From: Streptomyces celluloflavus
Lineage (GTDB): Bacteria; Actinomycetota; Actinomycetes; Streptomycetales; Streptomycetaceae
DNA: 64,000 bases
Direction: 5' to 3'
Assembly (NCBI GenBank): GCA_000720995.1
Contig: JOEL01000015.1
Coordinates: 1 to 64,000, forward strand
In this document: piece by piece, positions 1 to 64,000 of the stretch
How positions within the stretch are numbered: position 1 is the first letter of the stretch
Layout of the letters: each line of letters begins with the position of its first letter
Translations under genes and position numbers: made by a program
The notes under the pieces: generated by a model
What the model saw: only the letters and a program-made list of their open reading frames with translations
Database searches by the model: none
Told to the model about the DNA's origin: nothing

Positions 1-610
1 AGCCGGGGGGCGGGAGCGCGGGGGTGGGGGCCGGCTTCTGGTGGTCCGGCTTCCGGTGGTGCGGCTCCCGGTGGTCCGTTTGCCGGTCCGGTTCGCCGGG
101 GTCCGCCGGTCCGGTGGGCGGCCGTGCGCGATCAGGCTGTACGGGCCGGGCGTGATCCGGCTGCGTGCCGTCCGGCTCCGCACGGCACAGCGGCACGTCC
201 ACCACGTCCCCCGGCTGCCCGTCGGGCCTCACCCGCCGCTCCCGCACGGTGCGCACCACCATCAGCGCCGCCACCGTGAGCATCAGGAGGGCGAACCCCG
301 ACATCAGCAGGGACGGGTCCAGGGCCGCGCTCCAGCGGGAGCCGAGGTAGGTGCCGGCCGTGCCCAGCGCGCCGAAGACCGCGCCGGCCGCCCAGCGGAT
401 CCGGCCCGCCCGCGCGTGACAGGCCAGGCCGGTGACGCAGCCGACCGCGACCACGACCAGGGCGCCCGCGGTCGCCTCGTGCGGTGACTGGCCGAGCAGA
501 TAGACCAGGACCGGTACGGCCAGGACCGAACCGCCGCCGCCGAGCGCGCCCAGCAGCAGGCCGATGAGCAGCCCGCACGGGAGCGCCGTGACGGCTATGC
601 CGATGGACAC
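1..610 (-). CDS. TauE/SafE (TSUP) family sulfite/anion exporter, partial
   Basis: The protein begins at GTG 610 and runs out of the window at base 1, so its C-terminus is missing. The first 130 residues are hydrophobic, with an opening helix and the glycine-rich GALGGGGS turn typical of TSUP exporters, which move sulfite, sulfonates or related anions across the membrane. After a third helix near residue 115 the visible part turns into a hydrophilic Pro/His/Arg-rich stretch with short imperfect repeats, probably a cytoplasmic loop or tail. The start overlaps the end of the upstream GntR gene by 16 bases, so the two are probably translationally coupled. The persulfide-type MBL/rhodanese gene on the other side of the regulator supports sulfite as substrate. 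Family call is good; substrate is inferred. Confidence 0.75.
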   Translation of the reverse strand, partial: MSIGIAVTALPCGLLIGLLLGALGGGGSVLAVPVLVYLLGQSPHEATAGALVVVAVGCVTGLACHARAGRIRWAAGAVFGALGTAGTYLGSRWSAALDPSLLMSGFALLMLTVAALMVVRTVRERRVRPDGQPGDVVDVPLCRAEPDGTQPDHARPVQPDRARPPTGPADPGEPDRQTDHREPHHRKPDHQKPAPTPALPPPG

Positions 611-1395
611 GAGGCCCGCGGCGCGAGATCGACCGACCGGCTGTCGTCGGACCACTGCGCGACGAACGTGAACCGGTCGCCGCGTACCACCGTCTCGCGC
701 CACTCCACCGGCCGTTCCCCGGCCCGGCCCAGCCGCTCGATGGCGAACGCCGCCTCGCGGTCGGCCAGTCCCAGCAGCCACGCCTGCCGGACGTCCGGCA
801 GGAACGGATGGATCCGTTCCCGGCCGCCGGTGACCTTCACCCCGCAGCGCCGCGTCAGCTCGCTGTAGAGCGCGGTGTGCCCGAAGTCGGCGTCCAGCAG
901 CGGTTCGGCGATCTCGGCGGGCAGATACGCGGTGTCGTGCGCGAGCGGTTCGCCGTCCGCGAGCCGCAGCCGCTCCAGGACGACCAGCGGTGCGTCCGGG
1001 GCCAGTTCCAGCTGCCCGGCGACCGTGCCGTCCACCGTCCGCTCCAGCCGCAGCACCTCGCTGCGCTGCTCCACGCCCTGGCCCTCCAGTTCGCGGAAGA
1101 GGCTGTAGAGCGAACCGAGCGGCTGCTGTATGCGGCGGGTGTCCAGCCGGCTGGCGCGGCCCCGCTCGGCGATGACCAGGCCGTCGGCGCGCAGTTTGCG
1201 CAGCGCCTCGCGGACGGTGTGCCGGCTGACCTCGTACTCACCGGTGAGCCGGTGCTCGGCCGGGAACTCCTCGGTGAACGCGCCGGCCTCCATCCGGCGG
1301 CGCAGATCGGCGAAGAGCTGGGCCCACAGGGGCAGCGGCGAGCGCCGGTCCAGGGGGCGCGGCGCGTGCTCGCCGTCCGGCGGCTCGGTCGTCAT
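595..1395 (-). CDS. GntR family transcriptional regulator with UTRA domain (HutC subfamily)
   Basis: 266 residues from ATG 1395, preceded by GGAGGAA at good spacing; an upstream in-frame extension lacks a better ribosome site. Residues about 20-90 form the winged helix (PLWAQLFADLRRRMEAGAF, then the SRHTVREALRKL recognition helix). The rest is a UTRA ligand-binding domain (GSLYSLFRELEGQG, PLVVLERLRLADGEPLA, AFAIERLGRAGERPVEW). It overlaps the TauE/SafE exporter downstream and is divergent from an MBL/rhodanese gene. A perfect palindrome lies in the shared upstream region. It is therefore inferred to be the local repressor of both transcripts, responding to a sulfur-related ligand; the ligand cannot be read from sequence. 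Confidence 0.88.
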   Translation of the reverse strand: MTTEPPDGEHAPRPLDRRSPLPLWAQLFADLRRRMEAGAFTEEFPAEHRLTGEYEVSRHTVREALRKLRADGLVIAERGRASRLDTRRIQQPLGSLYSLFRELEGQGVEQRSEVLRLERTVDGTVAGQLELAPDAPLVVLERLRLADGEPLAHDTAYLPAEIAEPLLDADFGHTALYSELTRRCGVKVTGGRERIHPFLPDVRQAWLLGLADREAAFAIERLGRAGERPVEWRETVVRGDRFTFVAQWSDDSRSVDLAPRASCPSA

Positions 1396-1494
1396 GGCGG
1401 GGTTCCTCCACGGAGGTGCGGATGAGGCGACGGCGGTGGCCGAGACGGGAGGTTCCGGGGTGCACCGGGTTGTCGTCACGTTCTCGGATGCCTA

Positions 1495-1506
1495 ATGTAC
1501 GTACAT
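1495..1506. promoter_or_regulatory. Perfect palindrome ATGTACGTACAT, candidate GntR operator
   Basis: A perfect 12-bp inverted repeat lies between the divergent GntR regulator (start 1395) and the MBL/rhodanese gene (start 1594). HutC/UTRA regulators bind short GT-n-TA-n-AC type palindromes, which this resembles. It sits 88 bases before the MBL start and 100 bases before the regulator start, so it could control both. Confidence 0.55.
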
Positions 1507-1593
1507 CCGTGCATCCGCACAACGCATCATGCAGTACGCCCGAGCGGGCCCGAGGCAGCGCACACGGGTTCCGCGCACCCCTGGAGGCCGACC

Positions 1594-2985
1594 GTGCATT
1601 TCGCGCAGTACTACCTCGACTGCCTCTCCCAGGCGTCGTACCTGATCGGCGACGAGACCACCGGACGCGCCGTCCTCGTCGATCCGCGCCGCGACATCGA
1701 CGAATACCTGCGCGACGCGGAACGGGCGGGCCTGCGCATCGAGCTCGTCATCGAGACGCATCTGCACGCCGATTTCCTCTCCGGCCACCTCGAACTCGCG
1801 CGGGCGACCGGCGCCGCCATCGCCTTCGGTGAGGCCGCCGGGACCGGCTTCCCCATCCGGCGGCTACGGGACGGCGAACGCATCACCCTCGGCGACGACG
1901 AGAGCGGCGGCGTCACGCTGACCGTGCTCGCCACCCCCGGCCACACCCTCGAATCCATCTGCCTGGTCGTCCACGAACACCCCGACGACGCCGTGCCCTA
2001 CGGCGTACTGACCGGCGACACCCTCTTCGTCGGCGACGTCGGCCGCCCCGATCTGCTCTCCGCCGCCGGGCACACCCCGCACGACATGGCCGTGCGCCTG
2101 CACCGCTCGCTGCACGGCAAACTCCTGGCCCTCCCCGACGCCACCCGGGTCTTTCCCGGACACGGCGCGGGCTCGGCCTGCGGCCGTAACTTGTCCACCG
2201 AGACCACCTCCACCATCGGCGAGCAGCGCCGCGTCAACTACGCCCTGCAGCCCATGCCGGAGGCCGACTTCGTCCGCCTGGTCACCGCGGACCAGCCCGC
2301 CGCCCCCGGCTACTTCGCCCACGACGTGGCCCTCAACCGCGACGGCCACCCCCTCCTGGAGCCCGGCCCGCCGCCCGCCCTCACCCTGGCGCAGGCATGC
2401 GCGGCCCGTGCCGAACAGGGCGCCGCCCTCCTCGACTGCCGCCCCCTGGCCGCCTACGCCGAGGCCCATCTCACCGGTTCGCTGCACGCCGGCCTGGACA
2501 CCCGGTTCGCCGAGTACGCCGGCAGCGTGGTCGCCCCGGGCACCCCGATCGTGCTGCTCGCCGACCCCGGCTCCGAGACGGAGGCCCGCCTGCGCCTCGC
2601 CCGCATCGGCTACGACCACGTCCTCGGCCACGTCCCCGACCCGGCCACCGCCCTGGCCCGCGAACCCGCGCTGACCTCCCGCAGCAACCGCATCACGATC
2701 GATCAACTCCCGTCGGAACCCGACCAATTGATAGACGTCCGCAACCCGTCCGAACACGCCGCGGGTGCCCTCCCCAACTCACTCAACATCCCCCTGGCCG
2801 GCCTCCTCGACCGCCTCACCCACCTGGACCGCGACCGCCCCGTCATCCTCTACTGCCGCAGCGGCAACCGCTCGGCCATCGCCGCGGCGCTGCTGGAGGC
2901 GCACGGGTTCGACGAGGTGTGCGATGTGCTCGGGGGCTATGCGGCGGTCGAGGCCGGAGAACGGGAGGGGGTTGGGGTGGGGTGA
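1594..2985 (+). CDS. MBL-fold persulfide dioxygenase-like protein with two rhodanese domains (CstB/ETHE1-like)
   Basis: 463 residues from GTG 1594 after a GGAGG site. The N-terminal metallo-beta-lactamase domain has the iron-binding THLHADFLSGH motif (His56, His58, Asp60, His64), ATPGHTLES and FPGHGAG. This is the pattern of ETHE1/CstB persulfide dioxygenases, which oxidise glutathione- or CoA-type persulfide to sulfite. Two rhodanese domains follow. The first (about 270-350) has no cysteine at its active loop (VLLADPGSE, Asp324) and is probably catalytically dead. The second (about 370-460) keeps the CRSGNRS loop with Cys421, so it may transfer sulfane sulfur. Sulfite made here could leave through the adjacent TauE/SafE exporter. 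Confidence 0.88.
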   Translation: MHFAQYYLDCLSQASYLIGDETTGRAVLVDPRRDIDEYLRDAERAGLRIELVIETHLHADFLSGHLELARATGAAIAFGEAAGTGFPIRRLRDGERITLGDDESGGVTLTVLATPGHTLESICLVVHEHPDDAVPYGVLTGDTLFVGDVGRPDLLSAAGHTPHDMAVRLHRSLHGKLLALPDATRVFPGHGAGSACGRNLSTETTSTIGEQRRVNYALQPMPEADFVRLVTADQPAAPGYFAHDVALNRDGHPLLEPGPPPALTLAQACAARAEQGAALLDCRPLAAYAEAHLTGSLHAGLDTRFAEYAGSVVAPGTPIVLLADPGSETEARLRLARIGYDHVLGHVPDPATALAREPALTSRSNRITIDQLPSEPDQLIDVRNPSEHAAGALPNSLNIPLAGLLDRLTHLDRDRPVILYCRSGNRSAIAAALLEAHGFDEVCDVLGGYAAVEAGEREGVGVG

Positions 2986-3211
2986 GGGGGAGGGCGGGGC
3001 GAGGGGGAGTGGGGTGAGCCGCGGGGGCGCCGGGGGCGCGCGGAGGTGGTGCCGGGAGGGCGCTGACGTGGTGCCGGGAGGGCGTTTGACGTGGCGCCGG
3101 GCTCTCCGAGGTCCCGCCGGGTGCGGCCGGAGGTGCCGTCGGGCATGGCGTCGGGTTGTCGAATCTGCTGACGCTGCGTCAGTCGGTGGCGGCAGGCTAC
3201 TGTCCCCGGCC

Positions 3212-3883
3212 ATGACCGAACCCGCCCACCTGCGCGCCATCCGGGCCGCCTACGACACCGTCGCCGCCGACTACGCCACCCTCCTCCGCACGGAACTCGA
3301 CACCAAACCGCTGGACCGCGCCATGCTCGCCGCGTTCGCCGAGCTGGTACGGGCCGACGACGCGGGTCCGGTCGCCGATCTCGGCTGCGGCCCCGGCCGG
3401 GTGACCGCGCACCTGCACGGCCTCGGAGTGCCCGCGTTCGGCATCGACCTGTCCCCGGAGATGGTGGCGGTGGCCCGCCGCAGCCATCCGGAGCTCCGGT
3501 TCGAGGAGGGGTCGATGACCGCGCTGGACCTGGCGGACGGCGCGCTCGGCGGCATCGTCGCCTGGTACTCGATCATCCACACCCCACCGGAGCTGCTGCC
3601 GGACGTATTCGCGGAGTTCCACCGTGTGCTGGCCCCGGGCGGCCGGCTACTGCTCGCCTTCAAGGCCGGCGACGAGCACCGCCACCTGGCGCGTGCCTAC
3701 GGCCACGACCTCTCCCTGGACGTCCACTGGCTGGCCCCCGACCACGTCGCCGGCTTGGCCGACGACGCCGGTCTCACCGCGGACGCCCGCCTGATCCGCG
3801 AGCCCGACGAGCGGGAGAGACCCACTCAGGGGCGGCAGGCGTATCTCCTGGCGCACAGGCGGGGAGAGGTGGGGGCGCCTTAG
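3212..3883 (+). CDS. Class I SAM-dependent methyltransferase
   Basis: 223 residues from ATG 3212; no Shine-Dalgarno is visible, so the mRNA may be leaderless. SAM-binding motif I is VADLGCGPGRVTAHL, followed by GVPAFGIDLSPEMV, and the post-IV region FHRVLAPGGRLLLAFK is typical of small-molecule methyltransferases of the Methyltransf_11/25 type. The substrate is unknown. It stands alone: the upstream gene is more than 220 bases away and the downstream lanthipeptide operon converges on it across a hairpin. No sign links it to the lanthipeptide genes. Confidence 0.85.
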   Translation: MTEPAHLRAIRAAYDTVAADYATLLRTELDTKPLDRAMLAAFAELVRADDAGPVADLGCGPGRVTAHLHGLGVPAFGIDLSPEMVAVARRSHPELRFEEGSMTALDLADGALGGIVAWYSIIHTPPELLPDVFAEFHRVLAPGGRLLLAFKAGDEHRHLARAYGHDLSLDVHWLAPDHVAGLADDAGLTADARLIREPDERERPTQGRQAYLLAHRRGEVGAP

Positions 3884-3906
3884 CGCCGGCGTCCGTCGAT
3901 CTCCAA

Positions 3907-3924
3907 CGCAGCCTTCGGGCTGCG
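3907..3924. terminator. Bidirectional hairpin with UUCG-type tetraloop
   Basis: A seven-base-pair perfect stem (CGCAGCC / GGCTGCG) closed by TTCG sits between the convergent methyltransferase and the end of the lanthipeptide operon. There is no U-tract, as is usual in high-GC actinomycetes. Confidence 0.55.
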
Positions 3925-4023
3925 AGCGGTGATTTGCACAGCGCGCAGAGACTCGTCACTTTCAGCCATTGGAACGATGCTGGGGAGACTCTTGGAGAGC
4001 TTTGCCGCGCACCGTTCCCGTGC

Positions 4024-4884
4024 CTATTCGTCTGGGTGGGGAACGGCGCGTCCCAGAAGATGTTCGGCGCGACGGCGAAGGGGGTCGGCCAGTTCGAGGT
4101 TGTCACCGCGGATGGTGCTGTGGAGGAGCTGAGTGATGACGGCGAGTTCGGCATACCGGCCTTCAGGGGCGTTGATCACGTCGCGCAGTTCGTGACGGAC
4201 GGTGGCGGCGACGGAGGGCATGAGCAGGCTGTGACTGTGGAGCACGGCCGCGTCATAGCCGGTCGGGGCGAGGCCCCAACCTTCCCAGTCGAATATGCGG
4301 AGTTCGGGCGCGCAGAGATTCGCCCAGTGAAAGTCGCCATGCGCTGTGGACCACGACGGTGCTGTGGTGTCGATCGGTGTGCCGAGGAACTGTGGCATGG
4401 CGCGCTTGAGGAAGGGCTGATGTACAGAGAGACGTTCGGTGGGTACTTGAGCGATGTCGTCCAGTCCTGCGCGGACGGCTCTCCACCAATTGGAGGGCAC
4501 ATCCGGGATGGCGGTCAGCGTGGCGGTTGTCGAAGCGGGCCGGGCGGTGACCCGCTCGTACAGTTCAGCGCGGTACTCCCATTGCTCGTCGCTCCAGTCG
4601 TGAACGGCGTGCAGTCGAGGGCGCGGTACGGAGTCCGGGATGGCCTGCTCGGCCGTGACGGAGCCGTCCCAGAACGTGACGTTGACCTCGTCGGACGGGG
4701 CGCAGCCGAGGCGCAGCCAGGCCGGGCCGTCGGGGGCGACGACGGGGAGGCTCAGCGTTCGGCCGTGCCACCCCCACGCCTCGTCAGCCTCCCGTTCGGG
4801 CCGGATTTCCAGTTCCGTGCAAGCGAGGCCACGGGCGGTTCGCATTCGCGCGGTGACCTCGGGGTCCTCGGGTTCCGTGAGCAT
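4024..4884 (-). CDS. Aminoglycoside-phosphotransferase-fold kinase, last gene of the lanthipeptide operon
   Basis: 286 residues. The start ATG at 4884 overlaps the stop of the upstream gene (TGATG), so it is translationally coupled to the operon. The C-terminal half carries the APH catalytic loop HGDFHWAN (His182 to Asn189, catalytic Asp184) and the metal-binding aspartate in IFDWEGWG (Asp199). The N-terminal lobe is weakly conserved. Members phosphorylate small molecules (antibiotics, choline, homoserine) and, in class V lanthipeptide and thioviridamide-type pathways, APH-fold proteins are implicated in Ser/Thr modification. Here it could phosphorylate the peptide, give self-protection or modify an unrelated substrate. 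Its place at the end of a coupled operon argues for a role in the pathway, which is inference. Confidence 0.8.
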   Translation of the reverse strand: MLTEPEDPEVTARMRTARGLACTELEIRPEREADEAWGWHGRTLSLPVVAPDGPAWLRLGCAPSDEVNVTFWDGSVTAEQAIPDSVPRPRLHAVHDWSDEQWEYRAELYERVTARPASTTATLTAIPDVPSNWWRAVRAGLDDIAQVPTERLSVHQPFLKRAMPQFLGTPIDTTAPSWSTAHGDFHWANLCAPELRIFDWEGWGLAPTGYDAAVLHSHSLLMPSVAATVRHELRDVINAPEGRYAELAVITQLLHSTIRGDNLELADPLRRRAEHLLGRAVPHPDE

Positions 4885-5921
4885 CAACTGCCCTCCGATG
4901 AGGGGGTATCGGGCAGCATTGTTGACGGGTTCATCACGGTGTCACGTGCCGCCCGCGCGAGGATGCCCTGTGTTCGGCTGTCCAGGCCCATGCGGTTCCA
5001 GGCGAAGATCACGTGATGGGCAAGGATGTCCCGCACGCCTCGCTGGAGAGTGCCGAGGTGTGCCGCACTGTGCAGACCCCGCCCGGCAGTCTCGAAGGCA
5101 GCGGCCCAGGGCGCTATGAAGGCGAGCGGGGCACCCTCGTCGAACAGGGGGCTGGTGGGGCTGGTGTCGAGTTTCATCAGGACTTGTAGCGCCGTAGTCA
5201 TCTCGGTCAGCCGGTTGGCGGGCGTATCGGACGGCAGAGGTCTCAGCTGTTCGACGCGGTGCCAGATGTCGCCCTGCTCGTGCGGCTCCTGACCAGCGCC
5301 GAAGAACAGAGTGCTGGACAGCAGGACGGACAGCTCCCGACGGCCGAGGGCTGTTCCCGGGAGCGCAGTGGCGTCATGGCGACGTACGTAGTCGAGGACA
5401 CCCCTGCTGTCGGCATGGAAGAGATCGTGGGCGACGTCCATGCCGTGCGGACCGCCGAACGCCAGAGACTCGGGCTCGTAGATGGTCTGCCACCATCGGT
5501 CAACCAGCCCTTCGTTCATGAGCCTGCCCAGGATGTTGCTCACGGCGTTCCCGGCGTCGGCGCGGGTGGCCGCGGGGCCGGGCCGGCAGCGGAGACGCCA
5601 GCAGGGGTACTTGCGAAGGAACCACCAACCGGCGAGCGCCCCTGTGGTCTCTGCCTGCTCCAGTTGTGGATCGAGGACGGTGATGGCGGTCTGCTCGGCG
5701 GCACTCCAGTCCGCAAACCGAATGGAGACCGAGTACCAGCCACGGGCGGCCTCAGCTTGTGCTGCGAGGGCGTACGCTCCCGCGGTCTGATAGACCTCGA
5801 CGGCATCAGAGAGGTCGTCGGACTTCATCCCGGCACGGGCGGCAGCCTGGTGGAGTGGGGCGCCGGCCAGAACCTCAAGAACGCTCTTGGTCACCTGGTG
5901 CGGTGAGACGGAATCTTCCAC
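4884..5921 (-). CDS. Stand-alone SpaB_C / thiopeptide-type bacteriocin biosynthesis protein
   Basis: 345 residues, GTG start at 5921, 32 bases after lanC. Residues 1-45 look like the helical N-terminus of these proteins (VTKSVLEVLAGAPLHQAAARAGM). The core matches the LanB elimination-domain family: WYSVSIRF, WWFLRKYPCWRLRCRPG, IYEPESLAFGG and LGRRELSVLLSSTLFFGAG with EQGDIWHRV. In split LanB systems this domain removes glutamate from glutamyl-Ser/Thr to give Dha/Dhb; in thiopeptide pathways relatives make rings. The LanB of this operon already has its own C-terminal elimination domain, so this is an additional copy with an open role: a partner or a second reaction on the same peptide. Its stop overlaps the kinase start. 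Confidence 0.85.
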   Translation of the reverse strand: MEDSVSPHQVTKSVLEVLAGAPLHQAAARAGMKSDDLSDAVEVYQTAGAYALAAQAEAARGWYSVSIRFADWSAAEQTAITVLDPQLEQAETTGALAGWWFLRKYPCWRLRCRPGPAATRADAGNAVSNILGRLMNEGLVDRWWQTIYEPESLAFGGPHGMDVAHDLFHADSRGVLDYVRRHDATALPGTALGRRELSVLLSSTLFFGAGQEPHEQGDIWHRVEQLRPLPSDTPANRLTEMTTALQVLMKLDTSPTSPLFDEGAPLAFIAPWAAAFETAGRGLHSAAHLGTLQRGVRDILAHHVIFAWNRMGLDSRTQGILARAARDTVMNPSTMLPDTPSSEGS

Positions 5922-5953
5922 CCTTCCTCATCCCTTCCTGGCTCGGGAGCGGC

Positions 5954-7186
5954 TCAGTTGATCAGCAGACACGAGTCCCACCCGGAGATCGGCGGTGTGG
6001 GGTGCGCGGCGGTATGCAGGGCGAGGGCAAGTCCCGTGTCCCCTTCGAGCAGTCCGGTGCCCTCGCCAAGACCGGCGCGGCACTGCTGAATGAGACGCTC
6101 GGCCAATCCGGGCACGTGCACGCTGACCTCAGGCGTGCACGCGTCACGGGCAGTTCGCCAGACCGTCTGGTACAGCCCGGCCCAGCCATGGCAGAGGCTG
6201 ATGTCCGAGATCCGGCTGAGCTGGTCCGGGTCGGACAAGCAGCTGACGAGGGTGTGTTCAGCCATCTGCTGACGTGCGGTATCCGTTGTGGCGATGGCTG
6301 CGAGCTGCTGAGCGCGGGCAAGGCCGGGCGTGCCGTAGCACCAACTCGGTCGCCCTGGGCCGAGCTGTCCCGGTCGGCCGGTACGCAGCTGGTCGCGGGT
6401 GATCCACTGCGGCCACCAAGGACCGGAGCCGGCGTGCTGCCGCCAGACGTCCAGCCAGGTGCTGATCACGTGGAGGGCTTCGTCATGCCCGTCTACGGTG
6501 ATCCCTCGGCGCCGAGCCTGGGCGAGGAGCGCGAGCGGCCCGGCGATGCCGTGTGCGACGCCGAAGTTGCCGTGCCCACCGGGGAAGGCATCGGACCGCT
6601 TGACCTGGGGGTCGTGGAAGACCCACCACCCCGGCAGGGTTTCGTCGCCGGCCCGCAGCGGTTGCGTCAGGCGTACCAGGTAGGCCAGTACGCGCTCCAA
6701 AGCATCGTTGCCAGCCGCGTGTTGAAGGAGATGGGCACCGATCCCGGTTAGGCCGTGAAAGAGGTCGTACTCGCCGAAGGCAGGAAGCGCGCCGCGGTCG
6801 ATACGGGCATGTGCGAGGTCGACGCGGCGGTGGGTGAGTGCGGTGACATACGCGTCCACTCCGGTGCGGGCTGGGCCGTATCGCACGATGCCGTCAGCCC
6901 CGGCCGCGTGGAGGACGAAGGCGAGAGCGGGTGCACCGAAGAGCAGGTTGGCGTCGTCCGCAGCACTCACCCCATCCCCGGCCGCGGCCGTCACCCAGCT
7001 GTGCGCGGTCTGCCAGCTGCCCTCCCCTGTGTGGGCGCGCTCGATGTGCAGCAGCGCGACGCCGGCCGCTCCCTTGGACAGGGACTGCGTACGCCATCCC
7101 AGTTCAGCGGGGAGCGGTTCGGGCGTCGTCAGCTGTCCGGCGATCTCCTGCGCGGCGGCGGACGCGGTACGGGTCAGCGCGCTCAC
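5954..7186 (-). CDS. lanC: LanC lanthionine synthetase (cyclase)
   Basis: 410 residues from GTG 7186, whose GTGA overlaps the lanB stop. LanC enzymes are alpha-toroids that use zinc to activate Cys thiols for Michael addition onto Dha/Dhb. The zinc ligands are visible: Cys283 in SWCYGTPG and Cys332-His333 in LCHGWAGLYQ. GGHGNFGVAHGIAGPLALL and the terminal LLEGDTGLALALH repeat the GxxG inner-helix pattern. Length is normal for the family. The neighbouring LanB supplies the dehydrated residues, and the precursor offers three cysteines. Confidence 0.93.
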   Translation of the reverse strand: MSALTRTASAAAQEIAGQLTTPEPLPAELGWRTQSLSKGAAGVALLHIERAHTGEGSWQTAHSWVTAAAGDGVSAADDANLLFGAPALAFVLHAAGADGIVRYGPARTGVDAYVTALTHRRVDLAHARIDRGALPAFGEYDLFHGLTGIGAHLLQHAAGNDALERVLAYLVRLTQPLRAGDETLPGWWVFHDPQVKRSDAFPGGHGNFGVAHGIAGPLALLAQARRRGITVDGHDEALHVISTWLDVWRQHAGSGPWWPQWITRDQLRTGRPGQLGPGRPSWCYGTPGLARAQQLAAIATTDTARQQMAEHTLVSCLSDPDQLSRISDISLCHGWAGLYQTVWRTARDACTPEVSVHVPGLAERLIQQCRAGLGEGTGLLEGDTGLALALHTAAHPTPPISGWDSCLLIN

Positions 7187-10100
7187 CGCGTTCCCTTCCG
7201 TTCGTGGGCGGTCTGTCGCAGGGCCGAGGCGCGGGCCAGTCGGTGGCTGACTCGTTCGCGAGCCGGGTCGACACCGATGGTGCGGACGTGATGCATGTGG
7301 AGCAGGGATCTCAGCACGCCGTAGGGCTCGCGCTGTCGGGCAAGCTGCGTGCGGTAGGTGACAAGGGCAGCCCGGCGTCGTTCCCAGGCGCGTGTCACGT
7401 TCTCGGTGCCAGGCGCGGCGCGCAGCGTCGCCCAGTCGTCGCCGGGGTCTGCCACTCGCATCGCGACATCCCGCAGGGTCCGGTCCAACTTGCCCTGATC
7501 GTGCGGGAGATTGTTGATCAGCCAGTGCAGGCCAACGTCGGGTGTTTCTGCGTAGGAGACGGCAAGGTCAACCAGGCCGGCCGCGGTGACAGCCTCGGGC
7601 GGCAGCCCGGTGCGGACGGCGAGCGTGATCTGGGCGAGGGCAGCGGCGGAGTCGGCGGCGAACAGCTCCTCTGCCGCGTCCATCGCCTCGCCGTGGCCGT
7701 AGCGTCCAGCCTCGGGGTGATAGGTGGCGAGCTGGAGGTGCGCAAGAAGGCCGCAGCGGCGCAGATCGGCGGCCCACTCGCCGATTCGGGTGGCGGCCTG
7801 TCCGTACTGGTCGGGAGTGGGCAGGCGCAGGTAGAGGCTCAGGTACTGCTCGGCGTCAGGGCGGGTGGTGTCGTGATGACGCCGGAACCACCATTGCCGA
7901 AGGTCGGTCCAGCCGTCGAGGAGGCGGGGCAGGTGCTCAGCCAAGACTTCGTCCTGGCGGTCCGGGTGCCCGTGAACCTGCGCGTACAGCCATGGAGAGC
8001 GGCCCGGCAGATGCCCGGCGTCGCGTTCGATGGCTCGGAGGGGCGACGGCGCCATCGGTTTTCGTTCTGCGGCGCGCGGGTGGGCGAGACGCAGCGGCAG
8101 GAGGAATTCGTGGGCGCGGCCCATCCAGGCGAGATCGGCGGAGGTCGGGGCCTCCTGCAGCTCGACCTCGCGGGCCACACCGAGGCGGTTCCTGAGCAGC
8201 GCCCGGTGGAGGGGGTGGCCGAGATCGAGTGGCAGGCGCAGGTCGGACTCGCACAGAACGACGGTTTCCGGGGCGCGCAGCCGACGACGCCATGCCTCAA
8301 GAGCACCGTCCCATTCGGCCGACGGGGCGGCAGGCCGGGGAAGGTCTGCTGCTGTCAGGAGCCAGCGTGCCGGCGAGAGCACGGTCCGGCCGTGGCGCAG
8401 CCGCGGCAGGTACGGCAGACGTATCGCGGCTCCCCAGTCGAACGCCTTGTAGACGGCGCAGCGAGCGGTGGTGATCTCGGCGAGGAAGCGGGCGAGTGGC
8501 GGAGTGAGGGTGCCCGCTTCCAGGGCGTGCACGACCCGCGGTTCGATGTGCCTGCCGGTCGATAGCTGTACCAGGTGGAGCTGGCGAGCGTCTGCAGTGA
8601 CCGCGAGGTCGCGTACTTGGATGAGATCAGGGTGGGGATCGCGGTGCTCAGACAGGGAGATCGTGTGCGGGAGCAGCTGGGACGTCCGGACCACGTTCTC
8701 GCTGCGCCGCCGGCGTGGGAAGAACGACAGCTGGGCGGCGATGGCCTCAGGATCGTCCGTACTCAGGGCGGCGTACGTGTCGGACAGGCTCCTGCGGTCG
8801 GCCTCGGGCAGCAGGTCGGTGAACCGTCCGGCCATGCTGCTGCCGGGGCGTGGGGTTGCTGTGACGAGCAGGCGAAACGCCCCGTCCCCTATGGCCTGCG
8901 GTGAGGCGGCGTGGATCTGAAAGGCGAGTTCGGCGCGCGGTGGCGGGAGCATCTCTGAGAGGTTGCCGACGGCCAGCCTGCGGACCACGGGCTCGGTCAG
9001 CGCGATCTCTTCAGCACCATCGATGACGGCCTGCTGGACAAGGGCGAGCAGGGTTTCGTCGCGTTCGGTGAGCGTGCGCGCGGTGTTCGTCACTGGCGAG
9101 CCCAGGTATCCGGCGGGCAGCCCCAGCCCGGTGTCGCCGACCAGCTCGGGCACGGGGACGACGGCCCCCACTCCGTACCGCTGCCGAAACCGGACGTGGA
9201 AGTCCTTCCATCGGGGATAGCCGAACGGGTAGGGCGTCAGGCGCAGCAGAGCGGAGGCAGCGGTCTCGGCCTCGCGGATTACCGCCTCGGGAAGGGATAC
9301 GTCGCAGTCCAGGGCTGTATCGACAACCAGCTGCTGTGGGGCGATATCGCATATCGCGTTCATCCGCTCAGCCACCGTTGCTCTCATGGCGTGGGCGGCG
9401 GTGGGGGATGCGGCGTCGTTGTGGCACGACAGGTCTTCGTGAATCACCCGCAGGTGCTGCACCAAGCCGGCGAGGTCGGGTAGCTCGTCGGCATCAGCCG
9501 CCTCAAGCTGCGCCCGGAGGTGTCCCAGGGCGTCCGGGACAGTCATCGGCGCTCGGAGGTTGGTGAGCAGGAGGTGCTGGGTGACGAGTTCGGCCAGGAG
9601 GGAACTGATCTGCTTCGGCGGTACGGTCGGGTAGTCAGCGACCAGCAGTGCGACAAGTTCCCCGAAGCGGATGGGCTGGCGAGCAGCCTCCGTCGCGGTA
9701 CGCACCGGTCGCGTGTGACCGACGGATATCTCGATCGGCGCGAGTACGCCAGGACGGTCGTCGGGCGGCTCGCCCGGGGCGGCGAGTCGGTCCCCGCGCA
9801 CGAACGCGACGGGGTTCGTGACCACCAACAGGCGTTCCAGCAGGCGGGGGTGCCGCTCCAGACGGGCGACGACGGCCCCCAACCACTGCGCGTCCGCCCT
9901 GGCGACTGTGCGGTGGCTCTCTCCCCAGCGCACGTGAGCGTCGGTGCCGACTTGAGCCGTGCTGACTCCGGCGAACAGACCGAACGGGGTGGCTCGTCCT
10001 TGCCAGCGCAACTGGTACGAGGCCAAGGACACCACGAGGCGGCGCACTTGGCGGGCATCGACTGCCCGTCCGTCAATCAGCCCGGAAATCTGCTGGGCCA

Positions 10101-10308
10101 GCACAGGACTGGCGGTCTCGACGGCACGCCGGGCCTCATCGTGCTGCCACACCTGCTTCAGCCAGGCCAGTCCCTCGGCCACAGCTACCTCGGGAGAACC
10201 GGTGAGAGGCGGTCCCTCGGTGAGTAGCGCCCTGTCTGGCTGCGTCGTGGCGCGTACCAGGGGTACGCCGGCCAGTCGGTACAGCAGCCGGTCCGCTCCT
10301 GCTGTCAT
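7183..10308 (-). CDS. lanB: LanB lantibiotic dehydratase, full length
   Basis: 1041 residues. ATG 10308 is chosen over upstream in-frame starts because AGAGGAG lies just before it and the N-terminus LLYRLAGVPLVRAT is typical. Residues about 50-650 are the glutamyl-tRNA-dependent glutamylation domain (SLASYQLRWQGRATPFGLFAGVS; YPFGYPRWKDFHVRFRQRYG), which esterifies Ser/Thr of the precursor. The last 270 residues are the SpaB_C elimination domain (SPWLYAQVHG, WFRRHHD, YLSLYLRLP, ATYHPEAGRYGHGEAMDAAE). Both halves are present and intact. It follows the precursor gene after a hairpin and overlaps lanC by four bases. Confidence 0.94.
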   Translation of the reverse strand: MTAGADRLLYRLAGVPLVRATTQPDRALLTEGPPLTGSPEVAVAEGLAWLKQVWQHDEARRAVETASPVLAQQISGLIDGRAVDARQVRRLVVSLASYQLRWQGRATPFGLFAGVSTAQVGTDAHVRWGESHRTVARADAQWLGAVVARLERHPRLLERLLVVTNPVAFVRGDRLAAPGEPPDDRPGVLAPIEISVGHTRPVRTATEAARQPIRFGELVALLVADYPTVPPKQISSLLAELVTQHLLLTNLRAPMTVPDALGHLRAQLEAADADELPDLAGLVQHLRVIHEDLSCHNDAASPTAAHAMRATVAERMNAICDIAPQQLVVDTALDCDVSLPEAVIREAETAASALLRLTPYPFGYPRWKDFHVRFRQRYGVGAVVPVPELVGDTGLGLPAGYLGSPVTNTARTLTERDETLLALVQQAVIDGAEEIALTEPVVRRLAVGNLSEMLPPPRAELAFQIHAASPQAIGDGAFRLLVTATPRPGSSMAGRFTDLLPEADRRSLSDTYAALSTDDPEAIAAQLSFFPRRRRSENVVRTSQLLPHTISLSEHRDPHPDLIQVRDLAVTADARQLHLVQLSTGRHIEPRVVHALEAGTLTPPLARFLAEITTARCAVYKAFDWGAAIRLPYLPRLRHGRTVLSPARWLLTAADLPRPAAPSAEWDGALEAWRRRLRAPETVVLCESDLRLPLDLGHPLHRALLRNRLGVAREVELQEAPTSADLAWMGRAHEFLLPLRLAHPRAAERKPMAPSPLRAIERDAGHLPGRSPWLYAQVHGHPDRQDEVLAEHLPRLLDGWTDLRQWWFRRHHDTTRPDAEQYLSLYLRLPTPDQYGQAATRIGEWAADLRRCGLLAHLQLATYHPEAGRYGHGEAMDAAEELFAADSAAALAQITLAVRTGLPPEAVTAAGLVDLAVSYAETPDVGLHWLINNLPHDQGKLDRTLRDVAMRVADPGDDWATLRAAPGTENVTRAWERRRAALVTYRTQLARQREPYGVLRSLLHMHHVRTIGVDPARERVSHRLARASALRQTAHERKGTR

Positions 10309-10352
10309 CAGCTCCTCTTCCCTTTCGACAGCGTGCGGGGGTAGATGTCGCC

Positions 10353-10391
10353 GGTGGCGCCGGCAGGGCTGTCCGCCTGGCCGGCGCCACC
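10353..10391 (-). terminator. Intercistronic hairpin between precursor and lanB (attenuator)
   Basis: A perfect 12-bp stem (GGTGGCGCCGGC with its complement, 15-base loop) lies in the 97-base gap between the precursor stop and the lanB start. Such hairpins after a RiPP precursor commonly stop most transcripts or protect the 3' end, so that precursor mRNA exceeds enzyme mRNA. A ribosome site for lanB lies downstream of it. Confidence 0.7.
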
Positions 10392-10405
10392 AACAGGGAT
10401 CAGCG

Positions 10406-10573
10406 TCAGGCCGGGTCGCCCACGAACGAGGTGCAGGCCGTGCCGGAGCAGCTGGAGCCGCAGTTGTCGCTGGTGTCGCGCAACAGGTCACGGACCGGCA
10501 CGCCGGACTCGATGACGCGGACGTCGAGCGTGAATTCCACATCGACCTGGGTGGCCGTGGCTTCGATATTCAT
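10406..10573 (-). CDS. lanA: FxLD family lanthipeptide precursor peptide
   Basis: A 55-residue peptide from ATG 10573, with AGAAGGAG upstream and an ATGA overlap with the methyltransferase stop. The leader has the defining box Phe14-Thr-Leu-Asp17 inside VEFTLDVRVIESG, the LanB recognition element of class I precursors. The C-terminal core from about residue 33 has three cysteines (38, 42, 47) and eight Ser/Thr (34, 35, 40, 41, 43, 45, 48, 49), enough for three thioether rings, and ends in VGDPA. Asp36-Asn37 directly before Cys38 is the likely site for the PIMT-like methyltransferase. The leader cleavage site and ring pattern cannot be read from the sequence; no GG or similar site is present. 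Confidence 0.92.
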   Translation of the reverse strand: MNIEATATQVDVEFTLDVRVIESGVPVRDLLRDTSDNCGSSCSGTACTSFVGDPA

Positions 10574-11853
10574 GCTGTTCGCTCCTTCTGGATGAGTTGG
10601 TGCGGGTTGCCCTGGCTCGCCGGAGACAGGCCCTCCGACGGCCAGGAGATGAGGACGCGGACATGCCGCTTGTTGATGACTCGCCCCTCAGGGAGCTGTT
10701 CATCGGGGGTATCGGCCGGGTAAGCCGTGATGCTCGGGCCAGGCCCGCCGCGGTGGTCACGGCTCCAGACACGGATCTGCTCGGCCATGGCGTCGGCGAG
10801 CGCGGCGGCATCCGGCCCGAAGGCGTGCGCTCCGAACTCGAACACCGGATCCGGTTCCTCGCCCAGTTTCCGCAAGGCGAGATAGGCGAAAGCTCCTCCC
10901 TCGACCACGGCCGGGCAAGCCATCTTGTTCTGGGGGGAGACCAGGCCCGTGTCCAGCTTCGGGTCGACTGCGAGGAGACAGAAGCCGTCCAGTGCCGTGG
11001 CCAGCCACATCTGGAGCGTGTCGAACTGCTCCCCACGGGGGATCCTCACCCCCGACCACACCTCGACTCGCTCGGTGTCGAGCGCACCGTTCAGCAAGTC
11101 CGGGTCGGCCGGCCACTCGTCATCGAACCGCAGACCGATCTCCTTGCCGCGCAGAAGCAGCAGTCGTTCCCGGTGCGCTCCCGCGCCCTGCATCGTGACG
11201 AAGCCGCAGATCTTCGCCGACTGGCTGACCAGGCGATCTCCGGCTCGGACGAAGGTGATCGATCGGGTCAGGCCCCGCATCCGAAGGGGAACTGTGATGG
11301 TTCCTCCTTCAGCGAGCTGGTCCACCCAGGCCGGCGGGATGTCCCAGCTGCCGACGGTGACGACCGTCCTGTCGTACGGGGCATGCTCGGCGCATCCCTC
11401 CTCGCCATCCGTCAGTACGACATTCACGCGGGCGTATCCGGCCCCCTTCAGACAGGCGCGGGCGCGGTCGGTGACATCTGCGTCGATGTCGATGGTCGTG
11501 ATCTCACCGCCCGTGCCGACCAGCTCAGCCATCAGCGCGGCGTTGTAGCCACCGGAACCGATCTCCAGGCCCCGGTGACCGGGACGAAGCCCCGCTTGCT
11601 CCAGCATGGTGGCCTGGATTTCCGGCGCGGACACCGAGCTGATAGTGATCCCGTTCGCGTCGCGCTTCGTGGCCACAACGGCATGGGCGTACGCCTTCTC
11701 CAGGGGCGCTCCGGGGGCGAACAGATGCCGGGGCACCTTACGGAATGCCTCTTCGACCTCCTTCGACTCGATCGTGTGCTGGGCCACAAGCTCATTCACG
11801 AGCCTGTCTCGCAGCTCAGCTGCGGAGGCCGAGTCGGCGGTCACTTCGGTCAC
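10570..11853 (-). CDS. PIMT-like O-methyltransferase of the FxLD lanthipeptide system
   Basis: 427 residues from GTG 11853, with AAGAAGG nine bases upstream; an ATG at 11913 would add 20 atypical residues. The N-terminal half is a protein-L-isoaspartate methyltransferase fold (VPRHLFAPG, KRDANGITISSVSAPEIQATMLEQAGL, LEIGSGGYNAALMAELVG). The C-terminal half (about 230-427) is an extension seen in lanthipeptide-associated members. Such enzymes methylate an Asp side chain of the cyclised peptide; the ester collapses to an aspartimide, giving isoaspartate (known for OlvS-type enzymes). Its stop overlaps the precursor start, so enzyme and substrate are translated together. It appears to be the first gene of the operon. 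Confidence 0.9.
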   Translation of the reverse strand: MTEVTADSASAAELRDRLVNELVAQHTIESKEVEEAFRKVPRHLFAPGAPLEKAYAHAVVATKRDANGITISSVSAPEIQATMLEQAGLRPGHRGLEIGSGGYNAALMAELVGTGGEITTIDIDADVTDRARACLKGAGYARVNVVLTDGEEGCAEHAPYDRTVVTVGSWDIPPAWVDQLAEGGTITVPLRMRGLTRSITFVRAGDRLVSQSAKICGFVTMQGAGAHRERLLLLRGKEIGLRFDDEWPADPDLLNGALDTERVEVWSGVRIPRGEQFDTLQMWLATALDGFCLLAVDPKLDTGLVSPQNKMACPAVVEGGAFAYLALRKLGEEPDPVFEFGAHAFGPDAAALADAMAEQIRVWSRDHRGGPGPSITAYPADTPDEQLPEGRVINKRHVRVLISWPSEGLSPASQGNPHQLIQKERTA

Positions 11854-12282
11854 GCGCTGTTCCCTTCTTGCACTGCACTGGGTGGTGACTGACTTGCGGT
11901 TGCACGAGGTCACCTCTGGTGGGCCAGGTCATTGCTGTCGAACAACTCCACTGTGTTCTCAGGTGTGTTGACCCTTCCCAGTGCCTCCTTCGGGAGGTTA
12001 GTCACTGAGTTGCTCCATCTCGGCCTTGCTCGCCGACCCGACCGTGGGATCTGTTGATTCCGACAGAGTGACGGCTGGGAATGTCCGAAAGCCGGTCGCC
12101 ACCCAGAGCGAGTCCCACGATGTGGTGGCCTGAGGGATCGAGGCGCACCTCCCTTGGTCAATCGAATCCGGAGTGGTGAAGCCGGCGGGTGAAGGCGCCG
12201 CTATCGCAGCCGGCGTCGGTGGCGATCCGCCCGCGGCGAGTGAGGCAGTAGCGCGTGAAGCGGTCGAGTTCGGTGTCGGTGA
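11854..12282. other. Upstream region of the lanthipeptide operon, no confident gene
   Basis: About 430 bases with lower GC than the surroundings. It holds short minus-strand reading frames without good starts (for example a 46-codon frame ending at 11998 that would need an ATC start after AAGGGAGG at 12138, and a 31-codon GTG frame ending near 11910), plus a CCTCC-TTCG-GGAGG hairpin at 11976-11989. The operon promoter should lie here, but I cannot place it with certainty. Decay of a former small gene is possible. Confidence 0.4.
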
Positions 12283-12603
12283 TCATCCGTAAGGTCTGGT
12301 CGTTTTGCTCCCAGGCGTTCCAGCTCGTGACGGAAGCCGGACGCGGATTCCCGCTCGACCATCCTGCAATGGCTGAGGAGCCAGCCGTTCGGCGTCTTTG
12401 GCGGTCGGGAGTGCAGACTCCAGGCTGAGGATCAGGTCCAGGTCGTCGTCAAGGTCCTCGTCGTTGACGAAGGAGTCGTGCAGCCTGTCCAGCAGGCTCA
12501 CCGTCGTTCCGTCGTCTACGGGCCGTGCGGGCTCGGCGACCACCTCGCGCCGGGTGTCGTCGTGGCGCATAGGGAATGGGGGGTAGATCAGTGTGGCATT
12601 CAT
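12283..12603 (-). CDS. Small acidic hypothetical protein coupled to RsbW-like ATPase
   Basis: 106 residues from ATG 12603, whose ATGA overlaps the stop of the ATPase upstream. Residues 30-65 are strongly acidic and helical (LLDRLHDSFVNDEDLDDDLDLILSLE). The tail after about residue 75 is Arg/Gly-rich, and a better-looking continuation exists in another frame, so the C-terminus may be altered by a frameshift. I do not recognise a family. The coupling suggests it works with or regulates the ATPase. Confidence 0.55.
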   Translation of the reverse strand: MNATLIYPPFPMRHDDTRREVVAEPARPVDDGTTVSLLDRLHDSFVNDEDLDDDLDLILSLESALPTAKDAERLAPQPLQDGRAGIRVRLPSRAGTPGSKTTRPYG

Positions 12604-13013
12604 GCCACGGTCTCCCTGGCAGTGCAGAACTCGACCCACACGTCCTTACCTCCGGGGTTCGGGCTGGCGCCCCAGGCGTCGACTGTCTTGCTGATCAGGA
12701 ACAATCCGCGCCCGCTCTCGGCGGACCAGTCCGGTTCGCGGATCACGGGGAGGTCCCGGCATCTGTCGCTGACGACGATGCGCACGCCCGTGGGCGAGGA
12801 CTGGAGGAGAAGGGTGCAGGCAGCGGATCCCGCGTGTTTGTGCACGTTGGAGAGCAGTTCTGTGACGCACATACTGGCGGGGCGGACCAATTCGCCATGG
12901 CCCCAATGCCGCAGGTGCGCGCCGACGATCCGGCGGATGCACCCCAGGTCCTTCGGGCGAACGGTCAGTTCCTGTCGGTACTGCCGCGTGTCTATTGCTG
13001 TCATGACGGCCAT
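12600..13013 (-). CDS. RsbW-like regulatory ATPase (HATPase_c_2)
   Basis: 137 residues from ATG 13013; ATG 13004 and a longer start at 13094 are alternatives and none has a strong ribosome site. The GHKL N-box is CVTELLSNVHKHAG and the G1 box is VVSDRCRDLP, followed by SGRGLFLISKTVDAWG and KDVWVEF. This short stand-alone form is expanded in Streptomyces and includes anti-sigma kinases and partners of DUF397/XRE sets. It is divergent from the XRE-DUF397 pair about 450 bases away. Its target is unknown. Confidence 0.8.
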   Translation of the reverse strand: MAVMTAIDTRQYRQELTVRPKDLGCIRRIVGAHLRHWGHGELVRPASMCVTELLSNVHKHAGSAACTLLLQSSPTGVRIVVSDRCRDLPVIREPDWSAESGRGLFLISKTVDAWGASPNPGGKDVWVEFCTARETVA

Positions 13014-13466
13014 GGCTCGCAGGCCATCGTCGAGTCCGGCCGACGGGGAGAGATGAGCAGAACCTTGCCCTGCTCGTTCAGCTGGCTTCGTCATGATCCG
13101 ACACCTGTCACAGTAGGTGGTACGGGAGTTGACCGGGCGCCGCTGCGTCGCAGGGGTCGAGACGGGTGAGGCCGTCCCCATCGCGCAGCGGGCGCGCCGG
13201 CTGAACCGCGCGACTGCCTGCCCCTCCTCGAAGCCGACCGCCGGTGGTTCAACTACGGTCATGCATGTGCGAGTTACTGTGCAAGCGCAACGGCTAGGGC
13301 TCTAAAATTGGCAAATGCCCGAGCAGTGACAGGGGCTTGCCGGACCAGTGACAGGGGGTGGCACACTCAGGGGCACGGCATGCGCCAACGCCCCGTAAAG
13401 GCCACAGCGGGCACCGGCAGGGGTCTCGTCAGCACCCACAGCCTGAATCGGTGAAAGGACAGCAAG
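13014..13466. other. Divergent intergenic region
   Basis: About 450 bases between the ATPase (minus) and the XRE regulator (plus). It is less GC-rich near 13270-13310 (tacggtcatgcatgtgcgag, then ctctaaaattggc), which probably carries the promoters. An imperfect direct repeat around gtgacaggggcttgccgg / gtgacagggggtggc lies at 13324-13363. No convincing gene was seen. Confidence 0.4.
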
Positions 13467-14336
13467 GTGGCAGCGAAGCGCGGAGCGACGTTCCGACGCA
13501 GAGAGCTCGGCAAGGAGCTGAGGAAGCTCCGGGAGAAGAAGGACCTCACGCTTCAGGAAGTGGCCAAGGAGCTGGGGTTCTCGCACACCAAACTGGCGCG
13601 TGTCGAAATTGGAGAGAACGACCTACCTCGCGTGGGCGATCTCGAAGCCCTCCTGGACCTCTACGACGGCAATCTGGTGAGAGAGGATCGGGAGACGCTG
13701 CTCCAGCTCCATCGGGAGTCGTTGAGCAAGGAGCCGTGGACGCCCTACAAGGCGTTCATGCCGTCAAAGATGCCGACGTACCGGGGTTTGGAGCAGGACG
13801 CGACGGTGATGCGCGCCTTCCAGCCCAACTTCGTGTTCGGTCTTCTGCAGACGGAGGGATACGCGCATGCCTTGTTCATGGTCGCGAAGCCTGTGGACGA
13901 GACGACCACCGAGTACGTCGAACAGAACGTCCGACTTCGACTGGAGCGAAAGGACCTGATCACCAGGTCCGATAACCCGCTCGAACTTCGCGTCATCATG
14001 GACGAGACCGCCGTGCGACGGATGGTAGGCGGGCCTGACGTCATGCGGGAGCAGTACGACGAGATCGTGGAGCTCAGCCGCCTGGAGAACGTGACCATCC
14101 AGATCCTCACCCACGACATCGTCACCTACCGTTCCGAGAGCAACTTCGCGATTCTCGACTTCGCCGATGCTCTCGCCCCCGTCGTCCAGGTGGACATGCC
14201 GAACACCATCAGCGTCACGGACGAACGGCGCGAGGTCCAGAGGAATGTTCGCCGATTCGACGCCATGCGCGACGGCGCCCTGCCTCCGGCCCGCACGGCC
14301 GGGTTCCTGCAACAACTAGCACGAGAGCGGAAGTAG
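13467..14336 (+). CDS. XRE family regulator with DUF5753 domain
   Basis: 289 residues from GTG 13467 with GAAAGGAC upstream. The N-terminal helix-turn-helix is LGKELRKLREKKDLTLQEVAKELGFSHTKLARVEIGE. DUF5753 follows from about residue 90 (YRGLEQDATVMRAFQPNFVFGLLQTEGYA ... LRVIMDETAVRRMVGG ... VTIQILTHD). This is the standard Streptomyces helix-turn-helix protein that partners a downstream DUF397 protein, present here 29 bases later. Base composition is somewhat lower in GC than the core genes nearby. Its target is unknown; these pairs influence development or antibiotic production in studied strains. Confidence 0.88.
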   Translation: MAAKRGATFRRRELGKELRKLREKKDLTLQEVAKELGFSHTKLARVEIGENDLPRVGDLEALLDLYDGNLVREDRETLLQLHRESLSKEPWTPYKAFMPSKMPTYRGLEQDATVMRAFQPNFVFGLLQTEGYAHALFMVAKPVDETTTEYVEQNVRLRLERKDLITRSDNPLELRVIMDETAVRRMVGGPDVMREQYDEIVELSRLENVTIQILTHDIVTYRSESNFAILDFADALAPVVQVDMPNTISVTDERREVQRNVRRFDAMRDGALPPARTAGFLQQLARERK

Positions 14337-14365
14337 CCATCAACGCATACATCACGGCCCCTGAC

Positions 14366-14560
14366 GTGGCCGACGAATCCGCCTGGTTCAAGTCCTCCTA
14401 CAGCAACGACACCGGTGGTTCCTGCGTAGAGATCGCAGACCTGAACGGCAAGGTCGGTATCCGCGACTCCAAGGACCCGCATGGCCCAGCCTTTGTCCTT
14501 CCCGTCGGTTCCTGGTCCAACTTCATCAGGGCAGTGACGAACGGCAAGTTCGGCAACTGA
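14366..14560 (+). CDS. DUF397 domain protein
   Basis: 64 residues from GTG 14366. The DUF397 core is complete: WFKSSYSNDTGGSCVEIADL, VGIRDSKDPHGPAF, SWSNFIRAV. Most homologues start a little earlier. In frame upstream the sequence reads INAYITAPD directly after the XRE stop, without ATG, GTG or TTG, so either the protein is short or a rare ATC codon is used. It acts with the preceding XRE regulator. Confidence 0.85.
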   Translation: MADESAWFKSSYSNDTGGSCVEIADLNGKVGIRDSKDPHGPAFVLPVGSWSNFIRAVTNGKFGN

Positions 14561-14582
14561 CGAGTCCGCGAAGACCGAGAGC

Positions 14583-14611
14583 GTCCCTCCTCAACCACAG
14601 TGAGGAGGGAC
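14583..14611 (+). terminator. Strong hairpin after XRE-DUF397 pair
   Basis: A perfect 11-bp stem (GTCCCTCCTCA with its complement) and a seven-base loop, with partly paired flanks, 22 bases after the DUF397 stop. Confidence 0.75.
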
Positions 14612-14619
14612 GACGCTCT

Positions 14620-15017
14620 TCGCTTCAAGGCTCTACTTGTTCGAAACGGGAAGACGATCACTGTTACTGGCGAGACGACTATGCTCGCCCGGCTCGCGGG
14701 CACCAGCCGCGTCGCTGCCAAAGCCGTCTCCCCCTCGTCGTCCTCGTGGCTCGCCCAGGAATGAAATCAGCTGTTGTCCGTGAGGTTGAGGCCACGCTGC
14801 GCTGCGGCAGGGATCGCAGGCCAACCGGTATCTACCAGTGCCCCGTCAGGCCAACGTGCATCGCGACATCCAATCCAGACAGCAACGGCGTGCAACCCGG
14901 GGGAGCCGTGGCCACCCGGACGGCCGGCCCGCCCCCGCTGCCCGCTGGGCCAGCAGAGACGGCCACCGGCCCGCCCCGGAACCGCGGCCCCCGTACGGCC
15001 GCCCCCACAGCACCACC
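14620..15017. other. Intergenic stretch without a supported gene
   Basis: About 400 bases between the DUF397 terminator and the end of the MFS gene. A minus-strand frame reads GALVDTGWPAIPAAAQRGL near 14770-14830, which looks protein-like, but it has no start of its own and runs into the frame antisense to the MFS gene; it may be the remnant of a lost gene. Nothing else was found. Confidence 0.35.
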
Positions 15018-16391
15018 TCACCCGTCGGAGTCGGCCCCCGTCCCCCGCCGCCCCCGCGTGGCCCCCCGCACCGCCCGTACCCCGCCCGGCACCAGGGGCA
15101 GTGCCAGAGCCAGCGAGGCGAGCAGGCAGACCGCGGCCGGGCCGAGGAGTGAGGGGTGGGGGCCCGTGCCGGTGAGGGTGAGGCCGAGGCCCGCGGTGAG
15201 GGTCAGGGCGGACTTGGTCACTCCGGATGCCTCGCCCGCGCGGGCCGGGTGGACGACGGCCTGGGTGCCGGTGAGGGCCAGGCCGCCCGCCACGCCCAGT
15301 GCGGCCGCGGCTCCGGTCGTGGCGGCCAGCAGGGTGGGTGTGGTGGTACCGGGCCCGGTGGACCGGAGCGCGGCCGCGGCGGTGGCCAGGCAGAGCGCCA
15401 TCACCGGTACGGCGGCGGCGGGCCGCACTCGGCCGGCGAGGGGGCCGCCGGCGGCCAGCGCGGCGGCCGGGACGAGGAAGGCGACCCCCGCCCCCAGCAC
15501 CGACAGCCCCCGCTCCTCCTGGAGCGTCAGCGGGACGGCGAACAGCAGGGCCACGGTCGCGGAGTTGGCGACCGCACCGGCCGCCGTCAGCCGGACGTAC
15601 GGCCGGTTGCGGAAGAGTGCGAGGTCCACCAGCGGGGCCCGGGAGCGCCGCTCGGCCCGTACGAACGCCGCGCCCAGCAGTGCCGCGCCGGCCGCCCAGC
15701 CCCAGGCCGCGCCGTGCTCCACCCACCGGGAGAGGCAGATCAGCGCGCCGGTCGCGGCGGCCGCGCCGGGGAGGTCGAGGCGGTGTCCCGGGCCCGGGTC
15801 GCGGGACTCGGCCGCCCGCCGGGCGCACAGCGCGGCCGCCGCGGTGAGCGGCACCGTCAGCCAGAAGACGGCCCGCCAGGAGACGGCCTCGGCGAGGGCG
15901 CCGCCGAGGAACGGCCCGCAGACGGTGGCCAGGCCGGCCAGTCCCAGTGCCCGGCCGGTCGCCCGGCGGCCGTGCCCCGGGGGGAAGGAGGTGGTGAGCA
16001 GGGCCAGCCCGGCGGGCATGATCAGCGCGCCGCCCGCGCCCTGGAGGATCCGGGCCGCCACCAGGAAGGGCAGCGACGGGGCGAGTGCGCAGAGGGCGGC
16101 GGCGGTGCCGAAGAACGCCAGGCCGAGGCGGAGCATCCGGCGCCTGCCGTACAGATCGCCCAGCCGTCCGGCGACCGGCATCAGCGATCCGGCGGCCAAC
16201 AGGTAGCCGCTGATCACCCAGGGGGCGGCGGTAGCGGACCCAGGTAGGGCGGCGCGGACGACGGGCAGCGCCAGGTTCAGCGCGAAGGAGTCCAGCTGGA
16301 CGCAGAAGGTGCCGGTGGCGACGGCGGCGAGTGCCCAGCGGGCGGGTGGGGGATATGGCGCTGCGGCTGTACGGCGGGGGGACGCGGGCAC
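15018..16391 (-). CDS. MFS transporter, DHA2-like drug efflux family
   Basis: 457 residues from GTG 16391 (GAGAGG seven bases upstream). Twelve to fourteen hydrophobic segments are present. Motif A is GRLGDLYGRRRMLRLG, preceded by QLDSFALNLALPVVRAALPGS with the DHA2-type motif D1 pattern. ILQGAGGALIMPAGLALL and GPFLGGALAEAVSWRAVFWLTVP (motif C and following) mark an antiporter of the EmrB/QacA type. It lies 3 kb beyond the lanthipeptide operon and is the nearest exporter, but there is no direct link. Substrate unknown. Confidence 0.85.
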   Translation of the reverse strand: MPASPRRTAAAPYPPPARWALAAVATGTFCVQLDSFALNLALPVVRAALPGSATAAPWVISGYLLAAGSLMPVAGRLGDLYGRRRMLRLGLAFFGTAAALCALAPSLPFLVAARILQGAGGALIMPAGLALLTTSFPPGHGRRATGRALGLAGLATVCGPFLGGALAEAVSWRAVFWLTVPLTAAAALCARRAAESRDPGPGHRLDLPGAAAATGALICLSRWVEHGAAWGWAAGAALLGAAFVRAERRSRAPLVDLALFRNRPYVRLTAAGAVANSATVALLFAVPLTLQEERGLSVLGAGVAFLVPAAALAAGGPLAGRVRPAAAVPVMALCLATAAAALRSTGPGTTTPTLLAATTGAAAALGVAGGLALTGTQAVVHPARAGEASGVTKSALTLTAGLGLTLTGTGPHPSLLGPAAVCLLASLALALPLVPGGVRAVRGATRGRRGTGADSDG

Positions 16392-16618
16392 GGGGACACC
16401 TCTCACGGGTGGGTGGGATGCGGGGGTGTGAGAGGGGGAGGGGTGCACCGGAAGGGGGCCGGGAGGCCCGGGTGGCTCGCGAGGGCGGTGTGACCGGCCG
16501 GGGGCGCGAAAAGGCGCGAGGGGGCGCGAGCGGGTGCGGGAAAGGGTGCGGAAGGGGGCGTGAGCCCGTACAGCGGACGTTCAGCGTTCGTTGATCGGAG
16601 ATCACCAAGCTGAACCGC

Positions 16619-17152
16619 ATGTTGCACCGTGTGACTTCAGAGCATGCAGAAAACGCCCGTGAACTGCAAGAGCAGCAGGCGTCGCGGATCGCCCTCACCT
16701 GGACCGGAGAGCCCGGCCGGATGGAGGAGATGACGCACGGTGTACTCATCGAGCAGGCGGAGCGGGCCGCCGCCGCGCTCCGCCGGTACGGGGTGCGGGC
16801 CGGCGACCGGGTCGCGGTGCATCTGCCGCTGGTGCCCGAATCGGTGATCGCCACGATCGCCTGCGGGCGGCTGGACGCGATCCGCAGCTCGCTGCCGGTC
16901 TCCCTGACCGTGCCCGAACTGGCCGCCCGCTTACGGGAGTCGGGGGCCCGGGTGCTGATCACCGCGGACGCGGCGTTCTGGGACGGGGCGGTACGGCCGG
17001 TGAAGGCGCTGCTCGACCACGCCCTGGCGCGGGGCGCGGGCCCGGACCCCGTGGAGCGGCGGACGGTGCTGGTGGTGAACCGGTGCGCGCGGCCGGTCTC
17101 CTGGACGCCGGGCCGCGACCGCTGGTGGCACGAGGCCCTCGACGAGGTCTGA
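16619..17152 (+). CDS. N-terminal fragment of acetyl-CoA-synthetase-like AMP-binding protein
   Basis: 177 residues. The sequence aligns with the N-terminal lobe of acetyl/propionyl-CoA synthetases: IALTWTGEPG, YGVRAGDRVAVHLPLVPESVIATIACGRLDAIRSSLPVSL, ARVLITADAAF and VVNRC. Full-length enzymes have about 650 residues; the ATP-loop TSGSTG region, the hinge and the C-terminal catalytic domain are all absent, and the stop at 17152 is followed by GC-rich noncoding sequence. It is therefore a truncated pseudogene-like remnant or a non-enzymatic domain protein. It lies just ahead of the nitrate/formate module, whose acetyl-CoA chemistry fits a former ACS. The start at ATG 16619 is uncertain. Confidence 0.7.
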   Translation: MLHRVTSEHAENARELQEQQASRIALTWTGEPGRMEEMTHGVLIEQAERAAAALRRYGVRAGDRVAVHLPLVPESVIATIACGRLDAIRSSLPVSLTVPELAARLRESGARVLITADAAFWDGAVRPVKALLDHALARGAGPDPVERRTVLVVNRCARPVSWTPGRDRWWHEALDEV

Positions 17153-17439
17153 GCGGCGGGCGCGGGCGGCAGGCACGGGCGGCCGGCGCGGGGGCGGGCG
17201 CCAGGAGCGGGGAGCCGGTGCGGGCGGCGGGCACCAGGAGCCGGCACCGGCGGCGATGGCCGGCGGCGTCGGCCGGTTCTCATGTTTTCTCGCGTTAACA
17301 GGCTAATTAGGTGCCGAAGGTCCCGGGTATTTCGGTGACCTCGGTCGCCCCTGCGGGCGGCCAACGGCTCTAACGCGCTTCTTCTCGGCGGAGCACCGTG
17401 GAAAGGCACAGGTCTCTCAGCCGAATTAGGGGAAGCACC
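17153..17439 (+). promoter_or_regulatory. Upstream region and structured leader of narK
   Basis: 287 bases. The first 120 are a G-rich run of imperfect repeats (gcgggcggc / gcaccaggagc). From 17280 the sequence becomes AT-richer (ctcgcgttaacaggctaatt), a probable promoter, followed by foldable segments: AGGTC...GACCT at 17317-17340 and CGCCC-CTGC-GGGCG near 17347-17361. It could be a structured 5' leader. I recognise no riboswitch class and no Rex site. Confidence 0.4.
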
Positions 17440-18882
17440 ATGAGTCCCGCAGTGAAGGGGTCGCCGTCACAGGCGGCCGGTCCGGTTTCGCCGGAGGAGT
17501 TCGACCCAGGTCAGTACCGGCCGGGCCGTACGATCACCGACTGGCAGCCGGAGAACGAGCTGTTCTGGAAGTCGGTCGGCAAGAAGGTCGCCAACCGCAA
17601 TCTGTGGATCGCCGTTCCCGCGCTGCTGGTGGCGTTCGTGGTCTGGCAGGTGTGGAGCGTCACCGCCACCAACCTCAAGGACGTCGGCTTCGGCTTCAGC
17701 ACCTCGCAGCTGTTCTGGCTGACCGCCATCCCCGGACTCACCGGTGGCACCGCCCGGATCTTCTACACCTTCCTGGGCCCCATCGTCGGCCAGCGCCGCT
17801 TCACCGCGCTGTCCACGGTCGTCCTGATCGTGCCGCTGATCTGGCTCGGCTTCGCGGTGCAGAACCCCGACACCCCGTATGTCGTGATGGCGGCCATCGC
17901 CGCGCTGTGCGGTATCGGCGGCGCCAACTTCGCCTCCTCGCTGGCCAACATCGGCTTCTTCTTCCCGAAGCGGGAGAAGGGCAACGCCACCGGCATCAAC
18001 GGCGGTCTGGGCAACCTCGGTGTCTCCGTCGTCCAACTGGTCACCCCGATCGTCATCACCAGCTCGGTGCTGGCGCTTGGCTCCGCCCAGCACAAGGCCG
18101 ACGGCACGTCCGTCTGGCTCCAGAACGCGGCGTTCCTGTGGGTGCCGGTCCTGGTGGCGCTGGCGGTGGTCGCCTGGTTCGGGCAGAACGACCTGAAGGT
18201 CGCGTCCACCCCGTTCAGCAAGCAGAAGGTCATCTTCCGGCGTAAGCACAACTGGCTGATGACCTGGCTCTACGTCGGCACCTTCGGCTCGTTCATCGGT
18301 TTCGCGGCCGCGCTGCCGATGCTGATCAAGACGACGTTCACCCCGATCGACGCGGCGTACTCGGCGGCGACCTACGCCTGGATGGGTCCGGCGGTCGGCG
18401 CGCTGGCCCGCTGGGCCGGCGGCTGGCTCGCGGACAAGATCGGCGGGGCCCGGGTCACCATCCTGTCCTTCGTGGGCATGGCGGTCTCGATCGTCGGCGT
18501 CATCAACTTCCTGCCGTCCGGCGGCGACAACGGTTCGTTCTGGGGCTTCTTCGGCTGCTTCCTGAGCGCGTTCCTCTTCTCCGGTATCGGCAACGGGTCG
18601 ACGTTCCGGCAGATCCCGGTGATCTTCCGGGACCAGCATCTGAAGGGCCAGGCGGAGGGCACCCCCGCCTACGCCGCGGCGCTCAAGCAGGCCGAGATGG
18701 AGGCGGGCGCGGTCACCGGCTTCACCTCCGCCATCGCGGCCTACGGCTTCTTCTTCATCCCGGCGCTGTTCGCCTCGATCTCGGTGACGAGCGCGATGTG
18801 GGGCTTCGTCGCCTTCTACGTCAGCTGCATCGGGGTGGCGTGGTGGTTCTACGCGCGCAAGGGCGCGGAGGCGCCCAGCTGA
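17440..18882 (+). CDS. narK: NarK-type nitrate/nitrite transporter (MFS)
   Basis: 480 residues from ATG 17440 with AGGGGAAG upstream. The NarK family signature is clear: GLTGGTARIFYTFLGPIVGQRR, then GIGGANFASSLANIGFFFPKR and GNATGINGGLGNLGVSVVQL, the nitrate-signature glycine-rich helix. FLFSGIGNGSTFRQIPVIF is the second signature region. About twelve helices are present. It imports nitrate or exports nitrite. The next genes encode pyruvate formate-lyase and a Mo-bis-PGD oxidoreductase, so it may feed a nitrate-reducing chain. A strong terminator follows. Confidence 0.9.
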   Translation: MSPAVKGSPSQAAGPVSPEEFDPGQYRPGRTITDWQPENELFWKSVGKKVANRNLWIAVPALLVAFVVWQVWSVTATNLKDVGFGFSTSQLFWLTAIPGLTGGTARIFYTFLGPIVGQRRFTALSTVVLIVPLIWLGFAVQNPDTPYVVMAAIAALCGIGGANFASSLANIGFFFPKREKGNATGINGGLGNLGVSVVQLVTPIVITSSVLALGSAQHKADGTSVWLQNAAFLWVPVLVALAVVAWFGQNDLKVASTPFSKQKVIFRRKHNWLMTWLYVGTFGSFIGFAAALPMLIKTTFTPIDAAYSAATYAWMGPAVGALARWAGGWLADKIGGARVTILSFVGMAVSIVGVINFLPSGGDNGSFWGFFGCFLSAFLFSGIGNGSTFRQIPVIFRDQHLKGQAEGTPAYAAALKQAEMEAGAVTGFTSAIAAYGFFFIPALFASISVTSAMWGFVAFYVSCIGVAWWFYARKGAEAPS

Positions 18883-18928
18883 CGGCGGCGGGCCCGCTCG
18901 GCCGACGCACACGTCCGCCTCCTGCCGG

Positions 18929-18965
18929 CGGCGGGGCGACCGGATTCGATCCGGTCGCCCCGCCG
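18929..18965 (+). terminator. Rho-independent-type hairpin after narK
   Basis: A perfect 17-bp stem (left arm 18929-18945, right arm 18949-18965) with a three-base TCG loop, 47 bases after the narK stop; only a short T-containing tail follows. It separates narK from the pyruvate formate-lyase unit. Confidence 0.8.
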
Positions 18966-19035
18966 TCTTGCGCGCGGGGGTCCTCGTGAGGTTCACGTGG
19001 TTTCTTCGCGGTTTTGCGCGACCTTTTGGAAAATT

Positions 19036-19055
19036 CTTGTGAATGCGTTCACAAG
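19036..19055. promoter_or_regulatory. Rex-type redox operator (ROP) upstream of pyruvate formate-lyase
   Basis: The site reads TTGTGAATGCGTTCACAA at 19037-19054, exactly the TTGTGAAnnnnTTCACAA form of the Rex operator defined in Streptomyces coelicolor, with one further matching base pair outside. Rex leaves DNA when NADH/NAD rises, as in oxygen limitation. It lies 177 bases ahead of the pfl start in an AT-richer stretch (ttttggaaaattcttgtg), suggesting it overlaps or closely follows the promoter. Confidence 0.8.
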
Positions 19056-19231
19056 TGAACCAGGGTCGAAAGTCCCTCACGAAAGTACAGGTCAGGGCGG
19101 GTGTCAAGGAGGGGCCGCGGACAAGGTCGGGACTTTCGGACTCTTTTCGGGGACCAATGCCGAGCCGTCCGATCGATCAAATGGAGTCCAATAGAAGAGA
19201 CGAAGGCACAGCGATTCGGAAGGTGTGCATC

Positions 19232-21490
19232 ATGACCGCAACACCCGCGGAGAAGACGACGAGCGGCGAAGCCTGGGACGGTTTCAAGGGCGGCCTCTGG
19301 CGGGATGCCGTCGACGTCCGTGACTTCGTCCAGCAGAACTACACCCCCTACGAGGGCGACAGCGCCTTCCTCGCGGGACCGACGGAGCGCACCACCGCGG
19401 TGTGGAACAAGCTCCTCGGCATGTTCCCGCAGGAGCTGGCCGAAGGCGTCCACGACGTCGATGTGCACACCCCCTCGCGCATCGACGCGTTCGAGCCGGG
19501 CTACATCGACAAGGACCTCGACCTCATCGTCGGCCTCCAGACCGACGCCCCCCTCAAGCGCGCCATCATGCCCAACGGCGGCTGGCGGATGGTCGAAGGC
19601 GCCCTCAACGCCTACGGCTACGAGGCCGACCCGCAGGTCCGGGAGATCTACACCCACCTGCGCAAGACCCACAACGAAGGCGTCTTCGACGCCTACACCC
19701 CCGAGATCCGCGCCTGCCGCTCCTCCGGCATCATCACCGGCCTCCCGGACGCCTACGGCCGCGGCCGGATCATCGGCGACTACCGCCGCATCGCCCTCTA
19801 CGGCGTGGACCGCCTCATCGAGGAGAAGAAGGCCGACAAGGCCGACGCCGACGCGCAGTGGCCGACCGAAGAGGCCATCCGCGAACGCGAGGAGACCGCC
19901 GAGCAGATCAAGGCGCTCGGCGAGCTCAAGGCGATGGCCGCCCGCTACGGCTTCGACATCGCGCGCCCCGCCGCCACCGGCCGCGAGGCCGTCCAGTGGC
20001 TCTACTTCGGCTACCTCGCCGCCGTCAAGGAGCAGAACGGCGCGGCCATGTCCATCGGCCGCATCGACAACTTCCTCGACATCTACCTCCAGCGCGACAT
20101 CGACGCCGGCCGCCTCACCGAGGCGCAGGCCCAGGAGTACATCGACGACTTCGTCATCAAGCTCCGCATCGTCCGCTTCCTGCGCACCCCCGAGTACAAC
20201 GAGCTCTACTCCGGCGACCCCACCTGGGTCACCTGGTCGATGGCCGGTATCGGCGAGGACGGCCGCCCGCTGGTCTCCCGTACGACCTTCCGCGCCCTGC
20301 AGACCCTCTACAACCTCGGCCCGGCCCCCGAGCCCAACCTCACCGTCTTCTGGTCCCCGCAACTCCCGCAGGGCTTCAAGGACTTCGCCGCCAAGGTCGC
20401 CATCGACACCTCGGCCATCCAGTTCGAGTCCGACGAGCTGATGCGCCCCAAGTACGGCGACGACACCGCCATCGCCTGCTGCGTCTCCGCGATGGCCGTC
20501 GGAAAGCAGATGCAGTTCTTCGGCGCCCGGGTCAACGTCGCCAAGGCACTGCTCTACGCGATCAACGGCGGCCGGGACGAGAAGACCGGCAAGACCGTGG
20601 TGCAGGGCTTCACGCCCATCGAGGGCGAGTACCTCGACTACGACACCGTCGCGCCGCAGTACGACGCGATGCTGGAGTGGCTGGCCAAGACGTACGTCCA
20701 CGCGCTCAACGTCATCCACTACATGCACGACAAGTACGCCTACGAGCGCATCGAGATGGCACTGCACGACCGCGCCATCCTGCGCACCATGGCCTGCGGT
20801 ATCGCCGGGCTCTCGGTCGCGGCGGACTCCCTGTCGGCCATCAAGCACGCCCGGGTGAAGGTGATCCGCGACGAGACCGGCCTGGCCACCGACTACGAGA
20901 TCGAGGGCGAGTACCCGGCGTACGGCAACAACGACGAACGGGCCGACGACATCGCCCGCTCGCTGGTGCACGAGTTCATGCAGAAGGTGCGCAAGCACCC
21001 GACGTACCGCGACGCACTGCACACCCAGTCCGTGCTGACCATCACCTCGAACGTCGTCTACGGCAAGAAGACCGGCAACACCCCCGACGGGCGGCGCGCC
21101 GGCACCCCCTTCGCGCCCGGCGCCAACCCGATGAACGGCCGCGACGAGCACGGCTACATCGCCTCGGCGATGTCGGTCGCCAAGCTGCCGTACGACGACG
21201 CCGAGGACGGCATCTCGCTGACCAACACCATCACCCCCGACGCGCTCGGCCGCACCCCCCAGGAGCGGGTCGACAACCTCGCCGGAGTGCTGGACGGCTT
21301 CATGGCCAGCGACGGCTTCCACATGAACGTCAACGTGCTCGACAAGGCGACCCTCCAGGACGCCATGGAGCACCCGGAGAACTACCCGCAGCTGACCATC
21401 CGGGTCTCCGGATACGCGGTCAACTTCGTGCGGCTGACCCGCGAGCAGCAGCTCGATGTCATCAACCGCACCTTCCACGGGTCGCTCTGA
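19232..21490 (+). CDS. pflB: Pyruvate formate-lyase (formate C-acetyltransferase)
   Basis: 752 residues from ATG 19232, near the 760 of E. coli PflB. It is a glycyl-radical enzyme that splits pyruvate with CoA into acetyl-CoA and formate in the cytoplasm. The paired catalytic cysteines are Cys416-Cys417 in [10 protein letters not shown], and the radical glycine is Gly727 in [12 protein letters not shown]; both motifs are intact. The glycyl radical is destroyed by oxygen, which makes the enzyme remarkable in an actinomycete considered aerobic. A Rex-type operator lies upstream and the activating enzyme follows. Very few rare codons are used, suggesting capacity for high expression. Confidence 0.96.
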
Positions 21491-21502
21491 CCCGTACCCC
21501 AC

Positions 21503-21576
21503 GGGCCGGCCGCTCCGGCCGGCCCACCGAGCCCGCGGCGCCGGTGCCGGGCCCTCACCCCGGCACCGGCGCCGCG
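21503..21576 (+). terminator. Double hairpin between pflB and pflA
   Basis: Two strong stems fill the 130-base gap: a 9-bp stem at 21503-21525 and an 18-bp perfect stem at 21534-21576 with a seven-base loop. A ribosome site (CAGGAGG) for pflA follows. The structure may terminate most transcripts or protect the pfl mRNA, giving more lyase than activase. Confidence 0.7.
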
Positions 21577-21620
21577 TATCCCACAGCTCCACATCCACCC
21601 AGCTCTCAGGAGGTCCTGCC

Positions 21621-22451
21621 ATGGCCGTCTTGCTCGGCTCCGACATACCCGTAGGCGCACCCGTCGCCTGGGATCCGACGAATGAGCCGGTCACCCCCGC
21701 GGCGGCCGTCCAGCACCGCCCCATCTCCGGCTCCGTGCACTCCTGGGACCTGTCCACCGGCGTCGACGGCCCCGGTACGCGCTTTGTGACCTTCCTGGCC
21801 GGCTGCCCGCTCGCCTGCCTGTACTGCCACAACCCCGACACCTGGAAGATGCGCAACGGCAAGCGCACCTCCGCCGACGAAGTGGTGGCCGAGGCCGCCA
21901 AGTACCGCACCTTCATCCGGGCCGCGGGCGGCGGCGCCACCATCAGCGGCGGCGAGGCGCTGCTCCAGCCGGTCTTCGCGGGGGAACTCCTGCACCGCTT
22001 CCGGCACGAACTCGGCCTGCACACCGCCCTGGACACCTCCGGCTTCCTCGGCGCCCGCGCCACCGACGCGATGCTGCGCGATGTGGATCTGGTCCTGCTG
22101 GACATCAAGTCCTGGGACCGCGCCCTCTACCAGCGGCTCACCGGCCGGCAGCTGCGGCCCACCCTGGACTTCGCGCACCGCCTCGCCGATCTCGGCACCG
22201 AGGTCTGGATCCGCTTCGTCCTCGTCCCCGGCCTCACCGACGCCCCGGGCAACATCGAGGGCATCGCCGCCTTCGCCGCCTCCCTCGGCAATGTCTCCCG
22301 GGTGGACGTCCTGCCGTTCCACAAGCTGGGCGAGTCCAAATGGGACCGCCTCGGCATGGACTTCACCCTCCGCGACACCCCGTCGCCGAGCCCGCAGCAG
22401 CTGGCCGCGGCCCGTGAGGTGTTCGCGGGTCATGGGCTGATGGCGGTCTGA
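21621..22451 (+). CDS. pflA: Pyruvate formate-lyase activating enzyme (radical SAM)
   Basis: 276 residues from ATG 21621 after CAGGAGG. The [4Fe-4S] cluster motif is Cys62-x3-Cys66-x2-Cys69 (GCPLACLYCHNPDTW), followed by GGGATISGGEALLQ (the GGE motif that binds SAM), LDTSGF and DLVLLDIKSW. The enzyme abstracts hydrogen from Gly727 of PflB using the 5'-deoxyadenosyl radical. It carries about 45 extra N-terminal residues compared with E. coli PflA. It is cotranscribed with pflB across a double hairpin. Confidence 0.95.
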   Translation: MAVLLGSDIPVGAPVAWDPTNEPVTPAAAVQHRPISGSVHSWDLSTGVDGPGTRFVTFLAGCPLACLYCHNPDTWKMRNGKRTSADEVVAEAAKYRTFIRAAGGGATISGGEALLQPVFAGELLHRFRHELGLHTALDTSGFLGARATDAMLRDVDLVLLDIKSWDRALYQRLTGRQLRPTLDFAHRLADLGTEVWIRFVLVPGLTDAPGNIEGIAAFAASLGNVSRVDVLPFHKLGESKWDRLGMDFTLRDTPSPSPQQLAAAREVFAGHGLMAV

Positions 22452-22471
22452 CGGCGGTCTGATGGCGGTCT
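22439..22471 (+). repeat. Three tandem 11-bp units over the pflA stop
   Basis: Units GATGGCGGTCT, GACGGCGGTCT, GATGGCGGTCT. The repeat spans the last codons of pflA and its stop, so slippage could extend or shift the C-terminus. Confidence 0.7.
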
Positions 22472-22768
22472 GAAGGGGGCGACGGGGGCTGGACGGGCCG
22501 ATGGCGGGCCGAACGGGCTGACGGCTCTCCGGCCCCGGCTCTCCGGGGCCTGGCCTCCGGGCCCCGGACCCGGCTCCCCGGCCTCCGGTCGTGGCGGGGC
22601 GGCCGGGGCCCGACAGGGGGCCGCCGCCCGTCACCCGCACAGACGCGCCCCTGCCACGTACGCCCCACCGCCTATGCCCCCACCCCGTACGCCCCACCGG
22701 TACGTACGCGCCCCGGCCCTCACCCACTAGGCCGACAAAACGGGCGATAACTCGCACAAGCCCCTACC
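22472..22768. other. Intergenic region before the cytochrome-b-like gene
   Basis: About 300 bases of very GC-rich sequence with many ggccgggg/ccggcc blocks able to fold, then ctaggccgacaaaacgggcgataact near 22727-22752, which is AT-richer and probably holds the promoter for the electron-transfer genes. No gene or Rex site was seen. Confidence 0.4.
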
Positions 22769-23869
22769 GTGGGCCCCGTGCCACAGCCATCAGCCGCCCC
22801 ACCCGCCCCGGCGCCCGCTCCGGAAGCAGCGGCGCCACCCCGGCCGAGGCCACCAGCCGTCCGCGCGACGCTGGTGGCCTCGGCCGTCGCCCTCCTCCTG
22901 ATCGCCGCCATCGTCCTCGGCAGCCGCCTGCTGCGGAACTTCGACTCCGCGCTGCTCCCCTACGCCGTGGCCACCGTCTTCCTCGCCTTCGGCGTCGCCT
23001 ACCGCTACACCGTCTGGATCAGCGCACCGCCCGCCCGCCGGCTCTTCCGGCAGGGCTGGCGCAGCTTCTTCTCCCCGGAGAACTTCCGCACGGCGCCCAC
23101 CGCCCTGCCCCGCATGATCGCCACCTACCTCGGCTTCCAGAAATTCCTCGGCGCCCGCTCCCACGCCCGCTGGGCCGCCCACCAACTCCTCTTCTGGGGC
23201 TGCCTCCTGGCCGCCGTGATCACCTTCCCGCTCACCTGGGGATGGTTCACCTTCACCTCTGGCACCGGCTCCGGGCCCGGCTACGAGATGCGGATCTGGG
23301 GCTTCAAGGTCATCGGCTTCGACTCCGCGAGCGTCCTCGGCTGGGCCATGTTCCACGGCCTCGATCTCGCCGCCGTCCTCGTCATCGCCGGCGCCGGCTA
23401 CTTCCTCTGGCGCCGTATGCGCGACCGCGCCGCCACCACCGGACAGCGCTTCGGCTACGACCTCATCCCGCTGCTCGCCCTCATCGTCGTCTCCGTCACC
23501 GGACTCCTGCTGACCTTCTCCGAGGTCTTCCTGCACGGCGGCGGCTATGCGTTCCTCGCCATCCTGCACATGGCGTCGGTGGTCTTCACCCTCATCTACA
23601 TCCCGTTCGGAAAGTTCTTCCACATCGTGCAGCGGCCCGCCGCCGTCGGAATGCAGCTGTTCAAATACACCGCCCGGCAGAACGACAAGATCTTCACCTG
23701 CCGCCGCTGCGGCGAACCCGTCGACACCGCCCCCTATATCGAGGGTCTGCGCGGCACCATGCGCGAACTCCACCTGGAATTCGACGAATTCACCACCTAC
23801 TGCCCGCGCTGCAAACGGATACTGCGCGGCGGTGCCTACCTCACCCACGTCAAACGGGGCTTCTCATAG
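22769..23869 (+). CDS. Cytochrome-b-like membrane subunit with C-terminal zinc-ribbon-like tail
   Basis: 366 residues from GTG 22769 (GTG 22778 also possible; no ribosome site, perhaps leaderless). After a Pro/Ala-rich N-terminus there are about five to six membrane segments (about 38-60, 70-90, 145-170, 190-215, 240-260, 268-290) with histidines in helices (ARWAAHQLLFWG, MFHGLDLAAVL, HMASVVFTLIYIPFGKFFHIVQRP), the pattern of NarI/FdnI-type haem b subunits. The C-terminus holds CRRC and CPRC pairs about 45 residues apart that could bind zinc or an Fe-S cluster. It probably anchors the Mo and Fe-S subunits and exchanges electrons with the quinone pool. Confidence 0.7.
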   Translation: MGPVPQPSAAPPAPAPAPEAAAPPRPRPPAVRATLVASAVALLLIAAIVLGSRLLRNFDSALLPYAVATVFLAFGVAYRYTVWISAPPARRLFRQGWRSFFSPENFRTAPTALPRMIATYLGFQKFLGARSHARWAAHQLLFWGCLLAAVITFPLTWGWFTFTSGTGSGPGYEMRIWGFKVIGFDSASVLGWAMFHGLDLAAVLVIAGAGYFLWRRMRDRAATTGQRFGYDLIPLLALIVVSVTGLLLTFSEVFLHGGGYAFLAILHMASVVFTLIYIPFGKFFHIVQRPAAVGMQLFKYTARQNDKIFTCRRCGEPVDTAPYIEGLRGTMRELHLEFDEFTTYCPRCKRILRGGAYLTHVKRGFS

Positions 23870-23981
23870 GCCAAGGGCGCGTGACGCGACGCGCGACCGC
23901 CCGCGCTTCGTACCGCCGACGGTGCCGCACACCGCCACGAAGGGCCCGCACACCACCAGGGGAAGCAGGGGAAAAAGTCCA

Positions 23982-26273
23982 GTGACCATCCCGATCGACC
24001 CGACCATCGCCCCGCCCGGCACCCGCACCTTCCGTGACGCCGGCGGTATCCCCGCCGACAGCTGGCGCGCCGACCAGAGCGGCGAAACCCTCGTCCCCAC
24101 CCACTGCTGCTTCTGCGGTGTGCAATGCGGAATGTACCTCCGCGTCAACAAGACCGGCCGGGTATTCGGCGTCGAACCCCGCAACCACGACATCAACCGC
24201 ATGCGGCTCTGCCCCAAAGGCATCAACGCCTACCAGCAGGTCAACCACCCCGACCGGCTCACCGCGCCACTGATCCGCCGCAGCCGCGACGAACCCCTCC
24301 GGGAATGCTCCTGGGACGAAGCCCTCGACTTCACCGTCGCCGAGATCCGCCGCATCCAGGAATCCCACGGCGCGGACGCCTTCGGCATGCTCGGCGGCGC
24401 CTCCCTCTACACCGAGAAGACCTACCTCGTCGGCAAATTCGCCCGGGTCGCGCTGAAGACCAGACATGTCGACTACAACGGCCGGCTGTGCATGGTCAGC
24501 GCCGCCGGCGCCAACAAACTCGCCTTCGGCATCGACCGGGCCGGCAACCCCTTCTCCGACATCCTGCTCAGCGACTGCGTCCTCCTCGCCGGCGCCAACG
24601 TCGGCGAATGCTTCCCGGTCATGACCCAGTACCTCTGGGGCGCCCGCGACCGCGGCGCCCGGCTCATCGTCGTCGACCCCCGCGAAACCGCCGTCGCCCG
24701 CACCGCCGACCTGCACGTTCCGATCAAACCCGGCACCGACTCGGCCTTCTTCAACGCCGTCCTGCACGTCATCATCCGCGAGGGCCTCACCGACGAGACC
24801 TACCTCGCCCGCCACGCCACCGGCTGGGACGACGTCAAAGCCACCGTGCAGGACTACCCGCCGGAGCGCGCCGCCGGCATCTGCGGCGTCCGCGTCGAGC
24901 AGATCGAACAGGTCGCCCGCTGGTTCGCCGGGGCCGAACGCGCCATGGCCTGGCACGCCCGCGGTGTCGAGCACCACAGCCAGGGCGTCGAGAACTGCCT
25001 CTCGATCATCAATATGTGCGTCGCCACCGGACACATCGGCCGCCCCGGCGCCGGCTACGGCACCATCACCGGCCAGGGCAACGGACAGGGCGGCCGCGAA
25101 CACGGCCAGAAATCCGATCTGCTGCCCGGCGGCCGCTCCATCACCAACCCCGAACACCGCCGGCAGATCTGCGCCATCTGGGGCATCGAGGAATCCGAAC
25201 TCCCGCCCGCCGGCACCTCGATGATGGAAATGGTTCACCAGATGCGGCGCCAGGAAATCCGCGGCCTCCTCGGCGTCTGCAACAACCCCTTCGTCTCCCT
25301 CCCCAACTACCACGTGGTCAAAGAGGGATACGACACCCTCGAATTCCACGTCCAGCTCGACTTCTTCCTCTCCGAAACCGCCGAACGGGCCGACGTCGTC
25401 CTCCCGGTCACCGTCTGGGCCGAGGACGAAGGCGTCATGGCCAACGCCGAAGCCCGCGTCGTCAAACACAACAGAGCCCAGGACCCGCCACCCGGCGTAC
25501 GCACCGACACCTGGGTCCTGTGCGAACTCGCCCGCCGCCTGGGCGCCGGCGACAAATTCGCCTTCACCGGCTCCCGCGACGTATTCGAAGAACTCCGCAC
25601 CGCCTCCGCGGGCACCGTCAACGACTACTACGGCATCACCTACGAACGCCTCGAAGAGACCGGCGGTATCTCCTGGCCCTGCCCCACCACCAAACACCCC
25701 GGCACACCACGGCTCTTCGAAGACGGCCGGACCTACCACCCGGACGGGAAAATTCACCTCCAGACCGTCGAATGGCACCCGCCCATCGACCCCTACAGCG
25801 ACGAATTCCCGCTCTCCCTCACCACCGGCCGCACCGTCGCCCAGTACCTCTCCGGCAACCAGACCCGCCGCCTGGGCGCCCTCGTCGAACAGGCCCCGCG
25901 CCCCTGGGTCGAGGTGCACCCCTCACACGGCTTCCGCAACGGCGACCCGGTACGCGTCGTCACCCGCCGCGGCAGCGCCGTCTACCCCGCCCTCGTCCTG
26001 GAGGCCATCCGCCCCGACACCGTCTTCGTCCCCTACCACTGGCCCTATCCCACCGCCGCCAACGCCCTCACCATCGACGCCCTCGACCCCCGCTCCAAGA
26101 TCCCCGAGTACAAGGTCTGCGCCGCCCGCATCGAGGCCGCCGCCGCCCTCGACGAGGTCCCCGCACCACCCACCGGGCCCGGCCACGAGGCGTACCCCGA
26201 AACCCAGGTTTCCCGCACCGACCCCCTGCCGCCGACCGCACCCCAGGGCCGCGGCACCGCAGAGAGGGGCTGA
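23982..26273 (+). CDS. Molybdopterin (bis-MGD) oxidoreductase, nitrate reductase/formate dehydrogenase-like
   Basis: 763 residues from GTG 23982. A [4Fe-4S] motif is Cys42-x2-Cys45-x3-Cys49-x27-Cys77 (HCCFCGVQCG ... RLCPKG). The Mo ligand is predicted as Cys170 in YNGRLCMVSAAG, a cysteine as in NasA/NapA nitrate reductases, not selenocysteine. TGQGNGQGGREHGQKSDLLPG and VWAEDEGVMANAEARV are cofactor-binding motifs of the NasA/FdhF superfamily, and the C-terminal molydop-binding domain is complete (LTTGRTVAQYLSGNQTRR). No Tat signal is visible, so it is cytoplasmic. Neighbours NarK (nitrate) and PFL (formate) support either substrate; the active-site region looks closer to assimilatory-type nitrate reductases. 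Confidence 0.85.
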   Translation: MTIPIDPTIAPPGTRTFRDAGGIPADSWRADQSGETLVPTHCCFCGVQCGMYLRVNKTGRVFGVEPRNHDINRMRLCPKGINAYQQVNHPDRLTAPLIRRSRDEPLRECSWDEALDFTVAEIRRIQESHGADAFGMLGGASLYTEKTYLVGKFARVALKTRHVDYNGRLCMVSAAGANKLAFGIDRAGNPFSDILLSDCVLLAGANVGECFPVMTQYLWGARDRGARLIVVDPRETAVARTADLHVPIKPGTDSAFFNAVLHVIIREGLTDETYLARHATGWDDVKATVQDYPPERAAGICGVRVEQIEQVARWFAGAERAMAWHARGVEHHSQGVENCLSIINMCVATGHIGRPGAGYGTITGQGNGQGGREHGQKSDLLPGGRSITNPEHRRQICAIWGIEESELPPAGTSMMEMVHQMRRQEIRGLLGVCNNPFVSLPNYHVVKEGYDTLEFHVQLDFFLSETAERADVVLPVTVWAEDEGVMANAEARVVKHNRAQDPPPGVRTDTWVLCELARRLGAGDKFAFTGSRDVFEELRTASAGTVNDYYGITYERLEETGGISWPCPTTKHPGTPRLFEDGRTYHPDGKIHLQTVEWHPPIDPYSDEFPLSLTTGRTVAQYLSGNQTRRLGALVEQAPRPWVEVHPSHGFRNGDPVRVVTRRGSAVYPALVLEAIRPDTVFVPYHWPYPTAANALTIDALDPRSKIPEYKVCAARIEAAAALDEVPAPPTGPGHEAYPETQVSRTDPLPPTAPQGRGTAERG

Positions 26274-26281
26274 CCGCCGCC

Positions 26282-26929
26282 ATGATGGGCAAAACGATCT
26301 TCATCGACCCGGGGCGCTGCATCGGCTGCCAGGCATGCGTGTCGGCCTGCCGCGAATGCGATTCGCACCGCGGCAAATCCATGATCCACCTCGACTACCC
26401 CGACGAGGGCGGCTCCGTCGCCTCCCTCCCCACCGTCTGCATGCACTGCTCGGACCCGGTCGCCCCCTGCGCCGAGGTCTGCCCCGCCGAAGCGATCCTC
26501 GTCACCCCGGACGGCGTGGTGCAACAGGCCGACACCACCCGCTGCATCGGCTGCGCCAACTGCGTCAACGCCTGCCCCTTCGGTGTACCGAAGATCGACC
26601 TGGCGGCGAAACTCCAGCTCAAGTGCAACCTCTGCTACGACCGCACCGCCTACGGCCTGGCCCCGATGTGCGCCACCGTCTGCCCGACCGGCGCCCTCTT
26701 CTACGGCACCCTCGAAGAGCTCCAGGCCGAACGCCCCGGCGTCGAGGTCGCCGACTCGTTCGTCTTCGGCGAGTCCGTCGTCCACACCGGCGTCGCGATG
26801 GTCGTCCCCGCCGACAAGGTCCAGTGGCCGGTACCGGGCGGACTCCCGGTCGTCGAGGTCAACGGCCGCGACACACGGCCACCGCGGGGCGACGCCGGAC
26901 AGCCGGCGGGCGGGACGGGCGCCCGATGA
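26282..26929 (+). CDS. Four-cluster [4Fe-4S] ferredoxin subunit (DmsB/FdnH/NrfC-like)
   Basis: 215 residues from ATG 26282, eight bases after the Mo subunit; ATG 26285 is also possible. Four cysteine groups follow in order: CIGCQACVSACREC, CMHCSDPVAPCAEVC, CIGCANCVNACPFG and CNLC...CATVCPTG. This is the arrangement of electron-transfer subunits that connect a Mo catalytic subunit to a membrane cytochrome. No Tat signal is present, matching the cytoplasmic catalytic subunit. The stop overlaps the next reading frame (ATGA). Confidence 0.92.
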   Translation: MMGKTIFIDPGRCIGCQACVSACRECDSHRGKSMIHLDYPDEGGSVASLPTVCMHCSDPVAPCAEVCPAEAILVTPDGVVQQADTTRCIGCANCVNACPFGVPKIDLAAKLQLKCNLCYDRTAYGLAPMCATVCPTGALFYGTLEELQAERPGVEVADSFVFGESVVHTGVAMVVPADKVQWPVPGGLPVVEVNGRDTRPPRGDAGQPAGGTGAR

Positions 26930-27189
26930 GTACGAAGCGGCCACCGGCCGCGTACGGAGCCGATGCGCGACGGCCGGTGAGCGCGACGCGGCCACCGCGC
27001 ACGGAGGGCGCCGGGGGTGTGTACGTGCCGAAGCCGATGGCGGAAGTGAATGGGCTGTCGCAGTCGCAGTCGCAGCCGCAGCCGATGGCGAAAGCGAAAG
27101 CGCAGACACAGACGGAAGCGCGGTCGCAGCCGAAGGTGGAAGCACAGTCGCAGTCGCAGACGCGGGTGACGGGAGCTGATATCCGATGA
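26926..27189 (+). CDS. Low-complexity linker ORF, probably a duplication of the Rieske start
   Basis: 87 codons, joined by ATGA overlaps to both the Fe-S gene before it and the Rieske gene after it. The product is Gln/Ser/Lys/Ala-rich (SQSQSQPQPMAKAKAQTQ) with no recognisable domain. The first 25 bases (ATGAGTACGAAGCGGCCACC) nearly repeat the start of the Rieske gene 260 bases later (ATGAGTACGACGCAGCAGCC), so the segment looks like a tandem duplication that grew repeats. It may be translated without function, merely keeping ribosomes moving to the Rieske start. Confidence 0.45.
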   Translation: MSTKRPPAAYGADARRPVSATRPPRTEGAGGVYVPKPMAEVNGLSQSQSQPQPMAKAKAQTQTEARSQPKVEAQSQSQTRVTGADIR

Positions 27190-28109
27190 GTACGACGCAG
27201 CAGCCACCGGCCGGGAACGGGAACCCGGAGCGGCCGGAACACGGCTCCGACCAGCCCTCGGAGCAGCCCCGCGGCGGCCTCTCCGCCCAGGACGAAGCCG
27301 CCCTCCGGGACCGCATCAGCGCCGACTCGCTCACCACCCGGCGCGACTACCTGCGCATCGTCGTCACCGTCTCGGGCGGCCTCGCCATCGGCGGGCTGGG
27401 CGTCGCCGGGGGAGTGCTGCACCGCCACGGCGACGGAGGCGGCGAGGCCAAACGCATCGCCGACCGCCTCCCCGCCGGTGAATCCCTCGCCTTCCGCTAC
27501 CCCGGAGACGAGGACCGGGCGGTCGCGATCCGCCTCGCCGACGGCTCCCTCGTCGGCTACTCCGCCATCTGCACCCACCTCGCCTGCGCCGTCCTGTGGC
27601 GCAAGGACCGCGGCGAGGAAGGCGAGCTGTACTGCCCCTGCCACGAGGGCGTCTTCGACCCCCGCAGCGGCGATGTCACGGCCGGTCCGCCACCCCGTGC
27701 GCTGCCCAAGGTCGTGCTCTACGAGCGCGCGGACGGCAGCATCTGGGCCATCGGCACGGCCCGCTCCGGCGAATCCATCGACCAGGGGCTGTGCCGCGAA
27801 CTCAAGCAGAACAACCCGGAGCTGGCCTCCCGGGTCGGCTGCCCCGGTACCGGGCACAGCCGCCCGAACGCGACCGGCGACCACTCGGGCAGCACCGAAA
27901 ACCACGCCGAGGCCCGTACCCGGACCTCTGCCCGGACCGCTGCCGAGGCCCGTACCCGGACCCCAGCCCGGACCGCTGACGAGACCCGCGTCCGGAGCCG
28001 TACCCGGACCGGTGCTCAGACCCGTGTCCAGGCCGGTGCCCACTCCTCCACGGGGGCCGAGGCCGACGCCCGCCCCGCCGCTGACGCCCGAGGGAGCGAA
28101 CGGCCATGA
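27186..28109 (+). CDS. Rieske [2Fe-2S] protein with Tat-type signal anchor
   Basis: 307 residues. TRRDYLRIVVTVSGGLAIGGLGVAG (residues 51-75) is a twin-arginine signal/anchor like that of cytochrome bc1 Rieske proteins. Cluster ligands are Cys129 and His131 in CTHLAC, and Cys150 and His153 in CPCHEG; Cys134 and Cys152 can form the usual disulfide. The Rieske domain ends near residue 190, followed by about 100 residues of repetitive Ala/Arg/Thr-rich sequence (units like EARTRTSARTAA) not seen in ordinary Rieske proteins. It sits at the end of the Mo-oxidoreductase locus, suggesting an extracytoplasmic electron step linked to it. Confidence 0.88.
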   Translation: MSTTQQPPAGNGNPERPEHGSDQPSEQPRGGLSAQDEAALRDRISADSLTTRRDYLRIVVTVSGGLAIGGLGVAGGVLHRHGDGGGEAKRIADRLPAGESLAFRYPGDEDRAVAIRLADGSLVGYSAICTHLACAVLWRKDRGEEGELYCPCHEGVFDPRSGDVTAGPPPRALPKVVLYERADGSIWAIGTARSGESIDQGLCRELKQNNPELASRVGCPGTGHSRPNATGDHSGSTENHAEARTRTSARTAAEARTRTPARTADETRVRSRTRTGAQTRVQAGAHSSTGAEADARPAADARGSERP

Positions 28110-28368
28110 CCGACTTTCCGCCACCCCCGCCTCCGAGCCTCGGATCGCGCCGGCTCCGGCCGCCGCGACCTCGCCCGCACCGGCGCCGGCCCCGCCCGCC
28201 GCACGTCCGGCGCCCCGGTCCGCCGCCGCCCTGGTCTTCGACGACCCGCTGAACCAGCAGTCCTCGGACGACACCGACCACGGCTGGGGTGAACACCCCA
28301 GGGGCGCCGCCGACAGCGCCGCCGATCTGGCCCGCTTCCTCGACGAAAAGCCGCCCCACCACCTCTGA
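28106..28368 (+). pseudogene. Frameshifted small gene after the Rieske gene
   Basis: ATG 28106 overlaps the Rieske stop (ATGA) but its frame gives only 49 Pro/Arg-rich residues. Another frame from about 28125 to the stop at 28366-28368 reads ALVFDDPLNQQSSDDTDHGW and ends FLDEKPPHHL, which has a normal acidic composition and resembles conserved tails of small Streptomyces proteins, yet it has no start codon. One indel in the cytosine run near 28122-28126 would join start and tail into a protein of about 87 residues. Either a real frameshift or a sequencing error is possible. Confidence 0.55.
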
Positions 28369-28410
28369 GCGAGGCGATGGGGCGGCGGATGCCGGCCGGA
28401 AGCGCCTGCG

Positions 28411-28914
28411 TTACTGCTGCGTCTTCTGAGCGATGACCGTCGCGGAGGACGCGGACGGTGTGGCGGCGGAGCCGTTGCGCTGGGCGATCAGCGCATCGCG
28501 GATCTCGACGAGGAGTTCGACCTCGGTCGGGGCCGCCGGAGTCTCGTCCACCGGGTTTTTGGCCGCCTGACGGGCCTTCCACTTGTTCATCGGAAGGATC
28601 ATGAGGAAGTAGACGACCGCGGCGGTGATCAGGAACGTCAGGGCGGCGCTGAGCACCGAGCCCCACAGGATGTAGATACCGTCGGTGAATTCGCCGGTCT
28701 TCTTGTCGACGTGGCAGGTGGTGAGACATGCCTTGTAATTGTCGAGGTTCTGCGAGCCGAACGCGCCGATGATCGGGTTGATGACGCCCTTGACCACGGC
28801 GTTCACGATATTCGTGAAGGCTGCACCAACGACGACCGCGACCGCGAGCTCGATCACGTTTCCGCGCATCAGGAACTCCTTGAATCCCTGAAGTACGCCC
28901 TTGTTCTCGCTCAC
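28411..28914 (-). CDS. mscL: Large-conductance mechanosensitive channel MscL
   Basis: 167 residues from GTG 28914. The signature GFKEFLMRGNVIELAVAVVVG with AFTNIVNAVVKGVINP is the first helix of MscL, and ALTFLITAAVVYFLMILPMNK the second. Between them a periplasmic loop has a cysteine pair (ACLTTCHVD), an unusual feature. The C-terminal helix bundle is present (EVELLVEIRDAL) with a short Ser/Ala tail. It forms a pentameric tension-gated pore that releases solutes on hypo-osmotic shock. Confidence 0.95.
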   Translation of the reverse strand: MSENKGVLQGFKEFLMRGNVIELAVAVVVGAAFTNIVNAVVKGVINPIIGAFGSQNLDNYKACLTTCHVDKKTGEFTDGIYILWGSVLSAALTFLITAAVVYFLMILPMNKWKARQAAKNPVDETPAAPTEVELLVEIRDALIAQRNGSAATPSASSATVIAQKTQQ

Positions 28915-29361
28915 CTGACAGCCTCTTTCCACACTTACTACGGACGGTGCGCCAACAATCGGCACCGCAATTTACGGCAGGGCGGGCCAGGAGTGTCCAA
29001 TCGCGCGACACGAACCAGCGATCGACCAGAGCGTCAGTACGGATCGGCCCGATCTGCCGGATCCGGTTGATCATCCTGATCGGACGGATCGGCCTGATCG
29101 GACGAGTCAGCCCGGTCCGGCGGAACAGCCCGACCCGGCGGATCGGACGGACCGTTCGGAACCGGCAGACCGTTCGGACCCGGTGGAGCAGCCCGCTCGG
29201 GCCGACCGGTGAGCCGGCGCCGGAGCCACCGACGGTGTGGGGGATGACGCTGGAGGTGTAGGCGTTGGGTGCCTGTCCCATGGGGCGCACGGCGCATGCC
29301 TGGCCACCCGCAGCAGTTTCGCGTGCCATGGGGGCGGATGCCACTCGATCTTGGGTCATGG
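28915..29361. repeat. Repeat-rich noncoding stretch
   Basis: About 450 bases upstream of mscL. From 29035 to 29200 it is built of imperfect short repeats around GATCGGACGGATCGG and CCGTTCGGACC. Frames across it encode only repetitive Ile-Arg-Pro or Ser-Asp strings. The minus strand in this stretch is where the rest of the truncated SAF-like gene would be expected; it appears to have been replaced by repeats. Confidence 0.5.
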
Positions 29362-29625
29362 CTACCGCCCGCCGAGCGGCGTCGTGGCCGGGCAGCCGGA
29401 CCCCGGTGACGTCCGTACGGCACCGTTCGACACCCCGGTGGCCAGTGCTGCGGCCGTCATCGCCAGACCGGCGGCCAGCATGCGCCGCCGTGGCGGGCGC
29501 CGCCAACGGTGCCGTCCGCCGCCCGCTCGCAGTGGTGCGAAGTGCGGTACTTCACATCGAGGGGGAGTGGGGAGAGGGGGCGGCGGAGTGGGTTCGGGGC
29601 CGGTGGAGGGAGGACGACGCGGCAT
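29362..29625 (-). CDS. N-terminal fragment of a SAF-domain/CpaB-like membrane protein
   Basis: 87 residues from ATG 29625. It begins with a Pro-rich segment, then FAPLRAGGGRHRWRRPPRRRMLAAGLAMTAAALATG, a basic patch and one membrane helix, as at the start of the SAF-domain proteins commonly found next to mscL in Streptomyces. After the helix the reading frame ends, and the SAF domain with its hydrophobic-beta pattern is not found in any frame downstream. It is probably a truncated remnant. Confidence 0.4.
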   Translation of the reverse strand: MPRRPPSTGPEPTPPPPLPTPPRCEVPHFAPLRAGGGRHRWRRPPRRRMLAAGLAMTAAALATGVSNGAVRTSPGSGCPATTPLGGR

Positions 29626-29734
29626 GTGATCACCACCTGCGGTGAGGAGTTCGGACCCGGCGATCACCACCGTGCCGCAATCCGCCGCGGCCCGCTCCGG
29701 CCTGTGCACGACCCCGCACCTGTGGACAACCCGG

Positions 29735-29852
29735 TCACCCATACAACCCGACCACCGGCACAGGCCGCCCACCCGTACAACCCGCCCGCCCGCACAGGCC
29801 GGCCACCCACCCACGCAGGCCACCCACCCCGTACAGGCCGCCCACCCCACAC
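29735..29852. repeat. Imperfect repeats of CCCACCCGTACAACCCG type
   Basis: Strand-asymmetric C-rich repeats (ACAACCCGACCACCGGCACAGGCCGCCCACCC and variants, period about 25-30) lie between the SAF-like fragment and the MTA phosphorylase gene. No gene is supported between 29626 and 29914. Confidence 0.55.
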
Positions 29853-29914
29853 CGAAGACACATGCCGTCAGAGCAGCGCAGTCAGGCCCGGTCAGGGCAG
29901 GCCGGGCAGGCGCC

Positions 29915-30748
29915 TCAGGGCAGTTGGATGCCCAGGTCCCAGCCCTCGTGCACGCTGCCGCACGGGCAGTCGCGCGCCTCGCTGCCGGGGAGCGCGGCCA
30001 CCGCGTCGAACAGCACCTCGCGCAGCCGGCCGACGTTCTGGCCGAAGACCTCCAGCACCTCGTCGTGGGAGACGCCCTCGCCCGTCTCGGTGCCCGCGTC
30101 CAGGTCGGTGACCAGCGTCAACGACGTGTAACACAGGCCCAGTTCCCGTGCGAGTACGGCCTCGGGGTGGCCGGTCATGCCGACCACCGACCAGCCCTGC
30201 GCGGCGTGCCAGCGCGACTCGGCGCGGGTCGAGAAGCGGGGCCCCTCGATGACCACCAGAGTGCCGCCGTCGACCGGTTCCCAGTCGCGGCCGCGGGCCG
30301 CCGCCAGCGCGGCCGCGCGCCCCGCGGGGCAGTACGGGTCGGCGAAGGACAGGTGGACGACGTTCGGGATGCTGCCGTCGGCCAGTGGCAGACCGTCGAA
30401 ATAGGTCTGCGCACGGGCCTTCGTACGGTCCACGAGCTGGTCCGGTACGAGCAGCGTCCCCGGGCCGTACTCGGGGCGCAGACCGCCCACCGCGCACGGA
30501 CCCAGTACCTGGCGCACGCCGACCGAACGCAACGCCCACAGGTTGGCGCGGTAGTTGATGCGGTGCGGCGGGAGGTGGTGCTCGCGGCCGTGCCGCGGCA
30601 GGAAGGCGACCTGGCGGCCCGCCACCTCGCCCAGGAACAGGGAGTCACTGGGGCTCCCATAGGGGGTGTCCACCGTGATCTCGGTCACGCCGTCGAGGAA
30701 GGAATAGAACCCCGACCCGCCGATAACACCAATCTCCGCGTCAGCCAT
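29915..30748 (-). CDS. mtnP: S-methyl-5'-thioadenosine phosphorylase
   Basis: 277 residues from ATG 30748 (GTG 30757 possible). Purine nucleoside phosphorylase class 2 motifs: IGVIGGSGFYSFL, FLPRHGREHHLPPHRINYRANLWAL, TLVVIEGPRFSTRAES and GMTGHPEAVLARELGLCY. It splits methylthioadenosine with phosphate to adenine and methylthioribose-1-phosphate in methionine salvage and polyamine metabolism. The NYRANLWAL and TGHPEA segments fit MTAP rather than PNP specificity. No methionine-salvage partners are adjacent. Confidence 0.92.
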   Translation of the reverse strand: MADAEIGVIGGSGFYSFLDGVTEITVDTPYGSPSDSLFLGEVAGRQVAFLPRHGREHHLPPHRINYRANLWALRSVGVRQVLGPCAVGGLRPEYGPGTLLVPDQLVDRTKARAQTYFDGLPLADGSIPNVVHLSFADPYCPAGRAAALAAARGRDWEPVDGGTLVVIEGPRFSTRAESRWHAAQGWSVVGMTGHPEAVLARELGLCYTSLTLVTDLDAGTETGEGVSHDEVLEVFGQNVGRLREVLFDAVAALPGSEARDCPCGSVHEGWDLGIQLP

Positions 30749-30893
30749 GCCGGTCACACTATCGGGACACGACGGCGCCGGGCGCCCCGTGCTCGCATCG
30801 GGTCCGGTCGCGAGGGGGGACGGCCACCGCAGGGCCGGCCGCCACGGGAACGGCCACGACGAGAACAGGGCCGTTCCCCGGGGGGAAACGCAG

Positions 30894-30924
30894 CGGACCC
30901 CGCCGTCGGTGACGGCGGGGTCCG
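30894..30924 (-). terminator. Hairpin after the FmdB-like gene
   Basis: A perfect 14-bp GC-rich stem (CGGACCCCGCCGTC with its complement) with a three-base loop, starting 13 bases after the FmdB-like stop. Confidence 0.8.
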
Positions 30925-30936
30925 AAGAGGTGCGGG

Positions 30937-31305
30937 TCAGGCGGCCGAGCTGCCGCTCTTGGCGCCCGAGGCGGCCGACGAGCTGGAAGCGGACGAGGCC
31001 GACGAGTCAGAGGACTTCGACGAGGACGACGGCTTCGTGTCGGAGCCGCCGTTCGACGAGGAGCTCGACGAGGAGTCGGAGGAACCCGTGGAGGCGGCGG
31101 CCTTGGCGGGGCTGCTGCTGGACGACGAGCCGCGGCTGTCGTTGCGGTAGAAACCCGAGCCCTTGAAGACGATGCCGACCGCGGAGAACACCTTCTTGAG
31201 GCGTCCGTCACAGCTGGGGCATACCGTGAGCGCGTCATCGGTGAACTTCTGCACGGCCTCAAGGCCCTCGCCGCATGCGGTGCACTGGTACTGGTAGGTC
31301 GGCAC
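30937..31305 (-). CDS. FmdB family zinc-ribbon protein
   Basis: 122 residues from GTG 31305 with AGGAGGAAG upstream. The N-terminal 45 residues are the FmdB ribbon: PTYQYQCTACGEGLEAVQKF with a CPSC pair 24 residues later and the conserved FKGSGFYRND end. The rest is a long Ser-rich low-complexity tail typical of Streptomyces members. It probably binds zinc. Function is not established; FmdB-like proteins are linked to regulation. Confidence 0.9.
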   Translation of the reverse strand: MPTYQYQCTACGEGLEAVQKFTDDALTVCPSCDGRLKKVFSAVGIVFKGSGFYRNDSRGSSSSSSPAKAAASTGSSDSSSSSSSNGGSDTKPSSSSKSSDSSASSASSSSAASGAKSGSSAA

Positions 31306-31373
31306 TTGACTTCCTCCTGGCACTCTCACTCGTTGAGTGCTAACGACGCTCCATAGTGCAGTATTCCGGCCCG

Positions 31374-32681
31374 TCAGTCCACCGAGACCGGCGCACGGTG
31401 ACCGACCCCACGCTCCGCCGCGTCCTGGTGCGGCCCCGGTCCCCGGCCGTCGGAGTCGGCCTCCGGGGCCGCGGGGCGCGGCAGCAGGTGGGCGCGGAGC
31501 GCGAGCAGCAGGACGAGCGCCAGCGCCGTACCGGCCAGCGGCACCAGGAATCCGGAGCTCGCCCCGAGCCGGTCCGCCAGCTGGCCGGCCGCCGTCGCCG
31601 CGGCGGCCTGGCCCAGCGCGACCGCGCCGGTCAGCCAGGTGAAGGCTTCGGTGCGGGCGGAGGCCGGCACCAGCGTCTCGACCAGTGTGTAACCGGTGAT
31701 CAGCGCGGGGGCGATGCACAGGCCGACGACCAGGCCGACGGCGCCGAGCAGCGGCACCGCGGTGATCAGCCACAGCGGGGCGGTGGCCAGCGTCAGCAGC
31801 CCGTAGGCGACCAGCAGCCGGCGCCGCGGGCCGACCTTCCAGGCGATGGCGCCGCAGGCGATGCCCGCCAGCATGTTGCCCGCCGCGAAGATCCCGTAGA
31901 GCACGCCGTTGATGCCGGGCCTGCCGATGTCCTGGGTGAAGGCCGTCAGCGAGACCTGCATCCCGCCGAAGACCAGGCCGATGCCCAGGAACGCCACGAT
32001 CAGGACGCGTACGCCGGGTACCGACAGGGCCGAGACGCGCGGGCGGTCGCCGCTCCCGGTCCGGTGCGCCGGCGGCTGGCTGCGCCGCTGCGCGGCGAAG
32101 AGCAGGCCGCCGGCCAGTGTCAGGGCGGCCTCGGCGATCAGGCCGGCCGCCGGGTGGACGCCGGTGCACAGCGCGGTCGCCAGCACCGGGCCGACGACGA
32201 AGGTGAACTCATCGGTCACCGACTCGAAGGCGGCGGCCGTCGGCATCAGCGGCGTGCCGCCCAGCCGGGCGGCCCAGCGGGCCCGCACCATGGGGCCGAC
32301 CTGCGGCGTCGAGGCGCCGGTGGGGACGGCCACCGCGAGCAGCGCCCACAGGGGCGCGTGCGAGAGGGCCAGTGTGATCAGCGCCGTGACGCCCGCGACG
32401 TGCAGCAGCACGCCGGGGAGCAGCACCGCGCGCTGGCCGAAGCGGTCCGCGAGTTTGCCGCCCTGCGGGGCGAACAGCGCCATCGAGACACCGGTCGCGG
32501 CCGACACCACACCCGCGGTGCCGAACGAGCCGGTGGTGCTCTTGACGAGCAGCACGATGCCGATCGTGAGCATCGCGAAAGGCTGCCGGGCCAGAAAGCC
32601 GGGCAGCAGAAATGTCCATGCACCGGGGGTGCGCAGCAGTTGTCCGTAACCAGGACGCGAGTCCTTGACCGCGGATACCAC
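31374..32681 (-). CDS. MFS transporter
   Basis: 435 residues from GTG 32681 (AAAGG upstream). Twelve hydrophobic segments are predicted. Conserved features are FLARQPFAMLTIGIVLLVKS in helix 1 and GGKLADRFGQRAVLLPG, the motif A loop. The central loop has PAHRTGSGDRPRVSALSVPGV. This type of MFS protein is a regular neighbour of the FmdB gene in Streptomyces. Substrate unknown. Confidence 0.85.
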   Translation of the reverse strand: MVSAVKDSRPGYGQLLRTPGAWTFLLPGFLARQPFAMLTIGIVLLVKSTTGSFGTAGVVSAATGVSMALFAPQGGKLADRFGQRAVLLPGVLLHVAGVTALITLALSHAPLWALLAVAVPTGASTPQVGPMVRARWAARLGGTPLMPTAAAFESVTDEFTFVVGPVLATALCTGVHPAAGLIAEAALTLAGGLLFAAQRRSQPPAHRTGSGDRPRVSALSVPGVRVLIVAFLGIGLVFGGMQVSLTAFTQDIGRPGINGVLYGIFAAGNMLAGIACGAIAWKVGPRRRLLVAYGLLTLATAPLWLITAVPLLGAVGLVVGLCIAPALITGYTLVETLVPASARTEAFTWLTGAVALGQAAAATAAGQLADRLGASSGFLVPLAGTALALVLLLALRAHLLPRPAAPEADSDGRGPGPHQDAAERGVGHRAPVSVD

Positions 32682-32893
32682 GGCCGGGCCTTTCTGCCAC
32701 CTGGTAGCGCGCCGCCGCGAGGGTGTCACGGGTAACGCGCCGAGAGCTGTCCTCTCGCGCAGGACCGAGTGATACCGCGTGGTCCGCACCGGGGAAAGTG
32801 GCTGCACAAGGCAGGAGGACCGCGGCCGCCGAGCGGTCGCGCCAGCTCTGCATCAGGCAGAGTCGGTTAGTTGAATTACCGCTTCATACTACA

Positions 32894-32946
32894 GGCCGTG
32901 CGGTCGTGCGGCCCGGTCCCGGACCTGGCTGCACGACCGCACGGCC
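32894..32946 (-). terminator. Long hairpin after the antiporter gene
   Basis: A perfect 16-bp stem (GGCCGTGCGGTCGTGC with its complement) with a 21-base partly self-pairing loop, ending eight bases from the antiporter stop. Confidence 0.8.
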
Positions 32947-32953
32947 CGCGGGC

Positions 32954-34552
32954 TCAGCGGGACCCGGAGCCCTTGGGGCGCCGCTCCTCCCGGGTCCGGG
33001 AGCGGCCGGATGCGCCCGGTTTGCCGGGCCCGCCCGCCGCCGCTCCGGCCGTCCCCAGCCAGCCGGCCAGTTTGCCGCCCTGGGAGACCGCCTGCAGCCG
33101 GTTCTCGGCCGCGTCGCGCACCGGGTCCGTGGCCACCACCAGCAGTTCGTCGCCGCGCCGCAGCACGGTCGTGGGCGACGGGACGAAGCTCGTACCGTCC
33201 CGTACGACCAGGGTGACGGCCGCGCCCGCGGGCATCCGCAGTTCGCCGACCTCCACACCGTGCATCCGGGACGTCGGGCCTATCGAGGTGGACAGCAGAT
33301 GGCCGCGCAGCCGCTCCAGCGGCGCCGACTCGATGCCCAGGTCCGCCGCCTCCTCGGTGTCGCCCAGCCGCAGCCGCCGGGCCAGCCAGGGCAGCGTCGG
33401 TCCCTGGATGAGGGTGTAGACGACGACCAGGACGAAGACGATGTTGAAGACCGTCTCGCTGCCGGGGACGTCGTTGACCATCGGGATGGTGGCCAGCACG
33501 ATCGGCACCGCGCCGCGCAGCCCGGCCCAGGACAGCAGGGTCTTCTCCTGCCAGGGCACCCGGAACGGCAGCAGCCCCACGAACACCGACAGCGGCCGGG
33601 CCACGGCGGTCAGGATCAGGCCGATGAGCAGCGCCGGAATGACGTCGTCGAGCAGGTTGTGCGGGGTGACGAGCAGACCGAGCAGGACGAACATGCCTAT
33701 CTGGCCGATCCAGCCGAGCCCCTCGGCGAAGCCGCGGGTGGCCGCGGAGTGCGGCAGTTTGGCGTTGCCGAGGATCACCGCGGCCAGATAGACGGCGAGG
33801 AAGCCGGAGCCGTGCGCCAGTGCACCGGCCGCGTAGGCGGAGACCGCGATGGCCATCACGGCGATCGGGTAGAGACCGGACGCGGGCAGCGCCACGTGCC
33901 GCATGGCATACGAGCCGAGCCAGCCGATCGCCAGCCCGATGGCGGCGCCGATGGCCAGCTCCAGGGCGATCTCGCCGATCAGGACGTACCAGTGCTCCGC
34001 GGGGCCCGCCGTGGAGAACGCCACGACGAGGATCACCACGGGGGCGTCGTTGAAGCCGGATTCGGCTTCCAGGATTCCCGTCAGGCGGGCGGGCAGCGGC
34101 ACGCTGCGCAGGACGGAGAAGACCGCCGCGGCGTCCGTGGAGGAGACCACGGCGCCGATCAGCAGCGCCTGCCGCCACTCCAGCCCGGCCAGATAGTGCG
34201 CGCCGGCCGCGGTGACCCCCACGCTCACCGCGACGCCGAGCGTCGACAGCAGTGCCGCCCGGGGCAGTGCCGGTCTGATCTCTTTCCACTTGGTGCCGAG
34301 GCCGCCCTCGGCCAGGATCACGACCAGCGCCGTGTAGCCGAGGAGTTGGGTGAGTGCGGCGTTGTCGAAGAAGACACCGCCGAGGCCGTCCTGCCCTATG
34401 GCGACGCCTATCCCCAGATAGATGAGCAAGCTGGGGAGCCCGCTGCGCGAGGAGAGCCGTACCGCGGCGACCGCTATGAGCAGGACGAGCGAGCCGAGCA
34501 GCAGGAGTTCATTGAGGTGGTCGACAGACAGGAGCTGGATCCTTCCTCGCAC
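32954..34552 (-). CDS. Potassium/proton antiporter, CPA1 NhaP2-like with RCK_C domain
   Basis: 532 residues from GTG 34552. Residues 10-390 are a CPA1 exchanger with about twelve helices, including SSTDAAAVFSVLRS and ESGFNDAPVVILVV, the transport-site aspartates of NhaP-type antiporters, and WAGLRGAVPIVLA. Residues about 430-490 form a TrkA_C/RCK_C regulatory domain (GVEVGELRMPAGAAVTLVVRDGTSFVPSPTTVLRRGDELLVVA). The tail is basic. It expels K+ or Na+ in exchange for H+, controlling pH and ion balance. It is divergent from the penicillin acylase gene. Confidence 0.92.
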   Translation of the reverse strand: MRGRIQLLSVDHLNELLLLGSLVLLIAVAAVRLSSRSGLPSLLIYLGIGVAIGQDGLGGVFFDNAALTQLLGYTALVVILAEGGLGTKWKEIRPALPRAALLSTLGVAVSVGVTAAGAHYLAGLEWRQALLIGAVVSSTDAAAVFSVLRSVPLPARLTGILEAESGFNDAPVVILVVAFSTAGPAEHWYVLIGEIALELAIGAAIGLAIGWLGSYAMRHVALPASGLYPIAVMAIAVSAYAAGALAHGSGFLAVYLAAVILGNAKLPHSAATRGFAEGLGWIGQIGMFVLLGLLVTPHNLLDDVIPALLIGLILTAVARPLSVFVGLLPFRVPWQEKTLLSWAGLRGAVPIVLATIPMVNDVPGSETVFNIVFVLVVVYTLIQGPTLPWLARRLRLGDTEEAADLGIESAPLERLRGHLLSTSIGPTSRMHGVEVGELRMPAGAAVTLVVRDGTSFVPSPTTVLRRGDELLVVATDPVRDAAENRLQAVSQGGKLAGWLGTAGAAAGGPGKPGASGRSRTREERRPKGSGSR

Positions 34553-34713
34553 GGTTCCGGGGCGGGTATTCCTTACCGTATCTAGTTACTGAGACTAACA
34601 ATTTACCATTGCTTGAAAGTTGGATGTGCTCGCGGTGGCTCCGCGTGGGGGTCACCGAATCCGTGCGCCTATGGTTGCTCCAGCACTCCCACCCTGCCCC
34701 TCGAAGGACAGAG

Positions 34714-37551
34714 ATGCCCGCCAACAAGTCCGGCCCAGCCCCCAAAAAGAAGAAGGGGCGGCGTGGCCGCCTCGTCCTGCTCACGGTCGTGGTTCTGCTC
34801 GTGGCGGGCATCGGCTCCGGCGCGTACTGGGGCGTCGGCACCGTCCGCGCCTCGCTGCCGCAGACCACCGGCTCCCTCAAGCTCCCCGGTCTGACCGGCC
34901 CCGTCGATGTCACGCGCGACGCCAGCGGCATCCCGCAGATCTACGCCGACACCGACGAGGACCTCTTCCGCGCGCAGGGGTTCGTCCAGGCCCAGGACCG
35001 CTTCTGGGAGATGGACGTGCGCCGCCACATGACGTCCGGCCGGCTCTCGGAGATGTTCGGCAAGAGCCAGGTCAAGACCGACGAGTTCCTGCGCACCCTC
35101 GGCTGGCACCAGGTGGCGCAGAAGGAGTACGACACCAAGCTGTCGCCGAACACCAAGAAGTACCTCCAGTCCTACGCCGACGGCGTCAACGCCTACCTCA
35201 AGGACCATCAGGGCGCGGCGCTCTCCCTGGAGTACGCGGCCCTCGGCTTCCAGAACGACTACGCGCCCGAGAAGTGGACGCCGGTCGACTCGGTCGCCTG
35301 GCTCAAGGCGATGGCCTGGGACCTGCGCGGCAACATGCAGGAGGAGATCGACCGCTCCCTGCTCACCAGCCGCTTCACGCCCGCCCAGATCGACCAGCTC
35401 TACCCGAAGTACCCGTACAAGCGGAACAAGACGATCGTCGCGGGCGGCACGGTCAGCTCCCTCACCAAGGAGTTCAAGCCGAAGGACTCGGACACCGACG
35501 GCCAGAGCAGCACCGGCACCCAGTCCGGCAACGGAACCCAGAACAGCACCGGAACCCAGAACAGCACCGGAACCCAGAACAGCACCGGAACCCAGACCGG
35601 CAACGGAACCCAGACCGGCACCGCCAACAACACCGGCCAGGGCTTCCAGACGCAGCTCTCCTCGCTGTCCAAGACCCTGGAAGAGATCCCGGCGCTGCTC
35701 GGCCCCAACGGCAACGGCATCGGCTCCAACTCCTGGGTCGTCTCCGGTGCGCACACCACCACCGGCAAGCCGCTGCTGGCCAACGACCCGCACCTCGCAC
35801 CGCAGATGCCCTCGCTCTGGTACCAGATGGGCCTGCACTGCCGGACCGTCGGCGCCAAGTGCGGCTACGACGTCGCCGGCTACACCTTCTCCGGTATGCC
35901 CGGCGTCATCATCGGCCACAACCAGGACATCTCCTGGGGCATGACCAACCTCGGCGCGGACGTCTCCGACCTCTACCTGGAGAAGATCAACGCCGACGGG
36001 TACCTCTACGACGGCAAGCAGAAGCCCTTCACGACCCGCAAGGAGACCATCAAGGTCGCCGGCGGCGAGAGCCACGAGATCACCGTCCGCGCCACCGTGA
36101 ACGGGCCGATCGTCTCCGACCGCGACGGCGAACTGTCCGCCGTCGGCAAGAACGCACCGGTCGGCAACGCCGCACCGGACCGCGGCGAGGGCTACGCCGT
36201 ATCGCTGCGCTGGACCGCGCTGAACCCCGGCAAGTCCATGGACGCCGTCTTCGAGCTCAACCGCGCCAAGGACTGGACGGGCTTCCGCAAGGCCGCCGCG
36301 CACTTCGAGGTCCCGTCCCAGAACCTGATCTACGCCGACACCAAGGGCAACATCGGCTACCAGGCGCCCGGCCAGATCCCGATCCGCGGCAAGGGCGACG
36401 GCCACTTCGACGGCAGCTACCCGGCGCCCGGCTGGGACTCGAAGTACAAGTGGACCGGTTACATCCCGCAGGAGTCCCTGCCGTACGAGTACAACCCCGA
36501 GCGCGGCTTCATCGTCACCGCCAACCAGGCCGTCATCGACGAGGACAAGTACCCCTACGTCCTCACCACGGACTGGGGCTACGGCTCCCGCAGCCAGCGG
36601 ATCAACGACCTCATCGAGTCGAAGATCAAGGACGGCGGCAAGGTCTCGACGGACGATATGCAGACCTTCCAGAAGGACAACAGCAGCGAGATCGCCCGGC
36701 TGCTCACGCCCTATCTGACGAAGATCGACATCAAGGACCCGTACGTCCGCCCCGCGCAGCAGCTGCTGGAGGGCTGGGACTTCACCCAGGAGCCCGACTC
36801 CGCCGCGGCCGCCTACTTCAACGCGGTCTGGCGCAACACCCTCAAGCTCGCCTTCGGCAACAAGATGCCCAAGGAACTGCGCGTCAAGGGCCAGTGCCTC
36901 AACGTCCGCCCGGCCAGCGAGACCGGCCCCGCCGACGACCGCGAGAAGCTGGTACGCGAATGCGGCGAGCGGGCCGCCGACCAGGCGCAGCCCGACGGCG
37001 GTGACCGCTGGTACGAGGTCGTCCGCAACATCCTGGACGACCCGGGCAACGACTGGTGGAAGACCGAGGACCGGCCCGGCCACCCCGGCGACAAGAACCG
37101 TGACCAGCTCCTCGCGCACGCCATGAAGGACGCCCGCTACGAGCTGACCTCCAAGCTCGGCAAGAACATCGACAACTGGAACTGGGGCCGGCTCCACCAG
37201 ATGTTCCTGAAGAACCAGACCCTCGGCAAGGAAGGCCCCGCCATCCTCCAGGGCCTGTTCAACCGCGGCCCCTGGAACGTCGGCGGCGGCGAGGCCGCGG
37301 TCAACGCCACCGGCTGGAACGCCGCGGGCGGCTACCAGGTCACCTGGGTCCCGTCGATGCGGATGGTCGTCAACCTCGCCGACCTCGACAAGTCCCGCTG
37401 GATCAACCTCACCGGCGCCTCCGGGCACGCCTACAGCGCCCACTACTACGACCAGACCGACAAGTGGGCCAAGGGCGAACTGCTGCCCTGGGCGTTCGGC
37501 GAAAAGGCCGTCAAGGCCGCCGCGAAGGACACCCTGACACTGACCCCGTAG
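34714..37551 (+). CDS. Penicillin acylase family Ntn-hydrolase
   Basis: 945 residues from ATG 34714. A lysine-rich start (KKKKGRRGR) followed by one hydrophobic segment (LVLLTVVVLLVAGIGSGAYW) indicates an export signal or anchor. The alpha chain has DASGIPQIYADTDEDLFRAQGFVQAQDRFWEMD. The spacer peptide contains a Gly-Thr-Gln-Asn repeat. The beta chain starts at the autocatalytic nucleophile Ser338 in GSNSWVVSG, and RGFIVTANQAV and NVGGGEAAVNATGWN are conserved beta-chain motifs. Family members hydrolyse side-chain amides of penicillins, acyl-homoserine lactones or lipopeptides; the substrate here is unknown. Confidence 0.93.
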   Translation: MPANKSGPAPKKKKGRRGRLVLLTVVVLLVAGIGSGAYWGVGTVRASLPQTTGSLKLPGLTGPVDVTRDASGIPQIYADTDEDLFRAQGFVQAQDRFWEMDVRRHMTSGRLSEMFGKSQVKTDEFLRTLGWHQVAQKEYDTKLSPNTKKYLQSYADGVNAYLKDHQGAALSLEYAALGFQNDYAPEKWTPVDSVAWLKAMAWDLRGNMQEEIDRSLLTSRFTPAQIDQLYPKYPYKRNKTIVAGGTVSSLTKEFKPKDSDTDGQSSTGTQSGNGTQNSTGTQNSTGTQNSTGTQTGNGTQTGTANNTGQGFQTQLSSLSKTLEEIPALLGPNGNGIGSNSWVVSGAHTTTGKPLLANDPHLAPQMPSLWYQMGLHCRTVGAKCGYDVAGYTFSGMPGVIIGHNQDISWGMTNLGADVSDLYLEKINADGYLYDGKQKPFTTRKETIKVAGGESHEITVRATVNGPIVSDRDGELSAVGKNAPVGNAAPDRGEGYAVSLRWTALNPGKSMDAVFELNRAKDWTGFRKAAAHFEVPSQNLIYADTKGNIGYQAPGQIPIRGKGDGHFDGSYPAPGWDSKYKWTGYIPQESLPYEYNPERGFIVTANQAVIDEDKYPYVLTTDWGYGSRSQRINDLIESKIKDGGKVSTDDMQTFQKDNSSEIARLLTPYLTKIDIKDPYVRPAQQLLEGWDFTQEPDSAAAAYFNAVWRNTLKLAFGNKMPKELRVKGQCLNVRPASETGPADDREKLVRECGERAADQAQPDGGDRWYEVVRNILDDPGNDWWKTEDRPGHPGDKNRDQLLAHAMKDARYELTSKLGKNIDNWNWGRLHQMFLKNQTLGKEGPAILQGLFNRGPWNVGGGEAAVNATGWNAAGGYQVTWVPSMRMVVNLADLDKSRWINLTGASGHAYSAHYYDQTDKWAKGELLPWAFGEKAVKAAAKDTLTLTP
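35533..35622 (+). repeat. Five 18-bp tandem units in the acylase spacer
   Basis: Three identical GGAACCCAGAACAGCACC units are followed by two variants (GGAACCCAGACCGGCAAC and GGAACCCAGACCGGCACC). They encode the hexapeptide Gly-Thr-Gln-Asn-Ser-Thr. The repeat lies in the linker that is removed or exposed on autoprocessing, so length changes should be tolerated. Confidence 0.92.
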
Positions 37552-37584
37552 GGGCGCGGCCCCCGCGCCGCCACCTCGACCGCC

Positions 37585-37617
37585 CCGGGCGGGCCGGACT
37601 CCCTCCGGCCCGCCCGG
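37585..37617. terminator. Bidirectional hairpin between convergent genes
   Basis: A perfect 14-bp stem (CCGGGCGGGCCGGA with its complement, five-base loop) lies midway between the ends of the acylase and cyclo-ligase genes. Confidence 0.8.
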
Positions 37618-37623
37618 CGGCGT

Positions 37624-38292
37624 TCAGCGGCCCCCGGGCCCGCCCGCCCGCGCGAACCGGTGCACCCCCGACGGCGTCACCGCCGCGTGCACCAGCCGGT
37701 CGTGCGGTTCGGCCGGTACGTGCGCCAGCACCTCCGTGTCGTACAGCAGCACCACCAGCGCCGGATCCGCCCCGGCCCGCGCCAGCCGCGCCAGCACCCG
37801 GTCGTACGAACCGCCGCCGCGCCCCAGCCGCCGCCCCCGGCCGTCCACCGCGAGACCGGGCAGCAGCACCACATCGGCCCCGGTCACGGCCTCCGGGCCC
37901 AGCCGCGGCCCGTCCGGCTCCAGCAGCCCGCGGCCCGCCGGCACCAGATGCCCGGCGCCCTCGTACCCCGCCCAGTCCAGATCGTTGTCCGGCAGCAGAA
38001 CGGGCAGCAGCACCCGCACCCCGGCCGCCCGCAGCGCGTCCAGCAGATCCCGGGTGGGAGGCTCGTGCCCGACCGAGACATACGCGGCGACCGTCCGCGG
38101 GGCGGGCGGCACACCGGACGCCGCGCGCCCGGCATCCGTACCCGCCCCGCCCGGCGTCCGCAGCTCGTCCAACTCCCGCGCCCGCCGGGCCAGCGCGGCC
38201 CCCGACGCCGCGACGGCATCCGCCGGCAACGCCCTCCTCACCTCCAGGAGCCCGCGTCGCAACCTGCGCTTCTCCTCATGGTCCGTGCTCAC
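37624..38292 (-). CDS. 5-formyltetrahydrofolate cyclo-ligase
   Basis: 222 residues from GTG 38292 (GAGGAGAGG upstream). It converts 5-formyl-THF with ATP to 5,10-methenyl-THF. Motifs: KRRLRRGLLEVRRAL at the N-terminus, VLLPVLLPDNDLDWAGY, and DVVLLPGLAVDGRGRRLGRGGGSYDRVLAR, the ATP-binding glycine-rich loop. An insert of Gly/Ala/Arg (GGAGTDAGRAASG) after residue 45 lengthens the N-terminal part. It is divergent from galU, as in other Streptomyces. Confidence 0.93.
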   Translation of the reverse strand: MSTDHEEKRRLRRGLLEVRRALPADAVAASGAALARRARELDELRTPGGAGTDAGRAASGVPPAPRTVAAYVSVGHEPPTRDLLDALRAAGVRVLLPVLLPDNDLDWAGYEGAGHLVPAGRGLLEPDGPRLGPEAVTGADVVLLPGLAVDGRGRRLGRGGGSYDRVLARLARAGADPALVVLLYDTEVLAHVPAEPHDRLVHAAVTPSGVHRFARAGGPGGR

Positions 38293-38372
38293 GTGCGCCT
38301 CTCCTCCCGCTCTGCCGCTCCGTCGACCGGGCACCCGTCATCCTGGCGAACGGGCCGGTTATCGTGGCGCGC

Positions 38373-39275
38373 ATGACTCCATCGCACCCACGGATCAGCA
38401 AGGCTGTCATCCCGGCAGCCGGCCTCGGCACCCGGTTTCTGCCCGCCACCAAGGCCACGCCCAAGGAGATGCTCCCGGTCGTCGACAAGCCGGCCATCCA
38501 GTACGTGGTGGAGGAGGCCGTCGCCGCCGGGCTCTCCGACGTCCTGATGGTGACCGGCCGTAACAAACGCCCCCTGGAGGACCACTTCGACCGCAACTAC
38601 GAGCTCGAAGAGGCGCTGCACCGCAAGGGCGACGAGTCCCGGCTGGCCAAGGTCCAGGAGTCCAGCGACCTGGCGACCATGCACTACGTCCGCCAGGGCA
38701 ACCCCAAGGGCCTGGGCCACGCCGTGCTGTGCGCCGCCCCGCACGTCGGCGACCAGCCCTTCGCCGTCCTCCTCGGCGACGACCTCATCGACCCCCGCGA
38801 CCCCCTGCTGCGGCGCATGATAGAGGTCCAGGAGGAGCACGGCGGCTCGGTCATCGCGCTGATGGAGGTCGATCCGGCGCAGATCCATCTCTACGGCTGC
38901 GCGGCCGTCACCCCCACCGGCGAGGACGACGTGGTCCGGGTCGCCGGCCTGGTGGAGAAGCCCACCCCCGACGAGGCCCCCAGCAACCTCGCCATCATCG
39001 GCCGCTACGTCCTGAACTCGTCCGTCTTCGAGGTGCTGCGCAAGACCGCCCCGGGCCGCGGCGGCGAGATCCAGCTGACCGACGCCCTGCAGATACTGGC
39101 CGCGGAACCGGCGATCGGCGGGCCGGTGCACGGCGTCGTCTTCAAGGGCCGCCGCTATGACACCGGCGACCGCGGTGACTACCTCCGCGCCATTGTCAGA
39201 CTGGCATGCGAACGTGAGGACCTGGGCCCGGACTTCCGGGCCTGGCTGCGCAGTTATGTCACCGAGGAGATGTAG
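38373..39275 (+). CDS. galU: UTP-glucose-1-phosphate uridylyltransferase
   Basis: 300 residues from ATG 38373. Nucleotidyl-transferase signature: KAVIPAAGLGTRFLPATKATPKEMLPVVDKPAIQYVVEEA; then QGNPKGLGHAVLCA, FAVLLGDDLID, VEKPTPDEAPSNLAIIGRYVL, EIQLTDALQ and KGRRYDTGDRGDYLRA. It makes UDP-glucose for cell-wall glycans, trehalose and glycosyltransferases. It is the first gene of a co-directional group with the moeA-like, moaC, mogA, GNAT and sepX genes, three bases ahead of moeA. Confidence 0.95.
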   Translation: MTPSHPRISKAVIPAAGLGTRFLPATKATPKEMLPVVDKPAIQYVVEEAVAAGLSDVLMVTGRNKRPLEDHFDRNYELEEALHRKGDESRLAKVQESSDLATMHYVRQGNPKGLGHAVLCAAPHVGDQPFAVLLGDDLIDPRDPLLRRMIEVQEEHGGSVIALMEVDPAQIHLYGCAAVTPTGEDDVVRVAGLVEKPTPDEAPSNLAIIGRYVLNSSVFEVLRKTAPGRGGEIQLTDALQILAAEPAIGGPVHGVVFKGRRYDTGDRGDYLRAIVRLACEREDLGPDFRAWLRSYVTEEM

Positions 39276-39278
39276 ACG

Positions 39279-40595
39279 TTGAACGGCACCACTGGCCAGA
39301 GCAGCCACCGGGACCGTGTCTGGTCGGTGGCCGAGCACCTCGACGACGTCCTGTCGAAGATCCACCCGCTGGAGCCCATCGAGCTGCAACTCCTCGACGC
39401 CCAGGGCTGTGTGCTCGTCGAGGACGTCACCGTCCCCCTCGCCCTGCCGCCCTTCGACAACAGCTCCATGGACGGCTACGCCGTGCGGGTCGCCGATGTC
39501 GCGGGCGCCACACCGGAGTTCCCCGCCGCCCTCACCGTCATCGGCGATGTCGCGGCGGGCAGCGGCGAGGCGCCGGCCGTCGGCCCCGGCGAGGCCGCCC
39601 GCATCATGACCGGCGCCCCGGTACCGCCCGGCGCCGACGCCGTCGTCCCCGTCGAGTGGACCGACGGCGGCAGCGGCCAGGGCCCGGCCGCCGCGATGCG
39701 CGCGCACAGCGCCGCGCCCCAGGACGCCGCGGGCGAGGTCCGCGTCCACCGCCCCGCCACCGCGGGCGCGCACATCCGCACCCGGGGCAGCGACGTCTCG
39801 GCGGGCGAGTCGGCCCTGCGGGCGGGCACGGTGCTCGGCCCGCCGCAGATCGGCCTGCTCGCCGCCATCGGCCGCGGCTCGGTCCGGGTCCACCCGCGCC
39901 CGCGGGTCGTCGTCGTGTCGACCGGCAGCGAACTGGTCCAGCCCGGCGAGGCGTTGGGCCCCGGACAGATCTACGACTCCAACAGCTTCCAGCTCACCGC
40001 CGCCGCCCGGGACGCCGGCGCCATCGCCTACCGCGTCGGCGCCGTCGCCGACGACGCCGAGACGCTGCGCGCCACCCTGGAGGACCAGCTCATCCGGGCC
40101 GACATCCTCGTCACCAGCGGCGGCGTCAGCGTCGGCGCGTACGACGTCGTCAAGGAAACCCTCACCGACCTCTCCGCCGAAGAGGGCAGCGTCGAGTTCC
40201 GCAAGCTCGCCATGCAGCCCGGCAAACCCCAGGGCTTCGGTCTCATCGGCCCCGACCGCACCCCGCTGCTCGCCCTGCCCGGCAACCCCGTCAGCTCCTA
40301 CATCTCCTTCGAACTGTTCGTACGCCCCGCCATCCGCACCCTGATGGGGCTGCCCGACGTGCACCGCGAGACCCTCCGGGCCGAGTGCACCGAGGCCGTC
40401 ACCGCCTCGCCCGCGGGCCGCCGGCAGTTCCTGCGCGGCTCCTACGACCCCGAGGCCGGCTCCGTCACCCCCGTCGGCGGCGCGAGCTCCCACCTCATCA
40501 AGGCCCTCGCCCGCGCCAACGCCCTGATCATCGTCCCCGAGGACACCACCGAGGTCGCCGCGGGCAGCACCGTGGACGTCGTCCCGCTCGGCTAG
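39279..40595 (+). CDS. MoeA/gephyrin-like molybdotransferase (probable Glp divisome protein)
   Basis: 438 residues from TTG 39279, with GAGGAG nine bases upstream. MoeA domains are complete: [35 protein letters not shown], and the MoCF-binding part [42 protein letters not shown] and [16 protein letters not shown]. MoeA inserts molybdate into molybdopterin. In Corynebacterium a moeA paralogue at this locus (Glp) is a gephyrin-like cell-division protein that binds the membrane receptor GlpR, the homologue of SepX encoded downstream here. It may therefore act in division, in cofactor synthesis, or both. Confidence 0.88.
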
Positions 40596-40719
40596 GGGCG
40601 CCGTCCACGGCCCGGCCCCCCGCCCTCCGGACGCCGCCGCCGGGGACGGCACCCCTGGTGCCCGGAGGCGGCGGGTACGGTGGCGTCCCACAGGAGGCAC
40701 GGTCCGGACCGGGAGAACG

Positions 40720-41202
40720 ATGAGCAGCGGCCAGCAACACCTCACCCATCTCGACGCGGCGGGCGCCGCCCGGATGGTCGACGTCTCCGCGAAGGACGTC
40801 ACCGCCCGCACCGCCCGCGCCCGGGGCCGCGTCCAGGTCTCGCCGCGGGTCGTCGAACTCCTGCGGGGCGAGGGCGTTCCCAAGGGCGACGCCCTCGCCA
40901 CCGCCCGGATCGCCGGCATCATGGGCGCCAAGCGCACCCCCGAACTGATCCCCCTGTGCCATCCGCTGGCCGTCTCCGGCGTGACCGTCGACCTCTCCGT
41001 CACCGACGACGCGGTCGAGATCGCGGCCACGGTCAAGACCACCGACCGCACCGGCGTCGAGATGGAGGCGCTGACCGCCGTCTCGGTCGCCGCCCTGACC
41101 CTCATCGACATGATCAAGGCCGTCGACAAGGCCGCGGTCATCACCGATGTCCGCGTCGAGGAGAAGACCGGCGGCGCGTCCGGCGACTGGACCCGGCCGT
41201 GA
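40720..41202 (+). CDS. moaC: Cyclic pyranopterin monophosphate synthase MoaC
   Basis: 160 residues from ATG 40720. It performs the second half of the GTP to cPMP conversion in molybdenum cofactor synthesis with MoaA. Signatures: [53 protein letters not shown] with the conserved cysteine and histidine, and [30 protein letters not shown]. Length is normal. Its stop overlaps the mogA GTG. No moaA is in the window. Confidence 0.96.
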
Positions 41203-41699
41203 CCGGCCCCCGCGCCCTGGTCGTCACCGCCTCCAACCGCGCCGCCGCCGGCGTCTACGCCGACCGGGGTGGCCCGCTGCTCGCCGAGGGCCTGACCGCC
41301 ATGGGCTTCACGGTCGACGGACCGCAAGTCGTCCCGGACGGCGACCCCGTCGGGGCCGCCCTGCGCGCCGCCGTCGCCGCCGGCTACGACGTCGTCCTGA
41401 CCACCGGCGGCACCGGCATCTCGCCCACCGACCGCACCCCCGACGTCACCCGCCGGCTCCTGGACTACGAGGTCCCCGGCATCCCCGAGGCGATCCGCGC
41501 GGCCGGCCGGGCGAAGCTCCCCGCCGCGGCGCTCTCCCGCGGCCTGGCCGGCGTCGCCGGCACGACCTTGATCATCAACCTCCCGGGCTCGGCCGGCGGC
41601 GTACGCGACGGCCTCGCCGTCCTCGCCGGTCTGCTGCCGCACGCCGTCGACCAGCTCCGCGGCGGCGACCACCCCGGACCGGCCGGGAGCCCGAGCTGA
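41199..41699 (+). CDS. mogA: MogA/MoaB family molybdopterin adenylyltransferase
   Basis: 166 residues from GTG 41199, overlapping the moaC stop by four bases. MoCF-binding motifs: [59 protein letters not shown] and [15 protein letters not shown]. It adenylates molybdopterin before metal insertion. Gene order moeA-like, moaC, mogA fits cofactor assembly. Confidence 0.94.
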
Positions 41700-41713
41700 A
41701 CGCGATCTGGCCG

Positions 41714-42310
41714 GTGGCCCTGACGGACCAGGACACCACCCTCCGGCCGATAAAGCTGCGTGACCAGCGGCTCTGGCGCGAGGTCAACCGCCGCAACCGC
41801 GACTGGCTGCGCCCCTGGGAGGCGACCATCCCGCCGCCCCCGCCGGGCGTCCCCGCACCGCACCGGCCCACGTACCGCCAGATGGTCCGCCATCTGCGGG
41901 CCGAGGCGCACGCCGGCCGGATGCTGCCGTTCGTCATCGACTACCGCGGCCGGCTCGCCGGACAGCTGACGGTCGCCGGCATCACCTGGGGATCGATGTG
42001 CTCGGGCCATATCGGCTACTGGGTCGACCAGGAAGTGGCCGGCCGTGGCGTGATGCCGACGGCCGTGGCGCTCGCCGTCGACCACTGCTTCCGCTCCATG
42101 GGACTGCACCGCATCGAGGTCTGCATTCGGCCGGAGAACGGCCCCAGCCGCCGCGTCGTGGAGAAACTCGGTTTTCGCGAGGAGGGCCTGCGGCCGCGCT
42201 ATCTGCACATCGACGGCGCCTGGCGTGACCACGCGGTATTCGCGCTGACCGCGGAAGAGGTGCCCGAAGGGCTGCTCGCCCGCTGGCACCACAGCGCATC
42301 CCACAAATGA
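41714..42310 (+). CDS. GNAT family N-acetyltransferase (RimJ-like)
   Basis: 198 residues from GTG 41714; homologues of this type often start a few residues earlier, where only CTG or ATC codons are available (CTG 41696 overlaps the mogA stop). TLRPIKLRDQRLWREVNRRNRDWLRPWEAT and GHIGYWVDQEVAGRGVMPTAVALAVDHCFRSMGLHRIEVCIRPENGPSRRVVEKLGFREEG are the acetyl-CoA-binding motifs of RimJ-type N-terminal acetyltransferases. The target is unknown. It lies 14 bases after mogA in the division/Moco group. Confidence 0.9.
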   Translation: MALTDQDTTLRPIKLRDQRLWREVNRRNRDWLRPWEATIPPPPPGVPAPHRPTYRQMVRHLRAEAHAGRMLPFVIDYRGRLAGQLTVAGITWGSMCSGHIGYWVDQEVAGRGVMPTAVALAVDHCFRSMGLHRIEVCIRPENGPSRRVVEKLGFREEGLRPRYLHIDGAWRDHAVFALTAEEVPEGLLARWHHSASHK

Positions 42311-42461
42311 AATGCGTGTTCGAAATTGTCCACCGAATGACCACATTTGCGGGCTGCTGATCTCAACAATCACAAAAAAAGTTCGAGATATCAGCCAGAT
42401 CGTGCGACACACCGGCCCAATTGGCGGATGGCCCCACGCAAACCCCTCTACCGTGTGAGTC

Positions 42462-43532
42462 GTGAGAAGCAGCGGCCTCATCTACGCAGTCATCGTCGGG
42501 GCCTGGGCCGCCTACCTGGTGCCGATGTGGCTCCGTAGGCAGGACGAGCTCAACGAGGCGCGTCCGACCGAGCGCTTCAGCACTGCCATCCGGCTCCTGT
42601 CCGGACGTGCGGCCATGCAACGCCGCTACGCCAAGGGGCAGGGGGAGTGCCCTGCCGACGATGCGGGCGACGAGCAGCACCCGGACGCCGCGGCCGGTCC
42701 GGCCGACGTCCGGTCCTTCGACGACCCCACACCGGCCCCCGCCGTCCGCACCCCCGCCCCGGAACCGCACACGCACCCCCGGGCCCGCGTCACGGCCGCC
42801 CCGCCGCGGCCCTCCGCCGCCGAGCGGACCAAGCGCGCCAAGGTCCTGGCCCGCCGCCGGCGCACCACCACGGTCCTCTTCCTCGCCTTCACCGCCGGCG
42901 CCGTCGTCGCCGCGGTCGGCGGCATCGCCTTCCTCTGGGCGCCCGCCCTGCCCGCCCTCCTCCTGAGCGCCTACATCGTCTACCTCCGCACCCAGGAGCG
43001 GCGCCGCTTCACCTTCACCATGGACCAGCGCAAGGCGGAGGCGGCAGCGCAACGACTGCGGGAGGGCCGGGCCCACCCTCCGCAGGCGGCCGACCAGCCG
43101 CCGTCCGACGACCACCGGGCCGGCGCCCGCGCTGACACCGCCGCCGAACCCGCCCCGGAACCCGCCCGCGCCGCGCCCCCCGCGCAGACCGCGGGCCGCC
43201 GCGCCCTCGTCGAGGAGACCGACCACGCCGAGTGGGTCGACCAGCAGCGCGAACGCGAGCGCCCGCGCCCCGCCGCCGGCAGCTGGGAGCCGGTCCCGGT
43301 CCCCCTCCCCACCTACGTCACCGCCCCGGTCGCCCCGCGCGCCACCAGCCACGTCGACCTGGCGGCCGACGACGCCTGGAGCTCCGCCCGCTCCAGCGCC
43401 GCCCCGGACCACCCCAAGCCGGACACCGCCCCCCAGGCCCGCCCCGCCACCCCCGACCGCCGCACCCGCGGCCGCACCCCCCTCTTCGACCAGTACGAGA
43501 ACGAAGACCGCCCGCGTGCCGCAAACGAGTGA
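42462..43532 (+). CDS. sepX: SepX / GlpR-like divisome membrane protein
   Basis: 356 residues from GTG 42462. The first helix (SGLIYAVIVGAWAAYLVPMWL) is followed by the conserved RRQDELNEARPTERFSTAIRLLS block. A helical hairpin lies at about 130-170 (TVLFLAFTAGAVVAAVGGIAFLWAPALPALLLSAYIVYLRTQERRR), with a Pro/Ala-rich C-terminus ending in a TPLFDQYENEDRPRAANE-type motif. This matches SepX, an actinobacterial Z-ring stabiliser in Streptomyces, homologous to the corynebacterial Glp receptor GlpR. Its location after the moeA-like gene keeps that pairing. Confidence 0.88.
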   Translation: MRSSGLIYAVIVGAWAAYLVPMWLRRQDELNEARPTERFSTAIRLLSGRAAMQRRYAKGQGECPADDAGDEQHPDAAAGPADVRSFDDPTPAPAVRTPAPEPHTHPRARVTAAPPRPSAAERTKRAKVLARRRRTTTVLFLAFTAGAVVAAVGGIAFLWAPALPALLLSAYIVYLRTQERRRFTFTMDQRKAEAAAQRLREGRAHPPQAADQPPSDDHRAGARADTAAEPAPEPARAAPPAQTAGRRALVEETDHAEWVDQQRERERPRPAAGSWEPVPVPLPTYVTAPVAPRATSHVDLAADDAWSSARSSAAPDHPKPDTAPQARPATPDRRTRGRTPLFDQYENEDRPRAANE

Positions 43533-43607
43533 AGCCCCTCCGCTGACCAGCACCGGAAGCGATTACCGAGCACCGCGATCGAGATGCTAGAGTTTCACTC
43601 ATCGCAA

Positions 43608-43680
43608 GGGCCTGTGGCGCAGCTGGTAGCGCACCTCGTTCGCAACGAGGGGGTCAGGGGTTCGAGTCCCCTCAGGTCCA
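43608..43680 (+). tRNA. tRNA-Ala (anticodon CGC)
   Basis: 73 bases folding into a full cloverleaf: acceptor GGGCCTG / CAGGTCC, D-arm GCGC-agctggta-GCGC, anticodon stem CCTCG-TTCGCAA-CGAGG with anticodon CGC, T-arm AGGGG-TTCGAGT-CCCCT, discriminator A. CCA is not encoded. A -10-like TAGAGT is at 43589-43594. Confidence 0.97.
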
Positions 43681-43689
43681 CTGCACGTC

Positions 43690-43725
43690 AGAACCCCTCC
43701 TGGAGAGATCCGGGAGGGGTTCTTT
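43690..43725 (+). terminator. Terminator after tRNA-Ala
   Basis: An 11-bp perfect stem (AGAACCCCTCC with its complement) extended by two further inner pairs, six-base loop, followed by TTTC; starts ten bases after the tRNA. Confidence 0.9.
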
Positions 43726-43809
43726 CGCGTTGTGTCGTGGTGACGTGCGGTAGCTGTGTCCGATGGGCCCGGCCCGCCGCCCCGGCCGGGCCCGTCGGCC
43801 GGGGTGGTC

Positions 43810-45129
43810 TCAGGGCAGGCGGGCGACGGCCGTGGAGACCTTGGCCGTGCCGTCCTCGGTGGCGAGGTGGCGGGCGGCCTCGGTGGCTCGTTCGCGGTGG
43901 GCGGGGTCGGTGGTGGCTCGGGTGATGGCCTCGGCGAGGCGGGCTACGGCGCGCTCGTCGGGTTCTTCGGAGTGGATATCGGAGTGGTTGTCGGAGCGGT
44001 CCGGGGTGTCGGTGGGGCCCTTGGTGAGGTCCTTGAAGGGGATCGGGGCGGTGGCGGCGCCCAGGGCCGCCAGCCGGGCCGCCCAGAAGGGCTGATCGGC
44101 GGTGACCGGTACGGGGACGGTCGGGACTCCGGCGCGCAGTCCGGCGGCCGCGGTGCCCGCGCCGCAGTGGTGCACGACCGCGGACATACGGGGGAAGAGG
44201 AGGGCGTGCGGCACCTCGCCGACGGTGAGGATGTCGGGGTGGGCCTCGGTGCCGGGGGTCAGCCCGGCCCAGCCCGACTGGAGGATGCCGCGGACCTTGG
44301 CGCGGCGTAGGGCCCGTACGGCGAGGGTGCTCAGGCGCGCGCCGTCGCCGGCCGCCATGCTGCCGAAGCCGAGGAAGACTGGGGGCGGTCCTGCGGCGAT
44401 GAAGTCCTCTACGGAGTAGGGGAGTTGGGCGTCCGGGGCGTGCCAGGGCCACCAGTTTCCGACGATGTCCAGGCCGCTGCGCCAGTCCTTCGGGCGGGGT
44501 GCCAGGAGCTCGCTGAAGCCGTACAGGACCGGCCGGTTGGCGGCTTCGGCGCGGCGGCGGACCGTACGGGGTGTGGCGGGCGGCAGATCGAGGCGGGTGC
44601 GGAGGTCGCGGACCGCGCCGGCGTAGAGGCGGTCGATGACGCGCAGGGAGAGGCGGCCCATGGCGCGGTTGCCCCAGCGGCCCAGCGAGCGGCCGCCGCT
44701 GATGACCGGTGCGAAGTCGCCGGTGGGGGCGTTGGGCTGGAGCGCCAGGCTCAGGGACGGGATGTCCAGCGCCTCGGCGAGGTGCAGGCCGAGCGGGGCC
44801 GTGGTGGTGGAGAGCAGGAGGAGTTCGGTGTCCGCGGTGGCGGCTTCGGCGATCCCGCCGCCCAGTTCCTGGATGAAGGCGGCGGCCTTGCGCATGAGGT
44901 CCCGCTTGCCGTGGGGGGCGGGCGCCGATGCCCGGTCGGGGTCGGGGCGGGCGGTGCGCGGGTCGGCCGGCAGGTGGCGGAACGCCAGTCCCGCGGCCCG
45001 TACGAGAGGGGCGTAGGTGTCGTGGGTGGCGAGCGTGACCTCGTGACCGGCCTCCCGGAGTCCGGCGCCGACACCGGTGTAGGGGGCGACATCACCGTAC
45101 GAGCCGGCGGCCGTGATCAGGATCTTCAT
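43810..45129 (-). CDS. GT1-family glycosyltransferase (UGT/macrolide-type)
   Basis: 439 residues from ATG 45129. The N-terminus MKILITAAGSYGDVAPYTGVGAGLREAGHEVTLATHDTY is the acceptor domain start of MGT-type glycosyltransferases. VFLGFGSMAAGDG and ILTVGEVPHALLFPRMSAVVHHCGAGTAAAGLRAGVPTVPVPVTADQPFWAARLAALG form the nucleotide-sugar-binding region with the HCGAGT donor loop. It transfers a sugar from an NDP-sugar to a lipophilic acceptor such as a sterol, macrolide or drug. It lies downstream of and co-directional with a TipA-like MerR gene, so it may be a drug-inactivating enzyme under that regulator. Confidence 0.92.
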   Translation of the reverse strand: MKILITAAGSYGDVAPYTGVGAGLREAGHEVTLATHDTYAPLVRAAGLAFRHLPADPRTARPDPDRASAPAPHGKRDLMRKAAAFIQELGGGIAEAATADTELLLLSTTTAPLGLHLAEALDIPSLSLALQPNAPTGDFAPVISGGRSLGRWGNRAMGRLSLRVIDRLYAGAVRDLRTRLDLPPATPRTVRRRAEAANRPVLYGFSELLAPRPKDWRSGLDIVGNWWPWHAPDAQLPYSVEDFIAAGPPPVFLGFGSMAAGDGARLSTLAVRALRRAKVRGILQSGWAGLTPGTEAHPDILTVGEVPHALLFPRMSAVVHHCGAGTAAAGLRAGVPTVPVPVTADQPFWAARLAALGAATAPIPFKDLTKGPTDTPDRSDNHSDIHSEEPDERAVARLAEAITRATTDPAHRERATEAARHLATEDGTAKVSTAVARLP

Positions 45130-45252
45130 CGGACTTCGACCATCAACCTTGATTGAGGGAATGGGAGGGAGTGGGGGTGAGGGGTTGGTTGCGGGTGTGT
45201 GGACGTCGGTCGGTGCCGGCCGTCGCCGGTGGGCGGCGGCGCAGGGCGGCCG

Positions 45253-46038
45253 TCAGGTGTTCCGGGTGGGTGACCGGTGTGCGGCGTTGGCGTGTACGGC
45301 CGTCCGCAGGTACGGGGCGAGGCCGGGCCGCTGTTCGGCCGGCGGAACGACCAGGGCGAAGGCGCGTGGGTCGGCGGCGAAATCGTCCGCGATGCGGCCG
45401 TGCATATCGGTGGGGCAGGGGGTGAACCAGCGGGTGATGTGCTGCCGGTGTTCCTCGGCGAGGTCCCTCGCGGTCTCGCCGGTCGCGGGTTCCCCGGCGT
45501 CGAACGCGGCGGTCAGCCGCTGCCGCCAGGCGGCAGCCTCGGCCATGAGCCGCGCCCAGTCCTCCTTGGAGTGCGCGGCGGCCTGTGCCATGGCGTGCCG
45601 GTACCCCTCGCTGTGCTGCCATCGCTGATCGGCCTCGGTGGCGTAACTGAGGTCGAAGGTGATCTCTCCGAAGACCTCGAACCGCTCCTCGGGCGTCAGC
45701 TCCACACCGGTCCGCCGGACCTCCATGGCCCGCTCCGCGACCTCGACCATCCGGTGCAGTTCGGCGATCTGCCGGTTGAGGAGACGGTGCCGGGCGCGCA
45801 GGTGCCCTAGGGCGTTGGCCTGCGGGTCTTCCAGGATGGTGGCGATCTCGTCGAGGCCGAAGCCGAGCTGACGGTAGAAGAGGATCTGCTGGAGCCGGGC
45901 GAGGTCGGCGTCGCTGTAGCGGCGGTAGCCGGCGGCGCTGCGTTCGGTGGGCGAGAGCAGCCCGGTCTTGTCGTAGTGGTGCAGGGTGCGCACCGTGATC
46001 CCCGCGAAGTCGGAGACCTGCCCGACCGAGTAGCCCAT
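45253..46038 (-). CDS. MerR family regulator with TipAS drug-recognition domain
   Basis: 261 residues from ATG 46038. The MerR winged helix is YSVGQVSDFAGITVRTLHHYDKTGLLSPTERSAAGYRRYSDADL, followed by the dimer coiled coil and a C-terminal antibiotic-binding TipAS domain (YATEADQRWQHSEGYRHAMAQAAAHSKEDW ... HITRWFTPCPTDMHGRIADDFAADPRAFA), whose fold covalently binds thiopeptides in TipAL. The reading frame ends in AHRSPTRNT. A MerR-type promoter with a 19-base spacer lies 107-129 bases upstream. It probably activates itself and the downstream glycosyltransferase. Confidence 0.93.
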   Translation of the reverse strand: MGYSVGQVSDFAGITVRTLHHYDKTGLLSPTERSAAGYRRYSDADLARLQQILFYRQLGFGLDEIATILEDPQANALGHLRARHRLLNRQIAELHRMVEVAERAMEVRRTGVELTPEERFEVFGEITFDLSYATEADQRWQHSEGYRHAMAQAAAHSKEDWARLMAEAAAWRQRLTAAFDAGEPATGETARDLAEEHRQHITRWFTPCPTDMHGRIADDFAADPRAFALVVPPAEQRPGLAPYLRTAVHANAAHRSPTRNT

Positions 46039-46144
46039 GGCAGCGCCTTTCCTGTCGTCGATGGGCCGCCGGGCCGCCGCCCGCCCGCCGTACGTCCGTG
46101 CTGTGTGTCCGCGCCGTGCGTCCGTGTCGTCGTTCAGGCTGCGC

Positions 46145-46167
46145 CCTGACGTGGGGTGAGGGTCAAG
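46145..46167 (-). promoter_or_regulatory. MerR-type promoter/operator of the TipA-like gene
   Basis: On the minus strand CTTGACCCTCA and CCCACGTCAGG form an imperfect dyad. TTGACC serves as -35, followed after 19 bases by CAGCCT as -10. A spacer of 19 bases instead of 17 is the hallmark of promoters switched on by MerR proteins such as TipAL. Confidence 0.7.
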
Positions 46168-46404
46168 CCCGTTCCGTTACGACGCGAGGGCGGCGGGACG
46201 GAGTGAGCGGGAGCGGGGCAAGGCAGGGAGGTGGGAGATATGTCGACTTATTGGCTGAAATCAAGTGATGAGATGCGGTATGGGAGAGGTGACCGGGGCA
46301 ACGCCGGACACCGCCCCCGCTTCGGGTGGACCGCGGATACATTTGTCTGGAAACGGCCCGTCGATCCTGTGTACCCATGCCCCGTCCGGCTGCCTGAGGA
46401 TTCC

Positions 46405-46848
46405 GTGCGATCATCCACCGCGACCGTCTGCGTCATCACGGTTCTCGCCGCCTGGCTGCTCGCCGGCTGCGCCGAACCGCACGGGCTGCGCGTCATCGGC
46501 CCGGCCATCTCGCCCTCCATACCCGCCGGCCCCGTCTACATGGCGGACGACGAGGGGCGGCCGGTGAAGCGCCCCGACTCCTTCGCGCTGAACGAGTCCA
46601 CCATGGTGTCCGGGCTGCACTGGACGGACTGGGGCGGGCCCACCGCGGAGGCCACCGGTGATCTCCGGGGGGCCTGGTGCATGCCGCAATGCACCGAGAA
46701 GCCGTACCGCGTGAAGGTCACCCTCAGCGGAGTGCAGCGGCAGGAGGCCCACGCGTACTACTCCCGGGCCGGTGTCGTCGCGCCGGAACTGCGCGGTGCG
46801 AAAGCCGCCGAGCTGGGCAGGGTCAGCCTGCACACCCCCGAGTTCTAG
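46405..46848 (+). CDS. Small lipoprotein (CseA-like) upstream of a histidine kinase
   Basis: 147 residues from GTG 46405 with GAGGA upstream. A signal peptide VCVITVLAAWLLAGC ends in the lipobox LLAGC (lipid-modified cysteine about residue 20). The mature part has a Cys pair (CMPQC) and no known domain. It sits 12 bases before a sensor kinase. In Streptomyces the cell-envelope stress system sigE-cseABC has a lipoprotein (CseA) that modulates the CseC sensor; this looks like a similar pair, though without the response regulator. Confidence 0.75.
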   Translation: MRSSTATVCVITVLAAWLLAGCAEPHGLRVIGPAISPSIPAGPVYMADDEGRPVKRPDSFALNESTMVSGLHWTDWGGPTAEATGDLRGAWCMPQCTEKPYRVKVTLSGVQRQEAHAYYSRAGVVAPELRGAKAAELGRVSLHTPEF

Positions 46849-46860
46849 GACGGGGACGGG

Positions 46861-48186
46861 ATGGGTCTGCGCGCCAAGATCGGCTTCGCCATCGCGGCCA
46901 CCGCCGCGGTGGTCGCGGTCTTCGTCGGCCTGCTCGTCCACCACCACACGGTGAACGCGCAGCTCGACATCGCCGCGGGCTCCCTCGACGGGCGGTTGCA
47001 GACCGCGGTGCAGGACCGGGCGGCCGGGGTGGACAGCGGGCGGGCACTGATCAACCCGAACGATCTGCCGCCGCCGCTGCGGAAGGTGGTCGAGCAGGGC
47101 AAACGGGGCGTCTATCTGGATACGAGCGGCCGGACGCCGAATCTGTGGGCGGCCAGCCCGCTCGGCTCCGACGTCGTCGCGCTCAAGCGCACGTATCTGA
47201 AGGAAGAGGAGACGGTAGCGGGGCTGGACCGGATTCTGTGGGTGGCCGGGACAGCCGGTACGGGGCTGGGCTGTGTGGTGGGCCTGCTGGTCGCGCACCG
47301 GCTGGGCCGGCGGCTGACCGCCTCCGCCGCGACCGCCCAGCGGATCGCCCAGGGGGAGCTGAGCGCGCGGCTGCCGCTCACCGGCAAGGACGAGATCGGG
47401 CAGCTCACCAGGGCGGTGAACACCATGGCCGAGGCGCTCGCGGCCCGGCTCCAGGCCGAGCGCGAGGTCACGTCGAACATCGCGCACGAGCTGCGGACCC
47501 CGGTCGCCGGGCTGGTCGCGGCGGCCGGTCTGCTGCCGCCGTCCCGCCCCACCGAGATGGTCCAGGAACGGGCGCAGCACGTGCGGGGGCTGATGGAGGA
47601 CGTCCTGGAGGTGGCCCGGCTGGACGCGCGCACCGAAGAGGCGGACCGGGAACTCCGGCCGCTGAGCGAACTGGCCCGGCGGGCGGTCGCGGCGACGGTG
47701 TACGGGGGCGGGGCGGGCCGCGGGAGCGGTACGGGTGGCGCGGCGGGTGCCCCGGACACGCCCGCACCGCCCGTGCGGATACGGGTGCTCCGGGAGGGGC
47801 TGGTGGAGACCGATCCGCGCCGGGTGGAGCGGATTCTCGCCAATCTGATCAGCAACGGGCTGCGGCACGGCGCCGCGCCGGTGGCCGTCGAGATCGAGGG
47901 CGGCGTGGCGCGGGTGCGGGACGCCGGGCCCGGGTTCCCCGAGGCGCTGCTGGCGCACGGGCCCCAGCGGTTCCGCACCTGTGGCGGTTCGGGCGGTCCG
48001 GGGCTGGGCCTGGGGCTGACGATCGCGGCCGGCCAGGCGCGCGTGCTGGGCGCCCGGCTGGCCTTCGCCAACCCGCCCGGCGGCGGCGCGGAGGCCACGC
48101 TCGACCTGACCGGATCGCTGCGTACGGAGACGGTGGAGGGCGAGGGCGAAGGCGGCGACGCGGGGGAGGGGAGCGCGGGCCGGTAG
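46861..48186 (+). CDS. Sensor histidine kinase (HAMP, HisKA, HATPase)
   Basis: 441 residues from ATG 46861. Two membrane helices (about 9-27 and 125-148) flank an extracellular sensor of about 95 residues. HAMP follows (LGRRLTASAATAQRIAQGELSARLPLTGKDEIGQLTRAVNTMAEAL), then the H-box EVTSNIAHELRTPVAG with His209, N-box VERILANLISNGLRHG, and G-boxes RDAGPGFP and GLGLGLTIAAGQ. The sensor-lipoprotein arrangement is like CseC with CseA. No response regulator is encoded nearby, so its partner is elsewhere or lost. Confidence 0.92.
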   Translation: MGLRAKIGFAIAATAAVVAVFVGLLVHHHTVNAQLDIAAGSLDGRLQTAVQDRAAGVDSGRALINPNDLPPPLRKVVEQGKRGVYLDTSGRTPNLWAASPLGSDVVALKRTYLKEEETVAGLDRILWVAGTAGTGLGCVVGLLVAHRLGRRLTASAATAQRIAQGELSARLPLTGKDEIGQLTRAVNTMAEALAARLQAEREVTSNIAHELRTPVAGLVAAAGLLPPSRPTEMVQERAQHVRGLMEDVLEVARLDARTEEADRELRPLSELARRAVAATVYGGGAGRGSGTGGAAGAPDTPAPPVRIRVLREGLVETDPRRVERILANLISNGLRHGAAPVAVEIEGGVARVRDAGPGFPEALLAHGPQRFRTCGGSGGPGLGLGLTIAAGQARVLGARLAFANPPGGGAEATLDLTGSLRTETVEGEGEGGDAGEGSAGR

Positions 48187-48238
48187 GCCGGCAGGAGGGC
48201 GCGGGCCGGTAAAGGGGTGCGGGCCGGAAAAAGGGGGC

Positions 48239-48272
48239 GGGGACACCGCGAGCTGATGCCCGCCGTGTCCCC
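48239..48272 (+). terminator. Probable terminator after the histidine kinase
   Basis: An eight-bp stem GGGGACAC / GTGTCCCC with an 18-base loop, 52 bases after the kinase stop and before a convergent GntR gene. Confidence 0.5.
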
Positions 48273-48410
48273 ACGATCGTCCTTGCGCCGCCTGCCTCTG
48301 TTCTTAACCCTGCCGCTGTGCCTGCCCCTGCGCCTGGCTGGGGTTGCCCCGGCCGTCACGGGCCGGATGGCGGTCGCGGGCCGGATGCCGGTCACCGGCC
48401 CGGATGCCCG

Positions 48411-48803
48411 TCACCGATCCGGATACCGGTCCTGCAACACGGAGTTCACCAGCGCCTGTACGTCCTCGCGGGCCAGGCCCTCGGTGCGGGCCCGGTCCAT
48501 CCAGGAGCGCAGTTCCTCGCGGAGCAGCGCGTCCGCCGCGGACTGGGGGCGGGCGAGCGTACGGCTGACGAAGGTGCCCAGCCCCGGCCGCGGTTCGACC
48601 AGGCCCTCGCGTTCCAGCTCGCGGTACGCCTTGAGCGTCGTATTCGGATTGACCTTGGTCGTGGCGGCCACCTGTGCGGCCGTCGGCAGCCGGTCGCCCT
48701 CCACCAGGATGCCCAGCCGCAGCGCCTGCTGGACCTGCTGGACGATCTGGAGGTAGGTGGCGACGCCGCTGCGGCGGTCGATGCGGAATTCGACGGCGCT
48801 CAC
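48411..48803 (-). CDS. GntR regulator, YtrA subfamily
   Basis: 130 residues from GTG 48803; GTG 48806 directly before it is an equal choice (GGCAGGAAG upstream). The winged helix is VATYLQIVQQVQQALRLGILVEGDRLPTAAQVAATTKVNPNTTLKAYRELEREGLVEPRPGLGTFVS. A short helical C-terminus without ligand domain is typical of YtrA regulators, which repress neighbouring ABC transporter genes. The ABC permease and ATPase upstream on the same strand are the likely targets. Confidence 0.9.
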   Translation of the reverse strand: MSAVEFRIDRRSGVATYLQIVQQVQQALRLGILVEGDRLPTAAQVAATTKVNPNTTLKAYRELEREGLVEPRPGLGTFVSRTLARPQSAADALLREELRSWMDRARTEGLAREDVQALVNSVLQDRYPDR

Positions 48804-48978
48804 CACCTTCCTGCCTCTGCGGCCGGCACTGTCCGTGCTGTCCGTGCTGTCCGTCTTGCCGGGACCGTCCGGCCCGACCGCTTGATGATCGGGCCGCCCG
48901 TGCCGGGTGTCAAAGCGCCGTCCGGTCCCGGGCGCGGGGCAGCGGGTGTCCCGTACCCGTCTCTGTCCCCGGCGCCGT

Positions 48979-50079
48979 TCAGAGCGGCCGCCGGTGGGCC
49001 TGCCATAGGACGAAGCCGAGCACCAGCACGGTCAGCGCCAGCAGGATTCCCGCTCCGAGCCACTGCATCCCCGCCATCTGTGGGTAGTCGAGGTACTGGA
49101 TGACCCGGTTGACGATGCCCAGCTTCGCCCGGCACGCGTCGGCGGTGGCCTCGGGCGAGGTGCAGGTGTTGATGCCGAAGAGCTTGCCGTCCGCGGTCGC
49201 CAGCCAGTCGTCGATCTGTATGGAGCCACGCGGCGTGACGGGGCCCTCGCCGTCGAACGGGTAGGTGTAGTTGCGCAGTGTGCCGAGGTGGACGCGTACC
49301 TTCTCGGTCCAGATGAGGGACGTTGCCGCGGAGAAGACGGCGGTGGCCACCATCGCCGCCACCACCCGCTTGATCAGCATGCCGAAGGCGATACCGCAGG
49401 AGGTGAGGAAGAGGGTCATCGCGACCAGGACGGGGCCGGTGCTCTCGAAAGCGCCGCCTCCCAGCCAGTCGCCGAACATGGCCAGTTCGCGGGCCGGTGA
49501 CCACAGCCAGGTGAAGGCGGCGGACAGCAGCACGGTGCACAGCACCGCGATGGCCAGCGGCAGGCCGAGCGTGGCCGCGATCCACCGGCCGCGCCCGGTC
49601 GACTGCGTGGCGACCAGCTTGACGGTGCCGTGCTCCTGCTCGCTCGCGATCAGCGGCGCGCCGAAGAAGATGGCGACGAGGGCGGGCACGAACTGGAGGA
49701 AACTGGTGTCGCTGCTGAACATCGAGTTGAACTTGTCCTGGAACTCCATGAGCAGTTCGCCCTTGGCGTCGGGCGAACTTCCCTTGGCGTCGAGGAAATC
49801 CATGACCCCGATGCGCTCATACGCGAAGAGCGCGCAGGCACCGAGGGTGACCAGGAGACCGATACTCAGGGCGGTACGGTGCCGGCGCCACACCAGCCAG
49901 GGGAGACCGCGCAGCAGGCGGCGCTCCGGGGCGGCGGCGGGTGCCGCGCCTCCGGTCGCCGGTGTGCTCGCCCTGCCGCCCGTACCGTTGCCGAGGGTGC
50001 CGCCCGTACCGTCCATGGTGCTCGTTCCGCTCCTGCCGGCCGTGTTGCTCGTACCGCTCCCGCTGTTCCCGCCGCTCAC
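48979..50079 (-). CDS. ABC transporter permease
   Basis: 366 residues from GTG 50079, overlapping the ATPase stop by four bases. After a Gly/Ser/Thr-rich N-terminus there are six hydrophobic segments, including ALSIGLLVTLGACALFAYE, FLQFVPALVAIFFGAPLIASEQEHGTVKLVATQST (the coupling-type EQExGT motif of ABC-2 permeases), and AAMVATAVFSAATSLIW. A large extracellular loop lies before the last helix. With the ATPase it forms an exporter, possibly for a drug or cell-wall stressor. Confidence 0.88.
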   Translation of the reverse strand: MSGGNSGSGTSNTAGRSGTSTMDGTGGTLGNGTGGRASTPATGGAAPAAAPERRLLRGLPWLVWRRHRTALSIGLLVTLGACALFAYERIGVMDFLDAKGSSPDAKGELLMEFQDKFNSMFSSDTSFLQFVPALVAIFFGAPLIASEQEHGTVKLVATQSTGRGRWIAATLGLPLAIAVLCTVLLSAAFTWLWSPARELAMFGDWLGGGAFESTGPVLVAMTLFLTSCGIAFGMLIKRVVAAMVATAVFSAATSLIWTEKVRVHLGTLRNYTYPFDGEGPVTPRGSIQIDDWLATADGKLFGINTCTSPEATADACRAKLGIVNRVIQYLDYPQMAGMQWLGAGILLALTVLVLGFVLWQAHRRPL

Positions 50080-51002
50080 GCCGCTGTCTCCCGGTTGCCG
50101 TCGAACCGTGCCTCGTCCGAGATCAGGGTGGGTGCGTCGGGTGAGCGCAGGTAGGCGAGCAGTACCTCCTCCATGCTGGGCGACATCGCCTCCCAGCTGT
50201 CGGAGAGCGGGCCCTGCGGCCGGACCAGGGCGCTGAACTGCCGCCCGGTGACGCGGGCTTCGACGAGGGTGTGCCGGCTGCGCAGTTCCTCGGGCACACC
50301 GCCGTCCACGGCCACACCGGTCACCAGCATGTGCGCGGGTACCAGGACATCGGTCTGGCCCGCCATCCGCAACTGGCCCTCGGCGAGGACGATGAGGTAG
50401 TCGCACATGTCCTCTATCTCGGAGAGCATGTGGGACGACATCAGCACGGTCGTGCCGTGCTCGGCGGCCTCGGCCATCAGCAGCCCGGACATCTCGTGCC
50501 GGGCGAGCGGGTCGAGGTCGGACATCGGCTCGTCGAGCAGCAGCAGATCGGGCCGCTTGCCGAAGGCGAGCGCGAAGGCGACGCGGGTGCGCTGGCCGCC
50601 GGAGAGGGTGCCGATCCGGGCGGTGAGGGGCACGTTTCCGGACCGCACGATCCGCTCGGCCAGCGCCTGGTCCCAGCGCGGGTTCAGCTCACGGCCCAGC
50701 CGCAGCGTCTCGGCCACGGTGAAGCGCGGGTAGAGCGGCTTGTCCTGGGCGAGGAAGGAGACCCGCTCCAGGACGGCCGGGTCGGAGACCGGCACCCCGA
50801 ACAGCCGCAGCGTGCCGGTCGTCGGCTGCACCAGCCGGGTCGCGGCACCCAGGAACGTGCTCTTGCCCGCGCCGTTGGGGCCCACGAGGGCGCAGATGTG
50901 CCCGGCCGGGAGCCGGAACGAGCAGTCCCGCAACGCCCAGCCGCGGCGGTACTGCTTCCCCAGGCCGTCGGCCTCGATCGCCCATGGGCTCGGGTCGCTC
51001 AC
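50076..51002 (-). CDS. ABC transporter ATP-binding protein
   Basis: 308 residues from GTG 51002 (GGGGGG upstream). Walker A ALVGPNGAGKSTFLG, Q-loop FLAQDKPLY, signature GTLSGGQRTRVAFALAF, Walker B PDLLLLDEPMSDLDPLA and the switch histidine in VLMSSHMLSE are all present. The C-terminal 90 residues are the regulatory extension of drug-export ATPases. The start lies downstream of an AT-rich region (ctaatcaactag) that may be the YtrA-type operator. Confidence 0.93.
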   Translation of the reverse strand: MSDPSPWAIEADGLGKQYRRGWALRDCSFRLPAGHICALVGPNGAGKSTFLGAATRLVQPTTGTLRLFGVPVSDPAVLERVSFLAQDKPLYPRFTVAETLRLGRELNPRWDQALAERIVRSGNVPLTARIGTLSGGQRTRVAFALAFGKRPDLLLLDEPMSDLDPLARHEMSGLLMAEAAEHGTTVLMSSHMLSEIEDMCDYLIVLAEGQLRMAGQTDVLVPAHMLVTGVAVDGGVPEELRSRHTLVEARVTGRQFSALVRPQGPLSDSWEAMSPSMEEVLLAYLRSPDAPTLISDEARFDGNRETAA

Positions 51003-51321
51003 CCGGATCCCCCCTTTAGCTAGTTGATTAGTGGAATGAGTATGGAGAGCGGCCGGGATGCCTGTCAAACGACTCGGGGGACCGGGTGGATTTCGTCAGC
51101 CGAGGGGGTGGCGGCCCGGTGTCGGGGGGCCGGGCCAGGGGCTGGGGGAGGGGCGTGGGTCGGGGGATGGCGAGGCAGGGGGTTACGGGGCGGTGGGTGG
51201 CGGCGTCCGGTGTGGCCGTGGCCTCGCCCGGTCGCCGCCGGTCCCGCCTGCGTGCCCCGGCGGGGTCCACCAGCCGGGTCTGCCGATCGCCCGCCAGCCG
51301 CCCCGGCGGCCGGTCGCCCCG

Positions 51322-51798
51322 TCAGCCGGTCAGCGGCTTGGCCATGCAGATGCTCTCTTCGTACGTCCGGTAGTACCCGAACTTCTCCACCGTGCGGTAG
51401 CCGCTGGAACCGTAGAGCGCGATCGCCTCGGGCTGCTCGGTGCCGGTCTCCAGCACCATGCGGATACGGCCCGCGGCGTGCGCGTCCGCTTCGAGAGCGG
51501 CCAGTATCCGCCGCGCCAGCCCCCGGCCGCGGGCCTGCGGGAGCACGAACATCCGCTTGATCTCGGCGTCGCCCACGCGGTATCCCTCCACCGCGTCCTC
51601 CTGCACCCGCCAGCCGCCGGTGGCCAGCGGCTGCCCGTCCTCGTACGCCATCAGGTACGTGCCGTTGGGCGGTGCGAACATCTCCGCGTCCAGCTGCGTC
51701 AGGTCGCCGTCGCCGTAGCGCCGGACGTACTCCTGCTGGACCAGTTCATCGAGCTTGACCGCGTCGGGGTGGTCATAGCGGACGGCGAGTATCTCCAT
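51322..51798 (-). CDS. GNAT family N-acetyltransferase
   Basis: 158 residues from ATG 51798. The acetyl-CoA-binding motif is AEIKRMFVLPQARGRGLARRILAALEADAHAAG, followed by LETGTEQPEAIALYGSSGYRTVEKFGYYRTYEESICMAK. The substrate is unknown; the strand pattern resembles amino-acid or small-molecule acetyltransferases. It stands alone between the ABC transporter and a zinc-ribbon gene. Confidence 0.9.
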   Translation of the reverse strand: MEILAVRYDHPDAVKLDELVQQEYVRRYGDGDLTQLDAEMFAPPNGTYLMAYEDGQPLATGGWRVQEDAVEGYRVGDAEIKRMFVLPQARGRGLARRILAALEADAHAAGRIRMVLETGTEQPEAIALYGSSGYRTVEKFGYYRTYEESICMAKPLTG

Positions 51799-51921
51799 TC
51801 CGGAAAGCGTACGGGTGTACGGGCGGGGGAGGCGATGAGGCCGGCGGGAATCCCGGCCCACCGGGGCCGTCGCCATCGGCCGGTGGCGACGGCTGACCTG
51901 GCAGTCCGGCGGACCCGGTGC

Positions 51922-51978
51922 GGGGCGGACCAGTACGGACGGGGCGGACCAGTACGGACGGGGCGGACCGGTACGGAC
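51922..51978. repeat. Three tandem 19-bp units
   Basis: GGGGCGGACCAGTACGGAC is repeated three times, the last with one change (CCAG to CCGG). It lies in the noncoding gap between the GNAT and zinc-ribbon genes. Confidence 0.92.
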
Positions 51979-52020
51979 GGGGCGGCGGTCGTCTTCGCCG
52001 GGTCGGCGTCGGCGGCCGGA

Positions 52021-52254
52021 CTACCGAGGCGGCTGCGGCGGCCCGGGACTGCTGTGCACGACCGGGGCCGCGGCGGCCGGGCCGGGGGCGGCGTGTGCGT
52101 ACCGCCGACGGTCGTGGTGGGTGGGCTCGTACTGCCTCCGGCACCCCGAACACGTCCACTTCCAGAACTCCGGCCCGTGCTTGGTGTGCGTCGTGTCCTT
52201 CCACAGGAGACGGCGGCCGCACGCCGGATCCGGACACTCGGGTGGCGGTGACAT
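52021..52254 (-). CDS. Small zinc-ribbon protein
   Basis: 77 residues from ATG 52254 with AAAGGG upstream. Two cysteine pairs, CPDPAC and CSGC about 27 residues apart, with HGPEFWKWTCSGCRRQYEPTHH between and after, form a likely zinc ribbon. The C-terminus is Pro/Ala-rich. No known function. It is convergent to nothing close and divergent from exonuclease III. Confidence 0.6.
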   Translation of the reverse strand: MSPPPECPDPACGRRLLWKDTTHTKHGPEFWKWTCSGCRRQYEPTHHDRRRYAHAAPGPAAAAPVVHSSPGPPQPPR

Positions 52255-52521
52255 GGGCGGCCCTTTCGCCGGCGGCATGGACAGCGGCCAGCCTGACGCC
52301 CCCGGCCGCGCCCGACGCCCCGGTACCCCGCCGGCCATCCGAACGAGTGAGCGCCCGCTCGCCTGTCCTGCACCTCCCGCGATGCGCTACCACTGCTCGC
52401 GCGACGCCTCGTCTTCGAGCGAACCGACCACGGCATTGCCGTGCGGGTCCACCCCTGTGGCAGCCTGGCTCCGGGGACGAGGAGCGATCCGTCCCCCCTC
52501 GGGTTGGGATAGGAGAGCGTT

Positions 52522-53325
52522 TTGCACACGGTGACCAGCGTGAATGTGAACGGGCTGCGCGCCGCGGCCACGAAGGGGTTCGTGCCCTGGCTGGCGGGGA
52601 CCGACGCCGATGTCGTGTGCTTGCAGGAGGTACGGGCCGAGCCCGGCCAGCTGCCCGACGAGGTGCGCGAGCCCGACGGCTGGTACACCGTGCACGCCCC
52701 GGCCGCGGCCAAGGGGCGGGCCGGGGTCTCGCTCTACACGCGGCGAGAGCCGGACCGGGTCCAGGTGGGGTTCGGGTCGGCGGAATTCGACGGCAGCGGG
52801 CGGTACGTCGAGGCCGATCTGCCCGGTGTGACCGTGGCCAGCCTCTACCTGCCGTCCGGTGAGGTCGGTACGGAGCGGCAGGAGGAGAAGGAACGCTTCA
52901 TGGCGGAGTTCCTGCCGTACCTCGTCGCGCTGCGGGAGCGGTCCGCGGCGGACGGGCGGGAGGTACTGGTCTGCGGCGACTGGAACATTGCGCACCAGGA
53001 AGCCGACCTGAAGAACTGGAAGGCCAACCGGAAGAAGTCCGGCTTCCTCCCGGAGGAGCGCGGCTGGTTGACCGATGTCCTCGACGGGGCCCACGGCGGC
53101 TACGTGGACGTCGTCCGCGCCCTGCACCCGGGGGTCGAGGGCCCGTACTCCTGGTGGTCCTACCGCGGCCGCGCCTTCGACAATGACGCGGGCTGGCGCA
53201 TCGACTACCAGATGGCCACCCCCGGCCTCGCCGCGCGCGCGGTGAAGGCGTCCGTGGAACGGGCCGAGAGCTATGACCAGCGGTGGTCGGACCATGCTCC
53301 CGTCACGGTGACGTTCGATTCCTGA
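52522..53325 (+). CDS. Exodeoxyribonuclease III / AP endonuclease (ExoIII family)
   Basis: 267 residues from TTG 52522 with AGGAGAG upstream. Endonuclease/exonuclease/phosphatase fold: SVNVNGLRAA, DVVCLQEVR (metal-binding Glu), LVCGDWNIAHQEADLKNWKANRK (catalytic Asp-Asn), SWWSYRGRAFDNDAGWRIDYQMA and QRWSDHAPVTV (final Asp-His). It cleaves DNA at abasic sites and removes 3' blocks in base excision repair. Confidence 0.94.
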   Translation: MHTVTSVNVNGLRAAATKGFVPWLAGTDADVVCLQEVRAEPGQLPDEVREPDGWYTVHAPAAAKGRAGVSLYTRREPDRVQVGFGSAEFDGSGRYVEADLPGVTVASLYLPSGEVGTERQEEKERFMAEFLPYLVALRERSAADGREVLVCGDWNIAHQEADLKNWKANRKKSGFLPEERGWLTDVLDGAHGGYVDVVRALHPGVEGPYSWWSYRGRAFDNDAGWRIDYQMATPGLAARAVKASVERAESYDQRWSDHAPVTVTFDS

Positions 53326-53419
53326 TGACGTCCGGCGGCGTGCGATGTCTCCGGATGTCTCCTGGTGATGTCTGAATGGCTGGTGTCTGACCGGACGCGT
53401 CGTGCAGCCCGCTGGTGAG

Positions 53420-53455
53420 CAGCCCCGGATTGGTGTCCGGGGCTGTTTCTGTTTC
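53420..53455 (+). terminator. Terminator after exonuclease III
   Basis: A perfect 10-bp stem CAGCCCCGGA / TCCGGGGCTG with a six-base loop, followed by TTTCTGTTTCC, a rare T-rich tail for this genome. Confidence 0.88.
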
Positions 53456-53638
53456 CTGTTGCTGCTTCGTTCGTATCGTTTCGCGGCCTGTCCGGTCTGG
53501 TGTGGCGCCAGTTGGGCTCAGGGGGCGCGTACCCGTCGGGCAGGACCGTCGCGGTGCCGGTTGGCGAGCGGGCGGAAGCAGACCGGTCGGATCGACCGCC
53601 CCACCCATTCGCCGGCTCCTTGCGCACGCCGGCCCCGC

Positions 53639-54112
53639 TCAATCCGGTTCCGGTGTGCCGTCCGGTTGCCGGGTCGTGGTCTCGTGCCGTGGCTCCGTGG
53701 GTGTCAGGAGTGTGGCGAGCCGGTGGGTGTCCGCGAGGTAGCGGTCGTAGGGGAAGCCGGCCTTCACGAGGGCGGTGCGGAGTTCTTCCTCCAGGGGCTT
53801 GCCCTCGGCCAGGAAGGTGGCCTGGCCCGTCGGGGTGAGGGAGACCAGGCGGCGGCGCCGGTGGGCGGGGTCGACGCTGATCGTTACGTACCCCTCCGCC
53901 TCCAGGGGGCGCAGGGCGCGGCTGATGGCGGGGTCGGACAGGGACAGGGCCTCGGCGAGCTGGTGCTGGGTGGCGGGTTGGATCTCCTCAAGGGTGCCCA
54001 GCAGCCGCAGTTGGCTGGGGGAGAGGCGCTGATCCGGGCCGGAGCGGCGCCGGGCCGCCTCGCTCATCAGCATGTCCACGCGGTACAGGAGCTCTGCCAG
54101 TCCTTCGTCCAT
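53639..54112 (-). CDS. MarR family transcriptional regulator
   Basis: 157 residues from ATG 54112. The winged helix is LGTLEEIQPATQHQLAEALSLSDPAISRALRPLEAEGYVTISVDPAHRRRRLVSLTPTG, with the wing and dimerisation helices around it. It is divergent from a membrane protein gene; the 57-base gap contains a perfect 26-bp palindrome that is almost certainly its operator. It most likely represses itself and the membrane protein. Confidence 0.93.
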   Translation of the reverse strand: MDEGLAELLYRVDMLMSEAARRRSGPDQRLSPSQLRLLGTLEEIQPATQHQLAEALSLSDPAISRALRPLEAEGYVTISVDPAHRRRRLVSLTPTGQATFLAEGKPLEEELRTALVKAGFPYDRYLADTHRLATLLTPTEPRHETTTRQPDGTPEPD

Positions 54113-54121
54113 GCGTCCAGC

Positions 54122-54892
54122 CTACCGGATACTTGCATGGTTAATATTAACCATGCAACACTCAAGTTCATGGACAACCTCCCGTACGCCGCTCAGACCA
54201 CGTTTCCGCTTCTCTTCATGCTGGTGCCCGCCCTCGGAGCGCTGCTGAGCTGCCGCCGCCGCAGCCCGGTCCGGCCGGCGGCGGAGATCTGGCAGCGCTG
54301 GTGGGCCTTCGGCGCCCTCGGCATCGGCAGCCTGTGGATCACGCTCTCGTTCCTGGCGGTCCCGAACGCCATGGCCGACGTCATCGGCTTCGCCCACTCG
54401 CCGTTCCAGTTCGAGATCGCCTTCGCCAACCTCGGCCTCGCCGTGCTGGGCTTCCGCGCCGCGTCCGCGTCGCCCCGCGAACGCCTCACGAGCGGGCTGG
54501 CGGCCGCCGCGTTCCTGTGGGGAGCCGCGATCGGCCACGTCTACCAGTGGTTCGCCAACGGCGACCACGCCGCCGGAAACACGGGCGGCATCCTGGCCAA
54601 CGACATTCTCATTCCCGCCGTCATGATCGCCCTGGCCGCCCGGGACGTACGCCGCGACGGCCCCGCACGCAGCCACGCCGCCCGCCTGGCCGCCTGACCA
54701 CGGCGGCCCGCCCGCCCGGCAGTGGAGTCCGTGATGACGCGAACGGCTTGTCCTGATTGACGGCCGTTCCTCGCGGGGCTCCACTGCCGCCGTCCGATAG
54801 TCCGGAGGCCGGCCGTCGGCGGTGAACATCGCTGGGTCGATACGCGGGATGCGCGGGGCCGCGTCGTGCCGTACGCCGTCGCGCTCGGGCAT
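54122..54892 (-). CDS. Small protein whose frame has no early stop and runs antisense to the DUF6790 gene
   Basis: The start at ATG 54892 has a strong ribosome site (AAGGAGAAGG) and lies 42 bases after a small gene on the same strand. The first 55-65 residues (RIPRIDPAMFTADGRPPDYRTAAVEPREERPSI) look like a genuine short protein. The frame then has no stop until 54122 and covers the whole opposite DUF6790 gene, where its translation is Gly/Ala/Glu-rich as expected of a shadow. Probably the original stop was lost. Function unknown. Confidence 0.35.
   Translation of the reverse strand: MPERDGVRHDAAPRIPRIDPAMFTADGRPPDYRTAAVEPREERPSIRTSRSRHHGLHCRAGGPPWSGGQAGGVAACGAVAAYVPGGQGDHDGGNENVVGQDAARVSGGVVAVGEPLVDVADRGSPQERGGRQPAREAFAGRRGRGAEAQHGEAEVGEGDLELERRVGEADDVGHGVRDRQERERDPQAADAEGAEGPPALPDLRRRPDRAAAAAAQQRSEGGHQHEEKRKRGLSGVREVVHELECCMVNINHASIR
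54133..54158. promoter_or_regulatory. Perfect 26-bp palindrome, MarR operator
   Basis: The half-site TTGCATGGTTAAT is followed by its exact reverse complement. It is strikingly AT-rich against the GC-rich surroundings and fills the gap between the divergent starts at 54112 and 54170. Length and symmetry fit a MarR dimer site covering both promoters. Confidence 0.92.
54170..54697 (+). CDS. Four-helix membrane protein (DUF6790-like)
   Basis: 175 residues from ATG 54170. An upstream in-frame ATG at 54137 lies inside the operator and is unlikely. Helices are at about 8-28, 45-65, 80-97 and 103-125, with another at 135-155. Conserved-looking segments are FPLLFMLVPALGALL, GFAHSPFQFEIAFANLGLAVLGF and AAFLWGAAIGHVYQWFANGDHAAGN. 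No enzymatic motif is seen. It is controlled by the divergent MarR protein. Confidence 0.8.
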   Translation: MDNLPYAAQTTFPLLFMLVPALGALLSCRRRSPVRPAAEIWQRWWAFGALGIGSLWITLSFLAVPNAMADVIGFAHSPFQFEIAFANLGLAVLGFRAASASPRERLTSGLAAAAFLWGAAIGHVYQWFANGDHAAGNTGGILANDILIPAVMIALAARDVRRDGPARSHAARLAA

Positions 54893-54934
54893 GCCTTCTC
54901 CTTCGTCGGGCCAAGTGCCGAGCGGGTCGACGAT

Positions 54935-55297
54935 CTACGTACGTAAAGGGGTCCTCGGTGACGGACCTGGTCTACAAGCGGTGAAGGTGTACCTGCATCC
55001 GTCCGCATCGTCCGTTTCCAGGGTGTACGGGATGCCGGCCGTCAGGCCGTTCAACGCCCGCTGGTACTCGGCCGTGTCCGCCTGCCATTCGCGCAGGGCG
55101 GTGGCGTACGGCGCGCCCAACTGCACCGCTACGTGCCCGGTGCGCCACCGGAGTTGGTCCAGCGCCCGCTGTGCTGAGCGTGCCCAGTGGGTGCCGAGGT
55201 CGAAGTGGGTGCCTTCCGGTGTCCGTGCCAGGAGCTCCACCGCATACGCGGCATGTTCCGGAGGCGTGATCGCGGGCCGGGGATCGGCGCCCGTCAC
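54935..55297 (-). CDS. Hypothetical protein coupled to RsbW-like ATPase
   Basis: 120 residues from GTG 55297, overlapping the ATPase stop by four bases. Mostly helical: AITPPEHAAYAVELLARTPEGTHFDLGTHWARSAQRALDQLRWRTGHVAVQL, with a short beta-like C-terminus. I do not recognise the family. Its coupling to the ATPase and nearness to the XRE-DUF397 pair suggest a shared regulatory unit. Confidence 0.65.
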   Translation of the reverse strand: MTGADPRPAITPPEHAAYAVELLARTPEGTHFDLGTHWARSAQRALDQLRWRTGHVAVQLGAPYATALREWQADTAEYQRALNGLTAGIPYTLETDDADGCRYTFTACRPGPSPRTPLRT

Positions 55298-55746
55298 GTG
55301 TCGGGTGCGTCGGGGAGGGTGAGTTCGGCCCATACGGTCTTTTCGGTGGCGCCCCGGACGATGACGCCCCAGGAGCTTGCCAAGGCGTTCACCAGCAGCA
55401 ATCCGCGTCCACATTCCTCGTCCTCCTCGGCCTGAGTGATCAGGGGCAGTTGGTCGCTCGCGTCATCGACCTCCAGGCGCAGTCGGCCGGCGGACAGGTC
55501 GGCCCGGAACCCGATGTCCGTGCGGTCGGTGCGGAGGGTCGCGGTGACCGCGTTGGCCACCAGTTCCGACGCCAACAGCTCGGCGACGTCTGCCAGTTCG
55601 CCGTCGATGCCCCAGATCCGGAGCTGCTCACGGAGTCCGTCGCGGGCCCGCCGGGCGCTCCGGGCGTCGGCGGGCAGGTGATAGGCCGCAGTCAACGGCG
55701 GGGCGGGGGTGAGGTGTGTGGTTGCGGATCGAGCGCGTGCGGACAT
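55294..55746 (-). CDS. RsbW-like regulatory ATPase (HATPase_c_2)
   Basis: 150 residues from ATG 55746, AGGGG upstream. GHKL boxes: VAELLASELVANAVTA (N-box), LRLEVDDASDQLP (G1), and EECGRGLLLVNALASSWGV (G2). Probable anti-sigma or anti-anti-sigma-type kinase. It is divergent from the XRE regulator at 55961, mirroring the arrangement at 12.6-14.6 kb. Confidence 0.85.
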   Translation of the reverse strand: MSARARSATTHLTPAPPLTAAYHLPADARSARRARDGLREQLRIWGIDGELADVAELLASELVANAVTATLRTDRTDIGFRADLSAGRLRLEVDDASDQLPLITQAEEDEECGRGLLLVNALASSWGVIVRGATEKTVWAELTLPDAPDT

Positions 55747-55960
55747 GGCTATCCCCTTGGTGCGCATGACGGAGCGTCGAGATCACGCAGCGGCTCGAAG
55801 CGCTTGCACTGCGTTACGCAAGCAAGGTAGGGGCGTCGAGGGCACTTGCGCAAGCTGCATGGTCGCAAATTTGCGAAAGCGCTCCGTGAGCACCGAGACT
55901 GGCCCCCGCTCGCCCCAACACGGCAAACTGGCAGGGCCCTTGAGGGAAGAGGAGTGGAGC

Positions 55961-56827
55961 ATGCCCGCAGGTGGGAAGCCGACGGTCCGAAGCCGCAGGC
56001 TCGGAACCGCGCTGAGACGCCACCGAGAGGCGGCCGGACTGGACCAGGCGGATGGTGCGGAAGCCATCATGAAGTCGGTCACCAAGATCAGCCGCCTGGA
56101 ATCCGGGCAGACCTCGGCCTCCGCCCTGGAGGTCCGCACGCTGCTGGACCGCTACGGAGTGGCGGACCATGACGAGCGGACCAGGCTGGACGAATGGGCC
56201 CGGAGGAGCAACGAACGCGGCTGGTGGATCGACTTTCCGGAGACGGTTTCCCCGGACTACGCCGACCACATCACCCTGGAGAGCGACGCGACCTATATCC
56301 GGTCGTGGCAACCGGTCCGGATTCCCGGCCTGTTGCAGACCCCGGACTACGCGGAGGCCGTCATCGCGATAGGGCCCACGGTCATTCCGCCGGAACGGGT
56401 GGCGAAGCGCGTGGAGGTACGAATGGAGCGGCAGCGGCGGATCGTCGAGGGTGGCGCGCACTTCACGGCGATCATCTGGGAGCCGGCCCTCACCGCGCTG
56501 CCCCGGCAGGTGCGTACCGCCCAACTGGCGCACCTTCTCGAAGCGGGGCAGCGGCAGAACATCACGGTCCAGATCCTGCCGGGCGTCGAAAGCGTGACGG
56601 CCGGGATGTCGGGGCCCTTCTCCGCCTTCTCCTTCGGCGTGGAAGCGACCGTGGAGGCGGTGACGCTGGAGAATCTGGCGAACACCACCGTTGTGGAAGC
56701 GCCGACGGATCTGAGTCTCTACGTCAATGTCTTCGACCAGTTGCGTTCGGTGGCGTTGTCACCCGACAAGAGCGCGGAGCGCCTCCGTCAGACTCTGGAA
56801 GACGCACCGCAGTGCATGGGCGCATGA
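55961..56827 (+). CDS. XRE family regulator with DUF5753 domain
   Basis: 288 residues from ATG 55961 (GAAGAGGAG upstream). The N-terminal helix-turn-helix is RLGTALRRHREAAGLDQADGAEAIMKSVTKISRLESGQ. DUF5753 starts around residue 95 (ITLESDATYIRSWQPVRIPGLLQTPDYAEAVI ... HFTAIIWEPALTALP ... ITVQILPG). It partners the DUF397 protein 65 bases downstream. Same module type as the pair at 13.5-14.6 kb but clearly diverged from it. Confidence 0.9.
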   Translation: MPAGGKPTVRSRRLGTALRRHREAAGLDQADGAEAIMKSVTKISRLESGQTSASALEVRTLLDRYGVADHDERTRLDEWARRSNERGWWIDFPETVSPDYADHITLESDATYIRSWQPVRIPGLLQTPDYAEAVIAIGPTVIPPERVAKRVEVRMERQRRIVEGGAHFTAIIWEPALTALPRQVRTAQLAHLLEAGQRQNITVQILPGVESVTAGMSGPFSAFSFGVEATVEAVTLENLANTTVVEAPTDLSLYVNVFDQLRSVALSPDKSAERLRQTLEDAPQCMGA

Positions 56828-56892
56828 GGGCGTGAGGGCGTGAGGAACCCGCGGGATACGAGGGGTATGAGGGATATGAGGAAAGAGGAATC

Positions 56893-57093
56893 GTGAATCC
56901 GGAGATTGTCGGCGCGTTCAAGAAGTCGTCCTATTCGGGCCAGAACGGCGACTGTGTGGAGGTGGCTTCCACTGCTGACGGCGGTTGTGTCGTACGGGAC
57001 AGCAAGGATCCGGCGGGACCCCGTCTCGTCCTCGGTGAGGGTGCCTGGGCCGCGTTCGTGGGGGTGCTGAAGGTGGGCGGTTCCGCGAGCTAG
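56893..57093 (+). CDS. DUF397 domain protein
   Basis: 66 residues from GTG 56893 with GAGGAAAGAGGAA upstream. Complete DUF397: FKKSSYSGQNGDCVEVAST, GCVVRDSKDPAGPRLVLGEGAWAAFV. Partner of the preceding XRE protein. Confidence 0.92.
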   Translation: MNPEIVGAFKKSSYSGQNGDCVEVASTADGGCVVRDSKDPAGPRLVLGEGAWAAFVGVLKVGGSAS

Positions 57094-57135
57094 CGCCGCT
57101 GCTTCCGGGGCGTTCCTTCCGTGTTCATGCGGAGG

Positions 57136-57164
57136 GGGCGCCCCGGTTCTGTGTCGGGGTGCCC
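57136..57164 (+). terminator. Terminator after the XRE-DUF397 pair
   Basis: A 10-bp stem GGGCGCCCCG / CGGGGTGCCC (one G-T pair) with a nine-base loop, 43 bases after the DUF397 stop. Confidence 0.65.
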
Positions 57165-57288
57165 CGGTTGCGTGACCGCATCGGTCAGGCTGGGGAGTTC
57201 CTGCGCCGGCCTGTCGGTGTACTGGTCGACGGGCAGGCCGGCACCGGCGGCGGACCCCATTGTCAGTGCCGGGGTTTATAAGTGGTTC

Positions 57289-57753
57289 ATGACCTCAACT
57301 CCGTTGCACTGGAAGCTCGTCGTCGACGCCCACGACCCACACGCTCAGGCCGACTTCTGGGCGGCCGCGCTCGGCTACGAGGTCGAGGACCACAGCGCCC
57401 TCATCGGCAAGCTCCTCGACGCCGGCGCCATCCCGCCGGAGATACTCGTCGGCCACCACGACCGGCGCGCCTGGCGGGACGCGGCGGCGGTACGTCACCC
57501 CGACGACCCGTACGACGCGGAGAGCGGTACGGGACTGGGGCGTCGGCTGCTCTTCAACCGCGTACCGGGGTCGGAGAAGAAGACGGGCAAGAATCGCCTG
57601 CATATCGACCTGCACGGCCCCGCGGGTGAGCTGGACGGGGAGGTTGAGCGTCTCCGTGCCCTCGGCGCCCGGGTCGAGAACCACGTCAAGGAGCCGTCCG
57701 GCGAGTGGATGGTCATGACGGACCCGGAGGGCGGTGAATTTTGCGTGCACTAG
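57289..57753 (+). CDS. VOC (glyoxalase-like) superfamily protein
   Basis: 154 residues from ATG 57289. HWKLVVDAHDPHAQADFWAAALGYEVED and RLHIDLHGPAGELDGEVERLRALGARV ... MTDPEGGEFCVH match the paired beta-alpha-beta modules of the VOC/Glyoxalase_6 type. Metal ligands (His, Glu) at HIDLH and GGEF are plausible. Substrate unknown. About 210 bases precede the next gene. Confidence 0.85.
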   Translation: MTSTPLHWKLVVDAHDPHAQADFWAAALGYEVEDHSALIGKLLDAGAIPPEILVGHHDRRAWRDAAAVRHPDDPYDAESGTGLGRRLLFNRVPGSEKKTGKNRLHIDLHGPAGELDGEVERLRALGARVENHVKEPSGEWMVMTDPEGGEFCVH

Positions 57754-57966
57754 CTTTCGCACCGGCTTTCCGCGGCGCCGGGTATCCCCGCGAAGTGGCG
57801 ACGACTGCGCTCTTCCGGGCGCAACTGACTGCATTCTGCATTCGGTCACCGAACACAGCGGAACTGCTCGTCCTGGCAGCCCATTTGCCGGCCGGTCGCG
57901 GACGTGGCGATGAGTGCGCCCGGCCCGGAAGTCTCACCACCGTTATCGACTGCACAGGAGAAACAC

Positions 57967-58614
57967 GTGGCTCAGCTGCTGAGAGTCCAGAATTTCAATG
58001 TCTCAAGTGACGGCATCGGTGCCGGTGAGGACCAGAGCCTGGAGAGGCCGTTCGGTCATGTCGAGCCCGAGAGACTGTTCGCCTGGGCCGGCGCCACGGC
58101 GAGCTGGCCCATGCGCACCGACCCCGGGGGCAGCCGGGGCCTCGACGACTACCTCACGCGGGACTACGCACACAACATCGGCGCCGAGATCATGGGCCGC
58201 AACAAGTTCGGGCCCCAGCGCGGGCCGTGGCAGGACCACGAGTGGCAGGGCTGGTGGGGTGACGAGCCCCCGTTCCGTACCCCGGTGTTCGTCCTGACCC
58301 ACCACAAGCGGCCTTCGCTCACGCTCTCCGACACCACGTTCCACTTCGTCGACGGCGACCCGGCCACGGTCCTCGAACAGGCCCGGGAGGCGGCGCAGGG
58401 CAAGGACGTCCGGCTCGGCGGCGGGGTGAGCACCGTCCGGCAGTTCCTCGACGCCGACCTCGTCGACACCATGCATATAGCGGTCTCACCGGTGAAGCTC
58501 GGTACCGGACTGCGCCTCTGGGAGTCCCCCGATGAGCTGCTCGACCGGTTCCATCTGGAGGTCGTGCCCAGCCCGAGCGGGGCGGTGACGCACCACCTGT
58601 TCTGGCGGAAGTGA
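57967..58614 (+). CDS. Dihydrofolate reductase family protein (RibD C-terminal domain)
   Basis: 215 residues from GTG 57967 with CAGGAG upstream. RVQNFNVSSDGIGAG, AHNIGAEIMGRNKFGP, PVFVLTHHKRPS, VRLGGGVSTVRQFLDADLVDTMHIAVSPVKLGTGLRLWE are hallmarks of the RibD_C/DHFR-like fold that binds NADPH. Such stand-alone proteins are common in actinomycetes and mostly of unknown substrate; they are not the folate-pathway DHFR. Confidence 0.9.
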   Translation: MAQLLRVQNFNVSSDGIGAGEDQSLERPFGHVEPERLFAWAGATASWPMRTDPGGSRGLDDYLTRDYAHNIGAEIMGRNKFGPQRGPWQDHEWQGWWGDEPPFRTPVFVLTHHKRPSLTLSDTTFHFVDGDPATVLEQAREAAQGKDVRLGGGVSTVRQFLDADLVDTMHIAVSPVKLGTGLRLWESPDELLDRFHLEVVPSPSGAVTHHLFWRK

Positions 58615-58880
58615 CCCTGTTCTCAGGGCCGGTGCTGGTCGGTTTCCGTGCCTCCCGGGGCGCCCTGAGGCGGGCCGCCGGATCATGCCTCGGGCGGTCG
58701 GCCGGCGTTGACGGTTTCCTCCGCCCGTGCCGGGGTGGAGGCGAGCCGGTGGGGGGAGTCGGTGCCGGTCTCGGTATCGGCGGCAGCCGGCGCGCCTCCT
58801 TCCGTGTGCACGCGGACGGGGCGCCCCGTTCCTGTGGTGGGGCGTGGCCGGGCGGGTGTCCGGATCCCCGGGATGTCCAG

Positions 58881-59588
58881 TTACGCGGGGGACTTCGGCA
58901 CGTCCGGTGGGTCCGGACAGGGGGCGGGATAGCGGGCCGGGTTCGGGCGGATCGGTGGGTGGGCGACGTGCAGCAGGAACATGTAGGTGATGACTTCCGC
59001 CACCCAGCGGTGGAAGGTCATGAGCGCGTTGAACTGGCGCCGGGGATAGCGGCCGGTGAACGCCAGGATTCCGGCGGGGCAGGTGAAGAGCACGATCACT
59101 GCGACCACCAGCGTCAGGAACGCCGAGAGCCCGCCGAGCCACCACAGGAGCCGGAAGGCGAGGAAGAAGAGGACGATCAGGGTGTAGTGCGGGGCCGCGC
59201 GCAGCCATGACACCACCAGCGCCGGGCCGCGCGGCAGCCACTGCGGGTAGGGGATGTACAGGCGGGCCGGGTAGTCGGGTACGGCGCCGAGGCTGAAGGG
59301 CGGATAGCGGTCGGTGGCCAGTGCCGCGTACGAGTAGAAGGCCACCCGCCAGGTCCAGCGCAGTACGCCGGTGGTGAAGCGGAACAGTACGGGTGGATAG
59401 CGCCCGGTGCAGAAGACCGCGAAGGACGCGATCACGCTGGCGACAAGGAAGGAGATCCACAGGAGGACCAGTGCGATGTGGTGGGGGAAGAGCAGCAGCC
59501 ATTTCACCAGCCAGAGCCAGCGGGACAGGGGCTCGTCCAGTTCTCCTTCGAGCCGGACCGGCCGGTACACCGCCGCGATCGTCGCCAT
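58881..59588 (-). CDS. DUF4389 membrane protein
   Basis: 235 residues from ATG 59588. YRPVRLEGELDEPLSRWLWLVKWLLLFPHHIALVLLWI is the typical opening, with four hydrophobic segments following (SVIASFAVFCTG; LIVLFFLAFRLLWWLGG; FLTLVVAVIVLFTCPAG; VAEVITYMFLLHV). GRYPRRQFNALMTFHRW between helices is the conserved loop. Function unknown; the family is widespread in actinobacteria. Confidence 0.9.
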   Translation of the reverse strand: MATIAAVYRPVRLEGELDEPLSRWLWLVKWLLLFPHHIALVLLWISFLVASVIASFAVFCTGRYPPVLFRFTTGVLRWTWRVAFYSYAALATDRYPPFSLGAVPDYPARLYIPYPQWLPRGPALVVSWLRAAPHYTLIVLFFLAFRLLWWLGGLSAFLTLVVAVIVLFTCPAGILAFTGRYPRRQFNALMTFHRWVAEVITYMFLLHVAHPPIRPNPARYPAPCPDPPDVPKSPA

Positions 59589-60088
59589 GACGGTCAGCTC
59601 CTTCCCGCCAGGGTGGCCGATACCGTCGAACGGCTGCGCGTCCACGCCTGAGGGCGCTGGGAAGGGCTTCGATGACCTGGTCCGGTCGGGCCGCCGTGGC
59701 GCGGCGAGACGGGCCGGGAACCCGTCCCAGGGCCGCTCGTTCCCTTCCAGAGTAGGCACCTTCCGGTGCGGCGGCGATGGCACCCGTATCCGCCCCGTAT
59801 CCGCCCCGCATACGCACCCGCCCTGCATACGCACCTGCCCCGCACCCGCCCCGCGTCCGCCCCGCATACGCACCCGCCCCATATCCCGGCGGTACGTCAG
59901 CCGGTGTACTCCGCCGTGCTCGGCGCGGTGTTGTTCCCCTGGTCCGGGCCGGTCTTCGGACAGGTCTTCCGGTCCGGACCGGTCGTCGGACAGGACTTCC
60001 CCTCCGGACCGGTCGTTGGATCGCGGGCGGTACGGAGACCGACCCCTGGTCACCCTCGGCCCGCTTGTCACCGAGGGCGGGCGGGGGC
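59589..60088. repeat. 500-base gap with CCCGCATACGCA repeats
   Basis: Between DUF4389 and the MerR gene. The core at 59780-59890 is built of imperfect 12-17 base units (CCCGCATACGCACCCGC, CCGCCCCGTATC). A second block at 59950-60015 repeats CGGTCCGGACCGGTCGTCGGACAGG-like units with internal dyads. No gene is supported. Confidence 0.6.
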
Positions 60089-61018
60089 CTACGCGCGGCC
60101 GTCCGGGGCCGCGTCCCGGCCCAGGCCAGCGTCCGGGCCCAGGCCGGCGTCCGGTTCCAGTCCGGCGCCCGGGTCCGATCCCGCCGCCGGTCCCAGGTTC
60201 GGTCCCAGATCCGGGCCCAGATCCGGACCCGGTTCGGCCCCCGCGGCGGAGCGCGTCCCCAGCCAGTCGTCGAGTTCCGCGCGTACGCGGCGGTCCATGG
60301 CCATCGAGAGTTCCGCCTCGACGACTCCCTTGGCGAGGGGGCGGAGGTTCTCGATGGTTTCGGTGATGCGGTCGACCGCGTCGGCGCAGGGGGGCGCGTC
60401 GGCGGCGGTGCGCTGGAGGACGTCGGGCAGGACGTGGGTGCGGATGAGGGTGGTGAAGATGTCGGCGAGGGCGTCGGCGTGGGAGCGGACCGCGCGGCCC
60501 GCCTCCAGGACGGCGGTGAGCGGGACGCCCTGGGCGATGAGGTCGGTGGAGGCGTCCAGCAGGCGGCGGCTGATGTGGACGAACTCGTTGCCGTCGACGC
60601 CGAGATAGCCGATGTCCAGGGAGGTGGCGAGGTTCTCGGCGGTGATCTCGTCACGGAAGTGGTCGGCGAGTTCCTCGGGGGTCAGGCGGACCGGGGTCTC
60701 CTCCGACCAGGGCGGGACGATCGTGCTGTCCAGGCCGAGCAGTTCGCCGACGTCCCGGCCGCTCTCGAAGGCGGCGAGGAGTTCGGCGATGCCGCCGAGG
60801 TTGTGACCGCGCTCCAGGAGGCCGGCGATGGTGCGCAGCCGGGCGAGATGGTGCTCGTTGTACCAGGCGATCCGGCCCTCGCGGCGCGGTGCGGCGATGA
60901 GTTTGCGCTCGCGGTAGAAGCGCAGCGTACGGACCGTGATGCCGGCTTCCGCGGCCAGTTCGGCCATCCGGAACTCACGCTTTCCGGGTTCGTCGTTCGC
61001 GTGCTCGTTCGCTGCCAC
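60089..61018 (-). CDS. MerR family transcriptional regulator
   Basis: 309 residues from GTG 61018. The winged helix is FRMAELAAEAGITVRTLRFYRERKLIAAPRREGRIAWYNEHHLARLRTIAGLLERGHNLGGIAELL. The central part (about 90-250) is helical and of unknown ligand. The last 50 residues are a Gly/Pro/Asp repeat (PGPDLGPDLGPNLGP) encoded by short DNA repeats. It is divergent from the monooxygenase operon at 61181 and is its likely regulator. Confidence 0.9.
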   Translation of the reverse strand: MAANEHANDEPGKREFRMAELAAEAGITVRTLRFYRERKLIAAPRREGRIAWYNEHHLARLRTIAGLLERGHNLGGIAELLAAFESGRDVGELLGLDSTIVPPWSEETPVRLTPEELADHFRDEITAENLATSLDIGYLGVDGNEFVHISRRLLDASTDLIAQGVPLTAVLEAGRAVRSHADALADIFTTLIRTHVLPDVLQRTAADAPPCADAVDRITETIENLRPLAKGVVEAELSMAMDRRVRAELDDWLGTRSAAGAEPGPDLGPDLGPNLGPAAGSDPGAGLEPDAGLGPDAGLGRDAAPDGRA

Positions 61019-61180
61019 CCGCTCACCCTATGCCGGGGGCATGGGGCAGGACGGGGAGGCGGGACGGGCGGGTAACTTCCCGGCGCACGCCCCCTACCGC
61101 TGGGTACGGAGCTGCCCTACGCTCCCACCGTGCCAGTGATTGCTGGCGCGATTGGGGCGAGTCGTCCGGGAGGCAGCGGC

Positions 61181-62800
61181 ATGACCGAGCGCGAGCATGT
61201 GCGGGTGGCGGTGATCGGATCGGGGTTCGGCGGCCTGGGGGCGGCCGTACGCCTGCGCCGCCAGGGCATCACCGACTTCGTGATCCTGGAGCGGGCCGGT
61301 TCGGTGGGCGGCACCTGGCGGGACAACGACTATCCGGGGTGCGCATGCGATGTGCCCTCGCACCTCTACTCGTTCTCCTTCGCGCCCAACCCGGACTGGC
61401 CGCGCAACTTCTCCGGGCAGCCGCACATCCGCGCGTACCTGGAGCGGGTCACCGACACCTTCGGGCTCCGCCCGCATCTGCGCTTCCACGCCGAGGTGCG
61501 CGGTCTGCGGTGGTGCAACGACGCGCTGCACTGGGAGATCGACACCGCGCGCGGTCCGCTGACCGCGGAGGTGGTGGTCTCCGCGACCGGACCGCTGTCC
61601 GACCCCAAGATCCCCGACGTGCCGGGTTTGGACACCTTCCCCGGCAAGGTCTTCCACTCCGCGCGCTGGGACCACGACTTCGACCTGCGCGGCAAGCGGG
61701 TCGCGATGATAGGCACCGGCGCCTCGGCGATACAGATCGTGCCGGCCATCCAGCCGGAGGTGGGCCGGCTCACCCTCTTCCAGCGCACCCCCGCCTGGGT
61801 GCTGCCGCGCGCCGACCGGGAGATCAGCGCGGCCGAGCGCTGGCTGCACACCCATGTCCCGGCCACCCGCGCCGCGCGCCGCGGTCTGCTGTGGGGCATC
61901 CGGGAACTCCAGGTCAGCGCCTTCACCAAGCGCCCCGACGAGCTGGGCCTGGTCGAGTTCGTGGCCAAGAGCCATCTGAAGAAGGCCGTCAAGGACCCGG
62001 GGCTGCGCGCCCGGCTCACCCCCGACTACCGCATCGGCTGCAAGCGCATCCTGCTCTCCAACACCTACTATCCGGCGCTCGTCCAGCCCAATGTGGACGT
62101 GGTCGCGGCGGGGCTGGCCGAGGTGCGGGGGAATGTGCTGATCGGCTCCGACGGGAGCGAGACCGAGGCCGACGCCATCGTCTTCGGCACCGGTTTCCGG
62201 GTCACGGACCTGCCGATCGCGCACCGCGTCACCGGCGCCCACGGTACGACGCTGGCCGAGGAGTGGCGGGACGGGATGGAATCGCTGCGCGGCGCCACCG
62301 CGGCCGGATTCCCCAACTTCCTCACCATCATCGGCCCCAACACCGGTCTCGGGAACAGCTCGATGATCCTGATGATCGAGTCCCAGCTGAACTACCTGGC
62401 CGACTTCATGCGTCAACTCGACGTCCTCGGCGGCCGGATGGCGCTCAGTGCCCGCCCGTCCGCCGTACAGGAGTGGACCCGCCGCATTCAGCGGCGGATG
62501 GCGCGCGCGGTGTGGACCACCGGCGGCTGCGACAGCTGGTACCTGGACGCCCACGGGCGCAACACCACCGCCTGGCCGGGGACGACCTCGGAGTTCCGGA
62601 AGGTGACCCGGCAGGTCGATCTCGCCGAGTACGAGGTGCTGCGGGTCCCGGCCGCCCGGACCGGCGGGGGGACGCCCGAGCGGACTACCGGCGGAACCGC
62701 GGACGGGAACCCCGGCGTGAAGGTGGACGGGCCCGGAGGCGGGCCCGCTGAGGGGTCCGCGGGGAAGGCCGCGGGCCAGAGCGAGGAGGTGGCCGTATGA
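61181..62800 (+). CDS. Flavin-containing monooxygenase, Baeyer-Villiger type
   Basis: 539 residues from ATG 61181 with GGGAGG upstream. FAD site VAVIGSGFGGLGAAVRL, then GGTWRDNDYPGCACDVPSHLYSFSF, the BVMO fingerprint FPGKVFHSARWDHD (FxGxxxHxxxW), and NADPH site VAMIGTGASAIQIVPAI. These enzymes insert oxygen next to a ketone or hydroxylate with NADPH and O2. The C-terminal 45 residues are Gly/Pro-rich. It starts an operon with an alpha/beta hydrolase and an SDR, a combination fitting stepwise breakdown of a ketone or alcohol. Confidence 0.94.
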   Translation: MTEREHVRVAVIGSGFGGLGAAVRLRRQGITDFVILERAGSVGGTWRDNDYPGCACDVPSHLYSFSFAPNPDWPRNFSGQPHIRAYLERVTDTFGLRPHLRFHAEVRGLRWCNDALHWEIDTARGPLTAEVVVSATGPLSDPKIPDVPGLDTFPGKVFHSARWDHDFDLRGKRVAMIGTGASAIQIVPAIQPEVGRLTLFQRTPAWVLPRADREISAAERWLHTHVPATRAARRGLLWGIRELQVSAFTKRPDELGLVEFVAKSHLKKAVKDPGLRARLTPDYRIGCKRILLSNTYYPALVQPNVDVVAAGLAEVRGNVLIGSDGSETEADAIVFGTGFRVTDLPIAHRVTGAHGTTLAEEWRDGMESLRGATAAGFPNFLTIIGPNTGLGNSSMILMIESQLNYLADFMRQLDVLGGRMALSARPSAVQEWTRRIQRRMARAVWTTGGCDSWYLDAHGRNTTAWPGTTSEFRKVTRQVDLAEYEVLRVPAARTGGGTPERTTGGTADGNPGVKVDGPGGGPAEGSAGKAAGQSEEVAV

Positions 62801-63825
62801 GCCGGTTGACGCATAGGGCGGGCGGGGCGTACGTGCCGCCGGTGCCGCGCGAGAAGCTGATGGTGACCTCCGCCGACGGGGCCCGGCTGTATGCCGAGAT
62901 CCACGGGCCCCAGGGCGCCCCCGCCGTCGTCCTGGCGCACGGCTGGACCTGCTCCACCGCCTTCTGGGCGCCGGTCGTCCGCGACCTCGCCGCCGACCAC
63001 CGGGTGATCCTCTACGACCAGCGCGGCCACGGCCGCACCCCGGCCGTACGGCCCGGCGGCTACGGCACCGGCGCGCTCGCCGACGACCTGGTCGCCGTCC
63101 TGGAGGCGACGCTGGGGACCGGTGAGCGCGCCGTCCTGGGCGGCCACTCCCTGGGCGGGATGACGCTGATGGCCGCCGCCGGCCGGCCGCAGCTGCGCGC
63201 GCGGGCCGCCGCCGCGCTGCTGTGCAGCACCGGCAGCGCCGGACTTGCCACCGAATCGCGGGTGGTCCCGCTGAGCCATCCCGGCCTCCGCCGCCGGGTG
63301 CACCGGGCGATGCTCGGCTCGCGGGCCCCGCTCGGACCGGTCACACCGTTGGGCAAGCGGATCCTGCGGTACGTCACGATGGGCGCCGGTGCCACCGCCG
63401 AGCAGCTCGAAGCCTGCGCGCGGATCGTGCACGCCTGCCCGCCCGTCGTCCGGTCCCACTGGGGCAAGGTGCTGTACCGTCTCGAACTGACCGGCGGTGC
63501 CGCCCGGTTGGACGTGCCGACCGCCGTCCTCGCGGGCACCGCCGACCGGCTCACCCCCCTCGTGCACGCCCGCCGGCTGGTCTCCGTACTCCCCGACTGC
63601 CGCGGGCTGACCGTGCTGCCCGGCCTGGGGCATATGACACCGCTGGAGGATCCGGGCGCGGTCGCCGGCCTCCTGCGCGAACTCGTCCAGGAGCATCTGG
63701 CCCCCCGCGCCGAGGTCCCGGCCCCGCAGGGTGAGCGGACCCCCCAGCAGAAGCAGCACAAGCAGCAGAAGCAGTCACAGCAGTCGGAGCCGTCGGAGCG
63801 GCAGAAGAAGGAGAAGGCGGCATGA
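62797..63825 (+). CDS. Alpha/beta hydrolase
   Basis: 342 residues, ATG 62797 overlapping the monooxygenase stop. VVLAHGWTCSTAFW holds the oxyanion HG motif. The nucleophile elbow is GGHSLGG (Ser), the acid is in LAGTADRLTP and the catalytic His is in LPGLGHMTPLEDP. An ester formed by the monooxygenase is a natural substrate. After residue 305 a Gln/Lys-rich tail (QQKQHKQQKQSQQSE) is present, unusual for the family. Confidence 0.93.
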   Translation: MSRLTHRAGGAYVPPVPREKLMVTSADGARLYAEIHGPQGAPAVVLAHGWTCSTAFWAPVVRDLAADHRVILYDQRGHGRTPAVRPGGYGTGALADDLVAVLEATLGTGERAVLGGHSLGGMTLMAAAGRPQLRARAAAALLCSTGSAGLATESRVVPLSHPGLRRRVHRAMLGSRAPLGPVTPLGKRILRYVTMGAGATAEQLEACARIVHACPPVVRSHWGKVLYRLELTGGAARLDVPTAVLAGTADRLTPLVHARRLVSVLPDCRGLTVLPGLGHMTPLEDPGAVAGLLRELVQEHLAPRAEVPAPQGERTPQQKQHKQQKQSQQSEPSERQKKEKAA

Positions 63826-64000
63826 GCGGACACCGGAGCCTGGACGGACAGGTCGTGGTCGTCACCGGCGCGGCCCGCGGGGTCGGCGCACTGCTGGCCC
63901 GCAAGCTGTCGGCGCGCGGGGCCACACTGGCGCTGGTCGGCCTGGAGCCGGCCGAACTGGCCGCCGTCGCGGCCTCGTTGCACGGCCCGGCGCACCACTG
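63822..64000 (+). CDS. Short-chain dehydrogenase/reductase, partial
   Basis: ATG 63822 overlaps the hydrolase stop; the gene runs out of the window after 59 codons. VVVVTGAARGVGALLARKLSARGATLALVGL is the NAD(P)-binding TGxxxGxG motif of SDR enzymes. It is the third gene of the monooxygenase-hydrolase operon. Confidence 0.92.
   Translation, partial: MSGHRSLDGQVVVVTGAARGVGALLARKLSARGATLALVGLEPAELAAVAASLHGPAHH

What the first reader, a model, noticed from the sequence alone, without database searches (positions are those of the whole stretch)
4024..11853. FxLD class I lanthipeptide operon with two extra enzymes
A compact six-gene operon encodes PIMT-like methyltransferase, precursor, LanB, LanC, a second SpaB_C-type protein and an APH-fold kinase. 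The first four define the FxLD family. The last two are coupled to it by a 32-base gap and a one-base overlap. The mature product should be a three-ring peptide carrying isoaspartate or aspartimide, possibly with a further modification.
Basis: partly seen in the sequence, partly recalled or inferred. Interest (0 to 1): 0.8.

Follow-up and report, generated by a model that had tools for sequence, protein, structure and literature searches.

The report
Lanthipeptide operon with recurrent peptide kinase
A streptomycete-type bacterium carries a six-gene operon for a small ring-shaped modified peptide, and its last gene is a kinase that recurs in the same place in relatives and in a second, unrelated peptide system, which suggests an undescribed phosphorylation of such peptides.

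Summary
The operon is real: on the minus strand, FxLD methyltransferase, FxLD precursor, full LanB, LanC, a separate SpaB_C protein and an APH-fold kinase, tightly packed. The first five are the usual FxLD set. SpaB_C is not an extra: a homologue lies in 99 of 115 surveyed FxLD loci, fused or abutting to the methyltransferase in 56, and this was already published. It lacks NisB Arg826 and His961, so it is probably not a glutamate lyase. The kinase is the new part. It is uncommon (6 of 115 surveyed loci have it in this position), yet directly follows SpaB_C in 23 of 24 distinct kinase-bearing FxLD loci found, from six actinobacterial families. Many relatives close another mini-cluster: small peptide, JmjC/cupin protein, aldo/keto reductase, kinase. 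In 19 of 19 unique kinase-linked FxLD precursors the residue before the methyltransferase's presumed Asp is Ser or Thr, against 12 of 93 without kinase, where Asp is commonest; the cupin peptides also carry Ser-Asp. I propose that the kinase phosphorylates that hydroxyl. The correlation rests on only about four independent evolutionary contrasts, and no activity has been shown. New variant of a known kind.

The parts
10570..11853 (-). FxLD-system PIMT-like O-methyltransferase (LanSA type), GTG start
   Evidence: TIGR04364 602 bits; PF01135
10406..10573 (-). FxLD precursor, 55 aa; leader FTLDV, core ...RDTSDNCGSSCSGTACTSFVGDPA; presumed methyltransferase target is the Asp of TSDN, proposed kinase site the Ser before it
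   Evidence: TIGR04363 55.7 bits
7183..10308 (-). Full-length LanB dehydratase; positions of NisB Arg784/Arg786 are Ser/Tyr, Arg826 and His961 kept
   Evidence: PF04738, PF14028
5954..7186 (-). LanC cyclase
   Evidence: PF05147 114 bits
4884..5921 (-). Standalone SpaB_C (LanB elimination-domain-like) protein; Arg784/Arg786/Glu823 kept, Arg826 to Ala, His961 to Ile
   Evidence: TIGR03891 190 bits
4024..4884 (-). APH-fold kinase-like protein, 286 aa, with HGDFHWAN and DWE motifs
   Evidence: PF01636 20.0 bits; alignments; model pLDDT 96; PDB comparison

Best explanation
This is an FxLD class I lanthipeptide operon of the aspartimide/isoaspartate kind with an added peptide kinase. LanB and LanC make thioether rings; the PIMT-like enzyme then methylates the Asp of the TSDN motif, giving aspartimide or isoaspartate; the SpaB_C protein assists (most likely with the methyltransferase, to which its homologues are often fused) rather than eliminating glutamate. 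The APH-fold kinase phosphorylates the Ser directly before that Asp, so that phosphoserine stands where many other FxLD peptides carry a genetically encoded Asp. Shown: genes, order, recurrence, kinase motifs and predicted fold, co-variation of the kinase with a hydroxyl residue at that position. Inferred: every chemical step, that the kinase acts on the peptide, and the site.
Against: The p-values ignore kinship: on the LanB tree (119 rows) only four well-supported independent contrasts exist, most often three in favour, none against, one tied (median p 0.25); scored for Ser alone, one contrast usually goes the other way. Twelve unique precursors have Ser at the position without a kinase in the locus. 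Antibiotic and metabolite kinases of the APH fold score as high as or higher than LxmK. The usual beta-3 Lys position reads Arg (invariant Arg58; position assigned by eye). No product was seen in the papers opened.
Confidence: 0.45

Rival explanations
1. The kinase does not modify the precursor: it phosphorylates a small molecule or host target, for self-protection or regulation, and travels with the cluster.
For: APH folds are best known from antibiotic phosphotransferases, which head the structural matches. The kinase is dispensable: not coupled in 109 of 115 surveyed loci. Eleven of 80 named kinase loci were in neither peptide system and four more had only a reductase match.
Against: Sixty-five of 80 named loci are in one of two small-peptide systems (FxLD 20, cupin 45), though the search patterns came from members of both, which biases this. 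Co-variation with one core residue is unexpected for a target outside the peptide.
Confidence: 0.27
2. Kinase and SpaB_C form a second dehydratase: the kinase phosphorylates Ser/Thr and SpaB_C eliminates phosphate, a class V-like pair within a class I cluster.
For: The two genes are translationally coupled and the kinase resembles LxmK in fold.
Against: SpaB_C occurs widely without the kinase (99 of 115 against 6 coupled) and the kinase without SpaB_C in the cupin system. Of 81 SpaB_C sequences 2 keep the NisB Arg826 equivalent and none His961. No HopA1/LanY-type lyase domain in the six proteins.
Confidence: 0.1
3. The APH-fold protein is not a kinase on this pathway but a cyclase or scaffold, as an APH-family protein of class V clusters may be.
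For: Two APH-family proteins occur in the cacaoidin cluster (CaoK and CaoX), and HopA1 and APH proteins were believed to serve dehydration and cyclisation (PMC9486802 passages), so the fold alone does not prove phosphotransfer.
Against: HGD, Asn and DWE motifs conserved; LanC is already present in the operon.
Confidence: 0.08
4. The SpaB_C protein makes a further bond, as the related pyridine-forming enzymes of thiopeptides do.
For: Suggested as a possibility by Walker et al. 2020 (section 8); loss of eliminase residues while others stay conserved implies a changed function.
Against: Fusion or abutment to the methyltransferase in 56 of 115 surveyed loci points to a role with that enzyme. No structure could be predicted, so this was not tested.
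Confidence: 0.1

Closest known systems
FxLD-family class I lanthipeptides with PIMT homologues (lanthimiditides; OlvA/OlvSA)
   Same: Precursor, methyltransferase, LanB and LanC families; conserved Asp in a T-x-D-x-C motif
   Different: Motif is TSDNC; the commonest published one is TxDGC, though Asn after the Asp has been noted (PMC13001092, passages). An APH-fold kinase closes the operon
Class I clusters with full LanB plus standalone elimination-domain protein (Walker et al. 2020)
   Same: Exactly this SpaB_C arrangement, often fused to PIMT
   Different: No kinase is mentioned in the section read
Class V lanthipeptide kinases LanK (CaoK, LxmK)
   Same: APH fold, encoded with a lanthipeptide precursor
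   Different: No LanY lyase domain here, and LanB/LanC are present for dehydration and cyclisation
Phosphorylated lasso and linear peptides (PadeK, PsmK, LppK)
   Same: A tailoring kinase phosphorylating a precursor Ser
   Different: Those kinases are HPr-kinase-like, not APH-like

Membership tests
FxLD class I lanthipeptide | FxLD precursor above TIGR04363 cut-off | tested here: met
   55.7 against 30 bits
FxLD class I lanthipeptide | FxLD methyltransferase above TIGR04364 cut-off | tested here: met
   602 against 320 bits
FxLD class I lanthipeptide | LanB with both domains, and LanC | tested here: met
   PF04738, PF14028, PF05147 over cut-off
Lanthimiditide (aspartimide/isoAsp lanthipeptide) | Asp of the core converted to aspartimide or isoAsp | not testable with these tools
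   PIMT homologue and conserved Asp present; chemistry unmeasured
LanB-type glutamate eliminase (for the standalone SpaB_C) | Counterparts of NisB Arg784, Arg786, Glu823, Arg826, His961 (catalytic role recalled; numbering from the 4wd9 alignment) | tested here: not met
   Arg826 is Ala and His961 is Ile in the window protein; of 81 sequences 66 have Ala and 2 Arg at 826, none has His at 961
Class V LanK/LanY dehydratase | APH-like kinase paired with a HopA1-like LanY lyase | tested here: not met
   No such domain among Pfam matches of the six operon proteins
APH-fold phosphotransferase | APH fold with HxD, Asn and Asp-x-x catalytic motifs | tested here: met
APH-fold phosphotransferase | Pfam PF01636 gathering score | tested here: not met
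   20.0 against 23.2 for the window protein; of three relatives two pass

The most novel reading that the evidence does not exclude
An undescribed family of APH-fold RiPP kinases phosphorylates the Ser of a Ser-Asp motif in two otherwise unrelated peptide families: FxLD lanthipeptides, where phosphoserine replaces an encoded Asp next to the aspartimide site, and a JmjC/aldo-keto-reductase peptide family, so that modular phosphorylation is shared between RiPP classes.
Probability: 0.3. Interest if true: 0.78.

Novelty: new variant of a known kind. Interest (0 to 1): 0.6.

Why it matters
In the listings and passages seen no lanthipeptide that keeps a phosphate as its end product came up. A kinase tied to one core residue beside the aspartimide site would give a direct, cheap test of what that position does, and the same kinase family marks a second peptide system that can be mined.

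Tried and rejected
Second-dehydratase idea for kinase plus SpaB_C: disfavoured by independent occurrence and missing eliminase residues. Complementation idea (window-clade LanB lost Arg784 and Arg786 in 15 of 16 while its SpaB_C keeps both in 16 of 16, and mostly the reverse for Arg826/His961): left open, because SpaB_C shows much the same pattern where LanB is intact, and the LanB loss does not follow the kinase. The kinase profile found only insignificant matches among PDB sequences (best E 0.56), SpaB_C likewise. Tree of the kinase (50 rows): FxLD kinases need 2 changes on the best tree and 1 in 24% of bootstrap trees, compatible with one recruitment.

Rows dropped or changed before counting: L250 false frame removed, its true frame added by hand later; L086 reset to kinase-negative; L119 and L127 are second copies of L071 and L072; L241 unreadable; L261, L262, L267, L269, L271 gave no precursor hit. 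Identical last 30 residues were counted once. One duplicate FxLD locus (G124:C1:4698079) was not fetched. Neighbourhood counts rest on tblastn with one reference per family (two or three for small peptides). An overlap filter hid SpaB_C in three loci; one search recounts without it (99 instead of 96 of 115), and repeats the residue test with the same result.

Literature: ten searches of the held open-licence library. In the listings and passages opened I saw no kinase in FxLD clusters and no cupin/reductase/kinase peptide system; most listed papers were not opened and subscription papers are not held, so absence is weak evidence. PMC12710340 does note that bacterial homologues of an RRE-fused JmjC protein (PF08007) lie in RiPP-like contexts. 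Papers seen: PMC7268733 (passages and section 8), PMC13001092, PMC10787088, PMC12710340, PMC9303977, PMC9486802, PMC13381572, PMC9266682, PMC12328550, PMC7296275 (passages only). The role of the NisB residues in elimination is recalled; the one review searched for it did not name them.

Full report
The thing itself. On the minus strand at 11853-4024 lie six packed genes: FxLD methyltransferase, 55-residue FxLD precursor, full-length LanB, LanC, a separate SpaB_C protein and an APH-fold kinase-like protein. Overlaps or short gaps (4, 97, 4, 32 and 1 bases) fit one transcript; no terminator-like site was found, though that scan proves little here. The window lies in an 8.68-Mb genome of the family Streptomycetaceae (inferred: contigs of surveyed same-family genomes equal named Streptomyces, Streptacidiphilus and Kitasatospora contigs in length).

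How common. In 200 genomes of the family, 83 have an FxLD precursor. I fetched 115 FxLD loci from that survey, the window included. A SpaB_C homologue occurs in 99 of 115: fused or abutting to the methyltransferase in 56 (gap criterion on tblastn matches), alone in 43; in 16 none was matched, some of these at contig ends or with broken clusters. So SpaB_C is ordinary FxLD equipment, and Walker et al. 2020 had reported it. The kinase is not ordinary: 6 of 115 have it coupled to SpaB_C, L074 has one about 4 kb beyond its cluster, L086 a weak partial match.

The kinase recurs in place. A scan of one genome per species kept 80 of 106 kinase-encoding loci. Twenty are FxLD, 37 have the small peptide and/or cupin with a reductase, 8 cupin or peptide without reductase, 4 reductase only, 11 other; the patterns were drawn from FxLD and cupin members, which favours these classes. 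Adding the window, L068, L069 and L070, there are 24 distinct FxLD loci with kinase; in 23 it directly follows SpaB_C, and in L090 (a short contig) it precedes the methyltransferase. L093 lacks matches upstream of LanC and L124 is cut by its contig. They come from Streptomycetaceae, Nocardiopsidaceae, Streptosporangiaceae, Frankiaceae, Pseudonocardiaceae and Promicromonosporaceae. A protein of about 369 aa without a significant Pfam match is found in the stretch of 64 of 93 kinase-negative unique rows and of 0 of 19 kinase-positive ones.

What it may act on. In 112 unique precursors the residue before the methyltransferase's presumed Asp is Ser (18) or Thr (1) in 19 of 19 kinase-linked ones, and Ser in 12 of 93 others, where Asp leads with 54. 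Kinship weakens this: 119 LanB rows give four supported independent contrasts, most often three for, none against, one tied; the kinase label needs six changes on that tree. The cupin-system peptides carry (x)SDGG(S/G)TGxxDxND at or near the end. A hydroxyl before Asp is thus the shared feature of both kinase-bearing systems. Since phosphoserine resembles Asp, the kinase may supply the charge that other FxLD peptides encode. Alternatively it could shield this Ser from LanB.

SpaB_C and LanB. Numbered on NisB chain 4wd9, 81 SpaB_C sequences keep Arg784 in 57, Arg786 in 80 and Glu823 in 73, but Arg826 in 2 (Ala in 66) and His961 in none. It is therefore unlikely to be a normal eliminase. Unexpectedly, LanB of the window's clade has lost Arg784 and Arg786 in 15 of 16, while 87 of 105 other LanBs keep both (8 gapped there). 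Whether the two proteins share one active site is open.

Precedents. PIMT homologues convert Asp to aspartimide or isoAsp in class I lanthipeptides such as OlvA (PMC13001092, passages), mostly with core motif TxDGC (PMC10787088, passages). CaoK, an APH-like enzyme, phosphorylates Ser/Thr before elimination by CaoY. PadeK and LppK leave phosphate on their peptides.

Verdict. The gene finding is solid; the kinase association is real and was not described in what I could search; the proposed phosphorylation site is a testable inference.

Noticed in passing
L073, L075-L078, L082, L097, L099-L103, L105, L107-L112 and others; own genome L273 (G000:C23) and L274 (G000:C21): Mini-cluster for which no name was found: peptide of about 43-54 aa with (x)SDGG(S/G)TGxxDxND, JmjC_2/cupin protein of about 395 aa, aldo/keto reductase, APH-fold kinase. 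Cupin or peptide in 45 of 80 named kinase loci (37 with the reductase, 8 without); no NCBIfam model matched the four representative proteins. PMC12710340 notes JmjC proteins in RiPP-like contexts.
   Followed up: partly
L154:7256-9744, L156:7217-9729, L167:7336-9729: A third kinase context: radical SAM/SPASM protein, AAA ATPase, kinase, in Thermoactinomycetaceae and Actinosynnema (Pfam scan of L154 and L167 only). No precursor identified.
   Followed up: partly
window 7183-10308 and L068, L069, L070, L083, L085, L088, L089, L092, L096, L113, L121, L170, L174, L200: LanB clade that has lost the counterparts of NisB Arg784 and Arg786 while mostly keeping Arg826 (15 of 16) and His961 (12 of 16, the clade including L196); unexplained.
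   Followed up: partly
for example L074:11135-12244, L085:11755-12840: Protein of about 369 aa (only insignificant TPR matches) in the stretch of 64 of 93 kinase-negative unique FxLD rows and 0 of 19 kinase-positive ones.
   Followed up: partly
L272 (G000:C13:263000-280000): The same genome holds another LanB, LanC and SpaB_C cluster, distant in sequence and without a matched FxLD precursor.
   Followed up: no
window 12600-13013 and 13467-14336: HATPase_c_2 protein and HTH_31/DUF5753 regulator upstream of the operon; possible regulators.
   Followed up: no
L236, L253, L255, L258, L261-L263, L266, L267, L269: FxLD-type loci with LanB, LanC and methyltransferase but no SpaB_C match.
   Followed up: no
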